Of a stretch of 64,000 bases of DNA, positions 1 to 64,000 are shown piece after piece. Each line of letters opens with the position of its first letter. Position 1 is the first letter of the stretch. Source of the stretch: Clostridia bacterium. GTDB taxonomy: Bacteria > Bacillota > Clostridia > Christensenellales > Borkfalkiaceae. A program made the position numbers and the translations under genes. The stretch covers positions 92,012-156,011 of the forward strand of contig JAFYTO010000011.1 of NCBI GenBank assembly GCA_017558825.1, written 5' to 3'. The notes beneath the pieces are model-generated. The model was not told the DNA's origin, did no database searches, and saw only the letters and a list, made by a program, of their open reading frames with translations.

Positions 1-1167
1 GAAGAACAAAAACCTACGGCAACCGTTAACAGCGTATATGCTGGAGACAACTGTTTTGCCATTATAGAATTAGATGGTTTAGGTATAAACGCTGGCACGT
101 ATAATGCAACTGCAACGTTGAATAACAGTAACTACAAGTTGGCATCTACTTCTAGCTCCACGTCTTTCAATATTACAAAAAAATCGCTTACTATAACTGC
201 AAATTCTCACGCGATTACTTATGGTGATACCCCTTCAAATGCGGGTATAACATATTCAAAAGATTTTGTGAATGGCGAAGACTATACAGTTTTAGACGGT
301 TCTTTAAATTATAGTTACAGTTATTCAAAAAACGACCCGGTAGGAAATTACACTATTAGGATTTCTGGACTTGAAGCAGACAATTATGCTATAACTTATA
401 AGCAAGGTCTTTTAACTGTAAAAGAAAAAGAAATATCTGTTAATATCGATGATAAAACCAGCATATACGGAGCTAATATAGAACAACTCACGTCAAGCAT
501 TGTTGAAGGAGCTCTCGTTGCGAGCGATTCCGAACCTTATAAATTAACAACTGTTGCAAAATCTACGTCTAACGTTGGCAACTATGCAATTAGAGGAACA
601 ATTACAAATGCAAACTATAAAGTTAATTTTATAGAAGGCACTTATAAAATAACCAAGGCAACACTTACTGTACAAGCTACTAGCAAAACAGAAGTAACAT
701 ATGGTTTTACAGGTACTATACCTTATAACTTTAGCGCATCAACAAATAACGGAAAGACAGCTACGGTTACTGGATATAGTAGTGTTAATTCTAAAACAAA
801 TGTTGGCGAGTATAGTTATGACGTTAATTACGATACAATAAATTACAACATGGTAAAGGTAAACGTAAATAACTTTAAGGTAGTAGTTAATCCAAAAGCA
901 GTAACACTTTCTTGGAATCCTTTATCTTCTTACACTTTAACAAATTACACCCAATTAAAGCCGTTAGTTGCAGGTGCACTTATAAGTGATTTAAATTTAA
1001 CTTACACTTATAATGCTGTAAGTGGGCAAGGTGGAATGGTTGAAAATAATGCTCCTTTAAGAAATGGTAAATATATTGTAATTGTGAGTTTAAATAATGC
1101 AAACTACTTATTACAAGGCTCTTTGTCGACAGAGTTTACAATAAACACACCAGTAGTAACTGAATAA
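1..1167 (+). CDS. MBG-repeat extracellular protein, 3' part
   Basis: The reading frame is open from the first base, so the gene begins before the window; 388 residues of its C-terminal part are visible. They form repeated beta-rich units of the MBG type, each opening with a Y-G pattern (for example AITYGDTPS, SIYGANIE, VTYGFTGT) and closing with an N-Y-x-x-x-F/Y segment followed by I-T-K/V-K. Such repeats occur in large secreted or surface adhesin-like proteins of Firmicutes and Bacteroidetes. The protein ends soon after the last repeat (FTINTPVVTE) with no LPxTG motif and no C-terminal membrane segment, so any anchor must lie upstream or be absent. The next gene starts 24 bases later with its own ribosome binding site, so they may share a transcript. 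Function is unknown beyond probable surface location. Confidence 0.8.
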   Translation, partial: EEQKPTATVNSVYAGDNCFAIIELDGLGINAGTYNATATLNNSNYKLASTSSSTSFNITKKSLTITANSHAITYGDTPSNAGITYSKDFVNGEDYTVLDGSLNYSYSYSKNDPVGNYTIRISGLEADNYAITYKQGLLTVKEKEISVNIDDKTSIYGANIEQLTSSIVEGALVASDSEPYKLTTVAKSTSNVGNYAIRGTITNANYKVNFIEGTYKITKATLTVQATSKTEVTYGFTGTIPYNFSASTNNGKTATVTGYSSVNSKTNVGEYSYDVNYDTINYNMVKVNVNNFKVVVNPKAVTLSWNPLSSYTLTNYTQLKPLVAGALISDLNLTYTYNAVSGQGGMVENNAPLRNGKYIVIVSLNNANYLLQGSLSTEFTINTPVVTE

Positions 1168-1191
1168 ACGGTTATAAAAAAGGAAATTGTT

Positions 1192-2352
1192 ATGAAATGC
1201 ACTCAAATTAACTGTGGCAAAAAATTTGAAAAATCATTAATATTATATAACGGAGCTTTAGTTTGCCCTCATTGTAAAAAAGAACTAACAGTAGTTTCAG
1301 ATTTTAAAATTACTGAGAGAAATCAAGAAATATATAATTTGTCCGAGTTATATTTGCATAGATATCTTTCCCCAAAATCTCAAGATGAAACAAGGGGAGC
1401 CGTTATTAAATTAAGGGCTAATGAAATGATAGGATTGGCAATAGATAACTGTAACACTGCCGCAAAAGAAGGCAATCCGTATGCCGTTTATAGAATGGGA
1501 TATTATAACGAGTATTTTTTAGAGTCGCAACGTGGCGAAACGGACAGAATTCGCGTAGCGTTCAACTATTATTCATCACTTTGTTATAGTGAGGCAAAGA
1601 AAGTTAAAGTAGAGCAAGGGGCTTCGGCAATGAGCGAAGAAGAGTTCGAAAGGCTCAAGCGCCAAGCCGCAATCGCTTTATTAACTCTTTATGACCGTTA
1701 TCCTCAGGCATTAAAAGGCTCTACGAGATATGATTATGAAAAAAACAAGCAACGTATAACAAGCATTTACGGAGATTTGCCGGTCGAAGTAAATTTAGCA
1801 AAAAAACGTGCTAGCGGACATACTCAAAACGTGTTTAGAATTTTATTATCGTGTTTAAATAGAAATAGAGCACCACTTTGGGGTTTGTTTTTGCTTACGG
1901 GTTCAGAGTTAAAAAGTTTATTTTTAATGAAAAAAGACCAAAGGGAAAAGAAGCCAGAGCTTTATAAATTAATATCAAAAGGAGTACATCTTAGATATTT
2001 GCCGTGTGACTCTGAGGGTGTTATAGCAAAAGATTTGGAAGATAGATATTTTATAAATTTTCCAAACAATGAAGAAAGAGTTAAAGAAATGCTACAAGAT
2101 ATAAAAGACGATGAAAATTTGTATCTTTACTTATTTAATACAAAGGGCGGACACGAATATTTGTCGGCATCACAAATTAAAAAAATTGGCATTAAACTGG
2201 CAAGTAACTCGTACGAGTCAGTATGTTCTTTAATAGACTATTCTGCACAGGAATATTTATTTTTTGATGATGATATTTTTGTTTATAAAAGAGGCATTAA
2301 AATAGAAAAATGCGTAGACGTTTTAATTGAAAAAATTTCGGGAGATGAATAA
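1192..2352 (+). CDS. Hypothetical zinc-ribbon protein
   Basis: I do not recognise a full-length family for this 386-residue protein. The N-terminus has two cysteine pairs, C3/C8 (C-x4-C) and C25/C28 (CPHC), which suggest a small treble-clef or zinc-ribbon metal site. Residues about 70-115 (NEMIGLAIDNC..AAKEGNPYAVYRMGYY) look like a Sel1/TPR-like helical repeat. The rest is soluble, with no signal peptide or membrane segment. The start ATG follows an AAAGGAAA ribosome binding site. It is the first gene of a tight block (1192-12321) whose members are spaced by 1-24 bases, so it probably works with the coiled-coil protein, peptidase-like protein, helicase and AAA ATPase downstream. An adaptor or sensor role is only a guess. 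Confidence 0.7.
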   Translation: MKCTQINCGKKFEKSLILYNGALVCPHCKKELTVVSDFKITERNQEIYNLSELYLHRYLSPKSQDETRGAVIKLRANEMIGLAIDNCNTAAKEGNPYAVYRMGYYNEYFLESQRGETDRIRVAFNYYSSLCYSEAKKVKVEQGASAMSEEEFERLKRQAAIALLTLYDRYPQALKGSTRYDYEKNKQRITSIYGDLPVEVNLAKKRASGHTQNVFRILLSCLNRNRAPLWGLFLLTGSELKSLFLMKKDQREKKPELYKLISKGVHLRYLPCDSEGVIAKDLEDRYFINFPNNEERVKEMLQDIKDDENLYLYLFNTKGGHEYLSASQIKKIGIKLASNSYESVCSLIDYSAQEYLFFDDDIFVYKRGIKIEKCVDVLIEKISGDE

Positions 2353-2353
2353 G

Positions 2354-3853
2354 ATGGATATAAAAAATATTGTAAATTGTTTTGAAGCAAACGGAATTGT
2401 TTATCCACGTGAGTTTATTACTATTGAAAAGGACGGTTGTGACAAGGTTTTTGAAGACGTATATAAGAAAACCCTTAAAAGAATAGATGCTCTAGTTAGA
2501 TTTGGAAGCAATAATGGTTTTAATGCCGACCTTAAAACAGGAATAGCAAAATTGGTTAAAATAATGTGCACTATTAGCAAAGAAAAACGTGTTAAGTTGC
2601 ACGATAAGTTTTTAGCAGAATCAAATAAAATCTATAGCGAAATGGGGAATAGTATGAAAGAAGTAAATGTCCAATTTGATATGGTAGGAAAAGTAAACAC
2701 CTATATTGAAAAATACAAGCTAGGCATGGAAGTGCTTTTAGATATGGATGTGGCCTCAGACCGTAAGACGGTATTACATAAAGGCATAGAAAAATGCAAG
2801 CAAATGCAAAGTATATTAGCTGATGTTATGAATAATTCTACGGCATCAGCCTTAGAGCAAGCAAAAGAAATTATTAAAGAATTGCAAGCATGGGCAGATA
2901 TCGTTGCTAACAAGATGCATGATGATGCAGATTTAATTCATTTAGACAAAGCTATTGCAATTTCAAAACAATGGAAAAACAATAGAGAAGTTGTAAAAGC
3001 AGGAATGTTTGGAAAAACCAATAAGGTTGCAGACATTAAGGAACTCGAATTTTTAGAAGACAATCTTTCTATGATTGGCAAAAGTAGAGATGCTACTAGA
3101 GAAATTGGCATCTTTATGCAAAATCTTAAAGAATACAAAGAACAAGTTGTAGGCAATGGTCCAGAAAAAATAAAAGAAGAAATAGAGCTTAAAAAAGAAG
3201 AAAGCTCTAAACTTAAAGCAAAAAAAGATGATTTAGTTGTACAGTTCCAAAACGGCGAAATTTCGAAAATGGATTTATATGAAGAATGTATGGATATAGA
3301 TAATGAAATGGCGGACGTTAAGGAAGATATTGAAGACCTTCAATATAAATATAACAATGATAAAGAGGCCTATAGGCTTACAAAAAAAGTTCTTGACAAT
3401 TTAAATTCTATTAACAGTCAAGTTTTAGAATACAAAGCAGACCCTATATATTTTGGTTTATTGGCTGATGAGCTTGATTTTAGCAAGTTAACTAGAGTGA
3501 TGCGCGGGGCTGGAAATACGGAAGACGTAGACTATATTTTTGACGTTCAAAGTATTTTGGATAGAGTTAAAGATAGAAGGCGTAAAATTGAAAGAGAAAT
3601 GACAGACGCTATTAGAAAGAGACACGAGGCTAGAAATGCTGAGCGCAGACAAGAAAGGCAAGCTCGCTTATCAGCGCAAATGAATGGTCGTGAAAACGAA
3701 AGAAGCGAAACTGAAGCAATGGCAGAAGATTACATAAATCAACTTCTTGGACAGACAAAAGCTACTGAAAACACTGAAAATGATAGTGTTAAAAAGAAGG
3801 AAGATATAGCAGAAGAGAATACAAGAATCGCATTAGGCGATGATGAATTATAA
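2354..3853 (+). CDS. Hypothetical coiled-coil protein
   Basis: A 499-residue, highly charged, almost wholly helical cytoplasmic protein. The clearest coiled coil is about residues 275-350 (PEKIKEEIELKKEES..KAKKDDL, then EECMDIDNEMADVKEDIEDLQ); a second very basic segment (RRRKIEREMTDAIRKRHEARNAERRQERQ) precedes an acidic tail ending GDDEL. A TTG at 2327 is in frame, but the ATG at 2354 lies one base after the previous stop and nine bases from a GGGAG site, so I chose 2354. No enzymatic motif is visible. The basic-then-acidic C-terminal layout and short helix EDYINQLL near the end resemble the tails of filament-forming substrates recognised by Vps4-like ATPases, but this is inference from layout only. 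Confidence 0.7.
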   Translation: MDIKNIVNCFEANGIVYPREFITIEKDGCDKVFEDVYKKTLKRIDALVRFGSNNGFNADLKTGIAKLVKIMCTISKEKRVKLHDKFLAESNKIYSEMGNSMKEVNVQFDMVGKVNTYIEKYKLGMEVLLDMDVASDRKTVLHKGIEKCKQMQSILADVMNNSTASALEQAKEIIKELQAWADIVANKMHDDADLIHLDKAIAISKQWKNNREVVKAGMFGKTNKVADIKELEFLEDNLSMIGKSRDATREIGIFMQNLKEYKEQVVGNGPEKIKEEIELKKEESSKLKAKKDDLVVQFQNGEISKMDLYEECMDIDNEMADVKEDIEDLQYKYNNDKEAYRLTKKVLDNLNSINSQVLEYKADPIYFGLLADELDFSKLTRVMRGAGNTEDVDYIFDVQSILDRVKDRRRKIEREMTDAIRKRHEARNAERRQERQARLSAQMNGRENERSETEAMAEDYINQLLGQTKATENTENDSVKKKEDIAEENTRIALGDDEL

Positions 3854-3861
3854 TAGTAAAA

Positions 3862-5817
3862 ATGATTATTCCTGAGGCAATAGACTACGTTAATACTTTA
3901 TATTATAAAAGCATAGATGTTCAAACTCTTAGTGAAGGGGTTGAAATTTTGCAAGACATATTAACAAATAAGCAACCACGTGCAAATTTTAAAAAAAATG
4001 CGGAAGCTCTTTTATATCGTCTTACAGCTAAAATCCTTGCCTTAAAATATTTTGATGAAGGGTATTTAGAGGAAGATTATATTATACTTAAACAGCAAAT
4101 TGCCGAATTTATTGTTAAGGTTGAGCAAGAAGGGTATTTAAAAACAGTTACGTTATTAAAAAATCTTTTAGAAGTTGCTGAAAGTGTACATTCGGTAATG
4201 GATGGCTTAGATGCTGAAATTTGTCGCATGCAAGATGAAAATGGAAACCCTACAACCTCCGACCAAATAGAGATTGAAAAATTTGCAATTTATTTTAGAA
4301 GCAAAGCAGAAGCATTGTCTAACGTAAAAGACACGGCAACGCTTTTTGGCGAAAACGTGGCCATGAAAGATATTAAGGCCTGTGCCATAAAAGACGTTTT
4401 AGACGTTGCTATATGGGCTGAAAATATATTAAAAGCTTCTACTTCAATGGAAAAAGAGAAATTCTTTAACGAGAATTTGCAGTTGCTTGAAGAACAAGAT
4501 GGGCTTAAAATTTTTAAATATTATCCTCCTATTTTAGAAAAGGAGAAAAATGCATCTAAAGTAACGGTTATTATGTCTCCGTTTATAGATGAAGTTATTT
4601 TGTATGCTCGTGCTTATGAAAAAGAAAGGGGTATTAGTTTTTCAATAATTAACGCTTCTGCATTTATAGGTAAAGCAGATAGTTTTATTAAGGAAGTATT
4701 TGATAGCTTAGGCGAAAAAAATTCGAATATTATAATCACTGGAATTCACTTTTACAATTATCAAAACAAAAGTGCGTTAGTAGAAAACGTTTTATATTAT
4801 TCAAAACAGTTTGGCGAAGTGTTTTTAATTGATGAATACGGCGATAGAAGTATTTACGATTTTGCGTACGATATAATAAAACAAAAAGAAGATTTATCTT
4901 ATAGTGATATTTCATATAGATATTTAACTATGCCAAACTACAATTTTGTTGTTTCCGAAATGGAAGAGATTGGCATGATAAACGCTTCCGAATATGCTTA
5001 TATAAAAAATAAAATGGCGTTTATGGGTTACGTTGGGCTCAACGTTGCGTATTCTTTATTTATGCAAGAAAGGCAATGGAAAGATGATGTTATAGATATT
5101 TCTAGGCGCCACGAGGCTGAATGTCAAACATATCTAAGAAGAATACCATCACAACAACAATTTATTGACGTAGGTTGGAAGCATTTAGAGCTTAGTTATA
5201 ACGCTCGCTCAAGAAAAGAGAATTTTGATTACGATTCTATAAAAGACGTTAATATTAACAATATTAAAAAAATACTATCTTCTTCAAGCACTCTTTTTGC
5301 AAAATGTGGACTTATAGTAAAATATTGCGTTTTGGCCGGAGATGACGTTTCTTCTTGGGAAAGAGTTGAAAAGGGAGTAAAAGAGGGGCGAATTAATAAT
5401 GCAACGAAGTTAGTAGCGCATCTTTTAGATTGCGAAAATGAGCCTGAAGTAAAAATAATTTCATTGGACGAGTGGGAATCAAAAGGCGCAGGAGCTCTTT
5501 GTTGCGATGGCGGAAAACGCATATTATACAGGGAAGATTGTTGTAATGACGTTGCTTGGTTAATGGATGCCATTTGCCACGAATGTTATCACTCGTTTCA
5601 ACACACTTTACAACATAGAGGCTGGCAAAAATGGCATTGGATGGAGCTTGGCGTAACAGAATATCGCGTTCCTGAATGGGACTATAATTTTGGTAAATAC
5701 AAATCAGCAGGGTCGCAAGCGTACGCTATACAAGTTGTAGAAAGCGATGCTAGAACATTTGCAAACGACTGTCTTATGCAAGGAGAAGAGAGTTGGCAAA
5801 CTGTTGATTGGGAGTAG
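3862..5817 (+). CDS. Protein with C-terminal HExxH metallopeptidase-like domain
   Basis: A 651-residue soluble protein. About 480 N-terminal residues are mostly helical and match no family I know. The last 130 residues contain a zinc-protease signature, HECYH at 573-577, preceded by CCNDVAWLMDAI and followed by E-x-x-A-like candidates for the third ligand in VVESDARTF. A CCDGGKRILYRED strand just before it resembles the edge strand of gluzincin folds. No signal peptide is present, so it would act in the cytoplasm, like ImmA-type or phage-like peptidases. It starts 8 bases after the coiled-coil gene and ends 2 bases before the helicase, implying translational coupling. The ribosome binding site is weak. 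Substrate unknown; a neighbour in the operon is a reasonable first guess. Confidence 0.7.
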   Translation: MIIPEAIDYVNTLYYKSIDVQTLSEGVEILQDILTNKQPRANFKKNAEALLYRLTAKILALKYFDEGYLEEDYIILKQQIAEFIVKVEQEGYLKTVTLLKNLLEVAESVHSVMDGLDAEICRMQDENGNPTTSDQIEIEKFAIYFRSKAEALSNVKDTATLFGENVAMKDIKACAIKDVLDVAIWAENILKASTSMEKEKFFNENLQLLEEQDGLKIFKYYPPILEKEKNASKVTVIMSPFIDEVILYARAYEKERGISFSIINASAFIGKADSFIKEVFDSLGEKNSNIIITGIHFYNYQNKSALVENVLYYSKQFGEVFLIDEYGDRSIYDFAYDIIKQKEDLSYSDISYRYLTMPNYNFVVSEMEEIGMINASEYAYIKNKMAFMGYVGLNVAYSLFMQERQWKDDVIDISRRHEAECQTYLRRIPSQQQFIDVGWKHLELSYNARSRKENFDYDSIKDVNINNIKKILSSSSTLFAKCGLIVKYCVLAGDDVSSWERVEKGVKEGRINNATKLVAHLLDCENEPEVKIISLDEWESKGAGALCCDGGKRILYREDCCNDVAWLMDAICHECYHSFQHTLQHRGWQKWHWMELGVTEYRVPEWDYNFGKYKSAGSQAYAIQVVESDARTFANDCLMQGEESWQTVDWE

Positions 5818-5819
5818 GC

Positions 5820-8800
5820 ATGAATAAAATTAGTGAAAATATAGAGGCGTTTACAATAGACCTTTTACATATAAACGATATTTCAAGCAATAAACTGATT
5901 GATTTATATGCTGGAGATTTAAGTAAAACCTTTTTTATTTCTCACCCAACAAGAGATAATTTAAGTAAATACGTTTTAGAAATTATTTCTGCCAGAATAG
6001 GAAAAGTGGGAAATACCGTATTATTGCAAAGTGCAATTGCAAATAAAAGTGAGCAAATTTTAGGTAAAGATATAAATGATTTAGCTTGGCAAGATGCTAA
6101 AGGCAATACTGATGCCGTTGCACTTCATAAATACATTGAAAACGTATATAAAGAGTTAGACCTTAGGGGAAACAATCCATTATTTTTTAGCGTGGGCGCA
6201 ATAACGTGGAAAGTTGCTAGCAAAGAATATTCCATTAAAGAAGTTACATCTCCACTTTTACTTTTTCCTATAAAATTTATTCGCTCCACAAGCAAAACAA
6301 CTCCAATTTATATAGAATTTGTTTGTGATGACATCTATATAAATCCTTGTTTTTTGGCGGTCTTGCGACAAATGGCAGGAGATAAAATTGTTGAAGATTT
6401 TCCACATCCCAACCAAAGCGTGTGCGACGTAGATTGCCCTATTAACATTGATTATTTAGGCAATGGCGAAGCATATTTTGCAAAGGTGGAGGAGTACGTT
6501 AGTTCGCAATGTAGATCAGATATTAGTAGTGATACTACGTTTAAATTTGATAAAAATATTGTTGCAATATCTCAATATAATCACGATGAATTGTGTATGT
6601 ATTATGATATAAAGCGCAATAAAGAAAAGATATATTCTCACCCTCTTATAAATAGAATTTTTAGCAAGGGTGAGCCTTACCAAGAAGTTGATTATTCAAA
6701 AACAATACCTCAGTTTATAATGCCTAGAGATAGCGTTCAAGAACGTATTGTTAAAAGGGTTGTTGCAGGGCAGTCTTTAATAGTTAAAGGCCCTCCAGGA
6801 ACGGGTAAAACGGTTACTATTACTAACTTAATAGCTTCCTTATTAGCGCAAAATAAAAAAATTCTTTTGTCATCTCAAAAGTCTGCGGCTATGTTTGAAG
6901 TGTATGCTAAATTGCCACCGTCTATTCGCAAGTTTGTAATGCTTTTAGATAGTGAAACAGAGGCTCAAGCTTCAAAACTTAACGTTGTTGATGTAAAAAA
7001 AGAATTCAATCAACTTTTAAGCGATAGAAAAAATCACACTTTTTCGGCTGACAAATACGATGATTATGAATGTGGCAATAGGGAAATTGCTTCTACTATT
7101 GCAACTATAAAAAACTACCGAGAACTTATGTTTGACAACAAAGATGTTGTGGGCAGGAGTTATTATTCGGCGTTAGACACTATATGTAAATATGATATAG
7201 ACCCAATCTTGTTTATGAATTCTAATGATGCCTGCAATATGACGTCTAAAGAATTTTCATATTATGCAAATTTGGTAAACGAGGCTGGCGAATGGCTTGA
7301 TAAGGCAGCTTTAGACCACGAACTTATAAAAAGTCCTTGGTATCCAATAAACGGCAGTTTAGACGGCGTAGAAATTGAGAAGGTTGTTGAATATAACGGC
7401 AAGCTTTCTAATGCTATAAGTGAACTTGTTGCCGAATGTGAAGGCGTTGAAGGCTTACAGAGTAAATGGTATAAAAATATCTCAATTTCAGTTCTTGATT
7501 GCGTTTTAGAACAGCCTTTAGATGAAGGGCTTCTTAAAACCGTTTCAAACATTGATAATGTAGAGTTGTTAAAATCGGTATGCACAGTATATGAAGAATA
7601 TTTAGCAACGCAAAGTGCTTCAACAGAAATTTCAAATCCGCCAGCTGAAGCTATTGAAAAATATGCTAAAGAGTTAGGGTTATGTAGAATTGATGGAGAT
7701 TTAAAAAAGTCGCAATTCCTAACATTCTACGATAATTCAAACGTAATAGAATTGCTATCAGGGAAAAGTCAATTAGAAGCAATTACTAGCGCCATTAATT
7801 TTGTTGAAGATATAGAGGTTAAGAAGAAGGAATGTTTAGATGAATTCTATTCAATTTTTAGCCCCGATATTTCTAAAGAAAATTTATCACTTATAGAATG
7901 CTCTTTTAAAATATTTAACGCTTACGCTAAAAAAGAGGATTGTATCAAACCAAAGCTTTTAGATTTTAAAACAAAAAAAGCTTATGCGATATTAAATAAG
8001 TTGGGTTATGGCGAAGAGATTTCATTTAAAGATGTTGTAAAAGGCGTTTGCTTATTTAACAACGTAATAAATTTAGATAAAAATTTAGATGGTCTTAAAG
8101 CCAAATTATCTTCTCAATTTAAAATAAAATTAAACGCTCAGCAAATTGAAGCGTTATTCAAGTTTGTAGATAGTTGTAAGAAATCCGAATTAGATATAGC
8201 TAATTGCGTTAAAGATTTTATTGACTGTAAAGATACGATTTTTAATGCAATTAAAGAGTGTAATAGCGATGTTGATTTTACTATTAAAGACTTACTTAAA
8301 ACGTATTTAAAAACAGGAGCGTTTGAAAATCTTGCAGCCGAAACACAACGTTTTGCAGACGCCAATAATATTTTAATAGAAGGCAATAGCGTTGAAAGTT
8401 TTGCAAAAGCCGTATATGGAACAAGCAAAATTTTTGAAAGTTCAGCAGTAGGAAACACTATAGAAGAAGTGCTAAGAAACGGCGGTATAATCTATAATGC
8501 CAAAAACAAATTAAAGCCTTTACTATTTAAAATAAAAGCATTATTATTGGAATTTGAAAAAAATTGTTTTGCATCATTCTATACTGTCAAAAACGAAAAA
8601 TGCTTACTTAAAGAACTAGAACTAATAGTTAAAGAAGGGCAAGATAGAAGTGTGTGCAATGCACTTTGTCAATATTTTAAAGTAGTTAAATGTTCACATG
8701 AAGCGTGTTCATTAGAACGTTTCTTTAGGCCTTTTGAAACAGGATTAAGGGAAAAAGGCAAATATAGCTATAAAAGTATTTTTGAATTTTCAGTCAATTG

Positions 8801-10412
8801 GCTTGCTGTTGAAAACAAGAAAAACTCTATGGGCGAACTTAGAAACGGCTTAAGAGATAAAATTTCTTACGAGTTAAACGATTGGAAAAACGCAATTTCT
8901 CAAATTGATAAGGCAACACTTTCTATAATAGAAGATCAATGCATGGCAAAAATTAATTATAATGACCAAGACTTCAATTTTCTTAAAGCAGAAAAGCAGG
9001 GCGGTCAAAGTCTAAGAAGATTTTTTAAGGAAAATGCCAAAGCTATTCTTAAACTTAAAAAATGCTTTATTTTGTCCCCTTCAACTGCAAGTGTATTTTT
9101 TACAAAAGAAGAATTTAATGATTTTGATATCGTTATTGTTGACGAGGCCAGTCAATTAGAACCAACCTCTATTTTGCCTGTACTTTTTAGGGCCAAACAA
9201 GTTGTACTAATTGGAGACGAGTGGCAAATGCCACCAATTAAACACTTTGCTAATCGTGTAGAAAAGCGTATTGTAGATAGTGAGGGAGAGGTTAAAATAC
9301 TTAGCCCAAACACTTCGGTGCTTGGTTTGGCACTTGATAATTGTGCTTTTCCTGTAGAGCAGTTCATTTGTCATTACAGAAGTAAGGCGGAATCATTAAT
9401 TGCCTTTTCTCAGGAAAAATTTTATCCAAATATGAGAACTTTTCCTGCTAGAGTTCCTAAAGCGGAAGGGTTAGGGTTTAAAGATATTTACGTGCCTGAC
9501 GGATGTTGCGATGGCGGTGTTAACGAAAAAGAAGCTATAGCGGTTGTGAAACAGCTTAAGCTACATTTTGACACTTATTATGATGAAAGCACCAAATCTT
9601 TAAATGGAAGTTCCGTTGGCGTAGTTGCTTTTGGCAAAGAGCAAAAAGACTATATTGAAAGTTTGGTTGCAAAAGATACAGACCTTGCTTCAAAAATTCA
9701 AAAGGCAATTGAAAATTTTGGAGATTTGCCAGAGAAATTAATCTTTTTTAAAACAATTGAAAGTGTTCAAGGTCAAGAGGTTGAGCATCTTATACTTTCT
9801 CTTACTTATGGAAAAAACAAAGAAGGCAAAGTTGTGCAATCGTTTGGCGAGTTAAATAGAGGTTTTAATGAAGACAAGTTAGGGCAATGTATATTTAACG
9901 TTGCCGTTACAAGAGCAAAAAGCTCTATAGCAGTAATCCACTCTATTTTAGCTGAAGAAATTAAATTAGAATCGATTGATTTTATTGGAAAATACTTATC
10001 TATCGTTAACAAGTTTGGCAGTGATGACAATAGAGAACAATGGGTAGGGAAAAAGGTTGATGAAACAACTGGATTTATAAGACAAGTTGCTAACTTTATA
10101 ATTGAAAGTGGTGTAGATGAAAAAAGAATAGTAATTGACTATGGCGTAAATCCAACGTCTATAAAAATACCAATAGTTATTCTTTCTGCAGATTTGACTG
10201 AAGCTGAACTTGGATTGTGGTGTGAAACGGAAGTCTTAGAAAATTCTAATTATTTTGATATTAACGTTAGATATGTTGACAGTTTAGTTGATAGAGGTTG
10301 GAATATTCACAAAATATTTATTCACGATTGGGTTGACAACAGCAAATCTGAAAAAGAAGCGCTAAAAAAAATATTAAAAAAATATGTAAATATAGAAAAC
10401 AGTGAGGTGTAA
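5820..10412 (+). CDS. Superfamily 1 (UPF1/Dna2-like) helicase with degenerate nuclease tail
   Basis: A 1530-residue ATP-dependent nucleic-acid helicase of the AAA_11/AAA_12 type. Motif I is GPPGTGKT (residues 324-331), motif II DEASQ (1108-1112), then a GDEWQMPP motif III, HYRSKAESLI motif IV, a VQGQE motif V and VTRAKS motif VI. About 780 residues separate motifs I and II, a large helical insertion typical of these long bacterial helicases. The last 110 residues (ending ..DRGWNIHKIFIHDWVDN) align by eye with the MTES_1575 / Vsr-like endonuclease domain usually fused to such helicases, but the expected acidic D and E-x-D/K catalytic residues are not where I would place them, so this tail may be inactive. 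ATG 5820 is chosen over TTG 5808 because GGAG lies five bases before it. Confidence 0.88.
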   Translation: MNKISENIEAFTIDLLHINDISSNKLIDLYAGDLSKTFFISHPTRDNLSKYVLEIISARIGKVGNTVLLQSAIANKSEQILGKDINDLAWQDAKGNTDAVALHKYIENVYKELDLRGNNPLFFSVGAITWKVASKEYSIKEVTSPLLLFPIKFIRSTSKTTPIYIEFVCDDIYINPCFLAVLRQMAGDKIVEDFPHPNQSVCDVDCPINIDYLGNGEAYFAKVEEYVSSQCRSDISSDTTFKFDKNIVAISQYNHDELCMYYDIKRNKEKIYSHPLINRIFSKGEPYQEVDYSKTIPQFIMPRDSVQERIVKRVVAGQSLIVKGPPGTGKTVTITNLIASLLAQNKKILLSSQKSAAMFEVYAKLPPSIRKFVMLLDSETEAQASKLNVVDVKKEFNQLLSDRKNHTFSADKYDDYECGNREIASTIATIKNYRELMFDNKDVVGRSYYSALDTICKYDIDPILFMNSNDACNMTSKEFSYYANLVNEAGEWLDKAALDHELIKSPWYPINGSLDGVEIEKVVEYNGKLSNAISELVAECEGVEGLQSKWYKNISISVLDCVLEQPLDEGLLKTVSNIDNVELLKSVCTVYEEYLATQSASTEISNPPAEAIEKYAKELGLCRIDGDLKKSQFLTFYDNSNVIELLSGKSQLEAITSAINFVEDIEVKKKECLDEFYSIFSPDISKENLSLIECSFKIFNAYAKKEDCIKPKLLDFKTKKAYAILNKLGYGEEISFKDVVKGVCLFNNVINLDKNLDGLKAKLSSQFKIKLNAQQIEALFKFVDSCKKSELDIANCVKDFIDCKDTIFNAIKECNSDVDFTIKDLLKTYLKTGAFENLAAETQRFADANNILIEGNSVESFAKAVYGTSKIFESSAVGNTIEEVLRNGGIIYNAKNKLKPLLFKIKALLLEFEKNCFASFYTVKNEKCLLKELELIVKEGQDRSVCNALCQYFKVVKCSHEACSLERFFRPFETGLREKGKYSYKSIFEFSVNWLAVENKKNSMGELRNGLRDKISYELNDWKNAISQIDKATLSIIEDQCMAKINYNDQDFNFLKAEKQGGQSLRRFFKENAKAILKLKKCFILSPSTASVFFTKEEFNDFDIVIVDEASQLEPTSILPVLFRAKQVVLIGDEWQMPPIKHFANRVEKRIVDSEGEVKILSPNTSVLGLALDNCAFPVEQFICHYRSKAESLIAFSQEKFYPNMRTFPARVPKAEGLGFKDIYVPDGCCDGGVNEKEAIAVVKQLKLHFDTYYDESTKSLNGSSVGVVAFGKEQKDYIESLVAKDTDLASKIQKAIENFGDLPEKLIFFKTIESVQGQEVEHLILSLTYGKNKEGKVVQSFGELNRGFNEDKLGQCIFNVAVTRAKSSIAVIHSILAEEIKLESIDFIGKYLSIVNKFGSDDNREQWVGKKVDETTGFIRQVANFIIESGVDEKRIVIDYGVNPTSIKIPIVILSADLTEAELGLWCETEVLENSNYFDINVRYVDSLVDRGWNIHKIFIHDWVDNSKSEKEALKKILKKYVNIENSEV

Positions 10413-10413
10413 T

Positions 10414-11112
10414 ATGGCTGATAAAGAAACTAGATTTAGGTCGGACAGTTTAAATTTATTAAACGAAGAAATTGTTGCAGAGCAACAACAAAGGGAAAAA
10501 GAAAAAATAAGCAAAGCAAGAGAACAAAGTAAAATTGATTTTAGAATCAAGCAAGAACAGTTACTCAATCAGCTTATAGAACTTGAGCAAGAATATGGCG
10601 AAGACTATTATTTAGTGGAAATGCTTTCAACTTTCTATGAGGTTTCCGTTGAAATGGAAAACGTTATGAAGTCAATGGAATCTGTAAACATGGCAATGGA
10701 ATGTATTACAGAAGCTTTAAGTTTTTTAGATTCCACTATTCAGTTTGACCAAAAATTAATGGAGCAATCTAACAGACAAAGCTATTCTTTTATTGCGCGT
10801 TTTAGATTAAGAATGCAAATGCGTAGAACAAGGAAGAATAATATTGGTAGAATGAAAGCCATGGTAGATGGCCTTATGTTTAAATATAGAATGATGGACG
10901 ATATGGTTAAGTCATTAAAGAAATTTGCCCTTACTATGAGCAAGAGCTTTAAAAAGGTTGGCAAAAAGAAAAAGGGCGCCGCCAACGTTGGTCCAACAGA
11001 GGCTCAAAAAAGAATTGCGCAAAGAAAAGCAGAACTTGGAGTTGCCAATAATGCTACTATTACGGAATCTACGGGCACTGATTCTAGTGGCAATTATGAT
11101 GACGTATTATAA
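10414..11112 (+). CDS. Hypothetical basic helical protein
   Basis: A 232-residue protein, predicted all-helical from its heptad-rich sequence, with an acidic/charged N-terminal helix (EEIVAEQQQREKEKISKAREQ), a central methionine-rich helical hairpin, a very basic stretch (RFRLRMQMRRTRKNN .. KKVGKKKKG) and a low-complexity tail ending DDVL. No family recognised. Size, charge pattern and position directly before a Vps4-like AAA ATPase resemble the ESCRT-III / PspA / Vipp1 arrangement, but I cannot show sequence homology. An in-frame codon at 10402 exists; ATG 10414 is preferred because GAGGTG lies upstream and it begins one base after the helicase stop. Confidence 0.7.
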   Translation: MADKETRFRSDSLNLLNEEIVAEQQQREKEKISKAREQSKIDFRIKQEQLLNQLIELEQEYGEDYYLVEMLSTFYEVSVEMENVMKSMESVNMAMECITEALSFLDSTIQFDQKLMEQSNRQSYSFIARFRLRMQMRRTRKNNIGRMKAMVDGLMFKYRMMDDMVKSLKKFALTMSKSFKKVGKKKKGAANVGPTEAQKRIAQRKAELGVANNATITESTGTDSSGNYDDVL

Positions 11113-11133
11113 TTTTAATTGTGGAGAAAGCTT

Positions 11134-12321
11134 ATGAGCGGAATAGGAAAGAAAGGGTATGAAAAAACAACTTCAGACAATAAGAGTTTAGAACAGCTTA
11201 AAAAAGAGTTTGATGAGATAATGGCAAAAATACGTACTCTTATTGGGGCGCGTAAAGACAAAAATCAAATGACTCCTGAAGAAAAAAGAACTTTAAGAAC
11301 AGAGTATAATAATGCTGCCAAAATAGCCAAAAAAATATACGAGCGCGCAGAAAATGACGATGCGTTAGAAGAAAAATATAAAGATTTGCATAAAAGGTGC
11401 TTAGACAAAGCAGAAAGTTATGGATCTATAATGAAAAGAGAAGCTCCAAAAACCACAATGGAAGATATAAAGGGGCAAGAAGACGTTAAGAACTTAATAA
11501 AGTCGTTTGCTTTTATGGCAGACAATCCAGATATTTTAAAATATTATAAAATTCAAGGTGGCTTAGGTCTTTTAATGTACGGAGCGCCTGGAACAGGTAA
11601 AACAATGTTTGCTGAAGCTATTGCTAATAAAATGCAACTTCCACTCTTTGTTGTTACACCAGCAGATATTTTTAAGTCATACGTAGGCGAATCTGAACAG
11701 GCAGTAAAACAACTTTTCCAAGATATTGAAAGTTGTGAAGAGGGCGCAATTCTTTTTGTAGATGAATGTGAATCTATTTTCAGTAAAAGAACAAACGATA
11801 CAAAGGATTATAAAGCAGCGGTTACTACAGAATTATTGCAAAGAATGAATGGTTTTGGCGTTGACGGCTCTAAGCGTATTTTAATTGGCGCAACTAACCG
11901 CCCAGACCAAATAGATCCAGCATATTTAAGATATAAAAGATTTTCTCATATGGTGCATATTACTCCACCAGATGCTACGGCAAGGCGTTCTATTGTAGAA
12001 AGCAAATTGAACGGCATTCCTTTAGCAGATGACGTTACTATTGACGATATTATGTTTATGATGAGTAAAGCTCAATCTACTTACGTAGACGATTATGGCA
12101 AAATGGCGGGAGGAGGCTCTTATTCTTCAGCAGATATATGCGGCATCATTGAAGAAGCATGTCGTCTTGCTCTTGAGAAATTAATGGAAAAAAATTCTAC
12201 AACTCCAATTCCTGTAGGCAGAGAAATGTTTGAAAAGGCTATTGCAAAAAATCCGCCAAGTATCAGTAGAGAAGTGCTGGAAACGTATAATAAATTTAGA
12301 GAATCTATAAACGACAAGTAA
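11134..12321 (+). CDS. Vps4/katanin-like AAA ATPase with MIT-like N-terminus
   Basis: A 395-residue single-domain AAA ATPase. Walker A is GAPGTGKT (150-157), pore-loop region FKSYVGESE, Walker B ILFVDECE (206-213), sensor 1 ATNRPDQIDPAYL, and an arginine finger in RYKRFSH. The C-terminus (REMFEKAIAKNPPSISREVLETYNKF) matches the closing helix of meiotic-clade AAA proteins (Vps4, katanin, spastin). The first 110 residues are helical, and the segment EEKYKDLHKRCLDKAESYGSIMK resembles the last helix of the MIT domain of Vps4 (pattern K-C-x-x-Y-L-D-R-A-E-K-L). Such proteins unfold or disassemble polymers threaded through a hexamer. Start ATG 11134 follows GGAG at seven bases. It closes the operon before a strong terminator; the helical proteins upstream are candidate substrates. 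Confidence 0.85.
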   Translation: MSGIGKKGYEKTTSDNKSLEQLKKEFDEIMAKIRTLIGARKDKNQMTPEEKRTLRTEYNNAAKIAKKIYERAENDDALEEKYKDLHKRCLDKAESYGSIMKREAPKTTMEDIKGQEDVKNLIKSFAFMADNPDILKYYKIQGGLGLLMYGAPGTGKTMFAEAIANKMQLPLFVVTPADIFKSYVGESEQAVKQLFQDIESCEEGAILFVDECESIFSKRTNDTKDYKAAVTTELLQRMNGFGVDGSKRILIGATNRPDQIDPAYLRYKRFSHMVHITPPDATARRSIVESKLNGIPLADDVTIDDIMFMMSKAQSTYVDDYGKMAGGGSYSSADICGIIEEACRLALEKLMEKNSTTPIPVGREMFEKAIAKNPPSISREVLETYNKFRESINDK

Positions 12322-12330
12322 TAAAGAAAT

Positions 12331-12362
12331 AAAAAGTCTGGTATTTAGCGCCAGACTTTTTT
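12331..12362. terminator. Bidirectional intrinsic terminator
   Basis: Stem AAAAGTCTGG / CCAGACTTTT around a nine-base loop, with an A-run before and T-run after. It ends the 1192-12321 operon on the + strand and can also serve the channel gene on the - strand. Confidence 0.9.
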
Positions 12363-12396
12363 ATATTATTTTTTAAGTTAAAGAATAGGTTGCAAA

Positions 12397-14232
12397 TTAA
12401 TATTTTATTAAAACCAATTCGTCTTCTTTATATAATTTTATTTCTTCAAATTTATCCATTTCATCACATAAGAATATAATATCCTTATCGCTTTTATGCT
12501 TAATTCCTATGCACATAGCCGTTTTGTTGGATGCAAAATAAAAAGATTGCACTAGTTCCGACTTGTTAGAAAAAGTAATAAACGATGAATTGAATTCCAA
12601 AACATCTGACACTGTTACAATGTCTAAATCTATGCTATCGGTGCTGTTTTCTTCATTTGTAGATATTAAATCACGGTAGAACTTTTTAGAGCCAGGGTGA
12701 GTTAATAATTGAACCATAAACAAAGATATAATGCGGTTTGAAACTATAACAGACATTACGCCAAAGTTTTGTAATGAATTTAAGTTTGAAGGATTTGTTA
12801 TTTCCGCAAAAATTTCAGTTCTATCATCAATGCAGCCGTTTAATTTAAATGAAAGTGCAGATAAGAAAATGTCTTCATCTTGATTTTTTACACTTGCGTC
12901 ATCAGATGAAAGAAACAATATTTTCTTTTTGCCTGTTGTATTCTTTATTTGTTCAGCTATTTTTTCTATATTTTGATTGTAAGAATATGAACAGCAAGTT
13001 ATTTTTGTATTGTAAAGCTTATTGTATTGGTTTAACTCATCAATAACAAACTTGGAATTTCCTGACTGTGAAAATATGAAAACGGTAAAATTTTCATTTT
13101 CTATTTTATTTTTATAACTTAAAGGCTTAACAAACGACTGTTGATTTTCTCTTTTGCCTAACGTTTGCTTATTGTCAGACAAAATGTATAATTGGTCAAC
13201 GCTTAACTTTCCATTATTGTCCATCTCTTCATCGTCATCGTAATTAATTATTGGAATACAGTCATTGTAAGTGTATAAAGCATCGTCTATATTCATTGGA
13301 GCAATGCCGTAAAATTCGCAACCATCATAAGATAATAAATTATGGTATAGCATGCTAAAAGAAGAATTTATAATGGTTTTTCCTAAGATATGTCCCAAAA
13401 CAGAATTGTGAGAAAATACTATTATTCTTTTGTTCAAATCCTTATTTATGGTGTCTAGCAACTGCTCTATCTTAATAACGGTATCATTATTTTCAGCTTC
13501 TACAACAATGTTTGCTTTTTTAGCAATATTCATTATTGAGAATAATGATTTTAACGCGCTAATATCATTTGCAGACATAGCGTGGCTTTCATCATTTTCT
13601 ATATTGGAAAGCAAAATACCTATGTATTTTGCTTTATCTAAAGATATATCGCTTAAATGCTTAGTAGAATTAGGATCGCCGTTTTTAATAAAAAGCCTAA
13701 TATTTTTCATCTTCTTTTGATTTTCTGTGAAAATATTTTGGATTGAATTTAAAACTGTATCTTTGTCTTCTTCTGTAAGTATAACTATGTTTTTAGAACC
13801 GTCTAAAAAAGATAAATCATACACTAAATGAGCGCCTATAGACGACCAATTTAAAAAAACGTAGTGATTTGCAAGATTGATTTTGCCTAAATTGTTAAGA
13901 CGTTTATCTATTGTAGATTGAAGGATATCTGTAGTAAAACCAATTAAAGCGCCTGAAAATATAACCATTTGAATTACGGTTAAAAATATTTTTATAATGA
14001 AGCACGCCAAATCTTCTTGTTGATTAACAAAGTCATAAATTCCATCTGCACTCATAGTATAAGTGAAAATGTATGCCAGCTCACTAAAAAAGTTATTTCC
14101 AGATATCAGCGATAAAATTGCTGTAAATATAAAAATTACAACAAGATTAATTGCCACTAAAGAAATGGCAATTGCCATTCTTGGATGTGAATACCATAAC
14201 AACATTAATTTATTAGTTTTATCTTTTGTCAT
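12397..14232 (-). CDS. CASTOR/POLLUX-like ion channel with RCK/TrkA-N domains
   Basis: A 611-residue membrane protein. Two hydrophobic segments (about 20-45 and 78-108) frame a short pore-like loop; the sequence then runs through the typical linker (GFTTDILQSTIDKRLNNLGKINLANHYVFLNWSS) into a Rossmann TrkA-N domain, and a second RCK-like half follows (residues about 370-600). The linker pattern is diagnostic of the CASTOR/POLLUX family, channel-like proteins for potassium or calcium in plants and of unknown gating ligand in bacteria. No canonical TVGYGD filter is present, as usual in this family. Start: ATG 14232 lies eight bases after TAGGAGC; the upstream in-frame ATG at 14256 has no such site. 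Monocistronic, with its own promoter. Confidence 0.82.
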   Translation of the reverse strand: MTKDKTNKLMLLWYSHPRMAIAISLVAINLVVIFIFTAILSLISGNNFFSELAYIFTYTMSADGIYDFVNQQEDLACFIIKIFLTVIQMVIFSGALIGFTTDILQSTIDKRLNNLGKINLANHYVFLNWSSIGAHLVYDLSFLDGSKNIVILTEEDKDTVLNSIQNIFTENQKKMKNIRLFIKNGDPNSTKHLSDISLDKAKYIGILLSNIENDESHAMSANDISALKSLFSIMNIAKKANIVVEAENNDTVIKIEQLLDTINKDLNKRIIVFSHNSVLGHILGKTIINSSFSMLYHNLLSYDGCEFYGIAPMNIDDALYTYNDCIPIINYDDDEEMDNNGKLSVDQLYILSDNKQTLGKRENQQSFVKPLSYKNKIENENFTVFIFSQSGNSKFVIDELNQYNKLYNTKITCCSYSYNQNIEKIAEQIKNTTGKKKILFLSSDDASVKNQDEDIFLSALSFKLNGCIDDRTEIFAEITNPSNLNSLQNFGVMSVIVSNRIISLFMVQLLTHPGSKKFYRDLISTNEENSTDSIDLDIVTVSDVLEFNSSFITFSNKSELVQSFYFASNKTAMCIGIKHKSDKDIIFLCDEMDKFEEIKLYKEDELVLIKY

Positions 14233-14319
14233 ATTAGTTGCTCCTAAGTGAAACATTGCCTATTAGTAATATAGAGCAAAATGTAATAATGTAATGCTAT
14301 TTCAATGTTAATTGTCGAT

Positions 14320-14348
14320 ATTATAGCATAAGTTATAAAAAAATACAA
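14320..14348 (-). promoter_or_regulatory. Promoter of channel gene
   Basis: On the - strand, TTGTAT (14343-14348), 17-base spacer, TATAAT (14320-14325), about 85 bases before the ATG at 14232. Confidence 0.65.
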
Positions 14349-14414
14349 TATTTAAAATTTAATTTAAACGTTTCAAAAAAGCAAAATTTTTTGCTTGCTT
14401 TTTTAATTTTTGCC

Positions 14415-14443
14415 TTGACTTTACCTTGCACATAATGTATCAT
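14415..14443 (+). promoter_or_regulatory. Promoter of the 14544 metabolic operon
   Basis: TTGACT (14415-14420), 17-base spacer, TATCAT (14438-14443), followed by a leader of about 95 bases that contains an AAAGCAG...CTGCTTT hairpin (14467-14502) before the ribosome binding site. Confidence 0.65.
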
Positions 14444-14543
14444 ATAACATAGTTATATAGTCACGCAAAAAAAGCAGGTAAACCCTAAAAAATTCTGCTT
14501 TAAAGTGTAAAAATTACGTAGATTTGCTTGTGGAGAGTATTTT

Positions 14544-15830
14544 ATGTTTGAGAAAGGTTTATTATTTGAAAACGATTTTCAAAAACAATTAAAATCACAA
14601 TTTTATAACGTTGATGCGGACCCTACATTTGGCGAGCGTATATTCTTTGAAAATTCCGGCGGTTCGTTAAGGCTTAAAGCTTGTGTTGAAAAGAAAGCGG
14701 AAATTGAAGCCTTTCCAGACTGTCCTGAGCGTATTCACGCACGTTCACTTTATTTAAAAGGTTTAGTAGAAACGGGAACAAAGGAAATTTTAGAAATTAT
14801 ATTCGGCGCAAAAAGCGGCGCTTTAATGACCGAACTTACCGCATCTCAAACAATGTTCCAGCTCGTTGGCATTATTATGGAAAACGTGCCTGGCAAAAAC
14901 GCGGTAGTTTCTTCAATAGAGCACCCTTCCGCTTACGACGCTATTGAATATTATTGCAATAAAACGGGTAGAGAAATGCGCGTTGTGCCTGCAAACACAA
15001 AAACAGGCGGCATTGACGTTGACGAAGTTATTAAATTAGTTGATAAAGATACGGCGCTTTTAAGCATTATGTCTGCTTCTAACATATCCGGCAATATTAT
15101 GGATATTAAGGAAATTGTTAGGCGCGCCCGTGAAATTAAGCCGGACTTATTTATTATTAGTGATATGGTGCAACACGCGCCGCACTGCGCAATGGACGTT
15201 GACGAACTTGGTTTAGACGGCGCTAACTTTGCTCCATACAAATTCTTTGGTTTACGCGGCTGTGGTTTTTGTTACGTTTCAGATAGAGTTGCAAAATTCC
15301 CACACCACAAATTGCTTGCAAAACCGCAAGAAGTTTTTGAACTTGGTACGTCTGCTCCCGCTAATTTTGCAGCCGTTATGGAAATTATAAATTACGTTTG
15401 CTCTATCGGCGAGCATTATATTGGCAAAAAGTCAAGAAAAGAAACTTACCGCGAAGGTATGAGAAGAATTCACCTTCAAGAAAGGGCGCTTTTATATAGA
15501 CTACTTGAAGGCACTGACGAAGTTAAAGGTTTAAGGCACATAGACGGCGTAACCGTTTACGTTGATACGGAAGATATTACGCAAAAAGACTTGATTATTG
15601 CTATGGGTATTGACGGTGTTGACTTTACTAAAACTGTTGCGGAATATCAAAAGCGTGGCGTAACCGTATATGAAAGAATTAATACAAGCATTTACTCAAA
15701 GCGTATTGTTGAAGCGATTGGAATTGAGGGGGCAATAAGGGTTTCGCCACTTCATTGCCATGGCGTAGAAGATATTGACAAGTTCTTAAAAATTACCGCT
15801 CAAATGGTGGAAGATTTTAAAAACAACTAA
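14544..15830 (+). CDS. Class V aminotransferase-fold PLP enzyme
   Basis: 428 residues, the usual length of cysteine desulfurase/aminotransferase class V proteins. The PLP lysine is K233 in YKFFG; upstream are SIEHPSAYD (substrate/PLP ring region), SASNISGNIMDI and the PLP aspartate in ISDMVQHAPH. The family catalyses transamination, C-S or C-N cleavage; the absence of a recognisable flexible Cys loop near the C-terminus argues against a classical desulfurase. It opens an operon with a ceramidase-like hydrolase, YjbQ-family protein, sugar kinase, transporter and isomerase, so an amino-sugar or amino-alcohol substrate is plausible. ATG follows TGGAGAG. Confidence 0.82.
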   Translation: MFEKGLLFENDFQKQLKSQFYNVDADPTFGERIFFENSGGSLRLKACVEKKAEIEAFPDCPERIHARSLYLKGLVETGTKEILEIIFGAKSGALMTELTASQTMFQLVGIIMENVPGKNAVVSSIEHPSAYDAIEYYCNKTGREMRVVPANTKTGGIDVDEVIKLVDKDTALLSIMSASNISGNIMDIKEIVRRAREIKPDLFIISDMVQHAPHCAMDVDELGLDGANFAPYKFFGLRGCGFCYVSDRVAKFPHHKLLAKPQEVFELGTSAPANFAAVMEIINYVCSIGEHYIGKKSRKETYREGMRRIHLQERALLYRLLEGTDEVKGLRHIDGVTVYVDTEDITQKDLIIAMGIDGVDFTKTVAEYQKRGVTVYERINTSIYSKRIVEAIGIEGAIRVSPLHCHGVEDIDKFLKITAQMVEDFKNN

Positions 15831-15874
15831 AAAGGCAAAGCCTTAAATTATAAATATGACAAGGAGAAACTAAA

Positions 15875-17395
15875 ATGTCAAAAGTAAAAATCGGTTGGTG
15901 CGAAAAAGACATAACCCCAAGTGAGAAGATTAGCCTTGCAGGCCAATTCTTTGAAAGAATTTCAAACGAAGTTGAATCTCCGTTAACAGTAACTGCTTTT
16001 GCAGTTGAGAGCAATGACGAACAAATGGTTATAGTTAGTTGCGACCTTGGCGGTATTAGCGGAAGACTTAACGACTTAGTTAAAGAAAAAATTGCGGAAA
16101 GCAAAATTATTAATCCAGACAAAGTTCTTTTAAGTGCAATACATACGCATACTTCTTATACTTTGCCAGGTCAATCTATATTGGCTAAAAAAGTAGCCCA
16201 ATTAACTAATGCTGACTCTACTTTAGGTGCTGTGAACTACCTTAAAAGCGTTCTTCCTGAAGATATGGAGTACAAGCCTTTAGTTAGCAATGAAAAAGCG
16301 CAAGCCCCTGAAGTTTCGCTTAAATTCGTTGCAGGCAAAATTGTTGAAGCAGTTAAAGAAGCGTGGGAAAATAGACAAGAAGCATACTATCAAAACGCGT
16401 TTGGTAGAGCGGCTGTTGGTATGAACCGTAGAGTTGTTTACGATGACGGCTCTGCAAAAATGTGGGGCGACGTAAACAAGGCGAACTTTGTTGAACTTGA
16501 AGGCGGTAACGACTCTGGTATAGAACTTATTTACACTTTTGATAAAAATAAAGAATTGACGGGCGTTGTTGCAAATATTGCTTGCCCATCTCAAGTAGTT
16601 GAACACAGAAGTTTCATTTCTTCTGACTACTGGGGAAAAGTTAAAGAAAATTTAGAAAAGAAATTTGGTAGAAAAATTAACGTTTTAGGTTTATGCTCCG
16701 CCGCAGGCGACCAATGCCCAAGAGATATGATACGTTGGGTTAACCCTGAAACACATATTGACGACCCACATATTGAAAGAGACGTTTATATTGAAAGAAT
16801 TGCAGACCCTTCAATGTTTGACGTTTCCGGTTTAAAACTCGTTGGTAAAAGAATTTCTAACGAAATTATTAACGTTTTTGAAGAATTAGACGACAATTAC
16901 AAAGACGAAGGCATTTTAATTCACGAAACGGTTAACTTATCTCTTCCACTTCGCCGTGTAACTATCAAAGAATATGAAGAATCTAAAAACGCTATAGACT
17001 CGTTTATTGAAAAAAATCGTGGCAAAAAAGTTACTTTTGAAGATACTGCAAGGCTTTATATTCACTCTGGTAACGTTGACAGATACAACGTTCAACAAAA
17101 AGTAAACACTGTTGAACCTGAAATTCACTTTATTCGTTTTGGCGATATTGCTATTGCAACTAACCCGTTTGAACTTTTCCTTGACTACGGCAACCAAATT
17201 AGGGCAAGAAGTTTAGCAAAACAAACTATTTTAATTCAACTTGCTTGCGGTCAAGGCGGATACTTACCAACCAAAAAAGCAGAACAAGGTAGCCACTATT
17301 CGGCATACGTCTCAAGCGGTTTCGTTGGTCACGAAGGTGGCGATATTCTTGTTAGAACTACGCTTGAACGCATCAATTCAATGTTTAAAAAATAA
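15875..17395 (+). CDS. Neutral/alkaline ceramidase N-terminal-like hydrolase
   Basis: 506 residues. The N-terminus (GWCEKDITPS....LAGQF) and the metal-binding motif LSAIHTHTSYTLPG match the N-terminal domain of neutral/alkaline non-lysosomal ceramidases, zinc amidases with an S/T-H-T-H-S-G-P type motif. Further shared features are the SSDYWG-like segment and the GLCSAAGDQCPRD stretch around the active site. It lacks a signal peptide, so unlike secreted ceramidases it is cytoplasmic, and it lacks the C-terminal beta domain. Its operon suggests a small amide or amino-sugar conjugate rather than ceramide. AAGGAGAAA precedes the ATG. Confidence 0.75.
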   Translation: MSKVKIGWCEKDITPSEKISLAGQFFERISNEVESPLTVTAFAVESNDEQMVIVSCDLGGISGRLNDLVKEKIAESKIINPDKVLLSAIHTHTSYTLPGQSILAKKVAQLTNADSTLGAVNYLKSVLPEDMEYKPLVSNEKAQAPEVSLKFVAGKIVEAVKEAWENRQEAYYQNAFGRAAVGMNRRVVYDDGSAKMWGDVNKANFVELEGGNDSGIELIYTFDKNKELTGVVANIACPSQVVEHRSFISSDYWGKVKENLEKKFGRKINVLGLCSAAGDQCPRDMIRWVNPETHIDDPHIERDVYIERIADPSMFDVSGLKLVGKRISNEIINVFEELDDNYKDEGILIHETVNLSLPLRRVTIKEYEESKNAIDSFIEKNRGKKVTFEDTARLYIHSGNVDRYNVQQKVNTVEPEIHFIRFGDIAIATNPFELFLDYGNQIRARSLAKQTILIQLACGQGGYLPTKKAEQGSHYSAYVSSGFVGHEGGDILVRTTLERINSMFKK

Positions 17396-17443
17396 GCGAA
17401 CAATTCGCTAAAATAAAAATAAATTTTTTAGGAGAAAAAAATT

Positions 17444-18064
17444 ATGGAATTTAAAGTATTTCAAAAAGAAATTGAACTTCAATCAAGAGGCTGGAGACCA
17501 ACTTTCCACGACGTTACTAGCGACATTTTAAAAATCGTTGCAGAATCAGGTGTTAAAAACGGCACTGTAACTATTGCATCACACCACACTACTTGTTCAG
17601 TAATGGTTCAAGAATGCTCACACGATATTGATAAATACGATTTAGAATATTTACAACACGATTTAGTAAAAATTATGCAAAAACTTGTTCCAAATTATAG
17701 CGAAACTAACGAGTATATGCACCCAGGCCCAATCCATACTCAATTCGGCAGATATGTAAACGAACCAGGCGACTTTACTTCTTTAAATACAGACGGTCAC
17801 CTTCGTTCAGTATTCTTTGGCAGAAGCGAAACTATGACTATTAAAGACGGCGTATTAGACGGTGGCGAATTTGCTCACGTTTACTTTATCGACTGGGACC
17901 AAGTTAGAGCTAGAAGACGTCAACTTAACGTAACAGTTATGGGTACGGCAGAAGCTATTAACGATAGAAAATATAATGATGGTAAAGTAGTTAACACGTT
18001 AAGAAAATATACTGAAGAAGAAAAAGCTTATGACGTTCACTACGACCTTCAATGGAAAAAATAA
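17444..18064 (+). CDS. YjbQ/UPF0047-family protein
   Basis: 206 residues, longer than the usual 135-150. It keeps the family core: IASHHTTCSVMVQE near the start, a DGHLRS stretch, FGRSETMTIKDGVLD and the closing beta strand DWDQVRARRRQLNVTVMG. The family forms trimers around a metal site and has been reported to have secondary thiamine-phosphate synthase activity; the physiological role is open. Extra residues after 180 (RKYNDGKVVNTLRKYTEEEKAYDVHY) are unusual. Its place between a ceramidase-like hydrolase and a sugar kinase suggests a metabolic rather than thiamine role here. Start at 17444 follows TTAGGAGA. Confidence 0.8.
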   Translation: MEFKVFQKEIELQSRGWRPTFHDVTSDILKIVAESGVKNGTVTIASHHTTCSVMVQECSHDIDKYDLEYLQHDLVKIMQKLVPNYSETNEYMHPGPIHTQFGRYVNEPGDFTSLNTDGHLRSVFFGRSETMTIKDGVLDGGEFAHVYFIDWDQVRARRRQLNVTVMGTAEAINDRKYNDGKVVNTLRKYTEEEKAYDVHYDLQWKK

Positions 18065-19479
18065 TGAGTAAAAATTTACTCGGTATAGATTTTGGTACAA
18101 CGTCTTTAAAAGCCTGTCTTTTTAACGAAGACGGCGTTAGACTTGCTACCGAATCTGTACAATACGAACTTATTACAAAAGGTGAGTTTATTGAATTTGA
18201 CGCGGAAGAATTTTATAACGTTGTTGTAGGCGTTATTGAAAAAATTTCCGCCAAATTCAAAATAGATGCTCTTTCCGTTGATACTCAAGGCGAAACGCTT
18301 ATAGTTGTTGATAAAAACGGCAAGCCTTTAATGAACGCGATTATTTGGCTTGACAATCGCGCTGAAAAACAAGCGCTTGAAATGGAAAGGCTTTTTGGCG
18401 TAGAAAAAATCTACACTTTAACAGGGCAGGCGGAAATACCTGCCGGATACCCTGCGCCTAAAATCAAGTGGCTTGAGCAAAATATGCCTGAAGTTTTTAA
18501 TAAGGCTGATAAATTTTTGCTTTTAGAAGACTATATAGTATATCGTTTAACGGGTAAAGCGGTTGGCTCACGCTCACTTTACGCTTCTTCGCTTTTAATG
18601 GATATCCATACGGGCGAATATATTGATGAAATTTTAAATTACCTTAATATCACTAAAGCGCAACTCCCTATTTTACAAGAAAGTGGCGAAGTTGTTGGCG
18701 AATATAAAGGTATTAAAGTTTGCACAAGCGCACTTGACCAAATTGCTGGTATTACGGGTGCGGGCGTTATAGACCTAGGTATTATGAGTGAAACCACGGG
18801 CACTTCGCTTGCAGTTTGCGCTCTTACGGAAAAATTTCCACCATATTATGAAGGCTTAAAAGTTTCCACTTATTACGTTAAAAAAGGAGTTTACTGTCTT
18901 TTAATGTGGGCACCTACTGCGGGCGCAACTTTAGAGTGGTTTAAGCGAACTTTTTGTAACGGCGAAGATTATGCTAAGTTAAACGAATACGCTGAAAGCG
19001 TGCCTTGTGGTTCGGAAGGTCTAATTTGCGTTCCACATCTTTGTGGTACGGTTATGCCGGAAAACTTGCCAAACGCAAAGGGAACTTTCTTTGGAATGGA
19101 ATTAAAGCATAACAAAGGGCATTTTATTCGTTCTATAATGGAATCTATTGCCTACACTATTAAAGAATTCGTTGACTTTATGAACGTTGACGTTAGTGAA
19201 ATTCGTTCTATGGGTGGCGGAGCAAAAAGCAAACTTTGGTGCGAAATTAAAGCAAGCGTACTTTCTAAAAATATTGCAACGTTAAAGGAAAACGAAACAG
19301 CGTGCCTTGGCAGTGCAATTTTTGCGGGCGTTGGCATAAAGGTGTTTGAAAGCGTAAAGCAAGCGTCAGACAAAATTATATCAAAAAATCTTTCATACTC
19401 ACCTGTTTATGATGAATATGGAAAGTTATATTCAAAATATAAACAAAGTAAGGAAAGAATCCTTGATTTACACAAGTAA
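18064..19479 (+). CDS. FGGY-family carbohydrate kinase
   Basis: 471 residues with the complete FGGY/xylulokinase-like actin-fold ATPase: phosphate-1 motif LLGIDFGTTSLKACLF, DTQGETLI and WLDNRAE for substrate recognition, TETTGTSLAVC (phosphate 2), and GGGAKSKLWCEIKASVL (adenosine motif). It phosphorylates a keto-sugar or polyol. Substrate specificity cannot be told by eye. The ATG at 18064 overlaps the yjbQ stop (TAATG) and gives the family start MSKNLLGIDFG; an in-frame ATG at 18052 inside yjbQ would add four residues. Paired with the isomerase at 20788, it fits an isomerise-then-phosphorylate pathway. Confidence 0.88.
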   Translation: MSKNLLGIDFGTTSLKACLFNEDGVRLATESVQYELITKGEFIEFDAEEFYNVVVGVIEKISAKFKIDALSVDTQGETLIVVDKNGKPLMNAIIWLDNRAEKQALEMERLFGVEKIYTLTGQAEIPAGYPAPKIKWLEQNMPEVFNKADKFLLLEDYIVYRLTGKAVGSRSLYASSLLMDIHTGEYIDEILNYLNITKAQLPILQESGEVVGEYKGIKVCTSALDQIAGITGAGVIDLGIMSETTGTSLAVCALTEKFPPYYEGLKVSTYYVKKGVYCLLMWAPTAGATLEWFKRTFCNGEDYAKLNEYAESVPCGSEGLICVPHLCGTVMPENLPNAKGTFFGMELKHNKGHFIRSIMESIAYTIKEFVDFMNVDVSEIRSMGGGAKSKLWCEIKASVLSKNIATLKENETACLGSAIFAGVGIKVFESVKQASDKIISKNLSYSPVYDEYGKLYSKYKQSKERILDLHK

Positions 19480-19490
19480 GTAGGGGCAGT

Positions 19491-20771
19491 ATGAAAACGG
19501 TAAAAACTAAACTTGAAGTAAAGCAAAATCAATTAGTAGCAGTATGCCTTTTTATGTATTTTGCAATGATGGCGGCAAAGCAAATTTTTACAGCTGAAGT
19601 TGTTGAAATTATTGACGTATTTGAAACGACCGCCTCAAAAGTTAGCCTTGCAAACTTGCTGTATTATTTGACTTATGCAATAATGCAAGTAGCACTAATT
19701 TTCTTTATTGATAAAATTAGGTTAAAAACATATTTGGCAATAACAGCGGGTCTTTCTTCAATTTTTACCGTGCTCATAGGCATAATAGGAACGCTTGGCG
19801 TTTCTATTATCTACCTATTTGTAATATTTGCATTAAACGGAATACTTCAAGCTGGTATTTACGGTTGCTCTGTAAAATTATTTAACAAATACTTAACAAA
19901 AGAGCAATATTTTAATGCAATTAAACTTATACAACTTGGGCAAAGCGTTGCTATGATATTATCATACACAATATCTGCCTATTTTGTATCAATTTCTAAA
20001 TGGGAAATGCCATTTATCATAGTAGGTTTAGTATTTTTACTTTCGGTAATAGTGTTTTATATTTCGGTATCTTCAATTACAAGATATATTAGAGATAATA
20101 GACCTGTTGGCGAATATGGCACCGTGCAAGTAGAAGAAGATAAAGGTGCAGCGCCAAACGCTCAGGTTAAAAAACTTTTATTTACTTTTCTTATAATTAT
20201 TTGCGTTATGAGCGTATTTAATTATTGCGCGTATTACGGATTAAACGGTTGGATTTCTAAACTGTTATATGACGAGTATAACGTAGATAAAGCATACTCT
20301 ATACTTATATCGGTGGGAATAAATATTCTTATTTCAATATTTACAGTAGTTGGCATAAACGTGGCGTTAAAATTAAAAAACTGCTTACATTTAACGGTTT
20401 TTTCTTCGTGCGTAAGCGTAGTTTTTGCTCTTGCATTATCTTTCTTTTTTAGGGCAAGCGCGGTATTAACAATGCTATTATGCTTACTATATATGATTAT
20501 GAATAAAGTTGGTGCGTCGGCTTTTTCAAGCATTACCGCTTATAAACTGCGCGCCATTATTGAGCCTGGCAAATATTCGTTTTTAAGTAACGCGTTTGCT
20601 TCGCTCGGCGCTTGTATAGGCCCAACTATATTAAGCGTTATATTTGAGGCTTTTAATTGGGAAAGTTCGTTTTTAACTTTAGCAATTATCGCCTTTATTG
20701 TGGCAATATTAACGGCTATGCTTATAGCAACCGAAAATAAACTTACCCTTACTCATAAAAAAGGGGAATAG
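19491..20771 (+). CDS. MFS transporter
   Basis: 426 residues with about 12 hydrophobic segments in two halves joined by a polar loop (residues about 200-225, VGEYGTVQVEEDKGAAPNAQV). The overall pattern matches major facilitator permeases. It lies between a sugar kinase and a sugar isomerase in the same direction with 11- and 16-base gaps, so it most likely imports the operon's substrate. Subfamily not certain; the sequence has some feel of the organophosphate/sugar-phosphate antiporter group, but I see no decisive motif. Confidence 0.8.
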   Translation: MKTVKTKLEVKQNQLVAVCLFMYFAMMAAKQIFTAEVVEIIDVFETTASKVSLANLLYYLTYAIMQVALIFFIDKIRLKTYLAITAGLSSIFTVLIGIIGTLGVSIIYLFVIFALNGILQAGIYGCSVKLFNKYLTKEQYFNAIKLIQLGQSVAMILSYTISAYFVSISKWEMPFIIVGLVFLLSVIVFYISVSSITRYIRDNRPVGEYGTVQVEEDKGAAPNAQVKKLLFTFLIIICVMSVFNYCAYYGLNGWISKLLYDEYNVDKAYSILISVGINILISIFTVVGINVALKLKNCLHLTVFSSCVSVVFALALSFFFRASAVLTMLLCLLYMIMNKVGASAFSSITAYKLRAIIEPGKYSFLSNAFASLGACIGPTILSVIFEAFNWESSFLTLAIIAFIVAILTAMLIATENKLTLTHKKGE

Positions 20772-20787
20772 AAATTAGGAGAAAATT

Positions 20788-22131
20788 ATGAAAATTGCAT
20801 TTGCGGGTTTTGGCGAAGTAAATACGCCAATAGATATCATTATTAACAAATGTACCGTGGCTTGCGAAAGCCTTAAAAAAGAAGACGTGGAAGTATATCC
20901 TTGCTTTCCTATTCGAGACGACTATGAAGAAGTAGACGTTAACAAGGCTATTGCATATTTCGAAGGCAAAAGTTTTGATGCTTTAGTTTTATGCGTTGCT
21001 GGCTGGATACCAACTCACGCCGTAATTAAGGTTGCGGAAAAATTCCGTCATATCCCAATGGTTTTATGGGGTCTTTGCGGTTGGATGGAAGACGGCAGAT
21101 TAGTTACCACTGCTGACCAAGCAGGCACTTCCGCTTTAAGAAAAACTATGAAAGATTTAGGCTACACCTTTAAATACGTTTACGATATTATTGGTAAACC
21201 TTCAAGGGTAGATGACGTTTTATCTTTTGTTAAGGCAAGCGCAGTTTATAACGCAATGAGAAGCCAAAAAATAGGTCAAATGGGTTACCGTGATATGCAC
21301 CTTTACGGCACTATGTTTGACGGCTGTTCTTTAAAGCGTGATATTGGTGCGGAAATTGAATGCTTTGAAATGTTAGAAGTTGTTCAGCGTGCTGAAAAGG
21401 TTAGCGAAGATGCAATTAACGAAGTTATAAATACAACGGTTAAAAGTTGGAACTTCCTTAAAGAAGGCGATATAAACGTTATTAAAAAAGGCGTTTCATA
21501 CTACCTTGCTTTAAAGCAAATAATTGATGAAAGAAAATACGTTGCAGTTTCACTTAAAGACGTTGACGGTATGAAGAAATTGCTCGGATTCCCTCCTGCA
21601 ATGATATTTATGCTTCTTGCGGACAGAGAAGGCATTTGCACTATTCCTGAAAACGACTGTCTTGGCAACGTAACTCAAGCAATTATTAAAGGTTTAACTG
21701 GTCAAATTGGCGCATACTTAGAGTTCTATGAATTCTTTGATGAAGGCGTTTTGGCTGGCGTTCCCGACTATGTTCCAAAGGAAATTGTTGACGGTCAAGT
21801 TACGGTAATTCCAGCGGCGTTTGGCGAACTTTCACAAGGTATTTTAAACGTTTCAAAAGTTAAAACGGGCGTAGTTACAATGTGTAGATTAACTACGGAA
21901 AATGGCAAATACGTTATGCATATGGTAGTTGGCAACGGCACTACTCCTCCAAAGTGGGAAGAAGCCGGCTGGACGCAACCTGCCCCACAATTACCTGCAC
22001 TTAAAGTGTTACTTGACGACACTGTTGACTTTACTGAAAAGGTTATGGGACAACACTACATTATCTCTTACGGAGACAATTCTAAACTTATTAAAGAATT
22101 CTGTAAGATTGCTGGCATAGAAGTAATTTAA
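20788..22131 (+). CDS. L-fucose/L-arabinose isomerase-family protein
   Basis: 447 residues. The N-terminal part (SFDALVLCVAGWIPTHAVIKVAEKF..PMVLWGLCGW) and the central FDGCSLKRDIGAEIECFEMLEV region match the FucI/AraA-like superfamily of manganese-dependent aldose-ketose isomerases; C-terminal NGKYVMHMVVGNGTTPPKWEEAGWTQPAPQLPAL corresponds to the domain contributing the last metal-binding histidine, with GQHYIISYGD near the end. Shorter than classical FucI (about 590), closer to AraA-like length. It probably interconverts the sugar phosphorylated by the 18064 kinase. TAGGAGAAAA precedes the ATG. Confidence 0.8.
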   Translation: MKIAFAGFGEVNTPIDIIINKCTVACESLKKEDVEVYPCFPIRDDYEEVDVNKAIAYFEGKSFDALVLCVAGWIPTHAVIKVAEKFRHIPMVLWGLCGWMEDGRLVTTADQAGTSALRKTMKDLGYTFKYVYDIIGKPSRVDDVLSFVKASAVYNAMRSQKIGQMGYRDMHLYGTMFDGCSLKRDIGAEIECFEMLEVVQRAEKVSEDAINEVINTTVKSWNFLKEGDINVIKKGVSYYLALKQIIDERKYVAVSLKDVDGMKKLLGFPPAMIFMLLADREGICTIPENDCLGNVTQAIIKGLTGQIGAYLEFYEFFDEGVLAGVPDYVPKEIVDGQVTVIPAAFGELSQGILNVSKVKTGVVTMCRLTTENGKYVMHMVVGNGTTPPKWEEAGWTQPAPQLPALKVLLDDTVDFTEKVMGQHYIISYGDNSKLIKEFCKIAGIEVI

Positions 22132-22135
22132 TTTT

Positions 22136-22160
22136 AAAAGGCAGGAACTCCTGCCTTTTT
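22136..22160 (+). terminator. Intra-operon terminator
   Basis: Perfect stem AAAAGGCAGG / CCTGCCTTTT with an AACT loop and T-tail, five bases after the isomerase stop and only 12 before galM. Probably lowers expression of downstream genes relative to the sugar genes. Confidence 0.8.
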
Positions 22161-22171
22161 AGGTAATAAAA

Positions 22172-23200
22172 ATGAACAAAAAAGTTTTTGGTTATATAGA
22201 CGGGGTGCCTATTTATTCTTTTGAAATATCTAACGGTGTTATAAAGGCAAACGTTATTACTTACGGCGCAACCTTACAGTCTCTTTTAGTGCCAAATAAA
22301 AACGGTAAACTTTTAGACGTTGTTTTGGGCTATAACACGTTAGAGCAGTATTTAGAGCGTTCTTACTATGCTGGCGCAATAGTTGGTAGAGTTGCAAATA
22401 GAACGGCTAATGCAAAGTTTATGCTTAACGGCAAAGAGTATAATATTTCTAAAAATAATGGCGAGCATTCGCTCCACGGTGGTTTTAGCGGTTTTGATAA
22501 AAAAGTTTGGAACGTTGTTTCTTACGGCGACAGCTACGTTACGCTTAAGTATATTAGCGTTGACGGAGAAGAGGGCTACCCTTCAACTGTTAAGTTAGAA
22601 GTTACTTATACTGTTACAAACGAAAACGAACTTTCAATAGAGTATAATGCCATTAGCGATGGAGATACTATTTTAGGCTTAACCAACCACGCTTACTTTA
22701 ATATAAACGGCGAAGATGGCGAGCCTGTTTTTGACACGCTTTTATCAATAGATGGCGATAGCGTTGTTTTAGTAAACGAACAAAGGGTGGCGGACGGTAT
22801 GCTTTTAAACGTTGACGGAACTATTTTTGATTTTAAAAATATTCGCCCGATAGGCAATTATTTAACTTCTACTAATGAATATTTAGTTAAGTTTAAAGGC
22901 TACGATATATGTTATGCGTTAAACGGACAAGGATATAGAAACGTTTCAAAAGCGCAATCCAATATAAGCGGTATTATAATGGAAACGCTTACCGATGCCG
23001 AGGGCGTGCAATTGTACGTTGCTAATTTGTTTAACGGCAAAACCGGAAAAAACTGCGTTTATAAAGACGGCGCTTGTTTTTGTTTAGAAACGGGCAGATA
23101 TCCAAACGCAATTAATTGTAAAAATTTTCCATCGCCAATAATTAAAAAAGGCGAGCCGTTTAAAAGTAAAACGTCTTACAAATTTTCTATAACAAAATAA
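22172..23200 (+). CDS. galM: Aldose 1-epimerase
   Basis: 342 residues, normal family length. Clear galactose mutarotase features: ITYGATLQSLLVPNKNGKLLDVVLGY at the start, YYAGAIVGRVANRTANAKF, the catalytic histidine region SLHGG, GLTNHAYFNI (second histidine), and the general-base glutamate region FCLETGRYPNAINCKNFPSP. It equilibrates alpha and beta anomers of aldoses, here presumably feeding the isomerase upstream. Ribosome binding site weak (AGGTAAT), and an intrinsic terminator lies just before it, so expression may be lower than its upstream neighbours. Confidence 0.92.
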   Translation: MNKKVFGYIDGVPIYSFEISNGVIKANVITYGATLQSLLVPNKNGKLLDVVLGYNTLEQYLERSYYAGAIVGRVANRTANAKFMLNGKEYNISKNNGEHSLHGGFSGFDKKVWNVVSYGDSYVTLKYISVDGEEGYPSTVKLEVTYTVTNENELSIEYNAISDGDTILGLTNHAYFNINGEDGEPVFDTLLSIDGDSVVLVNEQRVADGMLLNVDGTIFDFKNIRPIGNYLTSTNEYLVKFKGYDICYALNGQGYRNVSKAQSNISGIIMETLTDAEGVQLYVANLFNGKTGKNCVYKDGACFCLETGRYPNAINCKNFPSPIIKKGEPFKSKTSYKFSITK

Positions 23201-23213
23201 AAAAAGGTAGTCT

Positions 23214-24089
23214 ATGAAAATTATTGATTTGTTAACTAAAGAAAAATTTACGCTTTCCTTTGAGGTGTTTCCACCAAAAACGGAGGGAAATTTTGAAAGT
23301 GTTAAGCGCGCTACGGAAGAAATAGCAAAACTTTCCCCAGCATTTATGAGTGTTACTTACGGTGCTGGTGGCGGAACTAGTAAATATACTTTAGATATAG
23401 CCAAAAATATATTAAAAGAATACGGCGTGCCTACTCTTGCACACCTTACTTGCGTTTCTTCAACAAGGCAAACCGTAAAAGAAAAAATTTTAGAAATAAA
23501 AAATTCCGGCATTAAAAACGTTATGGCGCTTCGTGGAGATATTCCAAAAGAACTTGAAAATGCCGATAGAAGCAATTGGGATTATAAGCACGCCATAGAT
23601 TTAGTTAAAGAGCTTAAAGAAACTGCGCCTGACCTTTGTATTGGCGGAGCGTGCTATCCTGAAATTCACCCGGAAAGCGCTAATCAAAACGATGATATTA
23701 AATACTTAAAAGAAAAAGTTGATGCTGGTTGTGATTTTTTAACTACGCAAATGTTTTTTGACAATAATTTGCTTTATAATTACCTTTATAAAATTCGTGA
23801 AGCAGGCATTACAGTGCCGGTTATGCCGGGCATAATGCCTATAACTAACGCAAAACAAGTTGCAAGAGCAATAAACCTTTCAGGCTCGTTTATGCCACAG
23901 CGTTTTAAAGCGCTTGTAGATAAGTTTGGCGAAAGTCCAAGCGCTATGAAACAAGCTGGCATTATTTACGCAACTGACCAAATCATAGACCTTTTTGCAA
24001 ACGGAATTAAAAACGTTCACGTTTATTCTATGAATAATCCAGACGTTGCTGAAAAGATATTAAGCAATCTTTCAAGCATTTTAAATTAA
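23214..24089 (+). CDS. metF: Methylenetetrahydrofolate reductase
   Basis: 291 residues, the usual bacterial MetF length. FAD/folate TIM-barrel signatures include SFEVFPPKTEG (catalytic Glu), MSVTYGAGGGTS, AHLTCVSSTR, VMALRGDIP, GGACYPEIHPES, FLTTQMFFDN and VPVMPGIMPITNAKQ. It reduces 5,10-methylene-THF to 5-methyl-THF, the methyl donor for the MetH encoded two genes downstream. Ribosome binding site AAGGTAG. Forms a methionine-synthesis subcluster with 24091 and 24712. Confidence 0.95.
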   Translation: MKIIDLLTKEKFTLSFEVFPPKTEGNFESVKRATEEIAKLSPAFMSVTYGAGGGTSKYTLDIAKNILKEYGVPTLAHLTCVSSTRQTVKEKILEIKNSGIKNVMALRGDIPKELENADRSNWDYKHAIDLVKELKETAPDLCIGGACYPEIHPESANQNDDIKYLKEKVDAGCDFLTTQMFFDNNLLYNYLYKIREAGITVPVMPGIMPITNAKQVARAINLSGSFMPQRFKALVDKFGESPSAMKQAGIIYATDQIIDLFANGIKNVHVYSMNNPDVAEKILSNLSSILN

Positions 24090-24090
24090 T

Positions 24091-24687
24091 ATGTATACAA
24101 TATTACAAAAAAGTTACTCTGCGCCAAAAGTTAACGTTAAAGAAATTTTGCGTTATGCTGGCGTTAAAGAGGGCGATGGTGGTATTAGCGAACTATTAAA
24201 AGAGTGTTTAATCGAAGTTGAAAACGAACTTGTTTATAGGGTTTGCTATGCCGAATTTAACTGTAAAATATATGGCGAAATAATTGACTTGGAGTTTGTA
24301 AAAATTAACTCCAAAAATTTATCTAGCAATTTAAAAAATGCTAATAAATGTATAGTGTTTTGTGCTACAATTGGCGCAAAAATTGATAGGCTTATTGCTA
24401 AATACAGTGTAATTTCGCCGTTAAAAGCTTTACTTTTTCAAGCTATAGGCGCAGAAAGAATAGAAAGCTTATGCAATCTTTTTAACAATGAAATAAAACA
24501 AAGCTATAATGCAGTAAAACCGCGTTTTTCGCCAGGATACGGCGATTTAAGAGTGGAACTTCAACGTGAAATAATTGAAGTGTTGGGTGCAAACAAAAGA
24601 ATTGGCGTAACGCTTAACGAAAGCCTTCTTATGAGCCCATCAAAATCTGTTACTGCATTTATTGGTGCAAATAGTAGCGAAAAATAA
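24091..24687 (+). CDS. Methionine synthase reactivation-domain protein
   Basis: 198 residues, corresponding to the C-terminal AdoMet-binding activation domain of cobalamin-dependent methionine synthase encoded as a free protein. Diagnostic stretch: KPRFSPGYGDLRVELQREIIEVLGANKRIGVTLNESLLMSPSKSVTAFIG, matching the R-x-S-P-G-Y and S-x-M-x-P-x-S-V patterns of the domain. It would remethylate inactivated cob(II)alamin of the neighbouring MetH, which lacks this domain. The ATG sits one base after the metF stop without a clear ribosome binding site, so it is probably translated by coupling. Confidence 0.88.
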   Translation: MYTILQKSYSAPKVNVKEILRYAGVKEGDGGISELLKECLIEVENELVYRVCYAEFNCKIYGEIIDLEFVKINSKNLSSNLKNANKCIVFCATIGAKIDRLIAKYSVISPLKALLFQAIGAERIESLCNLFNNEIKQSYNAVKPRFSPGYGDLRVELQREIIEVLGANKRIGVTLNESLLMSPSKSVTAFIGANSSEK

Positions 24688-24711
24688 CTGCTATTCAATT
24701 TAGGAAAATCT

Positions 24712-27138
24712 ATGTTTATTAAAGACTATTTAAAAAACAACTTAATATTTTTAGATGGTGGCATGGGTACAATGCTTCAAAAAAACGGCTTAAAAGCAGG
24801 CGAGCTTCCAGAGCGTTTTAACGTGAGCAATCCTGAAATTGTTACAAGTATTCACAAGGCTTATTTTGATGCTGGTAGCAACGTGATTTCAACTAATACT
24901 TTTGGAGCAAACGTTTTAAAATATAACGAGAAAGAGCTTGAAAACATTATTAAGAGTGCCGTTCAAAACGTTAAAACAGCAAGAGAACAAAGTAAAGGCT
25001 CTCAACCAAAATGGATTGCGTTAGACGTTGGTCCAACAGGAAGAATGCTTGCTCCTTATGGTGACCTTAGTTTTGAAGACGCTGTTAACGTATTTAAAAA
25101 GACTGTAGAGTTTGGCGTTAAATACGGCGTTGACCTAATTTTAATTGAAACAATGACGGATAGCTATGAAACTAAGGCCGCAGTTATAGCCTCAAAAGAG
25201 TGTTGCAACTTGCCAATTTTCGTATCTAATGCATTTGGCGAGGACGGCTGTTTAATGACTGGAGCAAACGCTTTTTCATTAGTTACTATGCTTGAAGGTT
25301 TGGGAGTTGACGCTATTGGTGCAAATTGTTCTTTTGGGCCAAAACAACTTATGCCTATCATAGATGAATATTTAAAACACTCTTCCACCCCAATACTCGT
25401 AGAGCCAAACGCAGGGCTTCCAAGGGTGGTTGACGGGAAAACGGTTTATGACGTAACCACTAAAGAATTTGCTTATGACGTGTGCACGTTAATTAACAAA
25501 GGCGTTAGAATTGTTGGAGGTTGTTGCGGAACTACTCCAGAGCATATTAGAGAACTTGTAAATAGCGCAAAGGGGCTCAAGGTTGCGCCTATAGAAAAAA
25601 AGAACGTTACGGCAATTTCTTCATATACTCATGCCGTAGAGTTTAATATAGAGCCTATACTTATTGGCGAAAGAATTAACCCTACCGGCAAAAAGAAACT
25701 TAAAGAAGCGCTAAAAAACGGGGATATAGACTACGTTTTAAAAGAAGCTGTAACACAGCAAGAAAAAGGCGTGCACGTTTTAGACGTGAACGTGGGATTG
25801 CCTGAAATTAATGAGGTTCAAGTTTTAACAGACGTTGTTAAACAAGTTCAATCAATTGTTGACCTACCACTTCAAATAGATACGTCAAACGTTTCAGCAA
25901 TGGAAAGTGCGCTTCGTATTTATAATGGTAAGCCAATGATTAATTCCGTAAACGGCAAAGAAGAAAGTATGCAAGCGGTATTTCCATTAGTAAAAAAATA
26001 CGGTGGATTAGTAGTATGCTTAACTCTTGATGAAAACGGCATACCTCAAACAGCTGAAGGACGTTTGGAAATTGCTAAAAGAATTTTGGCAAAGGCAAAA
26101 GAATATGGGCTTGACAAAAAAGACCTTATTTTTGACCCTCTTGCATTAACAATTAGCGCAGATAAAAACTCTGGTATAGAAACGATTAAGGCTGTAAAAC
26201 TTATAACGGAAGAGCTTGGAGCAAAAACCTCGCTTGGTGTTTCTAACGTTTCGTTCGGGCTTCCTAATAGAGACGCAATTAACGGCGCTTTCTTTACAAT
26301 GGCGCTTAATAGTGGATTATCTTGCGCTATAATGAACCCTAACTCTATGGAAATGATGAAAGCATACCATGCTTTTAAAGCACTTAACGGGCTTGATGAA
26401 AATTTTTTAGATTATATAAAATTTACTAGTGAATTGCCTCAAACAGTTATAGGTGGCGAGGTTCAAGTACAAGAAGCAAAAAGCGTTCAAGAAGCAAAAA
26501 CTCAACTACAAAATGCCATTATAAAAGGGCTTAAAGAGCGCACGGCTGTTATAACTCAAGAACTTTTAAAAACACAAGAGCCTTTAGATATTATTGAAAA
26601 TGAAATTATACCTGCTCTAAATATTGTGGGCAAAGGGTTTGAAAATAAAACGGTATATCTTCCTCAACTTTTAATGAGTGCGGAAGCGTCAAAAGTAGCG
26701 TTTGACGGCATAAAAGAAAAAATGAAAAATAGTGGCGTTTCAAGCAAATGCCCTATAGTGATAGCAACGGTAAAAGGCGACATTCACGATATAGGTAAAA
26801 ACATAGTAAAACTTTTACTTGAAAATTATGGTTTTTTAGTTTATGACCTTGGTAAAGACGTTGCTCCTGAAAAAATTGCAGAAAAGGTTTTAGCTCTAAA
26901 TGCGCCTATAGTTTGTCTTTCTGCGCTTATGACAACTACCGTTCCGTCAATGGAGCAAACCATAAAACTCGTGCGCCAAAAAGCTCCGTGGTGTAAAGTG
27001 CTAGTAGGTGGAGCGGTGCTTAATAAAGACTATGCAAATCAAATAGGTGCCGACTATTATGCAAAAGATGCTATGGAAGCCGTAAGGTGCGCCGAAGAAA
27101 TACAAGAAAATATAGTAAAAAATAATGAAGAAAAATAG
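24712..27138 (+). CDS. metH: Cobalamin-dependent methionine synthase lacking activation domain
   Basis: 808 residues. Domains in order: homocysteine S-methyltransferase (LDGGMGTMLQ; zinc cysteines in GANCSFGP and GGCCGTTPEHI), pterin-binding (ERINPTGKKKLKEAL, DVNVGLPEI, NSVNGKEE), helical cap and B12-binding Rossmann domain with the histidine motif GDIHDIGKNI at about 690. The activation domain of the about 1200-residue E. coli enzyme is missing and is supplied by the gene just upstream. It transfers the methyl of 5-methyl-THF from MetF to homocysteine. TAGGAAAA precedes the ATG. No SAM riboswitch or S-box is visible upstream. Confidence 0.95.
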   Translation: MFIKDYLKNNLIFLDGGMGTMLQKNGLKAGELPERFNVSNPEIVTSIHKAYFDAGSNVISTNTFGANVLKYNEKELENIIKSAVQNVKTAREQSKGSQPKWIALDVGPTGRMLAPYGDLSFEDAVNVFKKTVEFGVKYGVDLILIETMTDSYETKAAVIASKECCNLPIFVSNAFGEDGCLMTGANAFSLVTMLEGLGVDAIGANCSFGPKQLMPIIDEYLKHSSTPILVEPNAGLPRVVDGKTVYDVTTKEFAYDVCTLINKGVRIVGGCCGTTPEHIRELVNSAKGLKVAPIEKKNVTAISSYTHAVEFNIEPILIGERINPTGKKKLKEALKNGDIDYVLKEAVTQQEKGVHVLDVNVGLPEINEVQVLTDVVKQVQSIVDLPLQIDTSNVSAMESALRIYNGKPMINSVNGKEESMQAVFPLVKKYGGLVVCLTLDENGIPQTAEGRLEIAKRILAKAKEYGLDKKDLIFDPLALTISADKNSGIETIKAVKLITEELGAKTSLGVSNVSFGLPNRDAINGAFFTMALNSGLSCAIMNPNSMEMMKAYHAFKALNGLDENFLDYIKFTSELPQTVIGGEVQVQEAKSVQEAKTQLQNAIIKGLKERTAVITQELLKTQEPLDIIENEIIPALNIVGKGFENKTVYLPQLLMSAEASKVAFDGIKEKMKNSGVSSKCPIVIATVKGDIHDIGKNIVKLLLENYGFLVYDLGKDVAPEKIAEKVLALNAPIVCLSALMTTTVPSMEQTIKLVRQKAPWCKVLVGGAVLNKDYANQIGADYYAKDAMEAVRCAEEIQENIVKNNEEK

Positions 27139-27147
27139 GGAGAAATT

Positions 27148-28461
27148 ATGCAAAAACCCTCTAAAAATTTTATGAGCTCATTGACCAGTTTTTTTAAAGT
27201 AGTAGCAAAAGCAATTTTTAAAGTTCCTTTTATATTAAGAATTGTAATAGGTCTTGTAATAGGCGTTGCGTTAGCATTGTTAGCGCCTAAAGCAACGTTT
27301 ATTGCCGTATTTGGCAAGGTGTTTACAACAGCGTTAAAAGCAATAGCGCCAGTTTTAGTATTTGTGTTAATTGCAAACGCCCTTTCTTCCGCAGGCGGAA
27401 ATTTAGGCTCAAGGTTTGTAAAGGTTATAGCATTATATTTATCAACCACTTTTCTTGCATCTATTTTAGCCGTTATTGGAAGTTTTATTTTTAAACTAGA
27501 AATTCCACTTGCAGATAAGCCTGCTGGATACACCCCTCCAACGGGCTTGGCAGAAGTATTTTCAACTCTTCTTTCTAACTTAGTTGAAAACCCTGTGTCC
27601 GCACTTATAAACGGCAATTACGTTGGTATTTTAACTTGGGCTATTATGCTTGGCTTAGCATTAAAGATAGTTGGCGGTGAAAAAACCAAGGAGTTTATCG
27701 GCGACCTTGCAAAAGCCGTTAGTAAAATAGTTGGTTGGATAATTCAACTTGCTCCTATAGGCGTTATGGGCTTAGTTTATAGTTCGGTTAGCGAACTTGG
27801 TATGAATATATTTATTGATTACGGCGCGCTTTTATTATTGCTTGTTGGTTGTATGCTTACGCTTTCACTCGTAATAAATCCTATTATTATGTCGGTTTGT
27901 TTAAAACGTAACGCTTATCCGCTTGTTTTTAGATGTTTAAAGGAAAGTGGTTTACAAGCTTTCTTTACAAGAAGTTCTGCTGCAAACATTCCAGTAAATA
28001 TGAAGCTTTGTAAAGACCTAGGTTTAGATGATGAATATTATTCCGTTGCTATTCCGCTTGGCGCAACTATTAATATGGACGGTGCTGCCATAACTATTAC
28101 CATTATGAGTTTGGCGGCGGCTTTTAGTATGGGTATTGAAGTAAACTTCTTTGTTGCAATACTTCTTTGTTTTATTGCTACTTTAGGCGCGTGTGGAGCA
28201 TCTGGCGTTCCAGGCGGTTCGCTTTTACTTATTCCTATGGCGTGTTCGCTTTTAGGAGTTGATGCAAGCATTGCAATGCAAGTTGTTGGCGTTGGCTTTA
28301 TTATTGGCGTTATTCAAGACTCTGTTGAAACTGCGCTTAACTCTTCTGGGGACGTTATGTTTACTGCAACTGCTGAATTTATGGAGTGGAAGAAGCAAGG
28401 TAAACCTATTTTCTTTACTGAAAAGGAAAAGCTTAATTATAAAAAGGAAGAGTGTAATTAA
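27148..28461 (+). CDS. sstT: SstT-like serine/threonine:sodium symporter
   Basis: 437 residues with the dicarboxylate/amino acid:cation symporter fold: FLIGLVIGVALALLAP-type first helices, hairpin loop motif FFTRSSAANIPVNM, substrate/sodium segment NMDGAAITIT, and ASGVPGGSLLLIPMACSLLG. These details favour SstT over glutamate GltP types. It imports serine and threonine with sodium. Follows metH by nine bases (GGGAGAAA site), so it may belong to the same transcript; serine would feed one-carbon units to metF, an inference. Confidence 0.88.
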   Translation: MQKPSKNFMSSLTSFFKVVAKAIFKVPFILRIVIGLVIGVALALLAPKATFIAVFGKVFTTALKAIAPVLVFVLIANALSSAGGNLGSRFVKVIALYLSTTFLASILAVIGSFIFKLEIPLADKPAGYTPPTGLAEVFSTLLSNLVENPVSALINGNYVGILTWAIMLGLALKIVGGEKTKEFIGDLAKAVSKIVGWIIQLAPIGVMGLVYSSVSELGMNIFIDYGALLLLLVGCMLTLSLVINPIIMSVCLKRNAYPLVFRCLKESGLQAFFTRSSAANIPVNMKLCKDLGLDDEYYSVAIPLGATINMDGAAITITIMSLAAAFSMGIEVNFFVAILLCFIATLGACGASGVPGGSLLLIPMACSLLGVDASIAMQVVGVGFIIGVIQDSVETALNSSGDVMFTATAEFMEWKKQGKPIFFTEKEKLNYKKEECN

Positions 28462-28476
28462 AGCTAAGGAGAGCTT

Positions 28477-29298
28477 ATGGGCAAATTTGACGGTATTTTA
28501 ATTTGTACCGACCTTGACGGAACTTTATATAGAAATGACGGCTCAATCTCTAATGAAAATAAGCAAGCAATAGAACGTTTTAAAAATGAGGGCGGTTTAT
28601 TTACTATAATTACGGGTCGCGTGCCACACTATGCAAAAGAAGCGTATAACGCGGTGAAGCCAAACGTTCCTTTTGGTTGTACTAACGGCGCAGGCGTTTA
28701 CGATGGGGAAAAGGAAGAATACGTTTTTACGCTTGATATACACGAAAGCATTATGGACCTTGTTGATTACGTTGAAAAAACTTTTCCAAACGTTGGAATA
28801 ATTGTTTCAACTCTTTATAAAACGTATTTTTCAAGGGCAAATGACGTTGTTAAAAAATTTATAAAAAGGACAAAGCTCCCGTATTATCCACTTCACCATC
28901 GTGATGTAAAAGGACCGATAGCAAAAGTTTTATTAGGTACGGATAATAGTGAAGAAATGGCGACAGTGCAAAAAGCGGTAATCAATCACCCGCTTGCGTC
29001 TAACTTTACTTTTCTTCACTCTGAAAAAGTGCTTTTTGACATTTTGCCAAAGGGTACGCATAAGGGCGTAGCAATTGAAAAACTAATAGAATATCTTAAA
29101 GTTGATAAAAACAAAACCATTGCCGTAGGCGATTATTATAATGATTTGGGAATGTTTAAAGTTGCGCGCTATGGAATAGCCGTAAAAAACGCGTGTAAAG
29201 ATGCGCTTGACGCAGCGGACATTGTAACTGTTTCTAACGAAGAGCACGCTTTGGCAAAAATCATTAGTGATATAGAAAACGGCAAAATTAAAATTTAA
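28477..29298 (+). CDS. Cof-type HAD phosphatase
   Basis: 273 residues. HAD motif I is CTDLDGTLYRNDG, motif II ITGR, motif III lysine in the KGVAIEKLIEYL region, motif IV VGDYYNDLGMF, and the C2 cap typical of Cof/IIB hydrolases occupies about residues 85-190. These enzymes dephosphorylate sugar phosphates, FMN or pyridoxal phosphate; substrate not predictable. GGAGAG precedes the ATG, and the next gene starts 10 bases after the stop. Confidence 0.88.
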   Translation: MGKFDGILICTDLDGTLYRNDGSISNENKQAIERFKNEGGLFTIITGRVPHYAKEAYNAVKPNVPFGCTNGAGVYDGEKEEYVFTLDIHESIMDLVDYVEKTFPNVGIIVSTLYKTYFSRANDVVKKFIKRTKLPYYPLHHRDVKGPIAKVLLGTDNSEEMATVQKAVINHPLASNFTFLHSEKVLFDILPKGTHKGVAIEKLIEYLKVDKNKTIAVGDYYNDLGMFKVARYGIAVKNACKDALDAADIVTVSNEEHALAKIISDIENGKIKI

Positions 29299-29308
29299 AG
29301 GAAAAATT

Positions 29309-30370
29309 ATGGAAATTAAAAATATACAAACTCCAGCTCTTATAGTTGATGAAAACGTTTTTTTGCAAAACTCAATCAATATGTCTAAAATTTTAAGCGG
29401 AAAAACGCTTAAACTTCGCCCACACTTTAAGTCGCATAAATGTGCGGAAATTGCGCGCTTCCAAGTAGAAAACGGCGCTATAGGCTTAACTTGTGCTAAA
29501 CTTAGCGAGGCTATTGACCTTGTTGATAGTGGCGTAGAAAACGTGCTAGTTGCCAACCAAATTGTGGAAAAATCTAAAATAGCAACACTTGCTCATCTTG
29601 CTAATTGCGCTAATCTTACAGTTTGTGTTGATGATATTCAAAACGTAAAAGATTTAGAAAATGCTTGCGGGCTTATGTCGTCAACGCTCAACGTGCTTAT
29701 TGAATATGAAATCGGCATGGAGCGTTGCGGAGTTTCTTCTAAGGAAGAAGTGTTAAATTTGGCAAGGTTTATTAGCAGTTGTAAACATTTAAAGTTTAAG
29801 GGTGTTCAAGCGTACGCTGGGCATTTATCTCACGAAATTAGCGGAGAAGATAGGCTTTTAGAAACGAGCAAAAACACTGAAAAGCTTAAAGAGCTTATAG
29901 CGTATTTAAATGAAAACGGAATTGAGGTAGAAACACTTTCTGGCGGTAGTACGGGTACAAGCATTATAAAGGCGGAGCAAGGTTTGTATACTGAACTTCA
30001 AGCCGGCAGTTATTTGTTTATGGACGCTACTTATAAAGATTTAAACTTACCGTTTAAAAACTCGCTTTACATTGTTGCAACCGTAGTTAGTGTTACAAGT
30101 AATATAACGGTTGTTGACGCTGGCGTTAAATCTTGTGGAATAGACCAAGGCATGCCACTTGGAGTTGGCTTTACTTACGAAAAAATTGTTGCAAGTGAAG
30201 AGCATTTTCAACTTCATAACCCAAGCAAAAAGTTTAACGTGGGAGATAAGGTTTTACTTATACCTGCCCACTGCTGTTCAACGGTAAATTTGTACGATAA
30301 AATTTACTTTGTAAAAGACGGCAAGATAACAAGGCGAGTACAAGTTTCCGCTCGCGGCTGTTCAAAATAA
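29309..30370 (+). CDS. D-threonine aldolase / D-serine dehydratase-like PLP enzyme
   Basis: 353 residues of the alanine racemase N-terminal superfamily. The N-terminus TPALIVDENVFLQNSINM and the PLP-lysine segment LRPHFKSHKCAEIAR are characteristic; GGSTGTS binds the PLP phosphate; the C-terminal PAHCCSTVNLYDKIYFV carries the H-x-C metal-binding pair of D-threonine aldolases and D-serine dehydratases. It cleaves D-threonine or related beta-hydroxy D-amino acids to glycine plus aldehyde, or deaminates D-serine. The SstT-like symporter two genes upstream could supply substrate. Last gene before a strong terminator. Confidence 0.88.
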   Translation: MEIKNIQTPALIVDENVFLQNSINMSKILSGKTLKLRPHFKSHKCAEIARFQVENGAIGLTCAKLSEAIDLVDSGVENVLVANQIVEKSKIATLAHLANCANLTVCVDDIQNVKDLENACGLMSSTLNVLIEYEIGMERCGVSSKEEVLNLARFISSCKHLKFKGVQAYAGHLSHEISGEDRLLETSKNTEKLKELIAYLNENGIEVETLSGGSTGTSIIKAEQGLYTELQAGSYLFMDATYKDLNLPFKNSLYIVATVVSVTSNITVVDAGVKSCGIDQGMPLGVGFTYEKIVASEEHFQLHNPSKKFNVGDKVLLIPAHCCSTVNLYDKIYFVKDGKITRRVQVSARGCSK

Positions 30371-30375
30371 TAAAT

Positions 30376-30405
30376 AAAAAGCATAGCACTAGCTATGCTT
30401 TTTTA
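30376..30405. terminator. Bidirectional intrinsic terminator
   Basis: Stem GCATAGC / GCTATGC with an ACTA loop, A-run before and T-run after; separates the convergent operons at 30370 (+) and 30419 (-). Confidence 0.9.
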
Positions 30406-30418
30406 TTTTTGTAAAAAA

Positions 30419-31018
30419 TTAAATAGAATATAAAATCAAGCCTAAAATTGCGGAAATTACAATTAGTAGAATTGGCGAAATTTTTACCTTTTTAACCCTG
30501 TTATATATAATTGAAACAGCAACTATTAAGCCAAAAATTATTAGTGCTTTATAGTCAAAGTTAACAGCTGCGGAAAGTGTTTTAGTGCCTAAAACGGCGC
30601 TTGCAATCATCGTTAAGCCCGTTCCTACAATAAGACCTGCAACAGTGGGTTTTATGCCGTATAAGAAGGCTTTTACGCCTTTAAAGCTAAGTAGGTTTTT
30701 GGCAATTGAAGCAATTATTAAAATAATAATAAAAGATGGCAAAACAACGCCAAGCGTTGCAAGTGTTGCGCCTAATAACGAGCCCCAAATTCCGCCTTGT
30801 AAAGCGCCTTGAGTTGAGCCTATAAAGGTTGCCATGTTTATAGCAATAGGCCCTGGGGTAGATTCTGCAACGGCAATAAAGTTCATAAATTCAGCATCGG
30901 TAAGCCAGCCGTTTAACAAAACCTCTTCTCTTACAAGAGAAATCATACCGTAGCCACCGCCAAAAGAAACGGAGCCAATTTTTAAAAACGTTAAAAATAA
31001 AAGAAGATAAATGCTCAT
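30419..31018 (-). CDS. chrA: ChrA-family chromate transporter subunit
   Basis: 199 residues, a short-chain CHR-domain membrane protein. Family motifs: FLKIGSVSFGGGYGMISLV, AVAESTPGPIAINMATFIG and a proline-rich turn before the next helices. Short CHR proteins work as pairs with inverted topology; the partner is the overlapping gene at 31015. In known cases the pair exports chromate, but many gut homologues have an unknown anion substrate. The start overlaps the upstream stop by four bases (translational coupling). Confidence 0.88.
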   Translation of the reverse strand: MSIYLLLFLTFLKIGSVSFGGGYGMISLVREEVLLNGWLTDAEFMNFIAVAESTPGPIAINMATFIGSTQGALQGGIWGSLLGATLATLGVVLPSFIIILIIASIAKNLLSFKGVKAFLYGIKPTVAGLIVGTGLTMIASAVLGTKTLSAAVNFDYKALIIFGLIVAVSIIYNRVKKVKISPILLIVISAILGLILYSI

Positions 31019-31599
31019 TGATTGCCTCCTCTTTTATTCTTAATTATAAGCGAAATTGCGTAAGCCGTTAAGCCTACCAAACCGCCAATTAATACAAAAA
31101 AGATTGTTGAGAAGTTTACTGAAAATAGGGTAAACAATATTAATGCGGTAAATGAAGTGCATAAGAGCGCAATTTCAAGTGGACTCTTTATCTTCTTTAC
31201 CATTTTTAAGCCAGCGTTTAAAATTAAAAATCCAATGCAAGCTTGAATGCCTTTAAACGCATATTGAACAAGTGTAAATTTTAAAAAGGCGTCAAAAAAC
31301 TGTGAAATTAAAAATATTATAATAAAAGATGGTAAAACAACGCCTAGAGTTGCAAAAATAGAGCCTAAAACCCCTGTTTTTTTGTAACCTAAAAAGGTTG
31401 CCATATTTATGGCAATAGGTCCTGGGGTAGATTCTGCTATAGAAAGAACGCTATAAAAGTCCTCATCTTTTATCCATTTCTTTTTTTCAACTAGCTCGCT
31501 TTGTAAAATGGCTATCATAGCATAGCCGCCACCAAACGTAAAAAGACCTATTTTAAAAAAAGTTAAAAATAATTTAAATAAATCTTTTAATTTTTTCAT
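31015..31599 (-). CDS. chrA: ChrA-family chromate transporter subunit
   Basis: 194 residues, the second half of the CHR pair: FLTFFKIGLFTFGGGYAMIAILQ, SIAESTPGPIAINMATFLGYKK, about six hydrophobic segments. It is clearly paralogous to 30419 but ends in a basic NKRGGNQ tail. Starts four bases after the lgt stop and overlaps the next gene by four bases. Heteromeric partner of 30419. Confidence 0.88.
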   Translation of the reverse strand: MKKLKDLFKLFLTFFKIGLFTFGGGYAMIAILQSELVEKKKWIKDEDFYSVLSIAESTPGPIAINMATFLGYKKTGVLGSIFATLGVVLPSFIIIFLISQFFDAFLKFTLVQYAFKGIQACIGFLILNAGLKMVKKIKSPLEIALLCTSFTALILFTLFSVNFSTIFFVLIGGLVGLTAYAISLIIKNKRGGNQ

Positions 31600-31603
31600 A
31601 AGT

Positions 31604-32413
31604 TTAATTCTCGTTAGTTTCCGCTATTTCAGTTTCCGTAGCCAACTGAACGCTTTCTTGAGTGTTTCTTTTTTTAATAACGTTTTTGTACATATAATGA
31701 ATAACAAAGTAAAGCGCAATGCCTATAACTACCATTACAATAGACCAAGTTTGGCTTGGAGTAATGTTGCCAATAAATTTTCCTTTATTATCATCGCGAA
31801 GGAACTCTATAAAGAATCTAAACACGCCGTATGAAATAAGGTAATGGCAAATTATATATTTATCGTTTTTCTTTAAGTATAAAATAGAAAAAATTATAAA
31901 TAACGCAAACAAGAATGCAGCTTCATAAAGTTGAGTTGGGTGAACGGGGTTAGGTAGGTCTGGGAATTTAACGCCCAAAAAACTATCCGTTTCCTTACCG
32001 TGACAGCAACCGGCAAAAAAGCAACCAATTCTACCAAAAGCGTGAGCTATTAAAATACAGCAAGACGCAACTGGCGTAAGGTCAAAAATGCTTTGCTTAA
32101 GTTTTTTGCGGAAAATCAAATAGCCCACAATAAACGAAATAACACCGCCAAGAAGACCGCCCAAGAACGAAAATCCTGTAGGAAAGTTGAAATGGCCTGT
32201 TGCCAAGTAAATGTAAAACGTATGCAAAAGTTGCGCAGTAAGAAAGCCTACGCCTATTGCAACTATGCCGTTATAAAAAGTAAAGTCAACAAATTGTTCG
32301 TTAAACTTTTTAACTTTACAGTATGAAAATAACACTATAAAGCAGGCCAAAATGCCTACTGCAATAGAAATTCCATACAAATTAGCGCCAAAAAATATAG
32401 GGTCTGAATACAT
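31604..32413 (-). CDS. lgt: Prolipoprotein diacylglyceryl transferase
   Basis: 269 residues, seven membrane segments. Signature HAFGRIGCFFAGCCHGKETDSFLGVKFPDLPNPVHPTQLYEAAFLF contains the conserved R-I-G-C-x-x-x-G-C-C-x-G and H-P-T-Q-L-Y-E motifs; RFFIEFLRDDNKG follows. It transfers diacylglycerol from phosphatidylglycerol to the lipobox cysteine of prolipoproteins, such as those encoded at 44275 and 49082. AGAGAGG ribosome binding site. First gene of an lgt-chrA-chrA transcript. Confidence 0.95.
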   Translation of the reverse strand: MYSDPIFFGANLYGISIAVGILACFIVLFSYCKVKKFNEQFVDFTFYNGIVAIGVGFLTAQLLHTFYIYLATGHFNFPTGFSFLGGLLGGVISFIVGYLIFRKKLKQSIFDLTPVASCCILIAHAFGRIGCFFAGCCHGKETDSFLGVKFPDLPNPVHPTQLYEAAFLFALFIIFSILYLKKNDKYIICHYLISYGVFRFFIEFLRDDNKGKFIGNITPSQTWSIVMVVIGIALYFVIHYMYKNVIKKRNTQESVQLATETEIAETNEN

Positions 32414-32433
32414 AATAACCTCTCTTTAAAATT

Positions 32434-32462
32434 ATTATACTACAAAACGCGCGTAATGTAAA
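32434..32462 (-). promoter_or_regulatory. Promoter of lgt-chrA-chrA
   Basis: On the - strand TTTACA (32457-32462), 17-base spacer, TATAAT (32434-32439), about 20 bases before the lgt ATG. Confidence 0.7.
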
Positions 32463-32474
32463 ATGAAATTTTAG

Positions 32475-33221
32475 TTAAAATATTGCGTCTGCAATTTTCT
32501 TTGATACTATTGCCAGTTCTTTAGTAAAAGGCTCGTTGCCACTAAAAGAAATAGGAGGCTTTTCATTGACCGTTTTTAGTTTATCGTCAATAACTAGAGG
32601 TATAAACTTTAAATGCTTATTAGTGTTTTTAAAATATAGTTTTTCAACGCATAGAAAACCGCTATATATGTCGTGGTTACCGTTTTGAGTTTTGCAAGTG
32701 TAATCAACGTTAGGAAATATAAGTAAACTCCGTCCGCTTTTAAGCGCGTCTAACGATGCTTTTATTGTTTTAAACGCTTCGCAGTTGTTTCTATAAACGG
32801 GAATAATGTGCGCTTTTGAGCAGATAAGAGGAACAAATAAACTACCTAAAATGCTTGGGAAAAGTGCGTGAAATTTATTTTTTTTACAGCGTTTTGAAAA
32901 GGTGTAGTTATAAAAGTGTGAAAAGCAAGTTTTGCGATTTGTAAAAACGTTAAAAACGTAAGGCGAAAGGTCAAACGTTGCGCATTTGCCAATGGTTAAA
33001 GCGGCGTGCAAATTTAAATGTCGGCATAAATATATACACGGCTCGGTTGGTGTTTTTACGTTGAAAGTATATTTTGGCGTAAACGTTTTGTATAAGACTT
33101 TTAAGGTGTTAAAGAATTTTCCGTTAAACTTTAAATTTACTTGGTTTTCTATGCTTTTAAAATTTGTAAATGTGGTTGAGTTTTTCATAATAAAATGCGT
33201 GTATAACGTTATTTTGTGCAT
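32475..33221 (-). CDS. Lysophospholipid acyltransferase-like protein, degenerate
   Basis: 248 residues. The order of elements resembles PlsC-type acyltransferases: an entry strand ending in YLCRHLNLHAAL (position of the H-x4-D motif), IPVYRNN (motif II-like), and LKSGRSLLIFPNVDY (position of motif III, E-G-T/F-P). The catalytic aspartate of H-x4-D is not visible and motif III lacks its usual glutamate-glycine, so it may be inactive or use other residues. Neither the ATG at 33221 nor an in-frame ATG at 33188 has a good ribosome binding site, so the start is uncertain. No clear membrane segment. Confidence 0.55.
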   Translation of the reverse strand: MHKITLYTHFIMKNSTTFTNFKSIENQVNLKFNGKFFNTLKVLYKTFTPKYTFNVKTPTEPCIYLCRHLNLHAALTIGKCATFDLSPYVFNVFTNRKTCFSHFYNYTFSKRCKKNKFHALFPSILGSLFVPLICSKAHIIPVYRNNCEAFKTIKASLDALKSGRSLLIFPNVDYTCKTQNGNHDIYSGFLCVEKLYFKNTNKHLKFIPLVIDDKLKTVNEKPPISFSGNEPFTKELAIVSKKIADAIF

Positions 33222-33232
33222 TTTTTAAAAAA

Positions 33233-33261
33233 TTGACGTACTTTTTAAAAAAATATATTAA
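33233..33261 (+). promoter_or_regulatory. Candidate promoter of two-component system
   Basis: TTGACG (33233-33238), 17 bases, TATTAA (33256-33261). An alternative TTGTAA / TAAAAT pair with a 16-base spacer lies at 33279-33306; I cannot decide between them. Confidence 0.45.
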
Positions 33262-33336
33262 ATTTTGTTTAAACTATGTTGTAATTTGCTATATTTATGA
33301 TAAAATTAAGTTACAAATAAAATTATTGGGTGAAAA

Positions 33337-34017
33337 ATGTTTAACGTTTTAATAGTTGAAGATGATTTCAATATTTGCAAATTGATGAAAATTAAGCTTA
33401 CTCAAGAAGGCTACAACTGCCATTTGGCTTACAACGGCTTAGAGGGGCTAGAAAAACTTAGTGAAAATCATATAGATATAGTTATTTTAGACGCTATGAT
33501 GCCTAAAATGGACGGGTTTGAAATGGTTAAGGAAATGCGTGACTTAAAATATACAACTCCCGTAATAATGGTAACTGCTAGAGGCGAAATTGACGATAAG
33601 TCTAGGGGCTTTATGGTTGGCGTAGACGATTATATGGTAAAGCCAATTGATTTTAAGGAATTGTTTTTAAGAATGAAGGCTGTTTTGCGCCGAGCAAATA
33701 TTGTTAGTGAGAAAAAAATTGTTGTTGGTCAAACGGTTTTAGACTATAACACCTTATCCGTTTCACGCGGGGAAGATAAAGAAACTTTTACAAAAAAGGA
33801 GTTTCAAATACTATTTAAGCTTCTTTCTTATCCAGAGCAGTCTTTTTCTAAGAGTGCGCTATTTGAAGAGTTTTGGAATTTTGATAGCGATACGGAAGAA
33901 GATGCCGTCAAAGTATATATAAATAAAATTAGGAATAAGATATCTCGTTTTGAAGAAATTGACGTTGAAACCGTAAGAGGCGTTGGTTATAAAGGTGTAA
34001 AAAATGAAAAAAATTAA
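33337..34017 (+). CDS. OmpR-family response regulator
   Basis: 226 residues. Receiver domain with acidic pocket VEDD, phospho-acceptor D52 in VILDAMMPKMDGF and the conserved lysine in VDDYMVKPID, followed by a winged-helix domain (TFTKKEFQILFKLLSYPEQSFSKSALFEEFW ... VKVYINKIRNKI..VRGVGYKG). It regulates transcription in response to the kinase it overlaps by 14 bases. The convergent trkHA genes next door make potassium or envelope stress a possible signal, without direct evidence. Confidence 0.93.
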   Translation: MFNVLIVEDDFNICKLMKIKLTQEGYNCHLAYNGLEGLEKLSENHIDIVILDAMMPKMDGFEMVKEMRDLKYTTPVIMVTARGEIDDKSRGFMVGVDDYMVKPIDFKELFLRMKAVLRRANIVSEKKIVVGQTVLDYNTLSVSRGEDKETFTKKEFQILFKLLSYPEQSFSKSALFEEFWNFDSDTEEDAVKVYINKIRNKISRFEEIDVETVRGVGYKGVKNEKN

Positions 34018-35053
34018 AATACGAAAACCAGAATATTTGCTTTCGCCGTTGCGTTTAACAATGGGTGTTTTAATAACGTGGCTTATTGGAATAGTGCTTG
34101 GCGTAGGCTTAAGTATGCTTGTTACTAGATATATCAATTACGGTCAAAACGTGCAGTACGTAATTATTATAGTGGCATTTGTTTTAACCTGTTTTTTAGT
34201 AGCTCTTCTTATATCGTTTTTAGTAACGTACGGTGGCATGAAACTTATAAACAATATAAATGAAAACTTAAAAAAGGTCTCAGAGGGCGATTATACGGCA
34301 AAATTATCACTAAAAACAAAAAGTCCGCAAATCAACTCTGTTGTAGATAAATTTAATGAAATGGTAACCCAGCTAAACTCTGTTACCGTTTTAAAAAACG
34401 ACTTCATTTCAGGCTTTTCACACGAGTTTAAAACCCCTATAGTTTCGCTTAAAGGTTACGCAGAACTTTTGGCAGAAGGCCAAAATTTAACTGAAGAACA
34501 AAAGGAATATGCGCGCATAATATTAGAGGAGAGCGAAAGGCTTTCACGCCTTTCAGAAAACTCTCTTATGTTAGCAAAACTTGATAGCCAAACTAAAATT
34601 ATTGAAAAGAAAAAGTTTTTACTTAACGGACAGATAGAAGACTGTGTTTTGCTTTTAGACGGTGCGCTAAAAGAAAAGAACATAGAAGTTGAAATGGACC
34701 TTAAAAAAGTTTATTATTCAAGCGACCCTTATTTAATAAAAGAGGTATGGATAAACTTATTGTCTAATTCTATTAAATACTGTGATAATGGTGGTAAAAT
34801 TAGCGTTAAGTTAAGAAAGGAATATGGTAATATTATAGTAGAAATTAAAGATAACGGTGCTGGAATGACAAGCGAAGTAAAAAAGCATATTTTTGATAAG
34901 TTTTATCAAGGAGACGTATCGCACGCAAGCAAAGGTTTGGGGCTTGGCTTAACTATTGTAAAGCGTATTTTAGAACTTACGAAAGGCACTATAGAATGTC
35001 AAAGTAGCGAGGGTGAAGGCACTACAATGACTGTAAAATTAAAATCAAAATAA
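34004..35053 (+). CDS. Membrane sensor histidine kinase
   Basis: 349 residues. Two membrane segments (about 15-42 and 52-80) separated by only a few extracellular residues, then a HAMP linker, HisKA domain with H140 in SGFSHEFKTPIVSLKGYAELL, and HATPase_c domain with N box (WINLLSNSIKY), DNGAGM, FDKFYQGD and GLGLGLTIVKRI. The very short extracytoplasmic loop suggests that it senses a signal inside the membrane or via a partner, as in BceS/LiaS-like kinases. Cognate regulator lies immediately upstream. Confidence 0.93.
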   Translation: MKKIKIRKPEYLLSPLRLTMGVLITWLIGIVLGVGLSMLVTRYINYGQNVQYVIIIVAFVLTCFLVALLISFLVTYGGMKLINNINENLKKVSEGDYTAKLSLKTKSPQINSVVDKFNEMVTQLNSVTVLKNDFISGFSHEFKTPIVSLKGYAELLAEGQNLTEEQKEYARIILEESERLSRLSENSLMLAKLDSQTKIIEKKKFLLNGQIEDCVLLLDGALKEKNIEVEMDLKKVYYSSDPYLIKEVWINLLSNSIKYCDNGGKISVKLRKEYGNIIVEIKDNGAGMTSEVKKHIFDKFYQGDVSHASKGLGLGLTIVKRILELTKGTIECQSSEGEGTTMTVKLKSK

Positions 35054-35055
35054 AA

Positions 35056-35082
35056 AAAGCGTGGTAAAATTGCCACGCTTTT
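35056..35082. terminator. Bidirectional intrinsic terminator
   Basis: Stem GCGTGG(T) / (G)CCACGC with A- and T-runs on its two sides, between the convergent kinase (+) and trkH (-). Confidence 0.85.
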
Positions 35083-35094
35083 AATTTATGTTTT

Positions 35095-36540
35095 TTATTT
35101 TTTTAGCCAAGTTGATGGAGCAAGAGCTATTAAAAGTGGATAAATTTCAAGCCTGCCTAAAAGCATTGCTATCATCAATATTATTTTAGAAAACGGAGAG
35201 AAACTTGCATACGTTTCAATAGGGCCTACAGCACCAAAGCCAGGGCCTATATTGTTAAAGCAGGCAATTGAGGCTGAAAGGTTGGTTTCAAATGAAAACC
35301 CGTCTATAGATAGTAAAAACGCTATAATTGCTATTAAAACAACGTAGATTGCAAAGTAAGAAGTTACTCCGCTTACTGACGCTTCGTCAATTCTTTTGCC
35401 TTCTAATTGAATAGTGTTAACGCGCTTAGGATTAATAATTCGCTTAAATTCAGCGCCTATTTTTTTAAATAAAAGCATTACTCTTGAAACTTTAAGACCG
35501 CCTGCAGAAGAGCCCGCCGAACCGCCTATAATCATTAGCATTAAAAGAGTGCTTTTTGCCATTTCGCTCCAAAGGTTATAGTCTGCTGTAGAGAAGCCGG
35601 TAGTTGTCATTACAGATGAAACTTGGAATACTGAAAGCCTTAACGCTTCTTCAAAATTTGCGCAAGTTTTTAAAATGTTTAGTAAAACTACTATTACGGC
35701 TGAAACAAAGATTAAAATATAAACTTTTAATTCCGCACTTTTAAAGGCTGATTTAAATTTACCTATTGCAATTAAGAAATAAACGTTAAAGTTAACGCCA
35801 AATAAAAGCATAAAAATTGCAATTACCCATTGGCTGTAACTAGAAAAACTAGCAACGCTGTCACCATATATTCCAAAACCGCCTGTGCCTGCCGTAGCTA
35901 AAGCCGTAACTATACTATCGTATATAGGCATTTTACCTAAAAAGAGCATAACTATCAATAAAATTGTTAAGCCGGAATATATAAGGTATGGTATTTTTGC
36001 CGTGTCTTTAGAGCGCGGTGTAATTTTGTCAATTATAGGGCCGGGCATTTCAGCGCGCAAAACGTGAATAGACCTGTCGCTCGTTTTTGATATGAACGCC
36101 ACTACAAAAACTAAAATTCCCATACCGCCTATCCAATGTGTAAAGCAGCGCCACAAATTCAATCCGTATCCAAGCTGTGTAACGTCTTTTACAACGGAAG
36201 CGCCAGTCGTAGTAAAACCACTTACCGTTTCAAATAGCGCATCTATAAAAGATGGAATTTTTCCGCTTATAATAAATGGCAACGAGCCTATTATAGACAT
36301 AGAAATCCAAGCAAGTGCAACTATAACAAATCCCTCACGCGCGTAAATTATATGGTTAGAAGTTTTTGTAAAGAAAACTAGCAATCCGCCTAAAATAAAG
36401 GCTATAACCGCAGTTATTAAAAAAGCTAAAACGGAAAAGTTTTCCGTGTATATTATGGAGGTTATTAGTGGCAAAAGTAGCAGTATGGCTTCAATTCGCA
36501 CTACTCTACCCACAATATTCCATATCATTTTATTATTCAT
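35095..36540 (-). CDS. trkH: Trk-type potassium uptake membrane subunit
   Basis: 481 residues with the four M1-P-M2 repeats of TrkH/KtrB. Filter-like glycines appear in SGFTTTGASVV, ATAGTGGFGIYG, SVMTTTGFSTADYN and FNNIGPGFGAVGP, and GGSAGSSAGGLKVSR is the intramembrane gating region. It forms the potassium-conducting dimer gated by the TrkA protein encoded 13 bases upstream. Length and the RLEIYPLLI ending favour TrkH over the shorter KtrB. Confidence 0.93.
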   Translation of the reverse strand: MNNKMIWNIVGRVVRIEAILLLLPLITSIIYTENFSVLAFLITAVIAFILGGLLVFFTKTSNHIIYAREGFVIVALAWISMSIIGSLPFIISGKIPSFIDALFETVSGFTTTGASVVKDVTQLGYGLNLWRCFTHWIGGMGILVFVVAFISKTSDRSIHVLRAEMPGPIIDKITPRSKDTAKIPYLIYSGLTILLIVMLFLGKMPIYDSIVTALATAGTGGFGIYGDSVASFSSYSQWVIAIFMLLFGVNFNVYFLIAIGKFKSAFKSAELKVYILIFVSAVIVVLLNILKTCANFEEALRLSVFQVSSVMTTTGFSTADYNLWSEMAKSTLLMLMIIGGSAGSSAGGLKVSRVMLLFKKIGAEFKRIINPKRVNTIQLEGKRIDEASVSGVTSYFAIYVVLIAIIAFLLSIDGFSFETNLSASIACFNNIGPGFGAVGPIETYASFSPFSKIILMIAMLLGRLEIYPLLIALAPSTWLKK

Positions 36541-36553
36541 AAGTCACCGTTTT

Positions 36554-37918
36554 TTATTTTAAAATAGCATCGTAAATATCGTATAGGCTTTGACCAGCTG
36601 TAGAAATTATAACGTGGTCGCCAGCCTTAATAACGTCTTCTCCGCACGGAATAATGCACGACCTGTCTCTAATAATTCCCGCTATCAACGTGTTTTTGTT
36701 AAATCGCAAATTTTTAATAGGAACGTCTTTAAACTTAAAGTCGTCTAAAATTAAAAATTCAACAGCTTCAGCCTTACCGCCAAGAAGCCTATAAAGCGTT
36801 TCTAATTTACTTCCTTTTACGTTTTCAAGACCGCGTGCAAATCTTACTAAAACGTTTGCAACTATTGTTTTTGGCGAAATTTGAGAGCCTACTCCAAGTT
36901 CTTCCGAAATCGAGCCCAATTCTTTGTTGTTAACTTTGGTTATAACTTTTCCAACGCCTTTGCTATTTGCGTAATATGACATTAAAATATTTGCCTCGTC
37001 ACTGTTTGTTAAGGCAACTAATGCGCTTGCATCTGTAATTCTATTTTCACGAAGTAATTCGTGCGAAGTTCCGTCACCGCAAATAATGGTTGGAACGTTT
37101 TCAAGCCTTGTTGCAAAATCTTCGCATTTTTGCCTATCTTTTTCTATTATTTTTACAGAGTTTTTACTCTTGATTAAAAGTGAAGACAAATAGTATGCAA
37201 TTTTACTTGCACCAACCAAAACCACGTCTTTAACTTGTTTTTGTTCAAAACCTAAAAGTTTAAGAAGTGTATGGCTTTGCGTAATTTGTGCAATTATTCC
37301 TATTTTATCGCTTTCGCATAAAACGAAAGAACCGTTAGGTACGGTAAGTTCTCCGTTTCTTAAAACTGAAAAAACTATAAAGTTTACCGGTATTTTTTTA
37401 CGCAATTCTAAAAGTGGAACACCTATAAGAGGAGAGTTCTTGTTTACGTTTAACTCTAAAACTTCAAACGAATTGCGTGAAAACATTTCAACGTTGGTTG
37501 CAGACGGCAACTTTAAAAGGTTGAATATAAATTGCGCAGTCATAAGTTCAGGGTTAATTGTCATTGAAAGTTCAAGTTGGTCCTTAACAAAGTCAAAGCT
37601 TTTACGATTGTATTCGTAATCTCTCGTTCTAGCAACGGTGTGTTTAGCACCCATTTTTTTAGCAACGTAACAGCTTAACATATTAAGCTCGTCAACTCCT
37701 GTAACGGCAATAAACAAGTCTGCACTTTTTACGCCGGCATCTTTTAAAACGTCATAAGAAGTGCAGTTGCCTACTATTCCTAAAACGTCTAAAGTGTCAG
37801 TCATGCTTGCAACAACGTTCCTGTCTATATCAATAACGGTAACGTTGTGATTTTCTTTAAGCATACTTCTAATAATTGATTTTCCTATTTTGCCACATCC
37901 GGCAACAATAATATCCAT
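36554..37918 (-). CDS. trkA: Trk potassium uptake NAD-binding subunit
   Basis: 454 residues, two tandem RCK halves, each with a Rossmann TrkA-N domain (DIIVAGCGKIGKSIIRSMLKENHNVTVIDID and DVVLVGASKIAYYLSSLLIKSKNSVKIIEKD) and a TrkA-C domain. The full-length double form is typical of TrkA rather than KtrA. Binds NAD(H)/ATP and gates TrkH. Its own near-consensus promoter lies just upstream; trkH follows in the same transcript. Confidence 0.94.
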   Translation of the reverse strand: MDIIVAGCGKIGKSIIRSMLKENHNVTVIDIDRNVVASMTDTLDVLGIVGNCTSYDVLKDAGVKSADLFIAVTGVDELNMLSCYVAKKMGAKHTVARTRDYEYNRKSFDFVKDQLELSMTINPELMTAQFIFNLLKLPSATNVEMFSRNSFEVLELNVNKNSPLIGVPLLELRKKIPVNFIVFSVLRNGELTVPNGSFVLCESDKIGIIAQITQSHTLLKLLGFEQKQVKDVVLVGASKIAYYLSSLLIKSKNSVKIIEKDRQKCEDFATRLENVPTIICGDGTSHELLRENRITDASALVALTNSDEANILMSYYANSKGVGKVITKVNNKELGSISEELGVGSQISPKTIVANVLVRFARGLENVKGSKLETLYRLLGGKAEAVEFLILDDFKFKDVPIKNLRFNKNTLIAGIIRDRSCIIPCGEDVIKAGDHVIISTAGQSLYDIYDAILK

Positions 37919-37965
37919 AAATTATTCCTTAAAAAGTCCTTATTTTTTTGTTGGACACTATCATT

Positions 37966-37994
37966 ATTTTACTCTTTTTAAAAAAAGTTGTCAA
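37966..37994 (-). promoter_or_regulatory. Promoter of trkA-trkH
   Basis: On the - strand TTGACA (37989-37994), 17-base spacer, TAAAAT (37966-37971); about 48 bases before the trkA ATG. The leader is too short for a c-di-AMP riboswitch. Confidence 0.8.
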
Positions 37995-38021
37995 ATTGCT
38001 AATCAAAAAATTTAAAAAGAG

Positions 38022-38038
38022 CACAACGTATAGTGTGT
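38022..38038 (+). promoter_or_regulatory. Shared upstream motif, copy 1
   Basis: CACAACGTATAGTGTGT, about 85 bases before the rpmG -35 box; matches 15 of 17 bases of the motif at 63488 upstream of the rRNA promoters. Function unknown. Confidence 0.35.
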
Positions 38039-38123
38039 GTAAGTGCGCAAAAAGTCTAAATATAGTGTAATTTGCCTATTATATATAATATTTAAAAATA
38101 TTTTGCAAAACCGCTAAAAAAAG

Positions 38124-38152
38124 TTGACAAAAAAAATTCGATAATGTAAAAT
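38124..38152 (+). promoter_or_regulatory. Promoter of rpmG-secE-nusG-rplKA
   Basis: TTGACA (38124-38129), 17 bases, TAAAAT (38147-38152). Confidence 0.85.
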
Positions 38153-38203
38153 AGTAAAGCACTCCAAATAGGGGGTGTTAATTTTTTAGGATGGATTTTG
38201 AAA

Positions 38204-38365
38204 ATGGCAAAAGGTAATGCAGTAAGAATAACTCTTGCGTGCACAGAATGCAAGCAAAGAAACTATGACGTTTATAAAAACAAAAAGAACACACCAGACA
38301 GAATTGAACTTAGCAAATATTGTCCTTTCTGCAAAAAACACACTGCACACAAAGAAACAAAATAA
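38204..38365 (+). CDS. rpmG: 50S ribosomal protein L33
   Basis: A 53-residue gene, found by its sequence [21 protein letters not shown]. It is the zinc-binding (C+) form of bL33 with CTEC near residue 13 and CPFC near residue 40, and the family motif [25 protein letters not shown]. The ATG is preceded by AGGATGG; an ATG at 38191 is out of frame. First gene of the rpmG-secE-nusG-rplK-rplA transcript, the usual Firmicutes order, though without the tRNA-Trp often found here. Confidence 0.95.
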
Positions 38366-38424
38366 TAGCGGTTGTTTTTTGTTTATAAAAAGTCGTAAAA
38401 CGGCAGGGGCCGTTGAGGTGTAAA

Positions 38425-38673
38425 ATGAAAGAAAAAACTAAGCAGGTTGCAGTTAAAAAGCAACCTAAAAACAAAAGGCCTAATTTCTTCCAAAGAATAG
38501 GCAAAAAAATAAGAGAAGTATTTTCCGAAATCAAGAAGGTGTCTTGGCCTTCATTTGGCAAAGTAGTTAAGCAAACAGGCGTTGTTTTAGGCGTTGTTAT
38601 GCTTTTCTTAGTTGTCATAACTTTAATGGATTTCGGTCTTAGTCAATTGCTCAAGCTTTTGACTAATATTTAA
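38425..38673 (+). CDS. secE: Preprotein translocase subunit SecE
   Basis: 82 residues. A basic N-terminal extension (KEKTKQVAVKKQPKNKRPNFFQRIGKKI) leads into the conserved amphipathic helix REVFSEIKKVSWPSFGKVVKQT and one membrane helix (VVLGVVMLFLVVITLMDFGLSQLL). It is the small essential subunit of the SecYEG channel. The ATG at 38425 follows a GAGGTG site at 38415-38420; directly before that site sits a compact hairpin, AACGGC-AGGG-GCCGTT (38399-38414), which may protect or modulate the start region. Confidence 0.94.
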   Translation: MKEKTKQVAVKKQPKNKRPNFFQRIGKKIREVFSEIKKVSWPSFGKVVKQTGVVLGVVMLFLVVITLMDFGLSQLLKLLTNI

Positions 38674-38687
38674 TAGGGGTATTTACA

Positions 38688-39209
38688 ATGGCTCAAACAG
38701 CAAAATGGTATGTAATTCATACTTATTCCGGTTACGAGGCTATGGTTAAAGACACCCTCGAAAAAATGGTTGTAAATAGCAACTTACAAGGTCAAATACT
38801 TGAAGTTAAAATACCTATGGAAGAAACTATTGAAGAAAAAAACGGCAAAAAGAAGGTCGTTTTAAAAAAGGTTCTTCCTTGCTACGTATTTATTAAATTA
38901 GTTTATTCAAACGAACTTTGGTTTATGATTACTAACACTCGTGGCGTAACTGGTTTCGTAGGCCCTCAAGGCAAGGCGTTACCACTTACGGAAGACGAGG
39001 TTAAACGCATGCGCCTTGAAGACGTTGTTGAAAACGCTAACTTTAATAAAGGCGATAAGGTTACTATCGTTTCTGGTCCGCTTGACGGATTTGAAGGTAT
39101 TATCTTAGACCTTAACGATGCTAACCAAAAGGCAAAAGTTAAAGTTGCTATGTTTAACACTGAAACGGAAGTTGAAGTAGATTACGTTCAACTTAAAGTA
39201 TTAAATTAA
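38688..39209 (+). CDS. nusG: Transcription termination/antitermination protein NusG
   Basis: 173 residues. NGN domain from AKWYVIHTYSGYEAMVKDTLEKM through LPCYVFIKLVYSNELWFMITNTRGVTGFVGPQGKALPLTEDEV, then KOW domain KGDKVTIVSGPLDGFEGIILDLNDANQKAKVKVAMFNTETEVEVDYVQLKVL. It binds RNA polymerase and modulates pausing and termination, and couples to ribosomes. Directly follows secE by 14 bases, the classic arrangement. Confidence 0.96.
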   Translation: MAQTAKWYVIHTYSGYEAMVKDTLEKMVVNSNLQGQILEVKIPMEETIEEKNGKKKVVLKKVLPCYVFIKLVYSNELWFMITNTRGVTGFVGPQGKALPLTEDEVKRMRLEDVVENANFNKGDKVTIVSGPLDGFEGIILDLNDANQKAKVKVAMFNTETEVEVDYVQLKVLN

Positions 39210-39238
39210 AACTATCGAATTTATTTCGTTAGAATATA

Positions 39239-39284
39239 GTGGGAGAGGCGTTCAAATATTTTCAAGTCGCCTTGCACGTACCAC
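39239..39284 (+). ncRNA. L1-binding-type mRNA leader element, copy 1 (before rplK)
   Basis: Two stacked helices with an asymmetric internal loop: outer GTGG (39239-39242) / CCAC (39281-39284), inner AGGCG (39246-39250) / CGCCT (39268-39272), 3' internal loop TGCACGTA. This layout resembles the ribosomal-protein L1 target known before rplK/rplA in Firmicutes, which copies the L1 site of 23S rRNA and allows autorepression. It ends just before the rplK ribosome binding site. Confidence 0.65.
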
Positions 39285-39301
39285 ATTAGGAGGATTTTTT
39301 T

Positions 39302-39727
39302 ATGGCTAAAAAAGTTACTGCTGTAGTTAAATTACAGTTACAAGCCGGAAAAGCAACACCAGGACCACCAGTTGGTTCAACACTCGGACCTTACGGTATT
39401 AACTTACCAGGTTTCACAAAAGAGTTTAACGCAAAAACTCAAGATAAAGTAGGATATGTAATTCCAGTTGTTATTACAATATACCAAGACCGTTCGTTCA
39501 CGTTTATTCTTAAAACGCCACCTGCTCCAGAACTTATTAAAAAAGCATGCGGTATTGAAACTGCAAGTGCTGCACCTAATAAGAACAAAGTTGCAAAACT
39601 TACAAAGGCGCAAGTAGAAGAGATTGCAAAAATCAAGATGGTTGACACAAACGCTGCTTCATTAGAAGCTTGCATGAGCATGATTAAAGGTACTGCTCGT
39701 AGTATGGGTGTAACCGTAGAAGAATAA
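39302..39727 (+). CDS. rplK: 50S ribosomal protein L11
   Basis: 141 residues, normal uL11 length: [43 protein letters not shown] (N-domain with the proline-rich linker), [23 protein letters not shown], and the rRNA-binding C-domain [40 protein letters not shown]. Part of the GTPase-associated centre. AGGAGG site precedes the ATG. Confidence 0.97.
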
Positions 39728-39734
39728 AAGGTGA

Positions 39735-39779
39735 GTGGGAGAGGCGCGCAAATTTATAATGTCGCCTTGCATGTACCAC
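39735..39779 (+). ncRNA. L1-binding-type mRNA leader element, copy 2 (before rplA)
   Basis: Near-repeat of the element at 39239: GTGG (39735-39738) / CCAC (39776-39779) and AGGCG (39742-39746) / CGCCT (39763-39767), with 3' loop TGCATGTA and a variable tip. It covers the leader between the rplK stop and the AGGAGG of rplA. Confidence 0.65.
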
Positions 39780-39797
39780 AAGGAGGATTCTAATATA

Positions 39798-40487
39798 ATG
39801 AAATATGGAAAGAAATATGCCGAAAGCATAAAGAGTTATGATAAAACAAAACTTTACGACTTAAGCGACGCTATTGACGTTGTTTTAAGCACTGCAAAAG
39901 CAAACTTTGACGAGTCTATCGAGTTCCACACAAAACTCGGCGTTGACCCAAAACAAGCAGACCAACAAGTTAGAGGCGTTATCGTTCTCCCTAACGGAAC
40001 TGGTAAAACTGCTAGAGTTTTAGTTATCGCTAAAGGTGACAAGGCAGACATCGCTCAACAAGCTGGCGCAGATTACGTTGGCGCAGAAGACATCGTTGCA
40101 AAAATTCAAAAAGATAACTGGTTTGAATTTGACGTTGTTATTACAACTCCAGACATGATGGGTGTCGTTGGTAGAATTGGTAAACTTTTAGGTCCTAAAG
40201 GCCTTATGCCAAACCCTAAGTCAGGCACAGTTACTATGGACGTTGAAAAAGCTATTAAAGACGTTAAGGCTGGTAAAGTTGAATACAGACTTGACAAGAC
40301 TGCAGTTATTCACTGCACAATTGGCAAAAAGAGCTTTGGTAAAGAAAAACTTATTGAAAACTACCAAGCACTTTTAGATGCTATTATTAAAGCTAAGCCT
40401 GCATCTGCAAAAGGTCAATACATTAAGAGTATTACTGTTGCAAGCACTATGGGCCCTGGCGTAAAAGTAGCAAATAAAAACGCGTAA
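39798..40487 (+). CDS. rplA: 50S ribosomal protein L1
   Basis: 229 residues, the normal uL1 length when started at ATG 39798 ([16 protein letters not shown]), which follows AGGAGGATT. Longer in-frame starts would read through the RNA element at 39735 and are rejected. Motifs: [78 protein letters not shown]. Binds the L1 stalk of 23S rRNA and probably represses rplK and rplA by binding the two leader elements. Confidence 0.97.
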
Positions 40488-40493
40488 AAACGT

Positions 40494-40522
40494 TTGACAA
40501 AACATTGGCGGTATGTTAAAAT
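40494..40522 (+). promoter_or_regulatory. Promoter of rplJ-rplL
   Basis: TTGACA (40494-40499), 17 bases, TAAAAT (40517-40522), starting six bases after the rplA stop. Confidence 0.85.
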
Positions 40523-40529
40523 AACCGCA

Positions 40530-40676
40530 TAACAACAAAACAGCCGTAGAAAGCAGGTTTTTAAGAAACGTAAGTTCACCAGCCGAGGTTCGTTAAATAG
40601 CGCACTAACTATATATAATATTAGTCCGCCCTTTATCGCTACTCGGTAAGGGGCGGTTTTTTACGGGAAAATAATA
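40530..40676 (+). ncRNA. L10 leader
   Basis: The region between the rplJ promoter and gene contains the CCAGCCGAGGTTC stretch typical of the ribosomal L10 leader (binding site of the L10-L7/L12 complex) and ends in the terminator hairpin at 40625. It presumably mediates autoregulation. Confidence 0.75.
40625..40662 (+). terminator. Attenuator terminator of L10 leader
   Basis: Twelve-pair stem CCGCCCTTTATC / GGTAAGGGGCGG around GCTACTC, followed by six T, placed 30 bases before the rplJ start. Confidence 0.85.
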
Positions 40677-40691
40677 ATGGAGGTAAAATCA

Positions 40692-41183
40692 TTGTCAGCA
40701 AATATTGAGGCTAAAAAGCAGGTTGTAGAAGAAATTAAGGCAAAAATTAGCGCAAGCAAATCTGTAGTGTTAGTTGACTATAAAGGTTTAACTGTTGCAG
40801 AAGATACAGAGTTCAGAAATGAATTTAGAAAAGCCGGCGTTCAATACAAAGTGCTTAAAAACACATTGGTAAGAAAGGCATTTAATGATTTAGGTGTAAC
40901 TGCATTTGATAATGACCTTAACGGTACAACGGCAGTTGCTTTCGGTCAAGACGAAGTTAGCGCATCTAAAATCGTTATAACTAACGCAAAGAAGTTTGAT
41001 AACAAACTTTTTGCAAAAAGTGCATACGTTGACGGTGCATATCTTGATAAGAAAGGTGTAGAAGCTCTTGCAGCTATTCCTTCAAAAGAAGCACTTTATG
41101 CACAAGTGGCTGGTACGCTTTCAAATATCGTACGCGGCTTAGCAGTTGCTCTTAACAGAGTTGCTGAAAAAATGGGCGAATAA
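40692..41183 (+). CDS. rplJ: 50S ribosomal protein L10
   Basis: 163 residues starting from TTG at 40692, giving the family N-terminus (M)SANIEAKKQVVEEIKAKI. GGAGG at 40679-40683 is ideally spaced (eight bases) for this TTG, and overlaps the in-frame ATG at 40677, which therefore is probably not used. Other uL10 features: KSVVLVDYKGLTVAEDTEFRNEFRKAGVQYKVLKNTLVRKAF, NGTTAVAFG, and a C-terminal helix that binds L7/L12 (LSNIVRGLAVALNRVAEKMG). Base of the ribosomal stalk. Confidence 0.94.
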   Translation: MSANIEAKKQVVEEIKAKISASKSVVLVDYKGLTVAEDTEFRNEFRKAGVQYKVLKNTLVRKAFNDLGVTAFDNDLNGTTAVAFGQDEVSASKIVITNAKKFDNKLFAKSAYVDGAYLDKKGVEALAAIPSKEALYAQVAGTLSNIVRGLAVALNRVAEKMGE

Positions 41184-41244
41184 TCGCCAAACAAACAGCC
41201 TAACGGCTATCTAAATTAAAAAATTAAAAGAGAGGATTATAAAA

Positions 41245-41613
41245 ATGGCAGATATTGCAAAAATTATTGAAGAAATTAAAGGTATGACTGTTTTAGAACT
41301 TAACAGTCTTGTTAAAGCAATCGAAGAAGAATTCGGCGTTAGCGCAGCAGCTCCAGTTGCAGTAGCAGGCGCAGTAGCAGCAGAAGCAGCTCCAGTTGAA
41401 GAAAAGACTGAATTCAACGTTGTATTAAAAGAAGTTGGCGCAAACAAAATTGCTGTTATCAAAGCAGTTAGAGAAATTACTGGTCTTGGCCTTGTTGAAG
41501 CTAAAAACATGGTTGAAAAGATGGGTACTGTTAAAGAAGGCCTTCCTAAAGAAGAAGCTGACAAAATGGTTGAAGCTCTTAAAGCAGCAGGCGCTACAGC
41601 AGTTGCTGAATAA
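41245..41613 (+). CDS. rplL: 50S ribosomal protein L7/L12
   Basis: 122 residues: N-terminal dimerisation helices ([37 protein letters not shown]), an alanine-rich hinge ([16 protein letters not shown]), and the globular factor-binding domain [67 protein letters not shown]. Recruits translation GTPases. Followed by a strong terminator; rpoB, usually next, is absent. Confidence 0.97.
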
Positions 41614-41638
41614 TTTTTACCACATTATAATTAATTAC

Positions 41639-41666
41639 CGTTTGGCTTTATGCCAAACGGTTTTTA
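41639..41666 (+). terminator. Intrinsic terminator after rplL
   Basis: Stem CCGTTTGGC / GCCAAACGG, TTTAT loop and T-run. Confidence 0.92.
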
Positions 41667-41792
41667 TTTGCTTTTTTTGATAAAAGCAATCATTTTTTTG
41701 CGATATTATTTTTTAAATTTAGGCGATACAGGTATGTTTTTTAAAAAAATTGCAAAAATAGCGTGTATAGTAAATAAAATTTTAAATTATTG

Positions 41793-41821
41793 TTGTAAAA
41801 ATAAGTTGTTTATGTTATACT
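41793..41821 (+). promoter_or_regulatory. Promoter of SPFH gene cluster
   Basis: TTGTAA (41793-41798), 17 bases, TATACT (41816-41821). The 41667-41792 stretch before it is AT-rich and shows nothing else. Confidence 0.6.
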
Positions 41822-41871
41822 AACATAAAAGAAATTAGCTCGTTGTTAATTTTTAAAAAAAGGAGGCATTT

Positions 41872-42915
41872 ATGGCTTTATTTCGTTTAAATATTGAATG
41901 GGCTGACCCTAGTAAAGATACAATCGTATATAAATACCCGTTTAAAAAAGGCGGGCGTGAAGTAAATGATAAATCTACGCTTACCGTTCGTGAATCTCAA
42001 TGCGCAGTATTCGTGCATAAAGGTGAGGTTACTGACGTTTTTGGTCCAGGTTTATATAATTTAAAAACTCAAGTATTTCCAATTCTTTCTAAACTTACTG
42101 CTTGGAAATATGGCTTTCAAACTCCTATCACGGTTGACGTGTATTTTATAAACACTAAACAATTTACAGATATTAAGTGGGGAACACAAAACCCTATTAT
42201 TATGCGTGACCCAGAGTTTGGTATGGTTAGAGTGCGCGGCTTTGGTTCATTTGCTTTTAAAGTTGATGACCCAACAATATTCTTAAAAGAACTTTTTGGT
42301 ACCAATTCATCTTACTCATCGCAAGATATTACAGGCTATCTAAAATCAATGCTTATTTCAACTCTTACTGACGCTATTGGCGAAAGTAAAATTTCAGCTC
42401 TTGATTTAGCAGGAAACACGTTAGAGTTTAATGAAATAGTTAAGCGTAAAGTTCAAACAAGTTTTAATAGCATCGGTTTAAAACTTTGCAACTTGGCTAT
42501 TGAAAATATGTCTGTTCCACAAGAAGTAGAAAAAGCGTTTGACGAGAGAACGAAGCTTGGAATTTTGGGCGACAAGACTGACGTGTTAATGAAAGTTTCC
42601 GCTGCCGAAGCTATGAAAGACGCTGCTAAGAATCCAGGAGGCGGAATGGCTGGCGCTGGCGTTGGTTTAGGTGCTGGGCTTGGCTTAGGGCAAATGTTTG
42701 CGGAAGCAATGCGTTCATCTGCTCCTGCAAAAAGCGAAGAAAGAAAAACAGCGGGCGCAATTTGCCCTAGCTGTGGGGCTGGCATAAGCGCAAGTGCTAA
42801 ATTTTGTCAAGAATGTGGTCAAAAAATAGCAAAAAAGGCGTTTTGCATAGAGTGCGGTGCGGAAGTTGGAGCAAGTGCTAAATTCTGCCCTTCATGCGGA
42901 ACAAAACTTAAATAG
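41872..42915 (+). CDS. SPFH-domain protein with double zinc ribbon (YdjI-like)
   Basis: 347 residues. An SPFH/virion-core-like domain covers about 25-245 (ESQCAVFVHKGEVTDVFGPGLYNLKTQ; FGSFAFKVDDPTIFLKELFG; IGLKLCNLAIENMSVPQEVEKAFDERT). A Gly/Ala-rich linker follows, then two CxxC zinc ribbons (ICPSCGAGISASAKFCQECGQ; FCIECGAEVGASAKFCPSCGT). It resembles Bacillus subtilis YdjI, which is recruited to membranes by YdjG/YdjH and binds PspA-type proteins in envelope-stress responses. The YdjG-like gene lies two genes downstream. AAAGGAGG site before the ATG. Confidence 0.85.
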   Translation: MALFRLNIEWADPSKDTIVYKYPFKKGGREVNDKSTLTVRESQCAVFVHKGEVTDVFGPGLYNLKTQVFPILSKLTAWKYGFQTPITVDVYFINTKQFTDIKWGTQNPIIMRDPEFGMVRVRGFGSFAFKVDDPTIFLKELFGTNSSYSSQDITGYLKSMLISTLTDAIGESKISALDLAGNTLEFNEIVKRKVQTSFNSIGLKLCNLAIENMSVPQEVEKAFDERTKLGILGDKTDVLMKVSAAEAMKDAAKNPGGGMAGAGVGLGAGLGLGQMFAEAMRSSAPAKSEERKTAGAICPSCGAGISASAKFCQECGQKIAKKAFCIECGAEVGASAKFCPSCGTKLK

Positions 42916-42934
42916 AGGTTAAAGGAGTATTATT

Positions 42935-43126
42935 ATGGAAAAGAAAATAGATAAAAACACACTTATTATGGAAGCGGTTGAATTAAACCCAAAAGCACCA
43001 GAAATTTTAATGAGCCACGGTATGCACTGCTTAGGATGTGCTATTGCTCACGGCGAAACTATTGAAGAAGCTGCTATGGTTCACGGCATTGACGTTGACG
43101 AGCTTATAAACGAACTTAACGCATAA
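42935..43126 (+). CDS. DUF1858-domain protein
   Basis: 63 residues, the size of a stand-alone DUF1858 domain (related to the N-terminal domain of ScdA/RIC). Pattern: IDKNTLIMEAVELNPKAPEILMSHGMHCLGCAIAHGETIEEAAMVHGIDVDELINELN, with a C-L-G-C pair that in relatives can bind metal or take part in redox or iron-sulfur repair. It sits between the SPFH gene and the zinc-ribbon membrane protein with gaps of 19 and 9 bases. Confidence 0.9.
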   Translation: MEKKIDKNTLIMEAVELNPKAPEILMSHGMHCLGCAIAHGETIEEAAMVHGIDVDELINELNA

Positions 43127-43135
43127 TTAATATTT

Positions 43136-44236
43136 ATGGCTAGTGAGTTTGAAAAGGAATATAATAGCGAGCAATCTAGCGCTCAAACAGTTTATAGTAA
43201 ATGCTCTAATTGTGGGTCTAATATGGTTTTTGACCCTGCAACACAATGTTTAAAATGCGAGCATTGCGGTCAAATAACGGACTTTGAAAAAAGTAACCTA
43301 GTTAAAGAAATAGAGATAGAAGAAGCGTTTAGAAAAGCTGAAAATTGGGATGATGAAGCCGATAGTTACCGTTGCGAAAACTGTGGCGCAGTTGTTATTT
43401 TGCCTCGTGGCGAAATTGCCACCGTTTGCCCATATTGCGCAACTTCACATATATTAAAAAGTGAGGAAATTATAGGGCTTAAACCAAACGTTGTATATCC
43501 TTTTACTATTGATAAAGAGCAGGGCGTAGAAAGGGCTAAAAGTTGGGCAAAAAAGCAAATTTTTGCTCCAAGAAAATTCAAAAAAAGTTTGACGGTTAAT
43601 AACGTGCGTTCTATGTACGAACCGTGCTTTACTTTTGATAGCAGCACTTTTTCAACTTATCACGGACGTGTGGGTAATAGGCGCACTCGCACTGTTGGCT
43701 CCGGTAAAAATAGAAGAACTGAAACTTACATAGTTTGGCGTTATATTTCTGGAACGTATTCGCATAATTTTGATGACGTTATGATTAACGCAGGAACAAC
43801 TTACAGCCAAAAAACGTTAAACAATCTTTTGCCTTTTAATTACGATACCATTAAGGTGTATAATAAAGATTATCTAACAGGTTACGTTGCTCGTAGGTAT
43901 GAGAAACCTATAGAAGAAGCGTGGGGTGAGGCAAAAGGCAATATGGATGCTAAAATTAAAAGCAGCATTATTGCAAGAGAGTATTGTGACGTTGTTGATT
44001 ACGTAAGCGTAAGCACTACTCATAAAGCAGTAACGTACAAGTATGCTTTACTGCCTATACATTTATTACATTTTAGATATAGGAAAAAAGATTACGCTGT
44101 TTGCGTAAATGGAAATACTGGAAAATCAACGGGAAAAACTCCTATTTCTGCTATTCGTGTGGCAATTGCGGTTGCGCTTGGCTTGGCGGCGGTTATAGGG
44201 CTTGGTTATTTGTTTTTTAAATATTTTTATTTGTGA
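43136..44236 (+). CDS. Zinc-ribbon membrane protein (YdjG-like)
   Basis: 366 residues. Two N-terminal zinc ribbons (CSNCGSNMVF..LKCEHCG; YRCENCGAVVI..VCPYC), a central beta-rich domain (about 100-320) and one C-terminal membrane helix (AIRVAIAVALGLAAVIGLGYLFF). Matches B. subtilis YdjG, the membrane partner of SPFH protein YdjI. No clear ribosome binding site, so it may be coupled to the upstream gene nine bases away. Probably forms a membrane complex with the SPFH protein at 41872. Confidence 0.8.
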   Translation: MASEFEKEYNSEQSSAQTVYSKCSNCGSNMVFDPATQCLKCEHCGQITDFEKSNLVKEIEIEEAFRKAENWDDEADSYRCENCGAVVILPRGEIATVCPYCATSHILKSEEIIGLKPNVVYPFTIDKEQGVERAKSWAKKQIFAPRKFKKSLTVNNVRSMYEPCFTFDSSTFSTYHGRVGNRRTRTVGSGKNRRTETYIVWRYISGTYSHNFDDVMINAGTTYSQKTLNNLLPFNYDTIKVYNKDYLTGYVARRYEKPIEEAWGEAKGNMDAKIKSSIIAREYCDVVDYVSVSTTHKAVTYKYALLPIHLLHFRYRKKDYAVCVNGNTGKSTGKTPISAIRVAIAVALGLAAVIGLGYLFFKYFYL

Positions 44237-44274
44237 TTATTTTACGGAATATACCGTTTAATATTGGAGGCTTT

Positions 44275-45138
44275 ATGAAAAATTTGTTAAAAAAATTAGT
44301 TGTGGCGTGCCTTGTTTTAGTTGCTACTTTAACTTTAGGTGCTTGTACTTATAGGGCAGAAGGTAGCGTGTGTCAAGACGTCACTTTTGACATTAACTAT
44401 AAAGATGCTGACGGGCAAGACCAAACTATTAACGCTACTATAACGTTATATAAAACTTTTGCTCCTGAAACGTGCAAAAGAATTCTTTCCGCTGTAAAAG
44501 ACGGCTTCTTAAACGATACTGCTCTCGTTTATAACAAAGACTGTTCTTATATAGTTTTAGGCGATTACGAAGTTGAAAATTCCGAATATAAAAAACTTGA
44601 CTATGAAGGCGAAGGTCTTTATGGTGAATTTACTAGAAACGGGTTTGAGAGTAAGTTAAAGGCAGAAGCAGGTTCGCTTGTTATGCTTAGAGAGCCAGAC
44701 TCTAATAAGGGTTACCCTAAATACGATACTGCAAAAATTAAGTTTGCAATTTTACTTGACGATGCAAGCGTGTTTAGCAATGCCGACTACTGCGTATTTG
44801 GTAAAGTTAAAGCAGATACTGACACGTTAGAAAACCTTGTTGCTCTTCGTGATGAAACTGAAACTGATAAAGACGGCATGCACCACGTTAAATATGTTGG
44901 CGATCGTAATTTAGATACTGATGAAATTGATTATTCTCAAACTTTTGAATACGCTCACGATAACGTAAAAGGCGAATTATACGAATACGTTGACGGTGTT
45001 AAGTCTATAGAAAAAATGCAAATTGAAGAAGGCGAAGAAGACTATGAGTTATTTACCAAATTAACTGAAGCTAGCGACTTTGATTTTGTTGTTATTCCTA
45101 ACACAACAATTACTGTAAAAAACTTCAAAAAAGCGTAA
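44275..45138 (+). CDS. Cyclophilin-like lipoprotein
   Basis: 287 residues from ATG 44275 (GGAGG ribosome binding site; in-frame codons upstream lack one). Signal peptide LLKKLVVACLVLVATLTLGAC with lipobox cysteine C24, processed by Lgt/LspA. The mature part follows the cyclophilin fold: VTFDINYKDADGQDQTINATITLYKTFAPETCKRILSAVKDGFLNDTALVYN, then YCVFGKVKADTDTLENLVALR. The catalytic F-H-R-V-I and Q-x-G-D motifs of active peptidyl-prolyl isomerases are replaced by LVYNKDCSYIVLGDYE, so it may be a folding-binding rather than a catalytic protein. The last 60 residues are acidic. Confidence 0.75.
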   Translation: MKNLLKKLVVACLVLVATLTLGACTYRAEGSVCQDVTFDINYKDADGQDQTINATITLYKTFAPETCKRILSAVKDGFLNDTALVYNKDCSYIVLGDYEVENSEYKKLDYEGEGLYGEFTRNGFESKLKAEAGSLVMLREPDSNKGYPKYDTAKIKFAILLDDASVFSNADYCVFGKVKADTDTLENLVALRDETETDKDGMHHVKYVGDRNLDTDEIDYSQTFEYAHDNVKGELYEYVDGVKSIEKMQIEEGEEDYELFTKLTEASDFDFVVIPNTTITVKNFKKA

Positions 45139-45162
45139 TATAAATTAATATATATTTTTTTT

Positions 45163-45192
45163 AAGGCTAACGTTTAACGTTAGCCTTTTTTA
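45163..45192 (+). terminator. Intrinsic terminator
   Basis: Stem AAGGCTAACG / CGTTAGCCTT with TTTAA loop and T-run, closing the SPFH-cyclophilin transcript. Confidence 0.9.
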
Positions 45193-45262
45193 TTCAAAAC
45201 AATATTTTGCCTGCAAAAACGAATATATTTTATATAATTATTTAAAATGTTTATAAAAATAG

Positions 45263-45291
45263 TTGACAATAAATACTAGTATTTATATAAT
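45263..45291 (+). promoter_or_regulatory. Consensus promoter of the pot operon
   Basis: TTGACA (45263-45268), 17 bases, TATAAT (45286-45291): perfect match to both vegetative boxes. The spacer is an operator-like palindrome. Confidence 0.92.
45269..45286. promoter_or_regulatory. 18-bp palindromic operator in promoter spacer
   Basis: ATAAATACTAGTATTTAT is an 18-base perfect palindrome that exactly fills the space between the -35 and -10 boxes. Binding here would block RNA polymerase. The first gene of the operon encodes an XRE-type repressor, the obvious candidate ligand. Confidence 0.75.
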
Positions 45292-45294
45292 TAA

Positions 45295-45317
45295 TTTGTT
45301 TAGTTTTATTAAACAAA
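45295..45317. repeat. Inverted repeat downstream of -10
   Basis: TTTGTTTA, seven bases, TAAACAAA: perfect 8-base arms around the expected transcription start; second operator or 5' hairpin. Confidence 0.5.
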
Positions 45318-45348
45318 AAGTTTAAATTCTCTAATCTTAGAGGTAATT

Positions 45349-45882
45349 ATGGTATTAGGCGACAAAATTAAAGAGTTAAGGCTTCAATGTGACTTAACGC
45401 AAGAAGAACTTGCAAATAGGTGTGAGCTTACAAAGGGCTATATTTCTCAGCTTGAAAACGACTTAACAAGCCCGTCTATTGCAACACTCATTGACATATT
45501 ATCTGCATTAGGCACTTCACTTAAAGATTTTTTTAGTGAAGAGGAAGAGGCAAAAATAGTTTTTACTGAAAACGATTTTATTGAAAAGCGCACGGAAACT
45601 AGCGTTGCTAATTGGCTTGTTCCAAACGCTCAAAAAAATATGATGGAGCCTATGCTTTTAGAGTTAAACCCTAACAGCGCAACTGAAGAAGACGTTCCGC
45701 ACGAAGGTGAGGAATTCGGTTACGTTTTAGAAGGGGAAATTGTAATTCATTTAGGTAAAAAGAAGTATAGCGTAAAGAAAGGCGAAAGCTTTTATTTTGC
45801 TTCAGATAAAAGTCACTACATAATAAACGTTAGAAAGCAAACTGCAAAGTTCTTATGGATATCTTCACCACCAACGTTTTAA
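45349..45882 (+). CDS. XRE-cupin transcriptional regulator (PuuR-like)
   Basis: 177 residues. N-terminal helix-turn-helix (KIKELRLQCDLTQEELANRCELTKGYISQLENDLTSPSIATLIDILSALG) and a C-terminal cupin (PHEGEEFGYVLEGEIVIHLGKKKYSVKKGESFYFASDKSHYIINV). This combination regulates polyamine genes in many bacteria, the cupin binding the small ligand. It precedes potABCD by 73 bases and very likely represses the operon through the palindrome in its own promoter, relieved by polyamine status. AGAGGTAA site before the ATG. Confidence 0.9.
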   Translation: MVLGDKIKELRLQCDLTQEELANRCELTKGYISQLENDLTSPSIATLIDILSALGTSLKDFFSEEEEAKIVFTENDFIEKRTETSVANWLVPNAQKNMMEPMLLELNPNSATEEDVPHEGEEFGYVLEGEIVIHLGKKKYSVKKGESFYFASDKSHYIINVRKQTAKFLWISSPPTF

Positions 45883-45955
45883 AGAATATATTTACTACTA
45901 AAACACTTTAAAGAAAAAGGCGAAAGTTGAGGCTTTAATATAGAGAGGAGAAAGT

Positions 45956-47488
45956 ATGGCAAAAGAAAAAAGTATGGAAAAAGAAGTTGTAACAAGCAAG
46001 ATTATAGAGCTTATTGGCGTTACAAAAAATTATGACGGAACGCCTGCGGTAAACGATATAAATTTATATGTTAGAAAGGGCGAATTTATTACCTTTTTAG
46101 GACCAAGCGGTTGCGGAAAAACAACAACGCTTAGAATGATTGCGGGCTTTGAAAAACCTACTCAAGGAAAAATTTATTTAAATAGCGTTGATATAACGGA
46201 TTTGCCACCATACAAACGCCCTGTAAACACGGTGTTCCAAAGGTATGCTCTTTTCCCACACCTCAACGTTTATGAAAATATTGCCTACGGTTTAAAATTA
46301 AAAAGAATTAAAACAGCTGGTGTAGATAAAAACGGAAATGAAATAGAAGTTATGGCAAAATACACAAAGTCTGAAATTGCAGAAAAGGTTAAAAAAGCCT
46401 TAAAAATGGTTGACCTTGAAGACTTTGAAAAACGTAGCGTTACAACACTTTCAGGTGGGCAACAACAACGTATTGCCATTGCTCGTGCAATAGTTAACGA
46501 GCCTGAAATTTTGCTTTTAGACGAGCCTCTTGGCGCGCTTGACCTTAAGATGCGTAAGGAAATGCAAGTTGAACTTAAAGCAATGCACGAAAAATTGGGT
46601 ATCACCTTTATTTACGTTACGCACGACCAAGAAGAAGCGCTTTCTATGAGTGATACCGTTGTAGTTATGAAAGACGGTAAAATTCAACAAATAGGCACTC
46701 CTCAAGATATTTACAACGAGCCTAAAAACTCTTTTGTTGCTGACTTTATTGGTGAAAGCAATATATTTAGCGGAACAATGGTTGGCGATAGAAAAGTTAA
46801 ATTTATGAACAAGGTTTTTGACTGTATTGATGATTTTGAGAAAAATGAAAAAGTTGATGTTGTAGTTAGACCTGAAGACGTTGAAATTGTATCCGTTGAA
46901 AAAGGTTCGGTTTCAGGCGAAATTATTAGTTCAATCTTCAAAGGCGTTCACTATCAAATGACGCTTATGGTAGGTAAAACCGAAGTTGAAATTCAATCTA
47001 CTAAATGCTATGAAAAAGGCGAAAAGGTTGGAATTATAATAGCTCATAACAACATTCACATAATGCACAAAGAATTCGTTTCTAACGTGTATGATGGCTA
47101 CATTAACAAAAATAATAAAGTTTGCTTTGCAGACGGAGAATTTGACTGTGACGTTACTCAACTTTATGAAGGCTCTTATTTAGATGATGAAGGCTATTTA
47201 ATTACTAAGACGGGTGAAAAGATTGACCTTACTGACGTTGACGTTAAAGTTGAAGTTGGCTTAAAAGATATAGAAATTATTGATAATGACGTTGACGGCG
47301 ATGCTTGCGGTTCTATTATTTCTATTGTGTACAAAGGTGACCACTATCAAGTTATAATTAGAACTGATGAAGAAGAGGAAGACTTTGTTTGCGATACGGA
47401 ATATACTTGGAACGAAAACGATAGAGTTAGCGTTAAAATTCCAAGCGACAAAATTAAGCTTAAATTAAAAGTGGAGGAAGCAAAATAA
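45956..47488 (+). CDS. potA: Spermidine/putrescine ABC transporter ATPase, extended
   Basis: 510 residues against a usual 350-380. ATPase domain is complete: Walker A GPSGCGKTT, Q-loop FQRYALFPHL, signature LSGGQQQR, Walker B LLLDEPLGALD, H-loop THDQEEA. An insertion (KTAGVDKNGNEIEVMAKYTKSEI) sits before the signature. The extra length is C-terminal: a first TOBE-like unit (VVVRPEDVEIV...SGEIISSIFKGVHYQMTLMV) is followed by a second similar unit (VEVGLKDIEIIDND...CGSIISIVYKGDHYQVIIRT), an apparent internal duplication. Powers polyamine uptake with potBCD. GAGAGGAGAAAG site. Confidence 0.95.
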   Translation: MAKEKSMEKEVVTSKIIELIGVTKNYDGTPAVNDINLYVRKGEFITFLGPSGCGKTTTLRMIAGFEKPTQGKIYLNSVDITDLPPYKRPVNTVFQRYALFPHLNVYENIAYGLKLKRIKTAGVDKNGNEIEVMAKYTKSEIAEKVKKALKMVDLEDFEKRSVTTLSGGQQQRIAIARAIVNEPEILLLDEPLGALDLKMRKEMQVELKAMHEKLGITFIYVTHDQEEALSMSDTVVVMKDGKIQQIGTPQDIYNEPKNSFVADFIGESNIFSGTMVGDRKVKFMNKVFDCIDDFEKNEKVDVVVRPEDVEIVSVEKGSVSGEIISSIFKGVHYQMTLMVGKTEVEIQSTKCYEKGEKVGIIIAHNNIHIMHKEFVSNVYDGYINKNNKVCFADGEFDCDVTQLYEGSYLDDEGYLITKTGEKIDLTDVDVKVEVGLKDIEIIDNDVDGDACGSIISIVYKGDHYQVIIRTDEEEEDFVCDTEYTWNENDRVSVKIPSDKIKLKLKVEEAK

Positions 47489-48285
47489 TGAAAGGACTTC
47501 GCTTTTCAAGAAAGGACTTGTGTATTCCTTACGGTGTATTTTTAGTTCTTTTTGTAGTGTTTCCGTTACTTTTAGTAGTTTATTATGCGTTCACTTCTAA
47601 AACGGGTCAATTTACATTAGAGAACTTTATTTGGTTTTTTACTGACGGCACGTCATTAAAAAACTTGTTTTATAGTATAGGCATAGGTCTTATAACAACG
47701 TTATTTTGCTTGCTTATAGGCTATCCCGTAGCGTTTATACTTTCTAAAATAAAAAGTGCTAAAAAGAGTATTTTATTACTTTTATTTATAATGCCAATGT
47801 GGATAAACTTTGTGTTGAGAGCAATGGCTATGAAAGAAATTTTAACGCTTGTAGGTTTATTTGGCAAGTATAATTATCTTAATACCATTATAGGTATGGT
47901 TTACGATTATTTGCCGTTTATGATTTTACCGCTATATAGCGTTCTTATTAAAATTGATAAAAGTTACGAAGAGGCTGCCTGTGACCTTGGTGCTAACTCT
48001 ATAAAGGTATTTTTATCTGTTACGCTTCCACTTTCTACTTCTGGTATAATTAGCGGTATAACAATGGTATTTTTGCCTTCTATGAGTTGTTACGTTATAA
48101 GTGACACGTTCAGTAACGGCAAAGTAACCATTATAGGTAAACTTATAGAAACTTGGTTTGGTCCTGGCGATAATTGGAATTTTGGCTCTGTAATAGCGCT
48201 TATTATGCTTGTAATAATGTTCGTTACAACACTTATTACAGACGGGCTTTCTAAACGCACTAAAACTAGGGAGGAAGAATTATGA
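47488..48285 (+). CDS. potB: Spermidine/putrescine ABC transporter permease
   Basis: 265 residues, six membrane segments, binding-protein-dependent permease motif EEAACDLGANSIKVFLSVTLPLSTSGIISG (EAA loop). Starts on the potA stop (TAATG), overlaps potC by four bases (ATGA). Shares the LMPMWINFVLRAMAMKEIL segment of PotB. Confidence 0.94.
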   Translation: MKGLRFSRKDLCIPYGVFLVLFVVFPLLLVVYYAFTSKTGQFTLENFIWFFTDGTSLKNLFYSIGIGLITTLFCLLIGYPVAFILSKIKSAKKSILLLLFIMPMWINFVLRAMAMKEILTLVGLFGKYNYLNTIIGMVYDYLPFMILPLYSVLIKIDKSYEEAACDLGANSIKVFLSVTLPLSTSGIISGITMVFLPSMSCYVISDTFSNGKVTIIGKLIETWFGPGDNWNFGSVIALIMLVIMFVTTLITDGLSKRTKTREEEL

Positions 48286-49073
48286 AAAAAGTTTTTTCAG
48301 GTTGTTACCTCGTTTTAGCGTTGGCTTTTATTTACGTTCCTATATTCGTTTTAGTGTTATACAGTTTTACCAATAGCAAAATTATTGGCGACTGGAACGG
48401 TTTTTCATTAAAACTTTATGAAAAGTTATTTACTGATGAAAAGCTTACTAAAATGATACTGGACACGTTGTTTTTAGCAATAGTTGCTGGTTTTATTTCA
48501 ACGCTTTTAGGCACTTTGGGCGCAATAGGTATTTTCTATAATAAAGGCTGGTTTGGCAAAAGTGTAAAGAACGCTTCGCAAATTAACGTTATTAACGCTG
48601 AAATTGTTACAGCAATTTCACTCGCGCTTACTTTTGCGCTCATTGGCATAAATAGAAGTTACGCATCTTTAATTATAGGCCACGTAGCTCTTTGTACGCC
48701 GTTCGTTGTTCTTTCCGTTATTCCAAAGCTTAAGCAAATGGACGGCAGTTTATACGAAGCCGCTTTAGACCTTGGAGCCACTCCAGGAAAGGCACTTTGG
48801 CAAGTAGTATTGCCTGAAATAATGCCGGGCGTATTTAGTGGCTTTATGCTTGCACTTACGCTATCGCTTGACGATTATATGATAACGGCTTATACAAGGC
48901 CATACGAGTTTGATACTATTTCAACTTATGTATATTCAGCGGTTAAAAATCAAAAAAATTCAGCGCTTCCTGCATTGAGGGCGCTTACAACAATTATTGT
49001 TATTATAATGATAATAGTTGTTATAATAATGAATATACAAGCATCTAAAAAATTGCAAAACAATAAAAAGTAG
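48282..49073 (+). CDS. potC: Spermidine/putrescine ABC transporter permease
   Basis: 263 residues, six membrane segments. EAA loop YEAALDLGATPGKALWQVVLPEIMPGVFSG and the PotC-specific LALTLSLDDYMITAYTRP (substrate gate). Heterodimer partner of PotB; potD starts eight bases after its stop. Confidence 0.94.
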   Translation: MKKVFSGCYLVLALAFIYVPIFVLVLYSFTNSKIIGDWNGFSLKLYEKLFTDEKLTKMILDTLFLAIVAGFISTLLGTLGAIGIFYNKGWFGKSVKNASQINVINAEIVTAISLALTFALIGINRSYASLIIGHVALCTPFVVLSVIPKLKQMDGSLYEAALDLGATPGKALWQVVLPEIMPGVFSGFMLALTLSLDDYMITAYTRPYEFDTISTYVYSAVKNQKNSALPALRALTTIIVIIMIIVVIIMNIQASKKLQNNKK

Positions 49074-49081
49074 GAGGGCTT

Positions 49082-50353
49082 ATGAAAATTAAAAACAAAA
49101 TTTTATCTATTATTTTAAGTTTGGCACTTACTTTGCCTTTAATTTCTGTAACAGGTTGTAGTGATGCGGTTACTTTTAGAATAAGCAACTGTGAAGATTA
49201 CATTGACGAAGATTTGCTTGATGAATTTGAAGATTATTACGAAGAAAAAACGGGCACTAAAGTAAAAGTTGAATACGCAACTTTCGGCACGTTAGAAGAG
49301 CTCTACACTAATATTAAGAGGGGAGATGAGTATGACGTTATTTGCCCTTCAGATTATATGATTGAAAAAATGGCGCGTGAAGGAATGCTTAAACCACTTT
49401 CTCTTGACGCTAACGGCACATATAATACTAATGTTTCTCCATTTATTAAAAGTACGCTTGAAAGCGTTACTTGGGGCGAAAACAACGAATATAGCTTAGC
49501 AACTTATGCCGCTGGTTATATGTGGGGTACGCTTGGTTTAGTGTATAATGATAATAAAGTTAGCAGTGTAGAGATGCAGTCTTGGTCGTCACTTTGGGAC
49601 AGTAAGTACAAGTTCACTATTAAAAACAGCATGCGTGACACGTATTTTATTGGCCTTGCAAAGCATTTTAAAAACGAACTTTTATTGGCAAAACAAAGCT
49701 ATGAAAGCGGTGCAATTACTTTAGAAGCTTATAGAGCTCTTTTAAGTGCTTATTTTAACAATAGCGAAACTGACGTTATAAATGCGGTAGAAGCTGAACT
49801 TCAATCATTAAAAACAAAGAGCTGGGGCTTAGAAGTTGATAGCGGCAAAAACGACATTGTTTTAGGCAACATTGATATTTATTTTGCTTGGAGTGGCGAT
49901 GCCGTTTACGCAATGGATGAAGCTGAAGAAGACGGCGTTACGCTTAGATATGAAGTTCCAGAGGAAGGCTCTAACCTTTGGCTTGACGGCTGGTGCATTC
50001 CTGCAACTTCAACAAATGAAGATATTGCAAACGAGTTTATTGAATTTGTTTCTGGCGCAGATGCAGTAAAAAGAAATATGGATTATATTGGTTACGTTAG
50101 CTGCATTGCAGGTAGTGAAATTTATGATTACGTTATTGATAATTACGGCGCTCAAGATGGGCAATACGAGGTTGACCTTGGTTACTTCTTTGGCAACGGA
50201 AACTACGTTGTAAAAACAGATACTTTAGGTAGGCAATTTTCAGCACAATACCCTTCAAAAGAAGTTATAGATAGATGCGTTTTAATGAACTACTTTAACG
50301 ATACCGCAAATGAAAAAATAACTACTATGTGGACAAAAATAAGCGTTGCATAA
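49082..50353 (+). CDS. potD: Spermidine/putrescine-binding lipoprotein
   Basis: 423 residues, longer than the typical 340-370. Signal peptide ending VTGC with lipobox cysteine C26. Solute-binding fold: NCEDYIDEDLLDEFEDYYEEKTGTKVKVEYATFGTLEELYTNI, YDVICPSDYMIEKMAREG, YAAGYMWGTLGLVYN, ligand-site IYFAWSGDAVYAMDEA and LWLDGWCIPATS. A roughly 40-residue insertion around 200-245 (LLLAKQSYESGAITLEAYRALLSAYFNNSETDVI) accounts for the extra length. Delivers polyamines to PotBC. GTAGGAGGGC site. Confidence 0.93.
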   Translation: MKIKNKILSIILSLALTLPLISVTGCSDAVTFRISNCEDYIDEDLLDEFEDYYEEKTGTKVKVEYATFGTLEELYTNIKRGDEYDVICPSDYMIEKMAREGMLKPLSLDANGTYNTNVSPFIKSTLESVTWGENNEYSLATYAAGYMWGTLGLVYNDNKVSSVEMQSWSSLWDSKYKFTIKNSMRDTYFIGLAKHFKNELLLAKQSYESGAITLEAYRALLSAYFNNSETDVINAVEAELQSLKTKSWGLEVDSGKNDIVLGNIDIYFAWSGDAVYAMDEAEEDGVTLRYEVPEEGSNLWLDGWCIPATSTNEDIANEFIEFVSGADAVKRNMDYIGYVSCIAGSEIYDYVIDNYGAQDGQYEVDLGYFFGNGNYVVKTDTLGRQFSAQYPSKEVIDRCVLMNYFNDTANEKITTMWTKISVA

Positions 50354-50402
50354 TAAAAGATAACCACACCTTTTAATTGCAAGGTTAAAAATATGAAAGC
50401 AT

Positions 50403-50436
50403 AAAAAAAGAACTGACTTTAAGTCAGTTCTTTTTT
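50403..50436. terminator. Bidirectional intrinsic terminator
   Basis: Stem GAACTGAC / GTCAGTTC, TTTAA loop, A-run before and T-run after; between potD (+) and the calcium ATPase (-). Confidence 0.92.
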
Positions 50437-50442
50437 AGTTTA

Positions 50443-53130
50443 TTATTTTTTCTTTCTATTTACAATTGCGTTATTAATAAGTTTTGAAATTTCAGTAAAT
50501 GGAATAATGAGAACAGATAATCCAAGTGCTATCATAAACTCAGTAGGTGAAATTGCCGTAAACTCAAAAATGCCTGCAAGGAACGGTACATAAATTACAG
50601 AGATTGTTAATATAAGTGACAACACAAATGCGCCCCAAAGCCATATATTTTGCTTTTTAACGCTGAATAACGAGTGGTTAACTGAACGAGCGTTAAACGA
50701 GTGGAAAGATTCCGTAAGTGAAAGTGTTAAGAACGCCATCGTCATACCATCGTTGGCAAGGTTATCTATATCGTGGAATGTCCATTCCCAAACGCCGTTA
50801 TTTTCAATACAATGACCAATTAAGAAAGCTAAAAGCGTTACTATGCCTACAAACGCGCCTTGTAATACAACGTTAATGCCAATACCGCCTGCAAAAATGC
50901 TTTCGCCAGGGTTTCTTGGTTTACGCTTCATAATGTCGCTTTCGCCAGGTTCCATACCAAGTGCAAGAGCAGGGAAAGTATCGGTTATAAGGTTAATCCA
51001 TAAAAGGTGCATTGGCCTTAAAAGTGTAAAGCCAAGAATTGTTGCAAGGAACATTGAAATAACTTCGGCAAGGTTACTTGAAAGTAAGAATTGAATAGCC
51101 TTACGAATATTTTCATAAATTCTTCTACCTTCGCCAACCGCATCAACAATAGTTGCAAAGTTATCGTCTTGAAGTACCATATCGGCAGCGCCTTTAGTAA
51201 CGTCTGTACCTGTAATACCCATACCAACGCCAATGTCTGCACATTTAATACTTGGAGCATCGTTAACGCCGTCACCAGTCATAGCAGTAATGTAATTAAG
51301 TTTTTTAAACGTTGTAACAATTCTAACTTTGTGTTCAGGTTGAACTCTTGCAAATACGGATAAAGTCATTAATCTTTGTTCAAATTCTTCGTCCGAAAGT
51401 TCGTCTATTTGAGCGCCCATCATAGCTTCAGAAGCATCAGTAATAATACCAAGTTCTTTTGCAATAGCAACTGCGGTGTCAATATGGTCGCCCGTAATCA
51501 TAATAGGTCTAATGCCGGCTTCTTTACAAAGAGCAATAGCATCTTTAACTTCAGGTCTAACAGGGTCAATCATGCCCGTTAAGCCAAGGAACACAAGGTC
51601 TGTTTCAATTTCACTTGGTTCATTAAAGCTTGGGCAAGCATCGTATGCTTTTTCAGCAACTGCTAAAACGCGGAGCGCTTTGTCTGCCATTTGCTTGTTG
51701 GCATTTAAAATTTCTTCACGCTTGCTATCAGTTAATTTTACGGCTTTGCCGTTTTCCATATAATGAGTGCAACGCTTTAAAATTTCGTCTGGTGCGCCTT
51801 TTGTAAATTGAAGAACTTTACCGTCGTAAGCGTGGATTGTTGACATCATTTTACGCATACTGTCAAATGGAGCTTCGCCAACTCTTGGGTAAGCGCTATC
51901 AACGTCATTTTTATTAACGCCAACGCTATAAGCAAAGTTAACAAGCGCACATTCAGTAGGTTCGCCTTTTGCGCTTAAAGTTTCTTTATCTAAAACAGCG
52001 TCACAGCATTGAGCCATTGCGGTAGCAATTTTTTCTTTATTGTCACCAAAATGTTCAACAACCGTCATTTTGTTTTGAGTGAGTGTTCCAGTTTTGTCTG
52101 AACAAATAATTTGTGTACAACCAAGTGTTTCAACTGCTGTTAAGCGTTTAACAACGGCTTTGTTTTTAGCCATTTTAGTCATACCCATAGATAAAACTAT
52201 TGTAACAACTGTTGCTAAACCTTCAGGAATAGCAGCAACGGCAAGTGAAACTGCGGAAATGAAACTTTCTAAAATAGTTTCAAAAGTAATGCCAAGTTCA
52301 ATGTCCATAATAATTTTGAACGCAAAAATGAACACGCAAATACCTAATACTAAGAAACTTAAAATTGTAGAAAGAGAGTTTAACTTCTTTTGAAGTGGTG
52401 TAACTTCGTTTTCCGTTTGAGCAAGAACGTTTGCAATCTTACCCATTTCGGTATCCATACCAGTAGCAACAACAACGGCTTTTGCTCTACCGTAAACTAC
52501 CGTGCTACCCATATAAAGCATATTCTTTCTATCGCCAAGTGTAATATCTTTGTTTTCGCCAAGCTCTAAAACTTCTGCCTGCTTAGTAACGGGAACGCTT
52601 TCGCCTGTAAGAGCAGCTTCTTCACATTTAAGTGATGCACATTCTAAAATACGAAGGTCTGCAGGAACTGCGTCACCAGCTTCTAAAATGATAATATCGC
52701 CCACAACAACGTCTTCATTCTTAATAGCTTTTAAAGTACCGTCACGCAATACTTTACAAGTAGAAGCCGTCATTTCTTTAAGCGCTTCAATGGCTTGTTC
52801 TGCCTTGCCTTCTTGAATAACGCCGAGTATTGCATTTAATAATACAACGCCTACGATAATAAAGAATTCGGCAAACGATTCGTTACCGCCCATAGAATTT
52901 TCAATAATTACGGTTGCAAGGTTAATAGCTGCTGCAATTAACAATACTATAATCATTGGGTTTACAAGTTGAAGGAAAAATCTTTTAATTAAAGACATCT
53001 TTTTACCTTCTGCAAGTTTGTTTTTGCCGTTTTCTTCAAGGCGTTTGTTGGCTTCTTCTGTAGTAAAGCCTTCAGCACTTGCTTTTATTTCGGCTAAAAC
53101 CTCATTACTGTCGTGCAAATAAAATTTCAT
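50443..53130 (-). CDS. PMCA/SERCA-type calcium-transporting P-type ATPase
   Basis: 895 residues, type IIA/B P-ATPase. Cation ATPase N-domain (SNEVLAEIKASAEGFTTEEANKRLEENGKN), A-domain TGES in CEEAALTGESVPVTK, phosphorylation site CSDKTGTLTQNKM, FTKGAPDEIL nucleotide loop, TGDHIDTAVAIA, MTGDGVNDAPSIKCADIGVGMG. M4 has VAAIPEGLATVVTI (calcium-site PEGL), M6 WINLITDTFPALALGMEP. C-terminal cation ATPase helices are intact. Exports calcium from the cytoplasm. Monocistronic under a fully consensus promoter. Confidence 0.94.
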   Translation of the reverse strand: MKFYLHDSNEVLAEIKASAEGFTTEEANKRLEENGKNKLAEGKKMSLIKRFFLQLVNPMIIVLLIAAAINLATVIIENSMGGNESFAEFFIIVGVVLLNAILGVIQEGKAEQAIEALKEMTASTCKVLRDGTLKAIKNEDVVVGDIIILEAGDAVPADLRILECASLKCEEAALTGESVPVTKQAEVLELGENKDITLGDRKNMLYMGSTVVYGRAKAVVVATGMDTEMGKIANVLAQTENEVTPLQKKLNSLSTILSFLVLGICVFIFAFKIIMDIELGITFETILESFISAVSLAVAAIPEGLATVVTIVLSMGMTKMAKNKAVVKRLTAVETLGCTQIICSDKTGTLTQNKMTVVEHFGDNKEKIATAMAQCCDAVLDKETLSAKGEPTECALVNFAYSVGVNKNDVDSAYPRVGEAPFDSMRKMMSTIHAYDGKVLQFTKGAPDEILKRCTHYMENGKAVKLTDSKREEILNANKQMADKALRVLAVAEKAYDACPSFNEPSEIETDLVFLGLTGMIDPVRPEVKDAIALCKEAGIRPIMITGDHIDTAVAIAKELGIITDASEAMMGAQIDELSDEEFEQRLMTLSVFARVQPEHKVRIVTTFKKLNYITAMTGDGVNDAPSIKCADIGVGMGITGTDVTKGAADMVLQDDNFATIVDAVGEGRRIYENIRKAIQFLLSSNLAEVISMFLATILGFTLLRPMHLLWINLITDTFPALALGMEPGESDIMKRKPRNPGESIFAGGIGINVVLQGAFVGIVTLLAFLIGHCIENNGVWEWTFHDIDNLANDGMTMAFLTLSLTESFHSFNARSVNHSLFSVKKQNIWLWGAFVLSLILTISVIYVPFLAGIFEFTAISPTEFMIALGLSVLIIPFTEISKLINNAIVNRKKK

Positions 53131-53154
53131 TTACTTACTCCATTTATATATACT

Positions 53155-53177
53155 ATTGTTATATATATAATAACAAT
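53155..53177. repeat. Inverted repeat, putative operator
   Basis: ATTGTTAT, seven bases, ATAACAAT: perfect 8-base arms, lying just downstream of the calcium ATPase -10 box. The half-site ATAACAAT recurs at 53250-53257 before the divergent DUF368 promoter. Confidence 0.5.
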
Positions 53178-53186
53178 GTAATAAAT

Positions 53187-53215
53187 ATTATAGAGGCTTT
53201 TGACTAACTTGTCAA
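53187..53215 (-). promoter_or_regulatory. Consensus promoter of calcium ATPase
   Basis: On the - strand TTGACA (53210-53215), 17 bases, TATAAT (53187-53192), perfect at both boxes. The -35 is embedded in the inverted repeat TTTGAC-6-GTCAAA. Confidence 0.9.
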
Positions 53216-53265
53216 ACGTATGTAGCGCAAAAATGGTAAAATTATGTCTATAACAATGTTAAGCA

Positions 53266-53294
53266 TTGACTAAACATTGGATATATGCTACTAT
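53266..53294 (+). promoter_or_regulatory. Promoter of DUF368-ttcA
   Basis: TTGACT (53266-53271), 17 bases, TACTAT (53289-53294), divergent from the calcium ATPase promoter. Confidence 0.75.
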
Positions 53295-53309
53295 ATAAAA
53301 AGGTGAATT

Positions 53310-54254
53310 ATGGAAAGTTGTACTATTAATTTAGAACTTGAAAAGTATAATAAAAAAACGTGGCTTAAAAGCGCATTGCTTGGGTTTTTAATAGGCATAG
53401 GCGTAATTGTTCCAGGAATAAGCGGTTCGACTATAGCAATTATTTTTGGATTATATGCGCAAATGCTTTTTGCTATTGGCAATATATTTAAAGACTTTAA
53501 AAAATGCTTTGCTTTTTTGCTTCCTATTTTATTAGGTGTGGCGGCGGGCATGATACTTGGCTTTGTCTTTGTTAAAAGCCTTATAAACCTTTTGCCGTTT
53601 GCTATGATTTGCCTTTTTGCCGGGCTTATGTGCGGTGCTTTCCCTGCGGTTTTAAACGAAGTTAAGTGCGTTCAAAAGACGGCTAAAACATATATGATAA
53701 TGGCTTTTGGCGCAATAGTTCCAGTAGTGTTTGGCATTGTTAGCGTGCTACTTTCAAACACTAGTTCAAGCGTGGCGATTATAGAGTTGTTTCAAAAACC
53801 TGCTTGGTGGTTTATTCTTTGCTTTATACCAGTAGGGTATTTAATGGGCGTAACTCAAATAGTGCCAGGCTTAAGTGCTACGGCGTTACTTATGATGCTT
53901 GGTTTGTTTACCGCGCTTGTAGATAGTATTAGTTTTACTTTTTGGGCAGAATATTTGAGCGTATTTTTAGTTTATATTGCGCTTGCTTTGGGCTTTGCGC
54001 TTGGTTTAATAACGTTTTCAAAGTTTTTAACGTTTATATTTAGTAAAATTAAAAACTTGGCGTTTACGTTTATTGTCGGGCTTTCACTCGGTTCAATTAT
54101 CGCTATGTTTTTTAATCCAGATTCGTATGAAATTTACTCTTCTTGGGCTACAAACGGCATATACGTTTTAGACGTTATATTGGCTGTTGTTTTATTCGCG
54201 GTAGGATTGGTTACGGCGTATTACTTGGCAAAAAAAGAAATTACTAAAAATTAA
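53310..54254 (+). CDS. DUF368 membrane protein
   Basis: 314 residues, about eight to nine membrane segments. The family hallmark GIGVIVPGISGSTIAIIFGLY near the N-terminus and its internal repeat MGVTQIVPGLSATALLMMLGLF are present (two V-P-G-x-S units, related to undecaprenyl-phosphate flippases of the DUF368/PopT type). Family members have been linked to recycling undecaprenyl phosphate across the membrane. Spaced 10 bases from ttcA, so probably co-transcribed, without an obvious functional link. Confidence 0.9.
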   Translation: MESCTINLELEKYNKKTWLKSALLGFLIGIGVIVPGISGSTIAIIFGLYAQMLFAIGNIFKDFKKCFAFLLPILLGVAAGMILGFVFVKSLINLLPFAMICLFAGLMCGAFPAVLNEVKCVQKTAKTYMIMAFGAIVPVVFGIVSVLLSNTSSSVAIIELFQKPAWWFILCFIPVGYLMGVTQIVPGLSATALLMMLGLFTALVDSISFTFWAEYLSVFLVYIALALGFALGLITFSKFLTFIFSKIKNLAFTFIVGLSLGSIIAMFFNPDSYEIYSSWATNGIYVLDVILAVVLFAVGLVTAYYLAKKEITKN

Positions 54255-54264
54255 GGAGTATTGT

Positions 54265-54987
54265 ATGACGCTTCAACAGCTTATGAGCCCCGTTCGCCGT
54301 GCCATAGACGATTATAAAATGATAGAAGATGGCGACAAGGTTGCCGTTGGTTTATCTGGCGGAAAGGACAGTTTGGCGCTTTTATGCGCCCTTAATGGAA
54401 TAAGGCGTTTTTATCCTAAAAAGTTTGATTTAGTTGCTATAACCGTTGATATGGGCTTAGATTATGATGAAACGGAGAAGCAAAAATTAAAAGAATTTGT
54501 GGAAGATTTGGGCGTAGAATACGTTATAGAAAAAACTCAAATAGCGCAAGTTGTTTTTGAAGAAAAAAAGGAAAAGAACCCTTGTTCACTGTGCGCAAAT
54601 ATGCGTAGGGGAGCACTTAACGGAAAAGCCAAAGAGCTTGGCTGTAACAAGGTTGCATTAGGGCATCACGGCGATGATTTAATTGAAACCTTCTTTTTGT
54701 CAATGTTTTACGAGGGGAGAATTTCAACGTTCCACCCTGTAACAACATTAACTCGCCAAGATTTAACCGTTATTAGACCTTTAATTTATGCTCGTGAAAG
54801 AGACGTTTATTCTTTTAGTAAGGATTTTCCAATTCTCAATAATCCGTGTCCTGCAAATAAGCATACTCAAAGAGAGTATATAAAAACTTTATTAAAAGAC
54901 GTAAGAAAGGAAATTCCTTTTGCAAGCGAAAACGTTTTAAAAGCTCTTACGAACGAAGATAGAACTAATTTATTTAAAAAGCCTTAA
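54265..54987 (+). CDS. ttcA: tRNA 2-thiocytidine biosynthesis-type PP-loop protein
   Basis: 240 residues. PP-loop VAVGLSGGKDSLALLCAL, CxxC in PCSLCANMRRGAL for the iron-sulfur cluster, GHHGDDLIETFFLSMFYEG and the C-terminal CPANKHTQREYIK cysteine. These match TtcA, which adenylates and thiolates cytidine 32 in tRNA, though closely related TtuA-like proteins modify U54. AAGGAG site. Confidence 0.87.
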   Translation: MTLQQLMSPVRRAIDDYKMIEDGDKVAVGLSGGKDSLALLCALNGIRRFYPKKFDLVAITVDMGLDYDETEKQKLKEFVEDLGVEYVIEKTQIAQVVFEEKKEKNPCSLCANMRRGALNGKAKELGCNKVALGHHGDDLIETFFLSMFYEGRISTFHPVTTLTRQDLTVIRPLIYARERDVYSFSKDFPILNNPCPANKHTQREYIKTLLKDVRKEIPFASENVLKALTNEDRTNLFKKP

Positions 54988-55002
54988 AAAGAGAAAAAGG
55001 CG

Positions 55003-55031
55003 TTGAAATTATTAGTAAAAAATGATAGTAT
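55003..55031 (+). promoter_or_regulatory. Promoter of rhaB
   Basis: TTGAAA (55003-55008), 17 bases, TAGTAT (55026-55031). Confidence 0.65.
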
Positions 55032-55061
55032 ATATCTATTGAAACAAAGGAGAGTAATTTT

Positions 55062-56444
55062 ATGTATTATTTATCTATTGATATAGGCGCTTCAAGCGGT
55101 AGGCATATTCTTGGTCACCTTGAAAACGGACGCATTACTTTAAAGGAAATTTATCGTTTTGAAAACGGTGCGGAAAAGCGTGACGGCAAAATGATTTGGA
55201 ACGTTGAAAAACTTTTTAGTAGTATTATTGCAGGTTTAAAAGAGTGTAAAAAGCTTGGAGTTGTTCCATATTCCGTTGGCATTGATACTTGGGGTGTTGA
55301 CTACGCTTTACTTGATAAAGACGGCAATTTAATAGATGAGGTTTTCTCTTATAGAGATTCGCGTACGCAAGACGTTATGGACAAGGTTGAGCAAATTATT
55401 CCGTTCAAAGAATTATATGCTATTACTGGTATTCAACGCGCTCCATACAACACCATTTATCAACTTTACTGCGATAAGTTAAGCGGTAAACTTGACAAAG
55501 CGGAAAAAATGATTTCGGTTGTTGACTATCTTCACTACTTATTGTGTGGAGTAGCAACAAATGAATATACTCACGCATCAACTACTGGTATGCTTAACGC
55601 TAAAACGCGTACTTGGTCGCAAGAAATTATTGAAAGATTAGGTTTTCCTAAAAAATTATTTGGGAATATTACAAAGCCAGGCACGGTTATTGGCAAAGTT
55701 AAAGAAGAAATAGCAAAAGAAATTGGCTACGAAACTTTAGTTTGTATGCCTGCTTCTCACGATACTGCAAGTGCGGTAATTGCAGTTCCAAGCGATAGCG
55801 AAACTCCGCTTTACATTTCAAGCGGAACTTGGAGTTTGCTTGGCACTGAACTTAAAGAGCCTATCACAAGTGAAACGGCTTATAAGTTTAATGCTACAAA
55901 CGAAGGTGGTTACGGCGATACTATAAGATTTTTAAAGAACATTACTGGCATGTGGACGTTCCAAAATATTAAAAAGGAACTTAACAACAAGTATAGTTAC
56001 GATGAACTTATGAATATGGCTAAACTTGAAGACGTGGGTTCTATCGTAGACCTTAACGATAATGCTTTTTTAGCGCCAGACAGTATGATTGGTGCGGTTA
56101 AAGATTATTGTCGTACGCACGGTTTAAACGTGCCTGAAAGCATCGGTCAAGTTATGGACGTTGTTTATAAGAGTTTAGCATCAACTTATGCTAACGTTAT
56201 TAAGCAAACTGAAGAAGTAACAGGTCAAACTTTTGACGTTCTTAACATTGTTGGTGGCGGTAGTAAGGATGCGTACCTTAACGAACTTGCTAAAAAATAC
56301 ACTAAAAAGCGCGTTATGGTAGGTCCAACTGAAGGCACGGCAGTTGGCAACCTTTTATCTCAAGCAATGGCGTCAAAGGAAATTGCGAACGTTAAAGAAG
56401 CAAGGCAAGTTGTAAGAGATTCTCTAGAAGTTGTAGAAATTTAA
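55062..56444 (+). CDS. rhaB: Rhamnulokinase
   Basis: 460 residues of the FGGY family: YLSIDIGASSGRHILG (phosphate 1), GIDTWGVDYALLDKDG, SYRDSRTQDVM, and GIQRAPYNTIYQLY, all characteristic of RhaB; IVGGGSKDAYLNELAKKYTKKRVMVGPTEGTAVGNLLSQAMA closes it. Phosphorylates L-rhamnulose. No rhamnose isomerase or aldolase is near it, so it stands alone between its own promoter and terminator; relatives acting on fuculose or other deoxy-ketoses are possible. Confidence 0.88.
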   Translation: MYYLSIDIGASSGRHILGHLENGRITLKEIYRFENGAEKRDGKMIWNVEKLFSSIIAGLKECKKLGVVPYSVGIDTWGVDYALLDKDGNLIDEVFSYRDSRTQDVMDKVEQIIPFKELYAITGIQRAPYNTIYQLYCDKLSGKLDKAEKMISVVDYLHYLLCGVATNEYTHASTTGMLNAKTRTWSQEIIERLGFPKKLFGNITKPGTVIGKVKEEIAKEIGYETLVCMPASHDTASAVIAVPSDSETPLYISSGTWSLLGTELKEPITSETAYKFNATNEGGYGDTIRFLKNITGMWTFQNIKKELNNKYSYDELMNMAKLEDVGSIVDLNDNAFLAPDSMIGAVKDYCRTHGLNVPESIGQVMDVVYKSLASTYANVIKQTEEVTGQTFDVLNIVGGGSKDAYLNELAKKYTKKRVMVGPTEGTAVGNLLSQAMASKEIANVKEARQVVRDSLEVVEI

Positions 56445-56463
56445 CAATACTTTACTTAAACTC

Positions 56464-56495
56464 AAAAAAGGTTAGAAAAAAATCTAACCTTTTTT
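56464..56495 (+). terminator. Intrinsic terminator after rhaB
   Basis: Stem GGTTAGA / TCTAACC, six-A loop, A-run and T-run. Confidence 0.9.
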
Positions 56496-56527
56496 ATTAT
56501 TTTACAATAAAATAATAGTGTTATTTA

Positions 56528-56556
56528 TTGACTTTAAAAATTCAAAGTAATATAAT
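56528..56556 (+). promoter_or_regulatory. Promoter of cation:proton antiporter gene
   Basis: TTGACT (56528-56533), 17 bases, TATAAT (56551-56556). Confidence 0.85.
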
Positions 56557-56599
56557 TAAAAACGCACAAAAAAATTATTAGTAAAAGGTCGTAAAAAAT

Positions 56600-57883
56600 A
56601 TGAATACTTCTCTTATACTACTTTCACTTTCAATAGCACTTCTTGTTGGGTTGCTTTTAACAAGGCTTGCAAAATTATTAAGTTTGCCTGCAGTTACTGC
56701 ATATTTAGTTACGGGCATTTTAATAGGTCCGTTTTGCTTGGGCGCATTAAACATTAAGGGCTTAGGTTTTACTTCGCTTGAAGAGGTTAACGGTTACGGA
56801 ATACTTTGTGACTTAGCTCTTGGTTTTATAGCGTTTTCAATAGGTAATGAATTTAGGCTTTCTCAACTTAAAAAAATTGGTAAGCAGGCAACTATTATAG
56901 GCATTTTTCAAGCCGTGTTTACAACAGCTTTGGTTGACGTTGCTTTAATTATTGTTCACTTATGTAATCCTGAAGTTTTACCGCTTCCTGCAGCAATAAT
57001 TTTGGGTGCCGTGGCATCCGCAACAGCTCCTGCCGCAACCTTAATGGTAGTAAAACAATATAAGGCCAAGGGTAAGCTTACTGATATTTTACTTCCTGTA
57101 GTTGCTCTTGACGATGCTGTAGGTTTGGTGTTATTTGCAATATCTTTTGGCGTTGCAAAAACTATTAGTGTTGGCAAAATTGACGTTCTTTCAGTTGTTT
57201 TAGAGCCATTGCTTGAAGTTGTGTTGTCGCTTGGGCTTGGCGCACTTGTAGGATTATTGTTTACGCTCACGGAAAAGGTTTTTCACTCACGCTCAAAGCG
57301 CCTTGCAATTTCAGTAACTTATATAATGTTTACGGTGGCAATTTCCAACTTAAGCTTCACGCTGGGCGGAATTCATATAGCATTCTCTCCACTTTTAACA
57401 TGTATGATGCTAGGAACAATTTTTTGCAACATTTGCGATTTCTCTGAAGAACTTATGGAAAGGGCGGATAGGTGGACTACTCCACTTTACGTTTTATTCT
57501 TCGTTTTGTCAGGGGCGGCGTTAGACCTTTCTTTATTTAGTCAAATAGCGGTTGTTATAGTTGGTTTAGTATTTATAATAGTTCGTTCATTTGGTAAATA
57601 TACTGGCGCTGGGTTAAGTGCAAAACTTTCGGGTTGTGATAGCAGTATAGTTAAGTATTTAGGTATAACGCTTTTACCACAAGCAGGCGTTGCAATAGGA
57701 ATGGCGTCTAAGGCGCTTGTTTTAGGCGAAGTTGGCGTAATGGTTCAGTCTATAACGTTGTTTGCAGTTTTGGTTTACGAACTTGTTGGTCCGTATTTAA
57801 CAAAAATTGCGCTTATTAAAGCGGGAGATATTAATTTAGAGAATAGAACAAGCGCAAGAAACGTAGCCAAGAAAAGCGCTTAA
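56600..57883 (+). CDS. Kef/NhaP-type cation:proton antiporter
   Basis: 427 residues, 12-13 membrane segments of the CPA2 fold: LSLPAVTAYLVTGILIGPFCLGAL, LGFIAFSIGNEFRLSQLKKIG, ASATAPAATLMVVKQYKAKG and LLPVVALDDAVGLVLFAI (the conserved D of the transport site). No TrkA-N/RCK domain at the C-terminus. Exchanges Na+ or K+ for protons. AAGGTCG is only a weak ribosome binding site. Confidence 0.87.
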   Translation: MNTSLILLSLSIALLVGLLLTRLAKLLSLPAVTAYLVTGILIGPFCLGALNIKGLGFTSLEEVNGYGILCDLALGFIAFSIGNEFRLSQLKKIGKQATIIGIFQAVFTTALVDVALIIVHLCNPEVLPLPAAIILGAVASATAPAATLMVVKQYKAKGKLTDILLPVVALDDAVGLVLFAISFGVAKTISVGKIDVLSVVLEPLLEVVLSLGLGALVGLLFTLTEKVFHSRSKRLAISVTYIMFTVAISNLSFTLGGIHIAFSPLLTCMMLGTIFCNICDFSEELMERADRWTTPLYVLFFVLSGAALDLSLFSQIAVVIVGLVFIIVRSFGKYTGAGLSAKLSGCDSSIVKYLGITLLPQAGVAIGMASKALVLGEVGVMVQSITLFAVLVYELVGPYLTKIALIKAGDINLENRTSARNVAKKSA

Positions 57884-57894
57884 TAATAAAAAAT

Positions 57895-57921
57895 AAAAGC
57901 CGTGGAAATCACGGCTTTTTT
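57895..57921. terminator. Bidirectional intrinsic terminator
   Basis: Stem AAAAGCCGTG / CACGGCTTTT, GAAAT loop, T-run; between convergent genes. Confidence 0.92.
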
Positions 57922-57922
57922 A

Positions 57923-58876
57923 TTAATTTAATTTTTCTTTTAAAATGTCAACTGAGTTTACTAAAACGCTCTTTGGGTTTTCAACCAAATTAAATTTTGT
58001 TGCAAGTTGATTAATTAAATATTTTGCATTGCGCATAGAACGAGGAGAGCGAATTTTTAAAAATACTGGAACTTCTTCATATGCCTTTTTGTGCCCAGCT
58101 TCTTTACATTTTAAACGAGGCTCTACTTCGCTCATTTCCAAATTTAAATAAAGTTTAAGAGATTTGCCTGAAGTTGAAATTTTGGCAATTTGGGTACTGC
58201 CAAATTTGAACGTATCACAAGTGTTAGAAATTCTCGACCTAACTTTTTTGTAAATTAAAAGTAAATTCTTAAGTTCATCATACCTTTCTAAAATAATTGG
58301 GTCGCACTCAAACATTTTTTCAGCAAAACTTTTCTTTTTATAATCTACCTTTTCACCTTCAAAATCTTCGTATGATTCATCTAAATCAACGTTAACGTCA
58401 ATATCGTCAAAAGAAAGTTGAGTTTCATCTTCAAGGCCATCTTCAATAAGTGCGTTTTCCTCATTATTAATAGGTTCGCTAATAAAAGGCATACTGTCCA
58501 TTGAAAGTTGTTCGCCGTTATCGCTAAATAAAACCTCTTCAGTAACGTAGTCTGGCCTTACAGGCTCTTTAAAAGAAAGAGTTTCTTCGCTAAGCATAGC
58601 GTCCTCTTCTAAAATTATATCTTCTACGCCGGTTTTAAATAAAACTTCTTCCGTAACGTCTAAATTTCCGCTGATTTCAGCATGAGTTTGAGAGGAAAGT
58701 TTTTCTTCTAGCAATTTGCCTTTATAAAGCACGTCAAAATCAGTTTGTTTTTTAGGCTCTGCATAAGCAAGGTTTTCAGTAACGCCACCGTTAAATAAAG
58801 GCTCGGCGTTAACGTCTAAAACCGTATCTTTTTTATTTGTATTTTCTAAATTAAGTTTATCTTCGTAAAGAGACAT
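57923..58876 (-). CDS. Acidic protein with conserved C-terminal domain
   Basis: 317 residues. The first 200 are very acidic and low-complexity, with recurring short units of the form V-T-E-E-V-L-F (VTENLAY, VTEEVLFKTG, VTEEVLFSDNG), probably disordered. The last 115 (KKSFAEKMFECDPIILERYDELKNLLLIYKKVRSRISNTCDTFKFGSTQIAKISTSGKSLKLYLNL ... FLKIRSPRSMRNAKYLINQLA) form a compact basic domain that I know as a recurrent uncharacterised domain of gut Clostridia proteins. No membrane segment. Function unknown. Confidence 0.75.
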   Translation of the reverse strand: MSLYEDKLNLENTNKKDTVLDVNAEPLFNGGVTENLAYAEPKKQTDFDVLYKGKLLEEKLSSQTHAEISGNLDVTEEVLFKTGVEDIILEEDAMLSEETLSFKEPVRPDYVTEEVLFSDNGEQLSMDSMPFISEPINNEENALIEDGLEDETQLSFDDIDVNVDLDESYEDFEGEKVDYKKKSFAEKMFECDPIILERYDELKNLLLIYKKVRSRISNTCDTFKFGSTQIAKISTSGKSLKLYLNLEMSEVEPRLKCKEAGHKKAYEEVPVFLKIRSPRSMRNAKYLINQLATKFNLVENPKSVLVNSVDILKEKLN

Positions 58877-58905
58877 TTCAAATATTCCTAATGTTTAATA
58901 TTTAC

Positions 58906-58934
58906 AGTATATATTAAAAGTTATTAAATTTCAA
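58906..58934 (-). promoter_or_regulatory. Promoter of acidic-protein gene
   Basis: On the - strand TTGAAA (58929-58934), 17 bases, TATACT (58906-58911). Confidence 0.7.
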
Positions 58935-59010
58935 GTTTTTTATTAAAATTTTGCTGTTTTAACCTTTTTAACTGTTAATTTTAGTAAAATATTTAGCGTT
59001 TTATAGCAAA

Positions 59011-59433
59011 TTAGAACTCTTTTGCTATCAATGAAACCTCTTTCATATCTGCTTTTCCGTTGTAATTCATTTTAAAATGTTTCATTATGCTAGGAAGAGT
59101 CTTATCTTCAAGAGAAGCTATAACGCTTCTAATTTCATCTGCGCTCATCATTTTAGGAAGGTATTTTTTAATGCATTCAATTTGACCGTTTAAGCTTGCA
59201 ACGTTTTCGCTTCTGCCAGCCTTTTCAAAGCCTTCTCTTTCTTCAATAAGTTCTTTCTCTACTTTTTTAATAAGAGTGTCAACGTCACCCTCTGTAACTT
59301 CCTTATTTTCCGCGCGTCTTTCAATTGTCAAGTTCATTATTTTTGAAATTAAAACGTTAAGTGCGCTAACCGCATCTTGGTTGTGGGCTTTCATAGCCTC
59401 AATTTTTTCTTTTTTAAATTGTTCAAGTGTCAT
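59011..59433 (-). CDS. yqeY: GatB/YqeY domain protein
   Basis: 140 residues, normal YqeY length: MTLEQFKKEKIEAMKAHNQDAVSALNVLISKI, VDTLIKKVEKELIEEREGFEKAGR, IECIKKYLPKMMSADEIRSVIASLED. YqeY resembles the tRNA-binding tail of the GatB amidotransferase subunit; its own role is uncertain. It starts one base after the mrp stop and is probably coupled to it. The conserved C-terminal G-x-V-M-x-x-L motif is replaced by SIMKHFKMNYNGKADMKEVSLIA. Confidence 0.88.
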   Translation of the reverse strand: MTLEQFKKEKIEAMKAHNQDAVSALNVLISKIMNLTIERRAENKEVTEGDVDTLIKKVEKELIEEREGFEKAGRSENVASLNGQIECIKKYLPKMMSADEIRSVIASLEDKTLPSIMKHFKMNYNGKADMKEVSLIAKEF

Positions 59434-59434
59434 A

Positions 59435-60262
59435 TTATTTATTCTCCATTATTACTTTTAACGCGTCATCAAGATTAGACACGTCAACCTTATCAATATT
59501 ACCTTCATCTACAAGACGTGCTGTAGATGGTTTTATTGGTAAACTTGCTAAAACAGGAACGCCGTATTTATTAGCAACGTCTAAAACCTTGCCTTTACCA
59601 AAAATATATTCCTTTTTGCCGCATTCTTCACATTCGTAATAAGCCATATTCTCAACTATGCCTAAAACTGGAATATTTAGCATATTGGCCATTGCAATGG
59701 ACTTTTCTACTATCATATTATTTAAGTCTTGTGGAGTTGTTACAACTATTATGCCGTCAATTTTAAAACTTTGAAAAACCGTCAATGGAACGTCTCCTGT
59801 TCCGGGAGGCATATCAATAAACATAATATCTTTTTCTTTCCACAAAACGTCCGTGTAAAATTGTTGAACAACTGCGGAAATAACAGGTCCACGCCAAACA
59901 ACAGGTTTTGTTTCTTCTTCTAAAAGAAGATTTATGCTCATTACGTCAACCCCGCTTTTAGTAGTAACGGGAATAAGGCCTTGTTCGCTTCCAATAGCCC
60001 TTTGGTTAGGCGTAACGCCAAAAATTTTAGGAATAGATGGGCCTGTAATATCAGCGTCTAAAACCGCCGTTTTAAGCCCTTTATTGTTAGCGTTTATTGC
60101 AAGCATTGAGCAAACAAGTGATTTTCCTACACCGCCTTTACCGCTTACAACCGCAATAATTTTATCTACTTTGCTATCTTTATTAAAGTCTACCGTCAAC
60201 TTTTTTCTATCCTTGCAACTTCCGTCTTTACAAGTTGAACAGTTATGCGTACATTCGCTCAT
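59435..60262 (-). CDS. mrp: Mrp/Nbp35-family iron-sulfur carrier ATPase
   Basis: 275 residues. N-terminal cysteine cluster (CTHNCSTCKDGSCKDRK), deviant Walker A VVSGKGGVGKSLV, switch II DMPPGTGDVPLTVFQS, and the C-terminal CxxC in YYECEECGKKEYIFGKG that binds the bridging [4Fe-4S] cluster. Works as a dimeric ATPase that holds and transfers iron-sulfur clusters to apo-enzymes. First gene of a mrp-yqeY transcript. Confidence 0.93.
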   Translation of the reverse strand: MSECTHNCSTCKDGSCKDRKKLTVDFNKDSKVDKIIAVVSGKGGVGKSLVCSMLAINANNKGLKTAVLDADITGPSIPKIFGVTPNQRAIGSEQGLIPVTTKSGVDVMSINLLLEEETKPVVWRGPVISAVVQQFYTDVLWKEKDIMFIDMPPGTGDVPLTVFQSFKIDGIIVVTTPQDLNNMIVEKSIAMANMLNIPVLGIVENMAYYECEECGKKEYIFGKGKVLDVANKYGVPVLASLPIKPSTARLVDEGNIDKVDVSNLDDALKVIMENK

Positions 60263-60289
60263 AATACACCGCCTTAAAAATATAAATAC

Positions 60290-60318
60290 ATTATAACCTA
60301 AAATTGACAGATTGTAAA
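60290..60318 (-). promoter_or_regulatory. Promoter of mrp-yqeY
   Basis: On the - strand TTTACA (60313-60318), 17 bases, TATAAT (60290-60295). Confidence 0.75.
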
Positions 60319-60354
60319 CTTTTTATGAGTAATAAAAATTTACATAAATAACAA

Positions 60355-60377
60355 AGCCCTTGTAAATAACAAGGGCT
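60355..60377 (-). terminator. Terminator-like hairpin after tRNA-Arg
   Basis: Stem AGCCCTTGT / ACAAGGGCT, five-base loop, four bases downstream of the tRNA 3' end on the - strand, followed by an interrupted T-rich tract. Confidence 0.7.
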
Positions 60378-60381
60378 AGGT

Positions 60382-60458
60382 TGGTCTGCCCGGTTGGAGT
60401 TGAACCAGCATCTACAAGAATCGGAATCTTGTGCCTTATCCTGTTGGGCTACGGGCAG
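60382..60458 (-). tRNA. tRNA-Arg (anticodon CCG)
   Basis: A 77-base cloverleaf read by hand: acceptor CTGCCCG / CGGGCAG with A discriminator and encoded CCA; D stem GCC / GGC; anticodon arm CAAGA-TTCCGAT-TCTTG, anticodon CCG; T arm GCTGG-TTCAACT-CCAAC with one internal C-A mismatch. Decodes CGG. Confidence 0.93.
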
Positions 60459-60476
60459 TTATAGGTTTAGAAAGTT

Positions 60477-62129
60477 CTAAACCTGTTCGTTTTTACGCCT
60501 TTTAACAAGGCTTGTTATTCCTATTGTCACTAAAAATCCAAAAACATATCCTAAAAGGTTAATAAGGATATCTACAAACGAAAAGCCTCTTTCAAAAACA
60601 AAAATGTCAAGTTGCAAAATTTCGCCAGTAAACGCAGTTAACGTTCCCGCTAAAATTGTAAATATAACGGAAAACAAATAAACATGTTTCCTAATAGTTA
60701 CGTTGGCAAGTCTAAAATACACTATTTTTGCAAAAAATGCAAGCAGTGCAAATAGCATAAAATGCCCTAAAATTTTTCTTATTAAATATTCTAACGACGG
60801 CACCGTTTGATACGAAATTTCAAGTTTAACGTTTTCATTATATTTTGCCGTTGCCGTAATTGTAACCTTGCCAAAACCTTGACCTATTACTTTTCCGTTT
60901 TTAACGGTTGCAACTTTTTTGTTAGTTGAAGTCCAAATAAAATCTTCTTCATCTAAATTTTGCCCATCTCCAATAATAGATAGGTAAGTAGTGTAGCCGT
61001 AAACCACGTTCTTATTCGTGCTTATAAACTCTATTTGTGTAGGAGTTTTAAAAATAGAATTAACGTTTAAAATTGCCGTTTTAATACTAAGCCCATCGCT
61101 ATAATATATTTTATACTCAAAAGTGCCTATGCTTTTAGGCGTGACGTATAGTTTATTATTTTCACTTTCTACTTTTAACAAATCTCTATCATAGGATTGG
61201 TACAGCGACGTTTGGCTTTCTAAAAGGTTGCTGTTTGTATCGCTCCTATCGTTAAAAAACTCAATTTCACACTTTTCATTTTTATAAACGTTTATAGTTT
61301 CGTTTGTAAAGGCAAAGTCATTAGTAGGCTTATCTAAATTTGAACTTACAACGTTAACGTTAAAAGATTTTGTAATAGATTGTTCTAAGCCACTTGTAAT
61401 AGTGTTAATATTTTTATACTTTCCGCTAACTAAAATGTCAAACGAACCTACTTTTTTAGTTAAAAACACAAGGGTAGACGTTGATGGTAAAAGTTCAAAA
61501 GCTTCTTCGTCTTCTACGTAAACGGAAAGGCTATTTGGGTCAATTTGCGTATCAATATATATATAGTATAAAGAGCCTATGTTATTAAAAGGGTTAAAGT
61601 AATAGTTTCCGTCAATTTCGCTACTGCCTTTTATAATTTCTAAGCGTGGAATAAATTCGCCGTTTCCAACGGTAACTTCTACTTCGCATTTTATAACGGC
61701 TCTTTCTTCTTTAACGCCTAAACTTGCACTTCCTGTAGATAAAACGTTTACCTCGCCCGTTTTTGAGTTTACGGCCAAAACGTCGGTATTGGTAGAGTAG
61801 TACGTTGGCGTTAAAGAATCATATTCCTTTCCGTCTATAAATTCATAACTTAAAAAGAAGCTTTCGCCAACCATTAGTTCACGATTTGGGATGTTATTAA
61901 GTTGTATGCCTTCGGGGTATTTTTCAGTATTGCCGTTTGCGTTTAAGTCAACGCTTCCGCCCGTTATAAATTTAACCACGTTAGAGAACGTTTGCGAAAT
62001 AAAATCGCTTTGTTTTCCGCTCGAAACAGCGTCGGTTAAAGACGAGCCTATAATAACCACAGTTATTAAAATATAAGCAATAAAACAAAATATAAAACTT
62101 TTACCCTTAAAAAACTCTTTAAGTTTCAT
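60477..62129 (-). CDS. VanZ-family membrane protein with large inserted Ig-like region
   Basis: 550 residues. Residues about 10-30 are a membrane helix followed by SSLTDAVSSGKQSDFISQ, the usual VanZ N-terminal pattern. Then about 400 extracellular residues: a BIG2-like unit at about 74-155 (LTPTYYSTNTDVLAVNSKTGEVNVLSTG), less clear beta domains, and a second BIG2 unit at about 365-445 (DFIWTSTNKKVATVKNGKVIGQGFGKVTITATA). The rest resumes VanZ: LIRKILGHFMLFALL, TAFTGEILQLDIFVFERGFSFVDILINLLGYVFGF. VanZ proteins affect glycopeptide resistance by an unclear route. AAAGG site before the ATG. Confidence 0.82.
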   Translation of the reverse strand: MKLKEFFKGKSFIFCFIAYILITVVIIGSSLTDAVSSGKQSDFISQTFSNVVKFITGGSVDLNANGNTEKYPEGIQLNNIPNRELMVGESFFLSYEFIDGKEYDSLTPTYYSTNTDVLAVNSKTGEVNVLSTGSASLGVKEERAVIKCEVEVTVGNGEFIPRLEIIKGSSEIDGNYYFNPFNNIGSLYYIYIDTQIDPNSLSVYVEDEEAFELLPSTSTLVFLTKKVGSFDILVSGKYKNINTITSGLEQSITKSFNVNVVSSNLDKPTNDFAFTNETINVYKNEKCEIEFFNDRSDTNSNLLESQTSLYQSYDRDLLKVESENNKLYVTPKSIGTFEYKIYYSDGLSIKTAILNVNSIFKTPTQIEFISTNKNVVYGYTTYLSIIGDGQNLDEEDFIWTSTNKKVATVKNGKVIGQGFGKVTITATAKYNENVKLEISYQTVPSLEYLIRKILGHFMLFALLAFFAKIVYFRLANVTIRKHVYLFSVIFTILAGTLTAFTGEILQLDIFVFERGFSFVDILINLLGYVFGFLVTIGITSLVKRRKNEQV

Positions 62130-62152
62130 AAAACTTTACCTTTTAACATTTT

Positions 62153-62181
62153 ATCATAAATATATAATTTAGTAAATACAA
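62153..62181 (-). promoter_or_regulatory. Promoter of VanZ/Ig gene
   Basis: On the - strand TTGTAT (62176-62181), 17 bases, TATGAT (62153-62158). Confidence 0.55.
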
Positions 62182-62188
62182 AAAATAG

Positions 62189-63325
<1,137 letters not shown>

Positions 63326-63364
63326 TTTTTCTTTTCTATATATAATATATAATATAAAAAATAT

Positions 63365-63402
63365 GCGCTCATTATAAGATTGCACTTTTAATGAGCGCTT
63401 TT
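63365..63402 (+). terminator. Intrinsic terminator after mnmA
   Basis: Stem GCGCTCATTA / TAATGAGCGC, 14-base loop, TTTT. Confidence 0.8.
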
Positions 63403-63487
63403 AATATCCAAATTTTCAAAATTTGCGATTATATCGTAAAAAAATAAAAAGGCATTGTGTTTTAAATTAAAAATTTGCAAATAAAAA

Positions 63488-63504
63488 CACAATATATAGT
63501 GTGT
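63488..63504 (+). promoter_or_regulatory. Shared upstream motif, copy 2
   Basis: CACAATATATAGTGTGT, 33 bases before the rrn P1 -35 box; 15 of 17 bases identical to 38022-38038 upstream of rpmG. Confidence 0.35.
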
Positions 63505-63537
63505 AAAAAATTTTTTAAAAAAATGTTGAAAAAACAT

Positions 63538-63566
63538 TTGACAAAATGCGCTAAATGTAGTTTAAT
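63538..63566 (+). promoter_or_regulatory. rrn promoter P1
   Basis: TTGACA (63538-63543), 17 bases, TTTAAT (63561-63566). Confidence 0.7.
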
Positions 63567-63694
63567 AATTGAGCATCGCACAACTTAAAAGCGTATTTTT
63601 AATTAACGTTGCGAACGCTAAAAATGTCAAAAATTATCGTAAAAAAAGTTTTTAAAAAAAATTTAAAATTTCTTTAAAAACAGTTAAAAATTTG

Positions 63695-63723
63695 TTGACA
63701 AGCGTTTTGTAATGTGATATTAT
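63695..63723 (+). promoter_or_regulatory. rrn promoter P2
   Basis: TTGACA (63695-63700), 17 bases, TATTAT (63718-63723); the A/T-tract upstream (TTTAAAAAAAATTTAAAATTT) looks like an UP element. Confidence 0.85.
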
Positions 63724-63945
63724 AAGTAGGCTGTCGTTTGCGACAGGCACTCGAAGAACTGTTGTTCTTCCTTAGTAGATTAAAAATTGAATAGAAGGAA
63801 ATGAATTGTGTTACAAGAGAATTTGTAATAAAAAAGATTTCTGTCAATTTAAAATTGAGTATATTATATGTACCAAAAAAACAGTCAGCAAAAAGACAAT
63901 TAAAATCGTTAGAGCAGTTGAACTTCGGTTCAGCTTTAAGAAATT

Positions 63946-64000
63946 AAACTTAAGGGTTTGATTCTGGCTCAGGACGAACGCTGGCGGCGTGCTTAACACA
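63946..64000 (+). rRNA. 16S ribosomal RNA, 5' end
   Basis: The universal 5' region is present from about 63953 (AGGGTTTGATTCTGGCTCAG, then GACGAACGCTGGCGGCGTGC); the gene runs off the window. The exact 5' end is placed by analogy with E. coli, seven bases before this motif. Confidence 0.95.

What the first reader, a model, noticed from the sequence alone, without database searches (positions are those of the whole stretch)
1192..12321. Undescribed operon built around a Vps4-like AAA ATPase, a giant helicase, an HExxH protein and coiled-coil proteins
Six genes are spaced by 1-21 bases and end at one terminator, so they are expressed together. Seen: zinc-ribbon protein, charged coiled-coil protein, C-terminal HExxH protein, superfamily 1 helicase, basic helical protein, meiotic-clade AAA ATPase. 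I know no named system with this set. Helicase plus peptidase plus AAA ATPase is the kind of mix found in antiphage or nucleoprotein-remodelling systems; the AAA plus helical partners also resemble ESCRT-like polymer handling. Both readings are inference.
Basis: partly seen in the sequence, partly recalled or inferred. Interest (0 to 1): 0.82.

Follow-up and report, generated by a model that had tools for sequence, protein, structure and literature searches.

The report
Modular ten-gene Clostridia defence-like cassette
The six genes are the second part of a ten-gene cassette that lies in largely the same order in dozens of Clostridia genomes, many from animal guts, and is absent from many of their close relatives; it likely works as an ATP-driven, envelope-anchored machine against foreign DNA, and it matches no named system that we searched.

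Summary
The operon is real and longer than described. Four co-directional genes precede it, giving a 21.5-kb, ten-gene cassette A-J: Hsp70-like ATPase, SNF2 helicase, Cys-rich protein, TM/MBG-repeat protein, zinc-ribbon protein, coiled coil F, G, SF1 helicase H, coiled coil I, AAA ATPase J. Homologues are co-located in 28 of the 29 loci of one scan; three modules (A-E; F/I/J; G-H) can come apart. G is predicted to be FtsH-like, with a dead AAA module and an intact HExxH...E zinc site; J is an intact AAA ATPase. Coiled coil I, and sometimes F, ends in a conserved C-terminal motif (29 of 34 I tails; pattern set after seeing them). One genome has a spare protein of J N-domain repeats and extra motifs on H. 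The cassette is patchy (G in 17, C in 30 of 396 genomes of the order), with empty sites in one genus. Pfam, PADLOC, NCBIfam and paper searches gave no named match for the set. Defence is the best guess (about 0.45), not shown. No MIT or ESCRT-III likeness was detected by sequence.

The parts
1..1167 (+). D (3' part; the gene runs from window -2699, = L006 15313-19179, 1288 aa): N-terminal TM segments, then Ig/MBG repeats. A (L006 8855-10795, ASKHA/Hsp70-like), B (10816-13653, SNF2) and C (13658-15295, Cys-rich) lie just left of the window on the same strand
   Evidence: MBG_2 65.8 bits, cut-off 25; 4 hydropathy segments here; 5 in 15 of the 19 full-length D listed
1192..2352 (+). E: N-terminal zinc ribbon, perhaps Sel1-like repeats, 386 aa
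   Evidence: Sel1 only E 0.0077, under cut-off, in the G065 copy
2354..3853 (+). F: coiled-coil protein with charged tail, about 500 aa (starts ATG 2345 or 2354)
   Evidence: no Pfam family for it
3862..5817 (+). G: helical N-domain, AAA-like module without Walker motifs (residues about 195-430), C-terminal zincin HExxH (573-577) with E627, 651 aa
5820..10412 (+). H: superfamily 1 helicase (DUF4011-type) with a C-terminal Vsr-like domain that looks inactive, 1530 aa
10414..11112 (+). I: three long helices in the model, low-confidence tail ending YDDVL, 232 aa
11134..12321 (+). J: AAA ATPase with its own N-domain, Walker A/B and arginine finger intact, about 395 aa
12331..12361 (+). intrinsic-terminator-like stem-loop with T tail ending the operon

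Best explanation
Ten adjacent genes A-J, of which the finding saw the last six, form one conserved and modular cassette of Clostridia that likely acts as an envelope-anchored, ATP-driven defence machine against foreign DNA, in which the AAA ATPase J is predicted to be recruited by the C-terminal tails of coiled coils I and F and would power partner G, predicted to combine a dead AAA module with a metalloprotease domain. Shown: gene order and modularity; catalytic motifs of A, B, H and J; in G, absence of Walker motifs with retention of HExxH and a downstream Glu; the conserved tails. Predicted by model: G's FtsH-like fold; I's long helices. Inferred: D (TM segments, repeats presumed outside) anchors the complex; B and H move along foreign nucleic acid or strip proteins from it; F and I are the scaffold; J's N-domain reads their tails; J and G together unfold and cut a protein target, i.e. 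a FtsH split over two polypeptides. No nuclease domain passes a Pfam cut-off in the ten proteins, so the output would be proteolysis or remodelling rather than DNA cutting.
Against: No function was tested. The profile comparison of G with J gave probability 2.8%, so the AAA reading of G rests on the predicted fold. No docking of J's N-domain with the tails was modelled. G and H are missing where F, I and J persist, so G cannot be J's obligate partner. L052, which also has a spare N-domain, lacks the motif on its I tail, as do L038, L048, L056 and a second I of G284. J's and B's defence matches come from a defence-only library; in a general one J is nearest CDC48 and CdvC. The cassette is in 13 of 17 genomes of genus g88 (by C), with the same downstream genes in the 3 fetched, which I think unusual for defence. 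No relatives on plasmids, phage records (69) or viral contigs (27). PADLOC was run on 9 flank proteins picked by eye in 4 genomes (8 had some match, 1 none), with no background rate. A surface-repeat protein is unusual for defence.
Confidence: 0.36

Rival explanations
1. A physiological envelope apparatus, not defence: D is the working surface protein and the cytoplasmic ATPases assemble, regulate or turn over it, or link the envelope to chromosome or RNA polymerase handling.
For: D-E are present in 23 of 25 loci that reach them, D with TM segments and repeats; C, the marker used, is in 13 of 17 genomes of genus g88, with the same downstream genes in G154, G209 and G284; A-E can stand alone (G062).
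Against: Patchy at genus level elsewhere (2 of 9; 10 of 20) with empty sites; H's nearest general-library models are anti-phage proteins; L048 and L056 keep F-J without D.
Confidence: 0.32
2. ESCRT-like polymer handling: J is a Vps4 that takes apart filaments of I and F on the membrane.
For: AAA plus long-helix partners with C-terminal tails; J's N-domain also occurs as stand-alone repeats, as adaptors of this kind would; weak Vps4_C match; weak Foldseek likeness of I to BAR-type membrane proteins (best E 0.067, not significant).
Against: No MIT match for J's N-domain and no ESCRT-III match for I by sequence; J's best solved relatives are p97-type; two helicases are hard to place in such a machine.
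Confidence: 0.1
3. Tail-cleavage signalling: G cuts the conserved C-terminal ends off F and I, much as the metallopeptidases of FxSxx-COOH pairs are described to do (PMC7159879, passages read).
For: HExxH and E627 in 46 of 46 rows; conserved C-terminal ends after low-confidence linkers.
Against: The tails stay conserved in genomes without G (G154, G209, G355), so G is not what reads them there.
Confidence: 0.08

Closest known systems
FtsH (AAA-zincin protease, M41)
   Same: G has an AAA-like module followed by a zincin, and FtsH is its best Foldseek match
   Different: G lacks Walker A/B, has no TM segment by hydropathy, and its likely third zinc ligand is a Glu 50 residues after HExxH; the intact AAA (J) is a separate protein
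FtsH-ternary MoxR-vWA conflict systems (PMC7159879, passages read)
   Same: pairing of an inactive with an active FtsH-type AAA domain, association with zincin-like peptidases
   Different: no MoxR or vWA found here; the inactive module carries the protease and sits on its own protein
Hhe / ProA / PDC-S37 helicases (DUF4011 type)
   Same: H matches them best (PDC-S37 3e-111; ProA 364.4 and Hhe 268.1 bits)
   Different: far below the curated cut-offs (1500, 2000); C-terminal nuclease-like domain looks inactive; nine partner genes
BREX / DISARM (BrxH, DrmD)
   Same: large multi-gene cassette with a SNF2-type helicase; B matches BrxH 1e-30 and DrmD 2e-28 in a defence-only library
   Different: no methyltransferase, PglZ, BrxC or DrmB match among the PADLOC rows shown for the ten proteins (for B 25 of 53 rows shown)
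IetAS
   Same: J matches IetA models (3e-33); AAA plus protease logic
   Different: IteA equivalog cut-off 510, J scores 97.8; the protease here is a zincin, not the serine protease I recall for IetS
Vps4/CdvC with ESCRT-III; VPS4-like ATPases moved into bacteria (PMC11237479, passages read)
   Same: single-ring type AAA ATPase with a separate N-domain and weak Vps4_C
   Different: no MIT or ESCRT-III detected by sequence; the bacterial cases described there pair with a TPR/6TM protein

Membership tests
FtsH (M41) | AAA domain followed by zincin in one chain | tested here: inconclusive
   predicted fold only; profile comparison with J 2.8%
FtsH (M41) | active Walker A/B | tested here: not met
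   [ST]P[FLI]xx[DE] instead of Walker A in 47 of 47 rows; no row has D-E at the Walker B place, L044 and L047/L012 have E-E
FtsH (M41) | HExxH zinc site | tested here: met
   46 of 46 rows
FtsH (M41) | N-terminal membrane anchor | tested here: not met
   no hydropathy segment in the window's G
Hhe / ProA equivalogs | score over the NCBIfam cut-off | tested here: not met
   268.1 of 2000 and 364.4 of 1500 bits
Hhe / ProA-type helicases | active Vsr/MTES_1575 nuclease | tested here: inconclusive
   23.4 bits under cut-off 38.2; Pro in 26 of 26 rows where I recall the catalytic Asp (the reference motif comes from no call)
IetAS | IetA equivalog score | tested here: not met
   97.8 of 510 bits
BREX | BrxC/PglZ/PglX core | tested here: not met
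   none among the PADLOC rows shown for the ten proteins (for B 25 of 53 rows shown)
DISARM | DrmA + DrmB + DUF1998 | tested here: not met
   B matches DrmD and more weakly DrmA (1.1e-14); no DrmB among the rows shown, no DUF1998 among the Pfam rows shown
ESCRT (Vps4/CdvC) | MIT domain on the AAA ATPase | tested here: inconclusive
   no MIT among the Pfam or PDB sequence matches shown for 20 N-domains (25 of 62 Pfam families shown); that domain's fold was not predicted
ESCRT (Vps4/CdvC) | ESCRT-III/Snf7 partner | tested here: inconclusive
   no match by sequence among rows shown; fold comparison of I unclear
Meiotic-clade AAA | Vps4_C element and grouping with Vps4/katanin/spastin | tested here: inconclusive
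   Vps4_C 21.7 against 21.3 bits; best PDB relatives p97/VCP-type; no tree of AAA families made
ASKHA/Hsp70 (gene A) | phosphate-1, phosphate-2 and adenosine motifs | tested here: met
   LDLGxDT, FDMGE and SGGxxET-type stretches in the aligned copies (L064 copy cut at its start; motif names recalled); Pfam HSP70 only 14 bits, cut-off 20.6
Any defence system | protects against phage or plasmid | not testable with these tools
   needs an experiment

The most novel reading that the evidence does not exclude
A new class of prokaryotic conflict system: a membrane-tethered, nuclease-free machine built on a split FtsH, with motor (J) and protease on a dead AAA chassis (G) as separate proteins, aimed by a C-terminal tail code on two coiled-coil scaffolds and fed by exchangeable helicase modules (A-E with SNF2; G-H with SF1).
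Probability: 0.18. Interest if true: 0.86.

Novelty: new variant of a known kind. Interest (0 to 1): 0.68.

Why it matters
If right, it adds a multi-module ATPase system to the repertoire of uncultured Clostridia, and it offers a separable AAA motor, a dead-AAA protease and a tail code that can each be tested alone. Even if it is not defence, a ten-gene cassette with fixed order, three separable modules and empty sites in close relatives is an accessory machine for which our searches found no name.

Tried and rejected
Rejected: that the operon is six genes. That J's N-domain is a recognisable MIT domain or I a recognisable ESCRT-III by sequence. The fold list for I holds long-helix proteins (ABC transporter helices, PI3K p85, SMC arms, BAR types), no Foldseek E under 0.001 and no ESCRT-III row among those shown; that excludes nothing. 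That G and J are close relatives by sequence (2.8%). That F or I are TelA-like: no such Pfam match among rows shown. That the set is ARMADA or DISARM/Druantia as described in PMC12458937 (outline and passages), BREX-related (PMC12839542, passages) or a MoxR/GTPase conflict system (PMC7159879, passages).

Led nowhere: genome-contig scan with the single G sequence (21 pattern matches, none confirmed); viral-contig scan (37 pattern matches, none confirmed); plasmid and phage searches. Class search with G: 8 of 391, the own genome and 7 local zincin matches of 18-40 bits. Phylum search: 4 of 398, the own genome and 3 local matches, two of them in proteins that I read as CtpA-like proteases and take as chance. 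Class search with C: 1 of 255, the own genome. C was not found in the genomes of L048 and L056 (no positive control, completeness unknown). Paper searches were read as listings; of papers only the outline and passages named here were seen.

Dropped rows: L063 (zincin only) from the 29 loci; G326 (18.9-bit zincin match) from the 18 of 396; L045's contig-cut I from the tail counts; tails identical to one already counted. The printouts were cut in the middle; statements on flanks rest on what was shown.

Full report
The observation. The six genes are there. On the + strand, E (1192-2352), F (2354-3853; ATG 2345 also possible), G (3862-5817), H (5820-10412), I (10414-11112) and J (11134-12321) are separated by 1, 8, 2, 1 and 21 bases and are followed by a terminator-like stem-loop at 12331-12361. 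Pfam finds helicase domains in H (AAA_11 72.5 bits, AAA_12 46.2, DUF4011 29.0) and AAA in J (117 bits), and nothing over its cut-off in E, F, G or I.

The operon is longer. The window's first 1167 bases are the end of a 1288-aa gene D that stops 24 bases before E. The contig to the left shows A, B, C and D on the same strand with gaps of 20, 4 and 17 bases. A is an ASKHA/Hsp70-like ATPase (Pfam HSP70 14 bits, below cut-off, but with the phosphate and adenosine stretches conserved). B is a SNF2-type helicase with Walker A, DEAH and motif VI. C is Cys-rich without a Pfam family. D has hydrophobic segments at its start, five in 15 of the 19 full-length D listed and four here, then repeats; MBG models pass their cut-off in 4 of the 6 full-length D scanned. 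D is the only one of the ten with such segments. From A to J the cassette spans 21.5 kb.

Conservation. Sixteen G proteins were found among 5.8 billion (about 8,000 best word matches scored). A profile of G found 29 loci in GTDB genome contigs, 28 of them true members; by record title most are Clostridia, many from gut or faecal samples, one is Oscillospiraceae (L048), one Bacilli (L056), one plain Firmicutes (L036). Searching their open frames with profiles of A-J shows one order: H after G in 28 of 28; I after H in 25 of 25 and J after I in 24 of 24 where the locus reaches (in L052 and L055 behind a small extra gene); F before G in 25 of 28 (two cut by contig ends, one with 0.7 kb and no hit); D-E before F in 23 of 25; B-C in 17 of 19. 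L054 and L058 have two G in a row. A precedes B in 10 of 10 genomes where the left end was fetched. I saw no gene shared across the set outside A and J; this was by eye, and the printout was cut.

Modules. A profile of C rings in 30 of 396 genomes of the order, G in 18 of 396, one of which (G326) is a local zincin match; all 17 true G genomes have C, and 13 have C without G. I fetched 7 of those 13: G154, G209 and G284 have A-B-C-D-E-F-I-J without G-H; G374 has a diverged form; G062 has A-E alone; G355 is rearranged, with I-J ahead of A; G182 runs off the contig in D. Conversely L048 and L056 have F-G-H-I-J without A-E, and C was not found elsewhere in their genomes (no positive control). In a tree of H plus J from 25 cassettes L048 sits beside L052, which has B-E, so there the loss looks derived. 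The units A-E, F/I/J and G-H can therefore come apart.

Distribution. The own genus has the cassette in 2 of 9 genomes (G000 and, by G, G002), genus g117 in 10 of 20, genus g88 in 13 of 17, the last two by C. In g117 the cassette lies between a small membrane-protein gene after PGK and the gene before a Sua5-like gene (names by my reading). I fetched 6 of the 10 genomes without C: in 4 these flanks are next to each other, in 2 unrelated genes sit there; in G1210 and G1211 the same flanks are 21 kb apart with C between them. That is the pattern of an accessory insertion. No relative of G was found in plasmids, phage records or viral contigs, nor of I in plasmids.

J, I, F. J keeps Walker A, Walker B and the arginine finger in the 21 aligned rows. 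Its N-domain of about 100 residues has no convincing Pfam or PDB sequence match. In L055 a separate protein next to J holds two clear and one weak copy of this domain, and L052 has a 93-aa protein that is one copy. I is modelled as three long helices with a low-confidence tail (mean pLDDT 75). Its C-terminus carries [ILVFYG][DSNTG]D[IVL][ILVTA] in 29 of 34 distinct tails (0.08 expected after shuffling the last 50 residues); the same motif ends F in 5 of 33 (0.06 expected); 21 of 33 F tails end in another acidic pattern (0.32 expected). The patterns were written after looking at the tails, and the I pattern was widened to take in five later tails, of which two fit the first, narrower one; so the odds are too kind. 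Still, G284 shows F and I ending IDDIIF and IDDITFM, and L055, with spare N-domains, has an H with two DDIL motifs near its end. Against this, L052 also has a spare N-domain but no motif on its I. That J's N-domain reads these tails is an inference.

H. Its top NCBIfam models are the anti-phage proteins ProA (364.4 bits, cut-off 1500) and Hhe (268.1, cut-off 2000); in PADLOC it is PDC-S37. The Vsr-like end has Pro where I recall the catalytic Asp, in 26 of 26 rows, so cutting is doubtful.

Function. For defence: H's nearest models, patchiness, empty sites, module exchange, and defence genes beside some copies: a Fic gene and a type IIG restriction gene 3-8 kb upstream in the own genome, a gene with HEC-06/Orf5/SspE matches 39 bases after J in G423, JAB-like and PDC-M30A genes 2-11 kb after J in G314 (9 flank proteins of 4 genomes were picked by eye for PADLOC, one without a match). 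B and J match defence families only in a defence-only library; in NCBIfam J is nearest CDC48 and CdvC. Against: D, 13 of 17 in g88, absence from mobile collections, no background rate for flanks. I put defence at about 0.45. In the best-supported mechanism D anchors the machine, B and H work on nucleic acid, F and I scaffold, J is drawn in by their tails, and J with G unfolds and cuts a protein. Only the parts marked as shown are shown.

Known systems. PADLOC, NCBIfam and Pfam gave single remote matches and no set (NCBIfam was run on E-J only). The closest printed logic that I saw is the FtsH-ternary conflict systems with an inactive and an active FtsH-type domain (PMC7159879, passages) and VPS4-like ATPases moved into bacteria (PMC11237479, passages). 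My paper searches found no description of this set; that library lacks most subscription papers.

Noticed in passing
L006 1254-5995 (about 3-8 kb left of gene A): Fic-like gene (PDC-S04/SoFic), type IIG restriction-methyltransferase (1107.8 bits) and a gene whose start looks AbiH-like (recalled; PADLOC gave only weak SspB/Cas10b matches), in a row upstream of the cassette
   Followed up: partly
L075 9380-11239 (-): gene with HEC-06/Orf5/SspE matches (DUF262-like, recalled) starting 39 bases after J in genome G423
   Followed up: partly
L069 8998-14597 and 15937-17808: conflict-like genes (JAB-like, SspH-like, PDC-M30A) about 2-11 kb after J in genome G314
   Followed up: partly
L055 7053-7919; L052 17456-17737: stand-alone proteins made of copies of J's N-domain
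   Followed up: yes
L026, L028, L029, L030, L031, L033, L084: zincin domains related to the end of G in other proteins, some with TM-like starts, one beside a conjugation-type ATPase, one beside an HNH-like gene (my reading)
   Followed up: no
L133, L134: the cassette's site in genus g117 holds other genes in two genomes, so it may be an insertion hot spot
   Followed up: partly
L009 11108-18225: row of five similar lipoprotein-like genes with WG-type repeats (recalled) downstream of the G065 cassette
   Followed up: no
window 12397-14256 (-): 619-aa membrane protein that looks like an ion channel with TrkA-type domains (recalled), facing the operon
   Followed up: no
L056 18366-20474: BspA/LRR_5-like protein (by eye) directly after J in a minimal F-J form, where D is missing
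   Followed up: no
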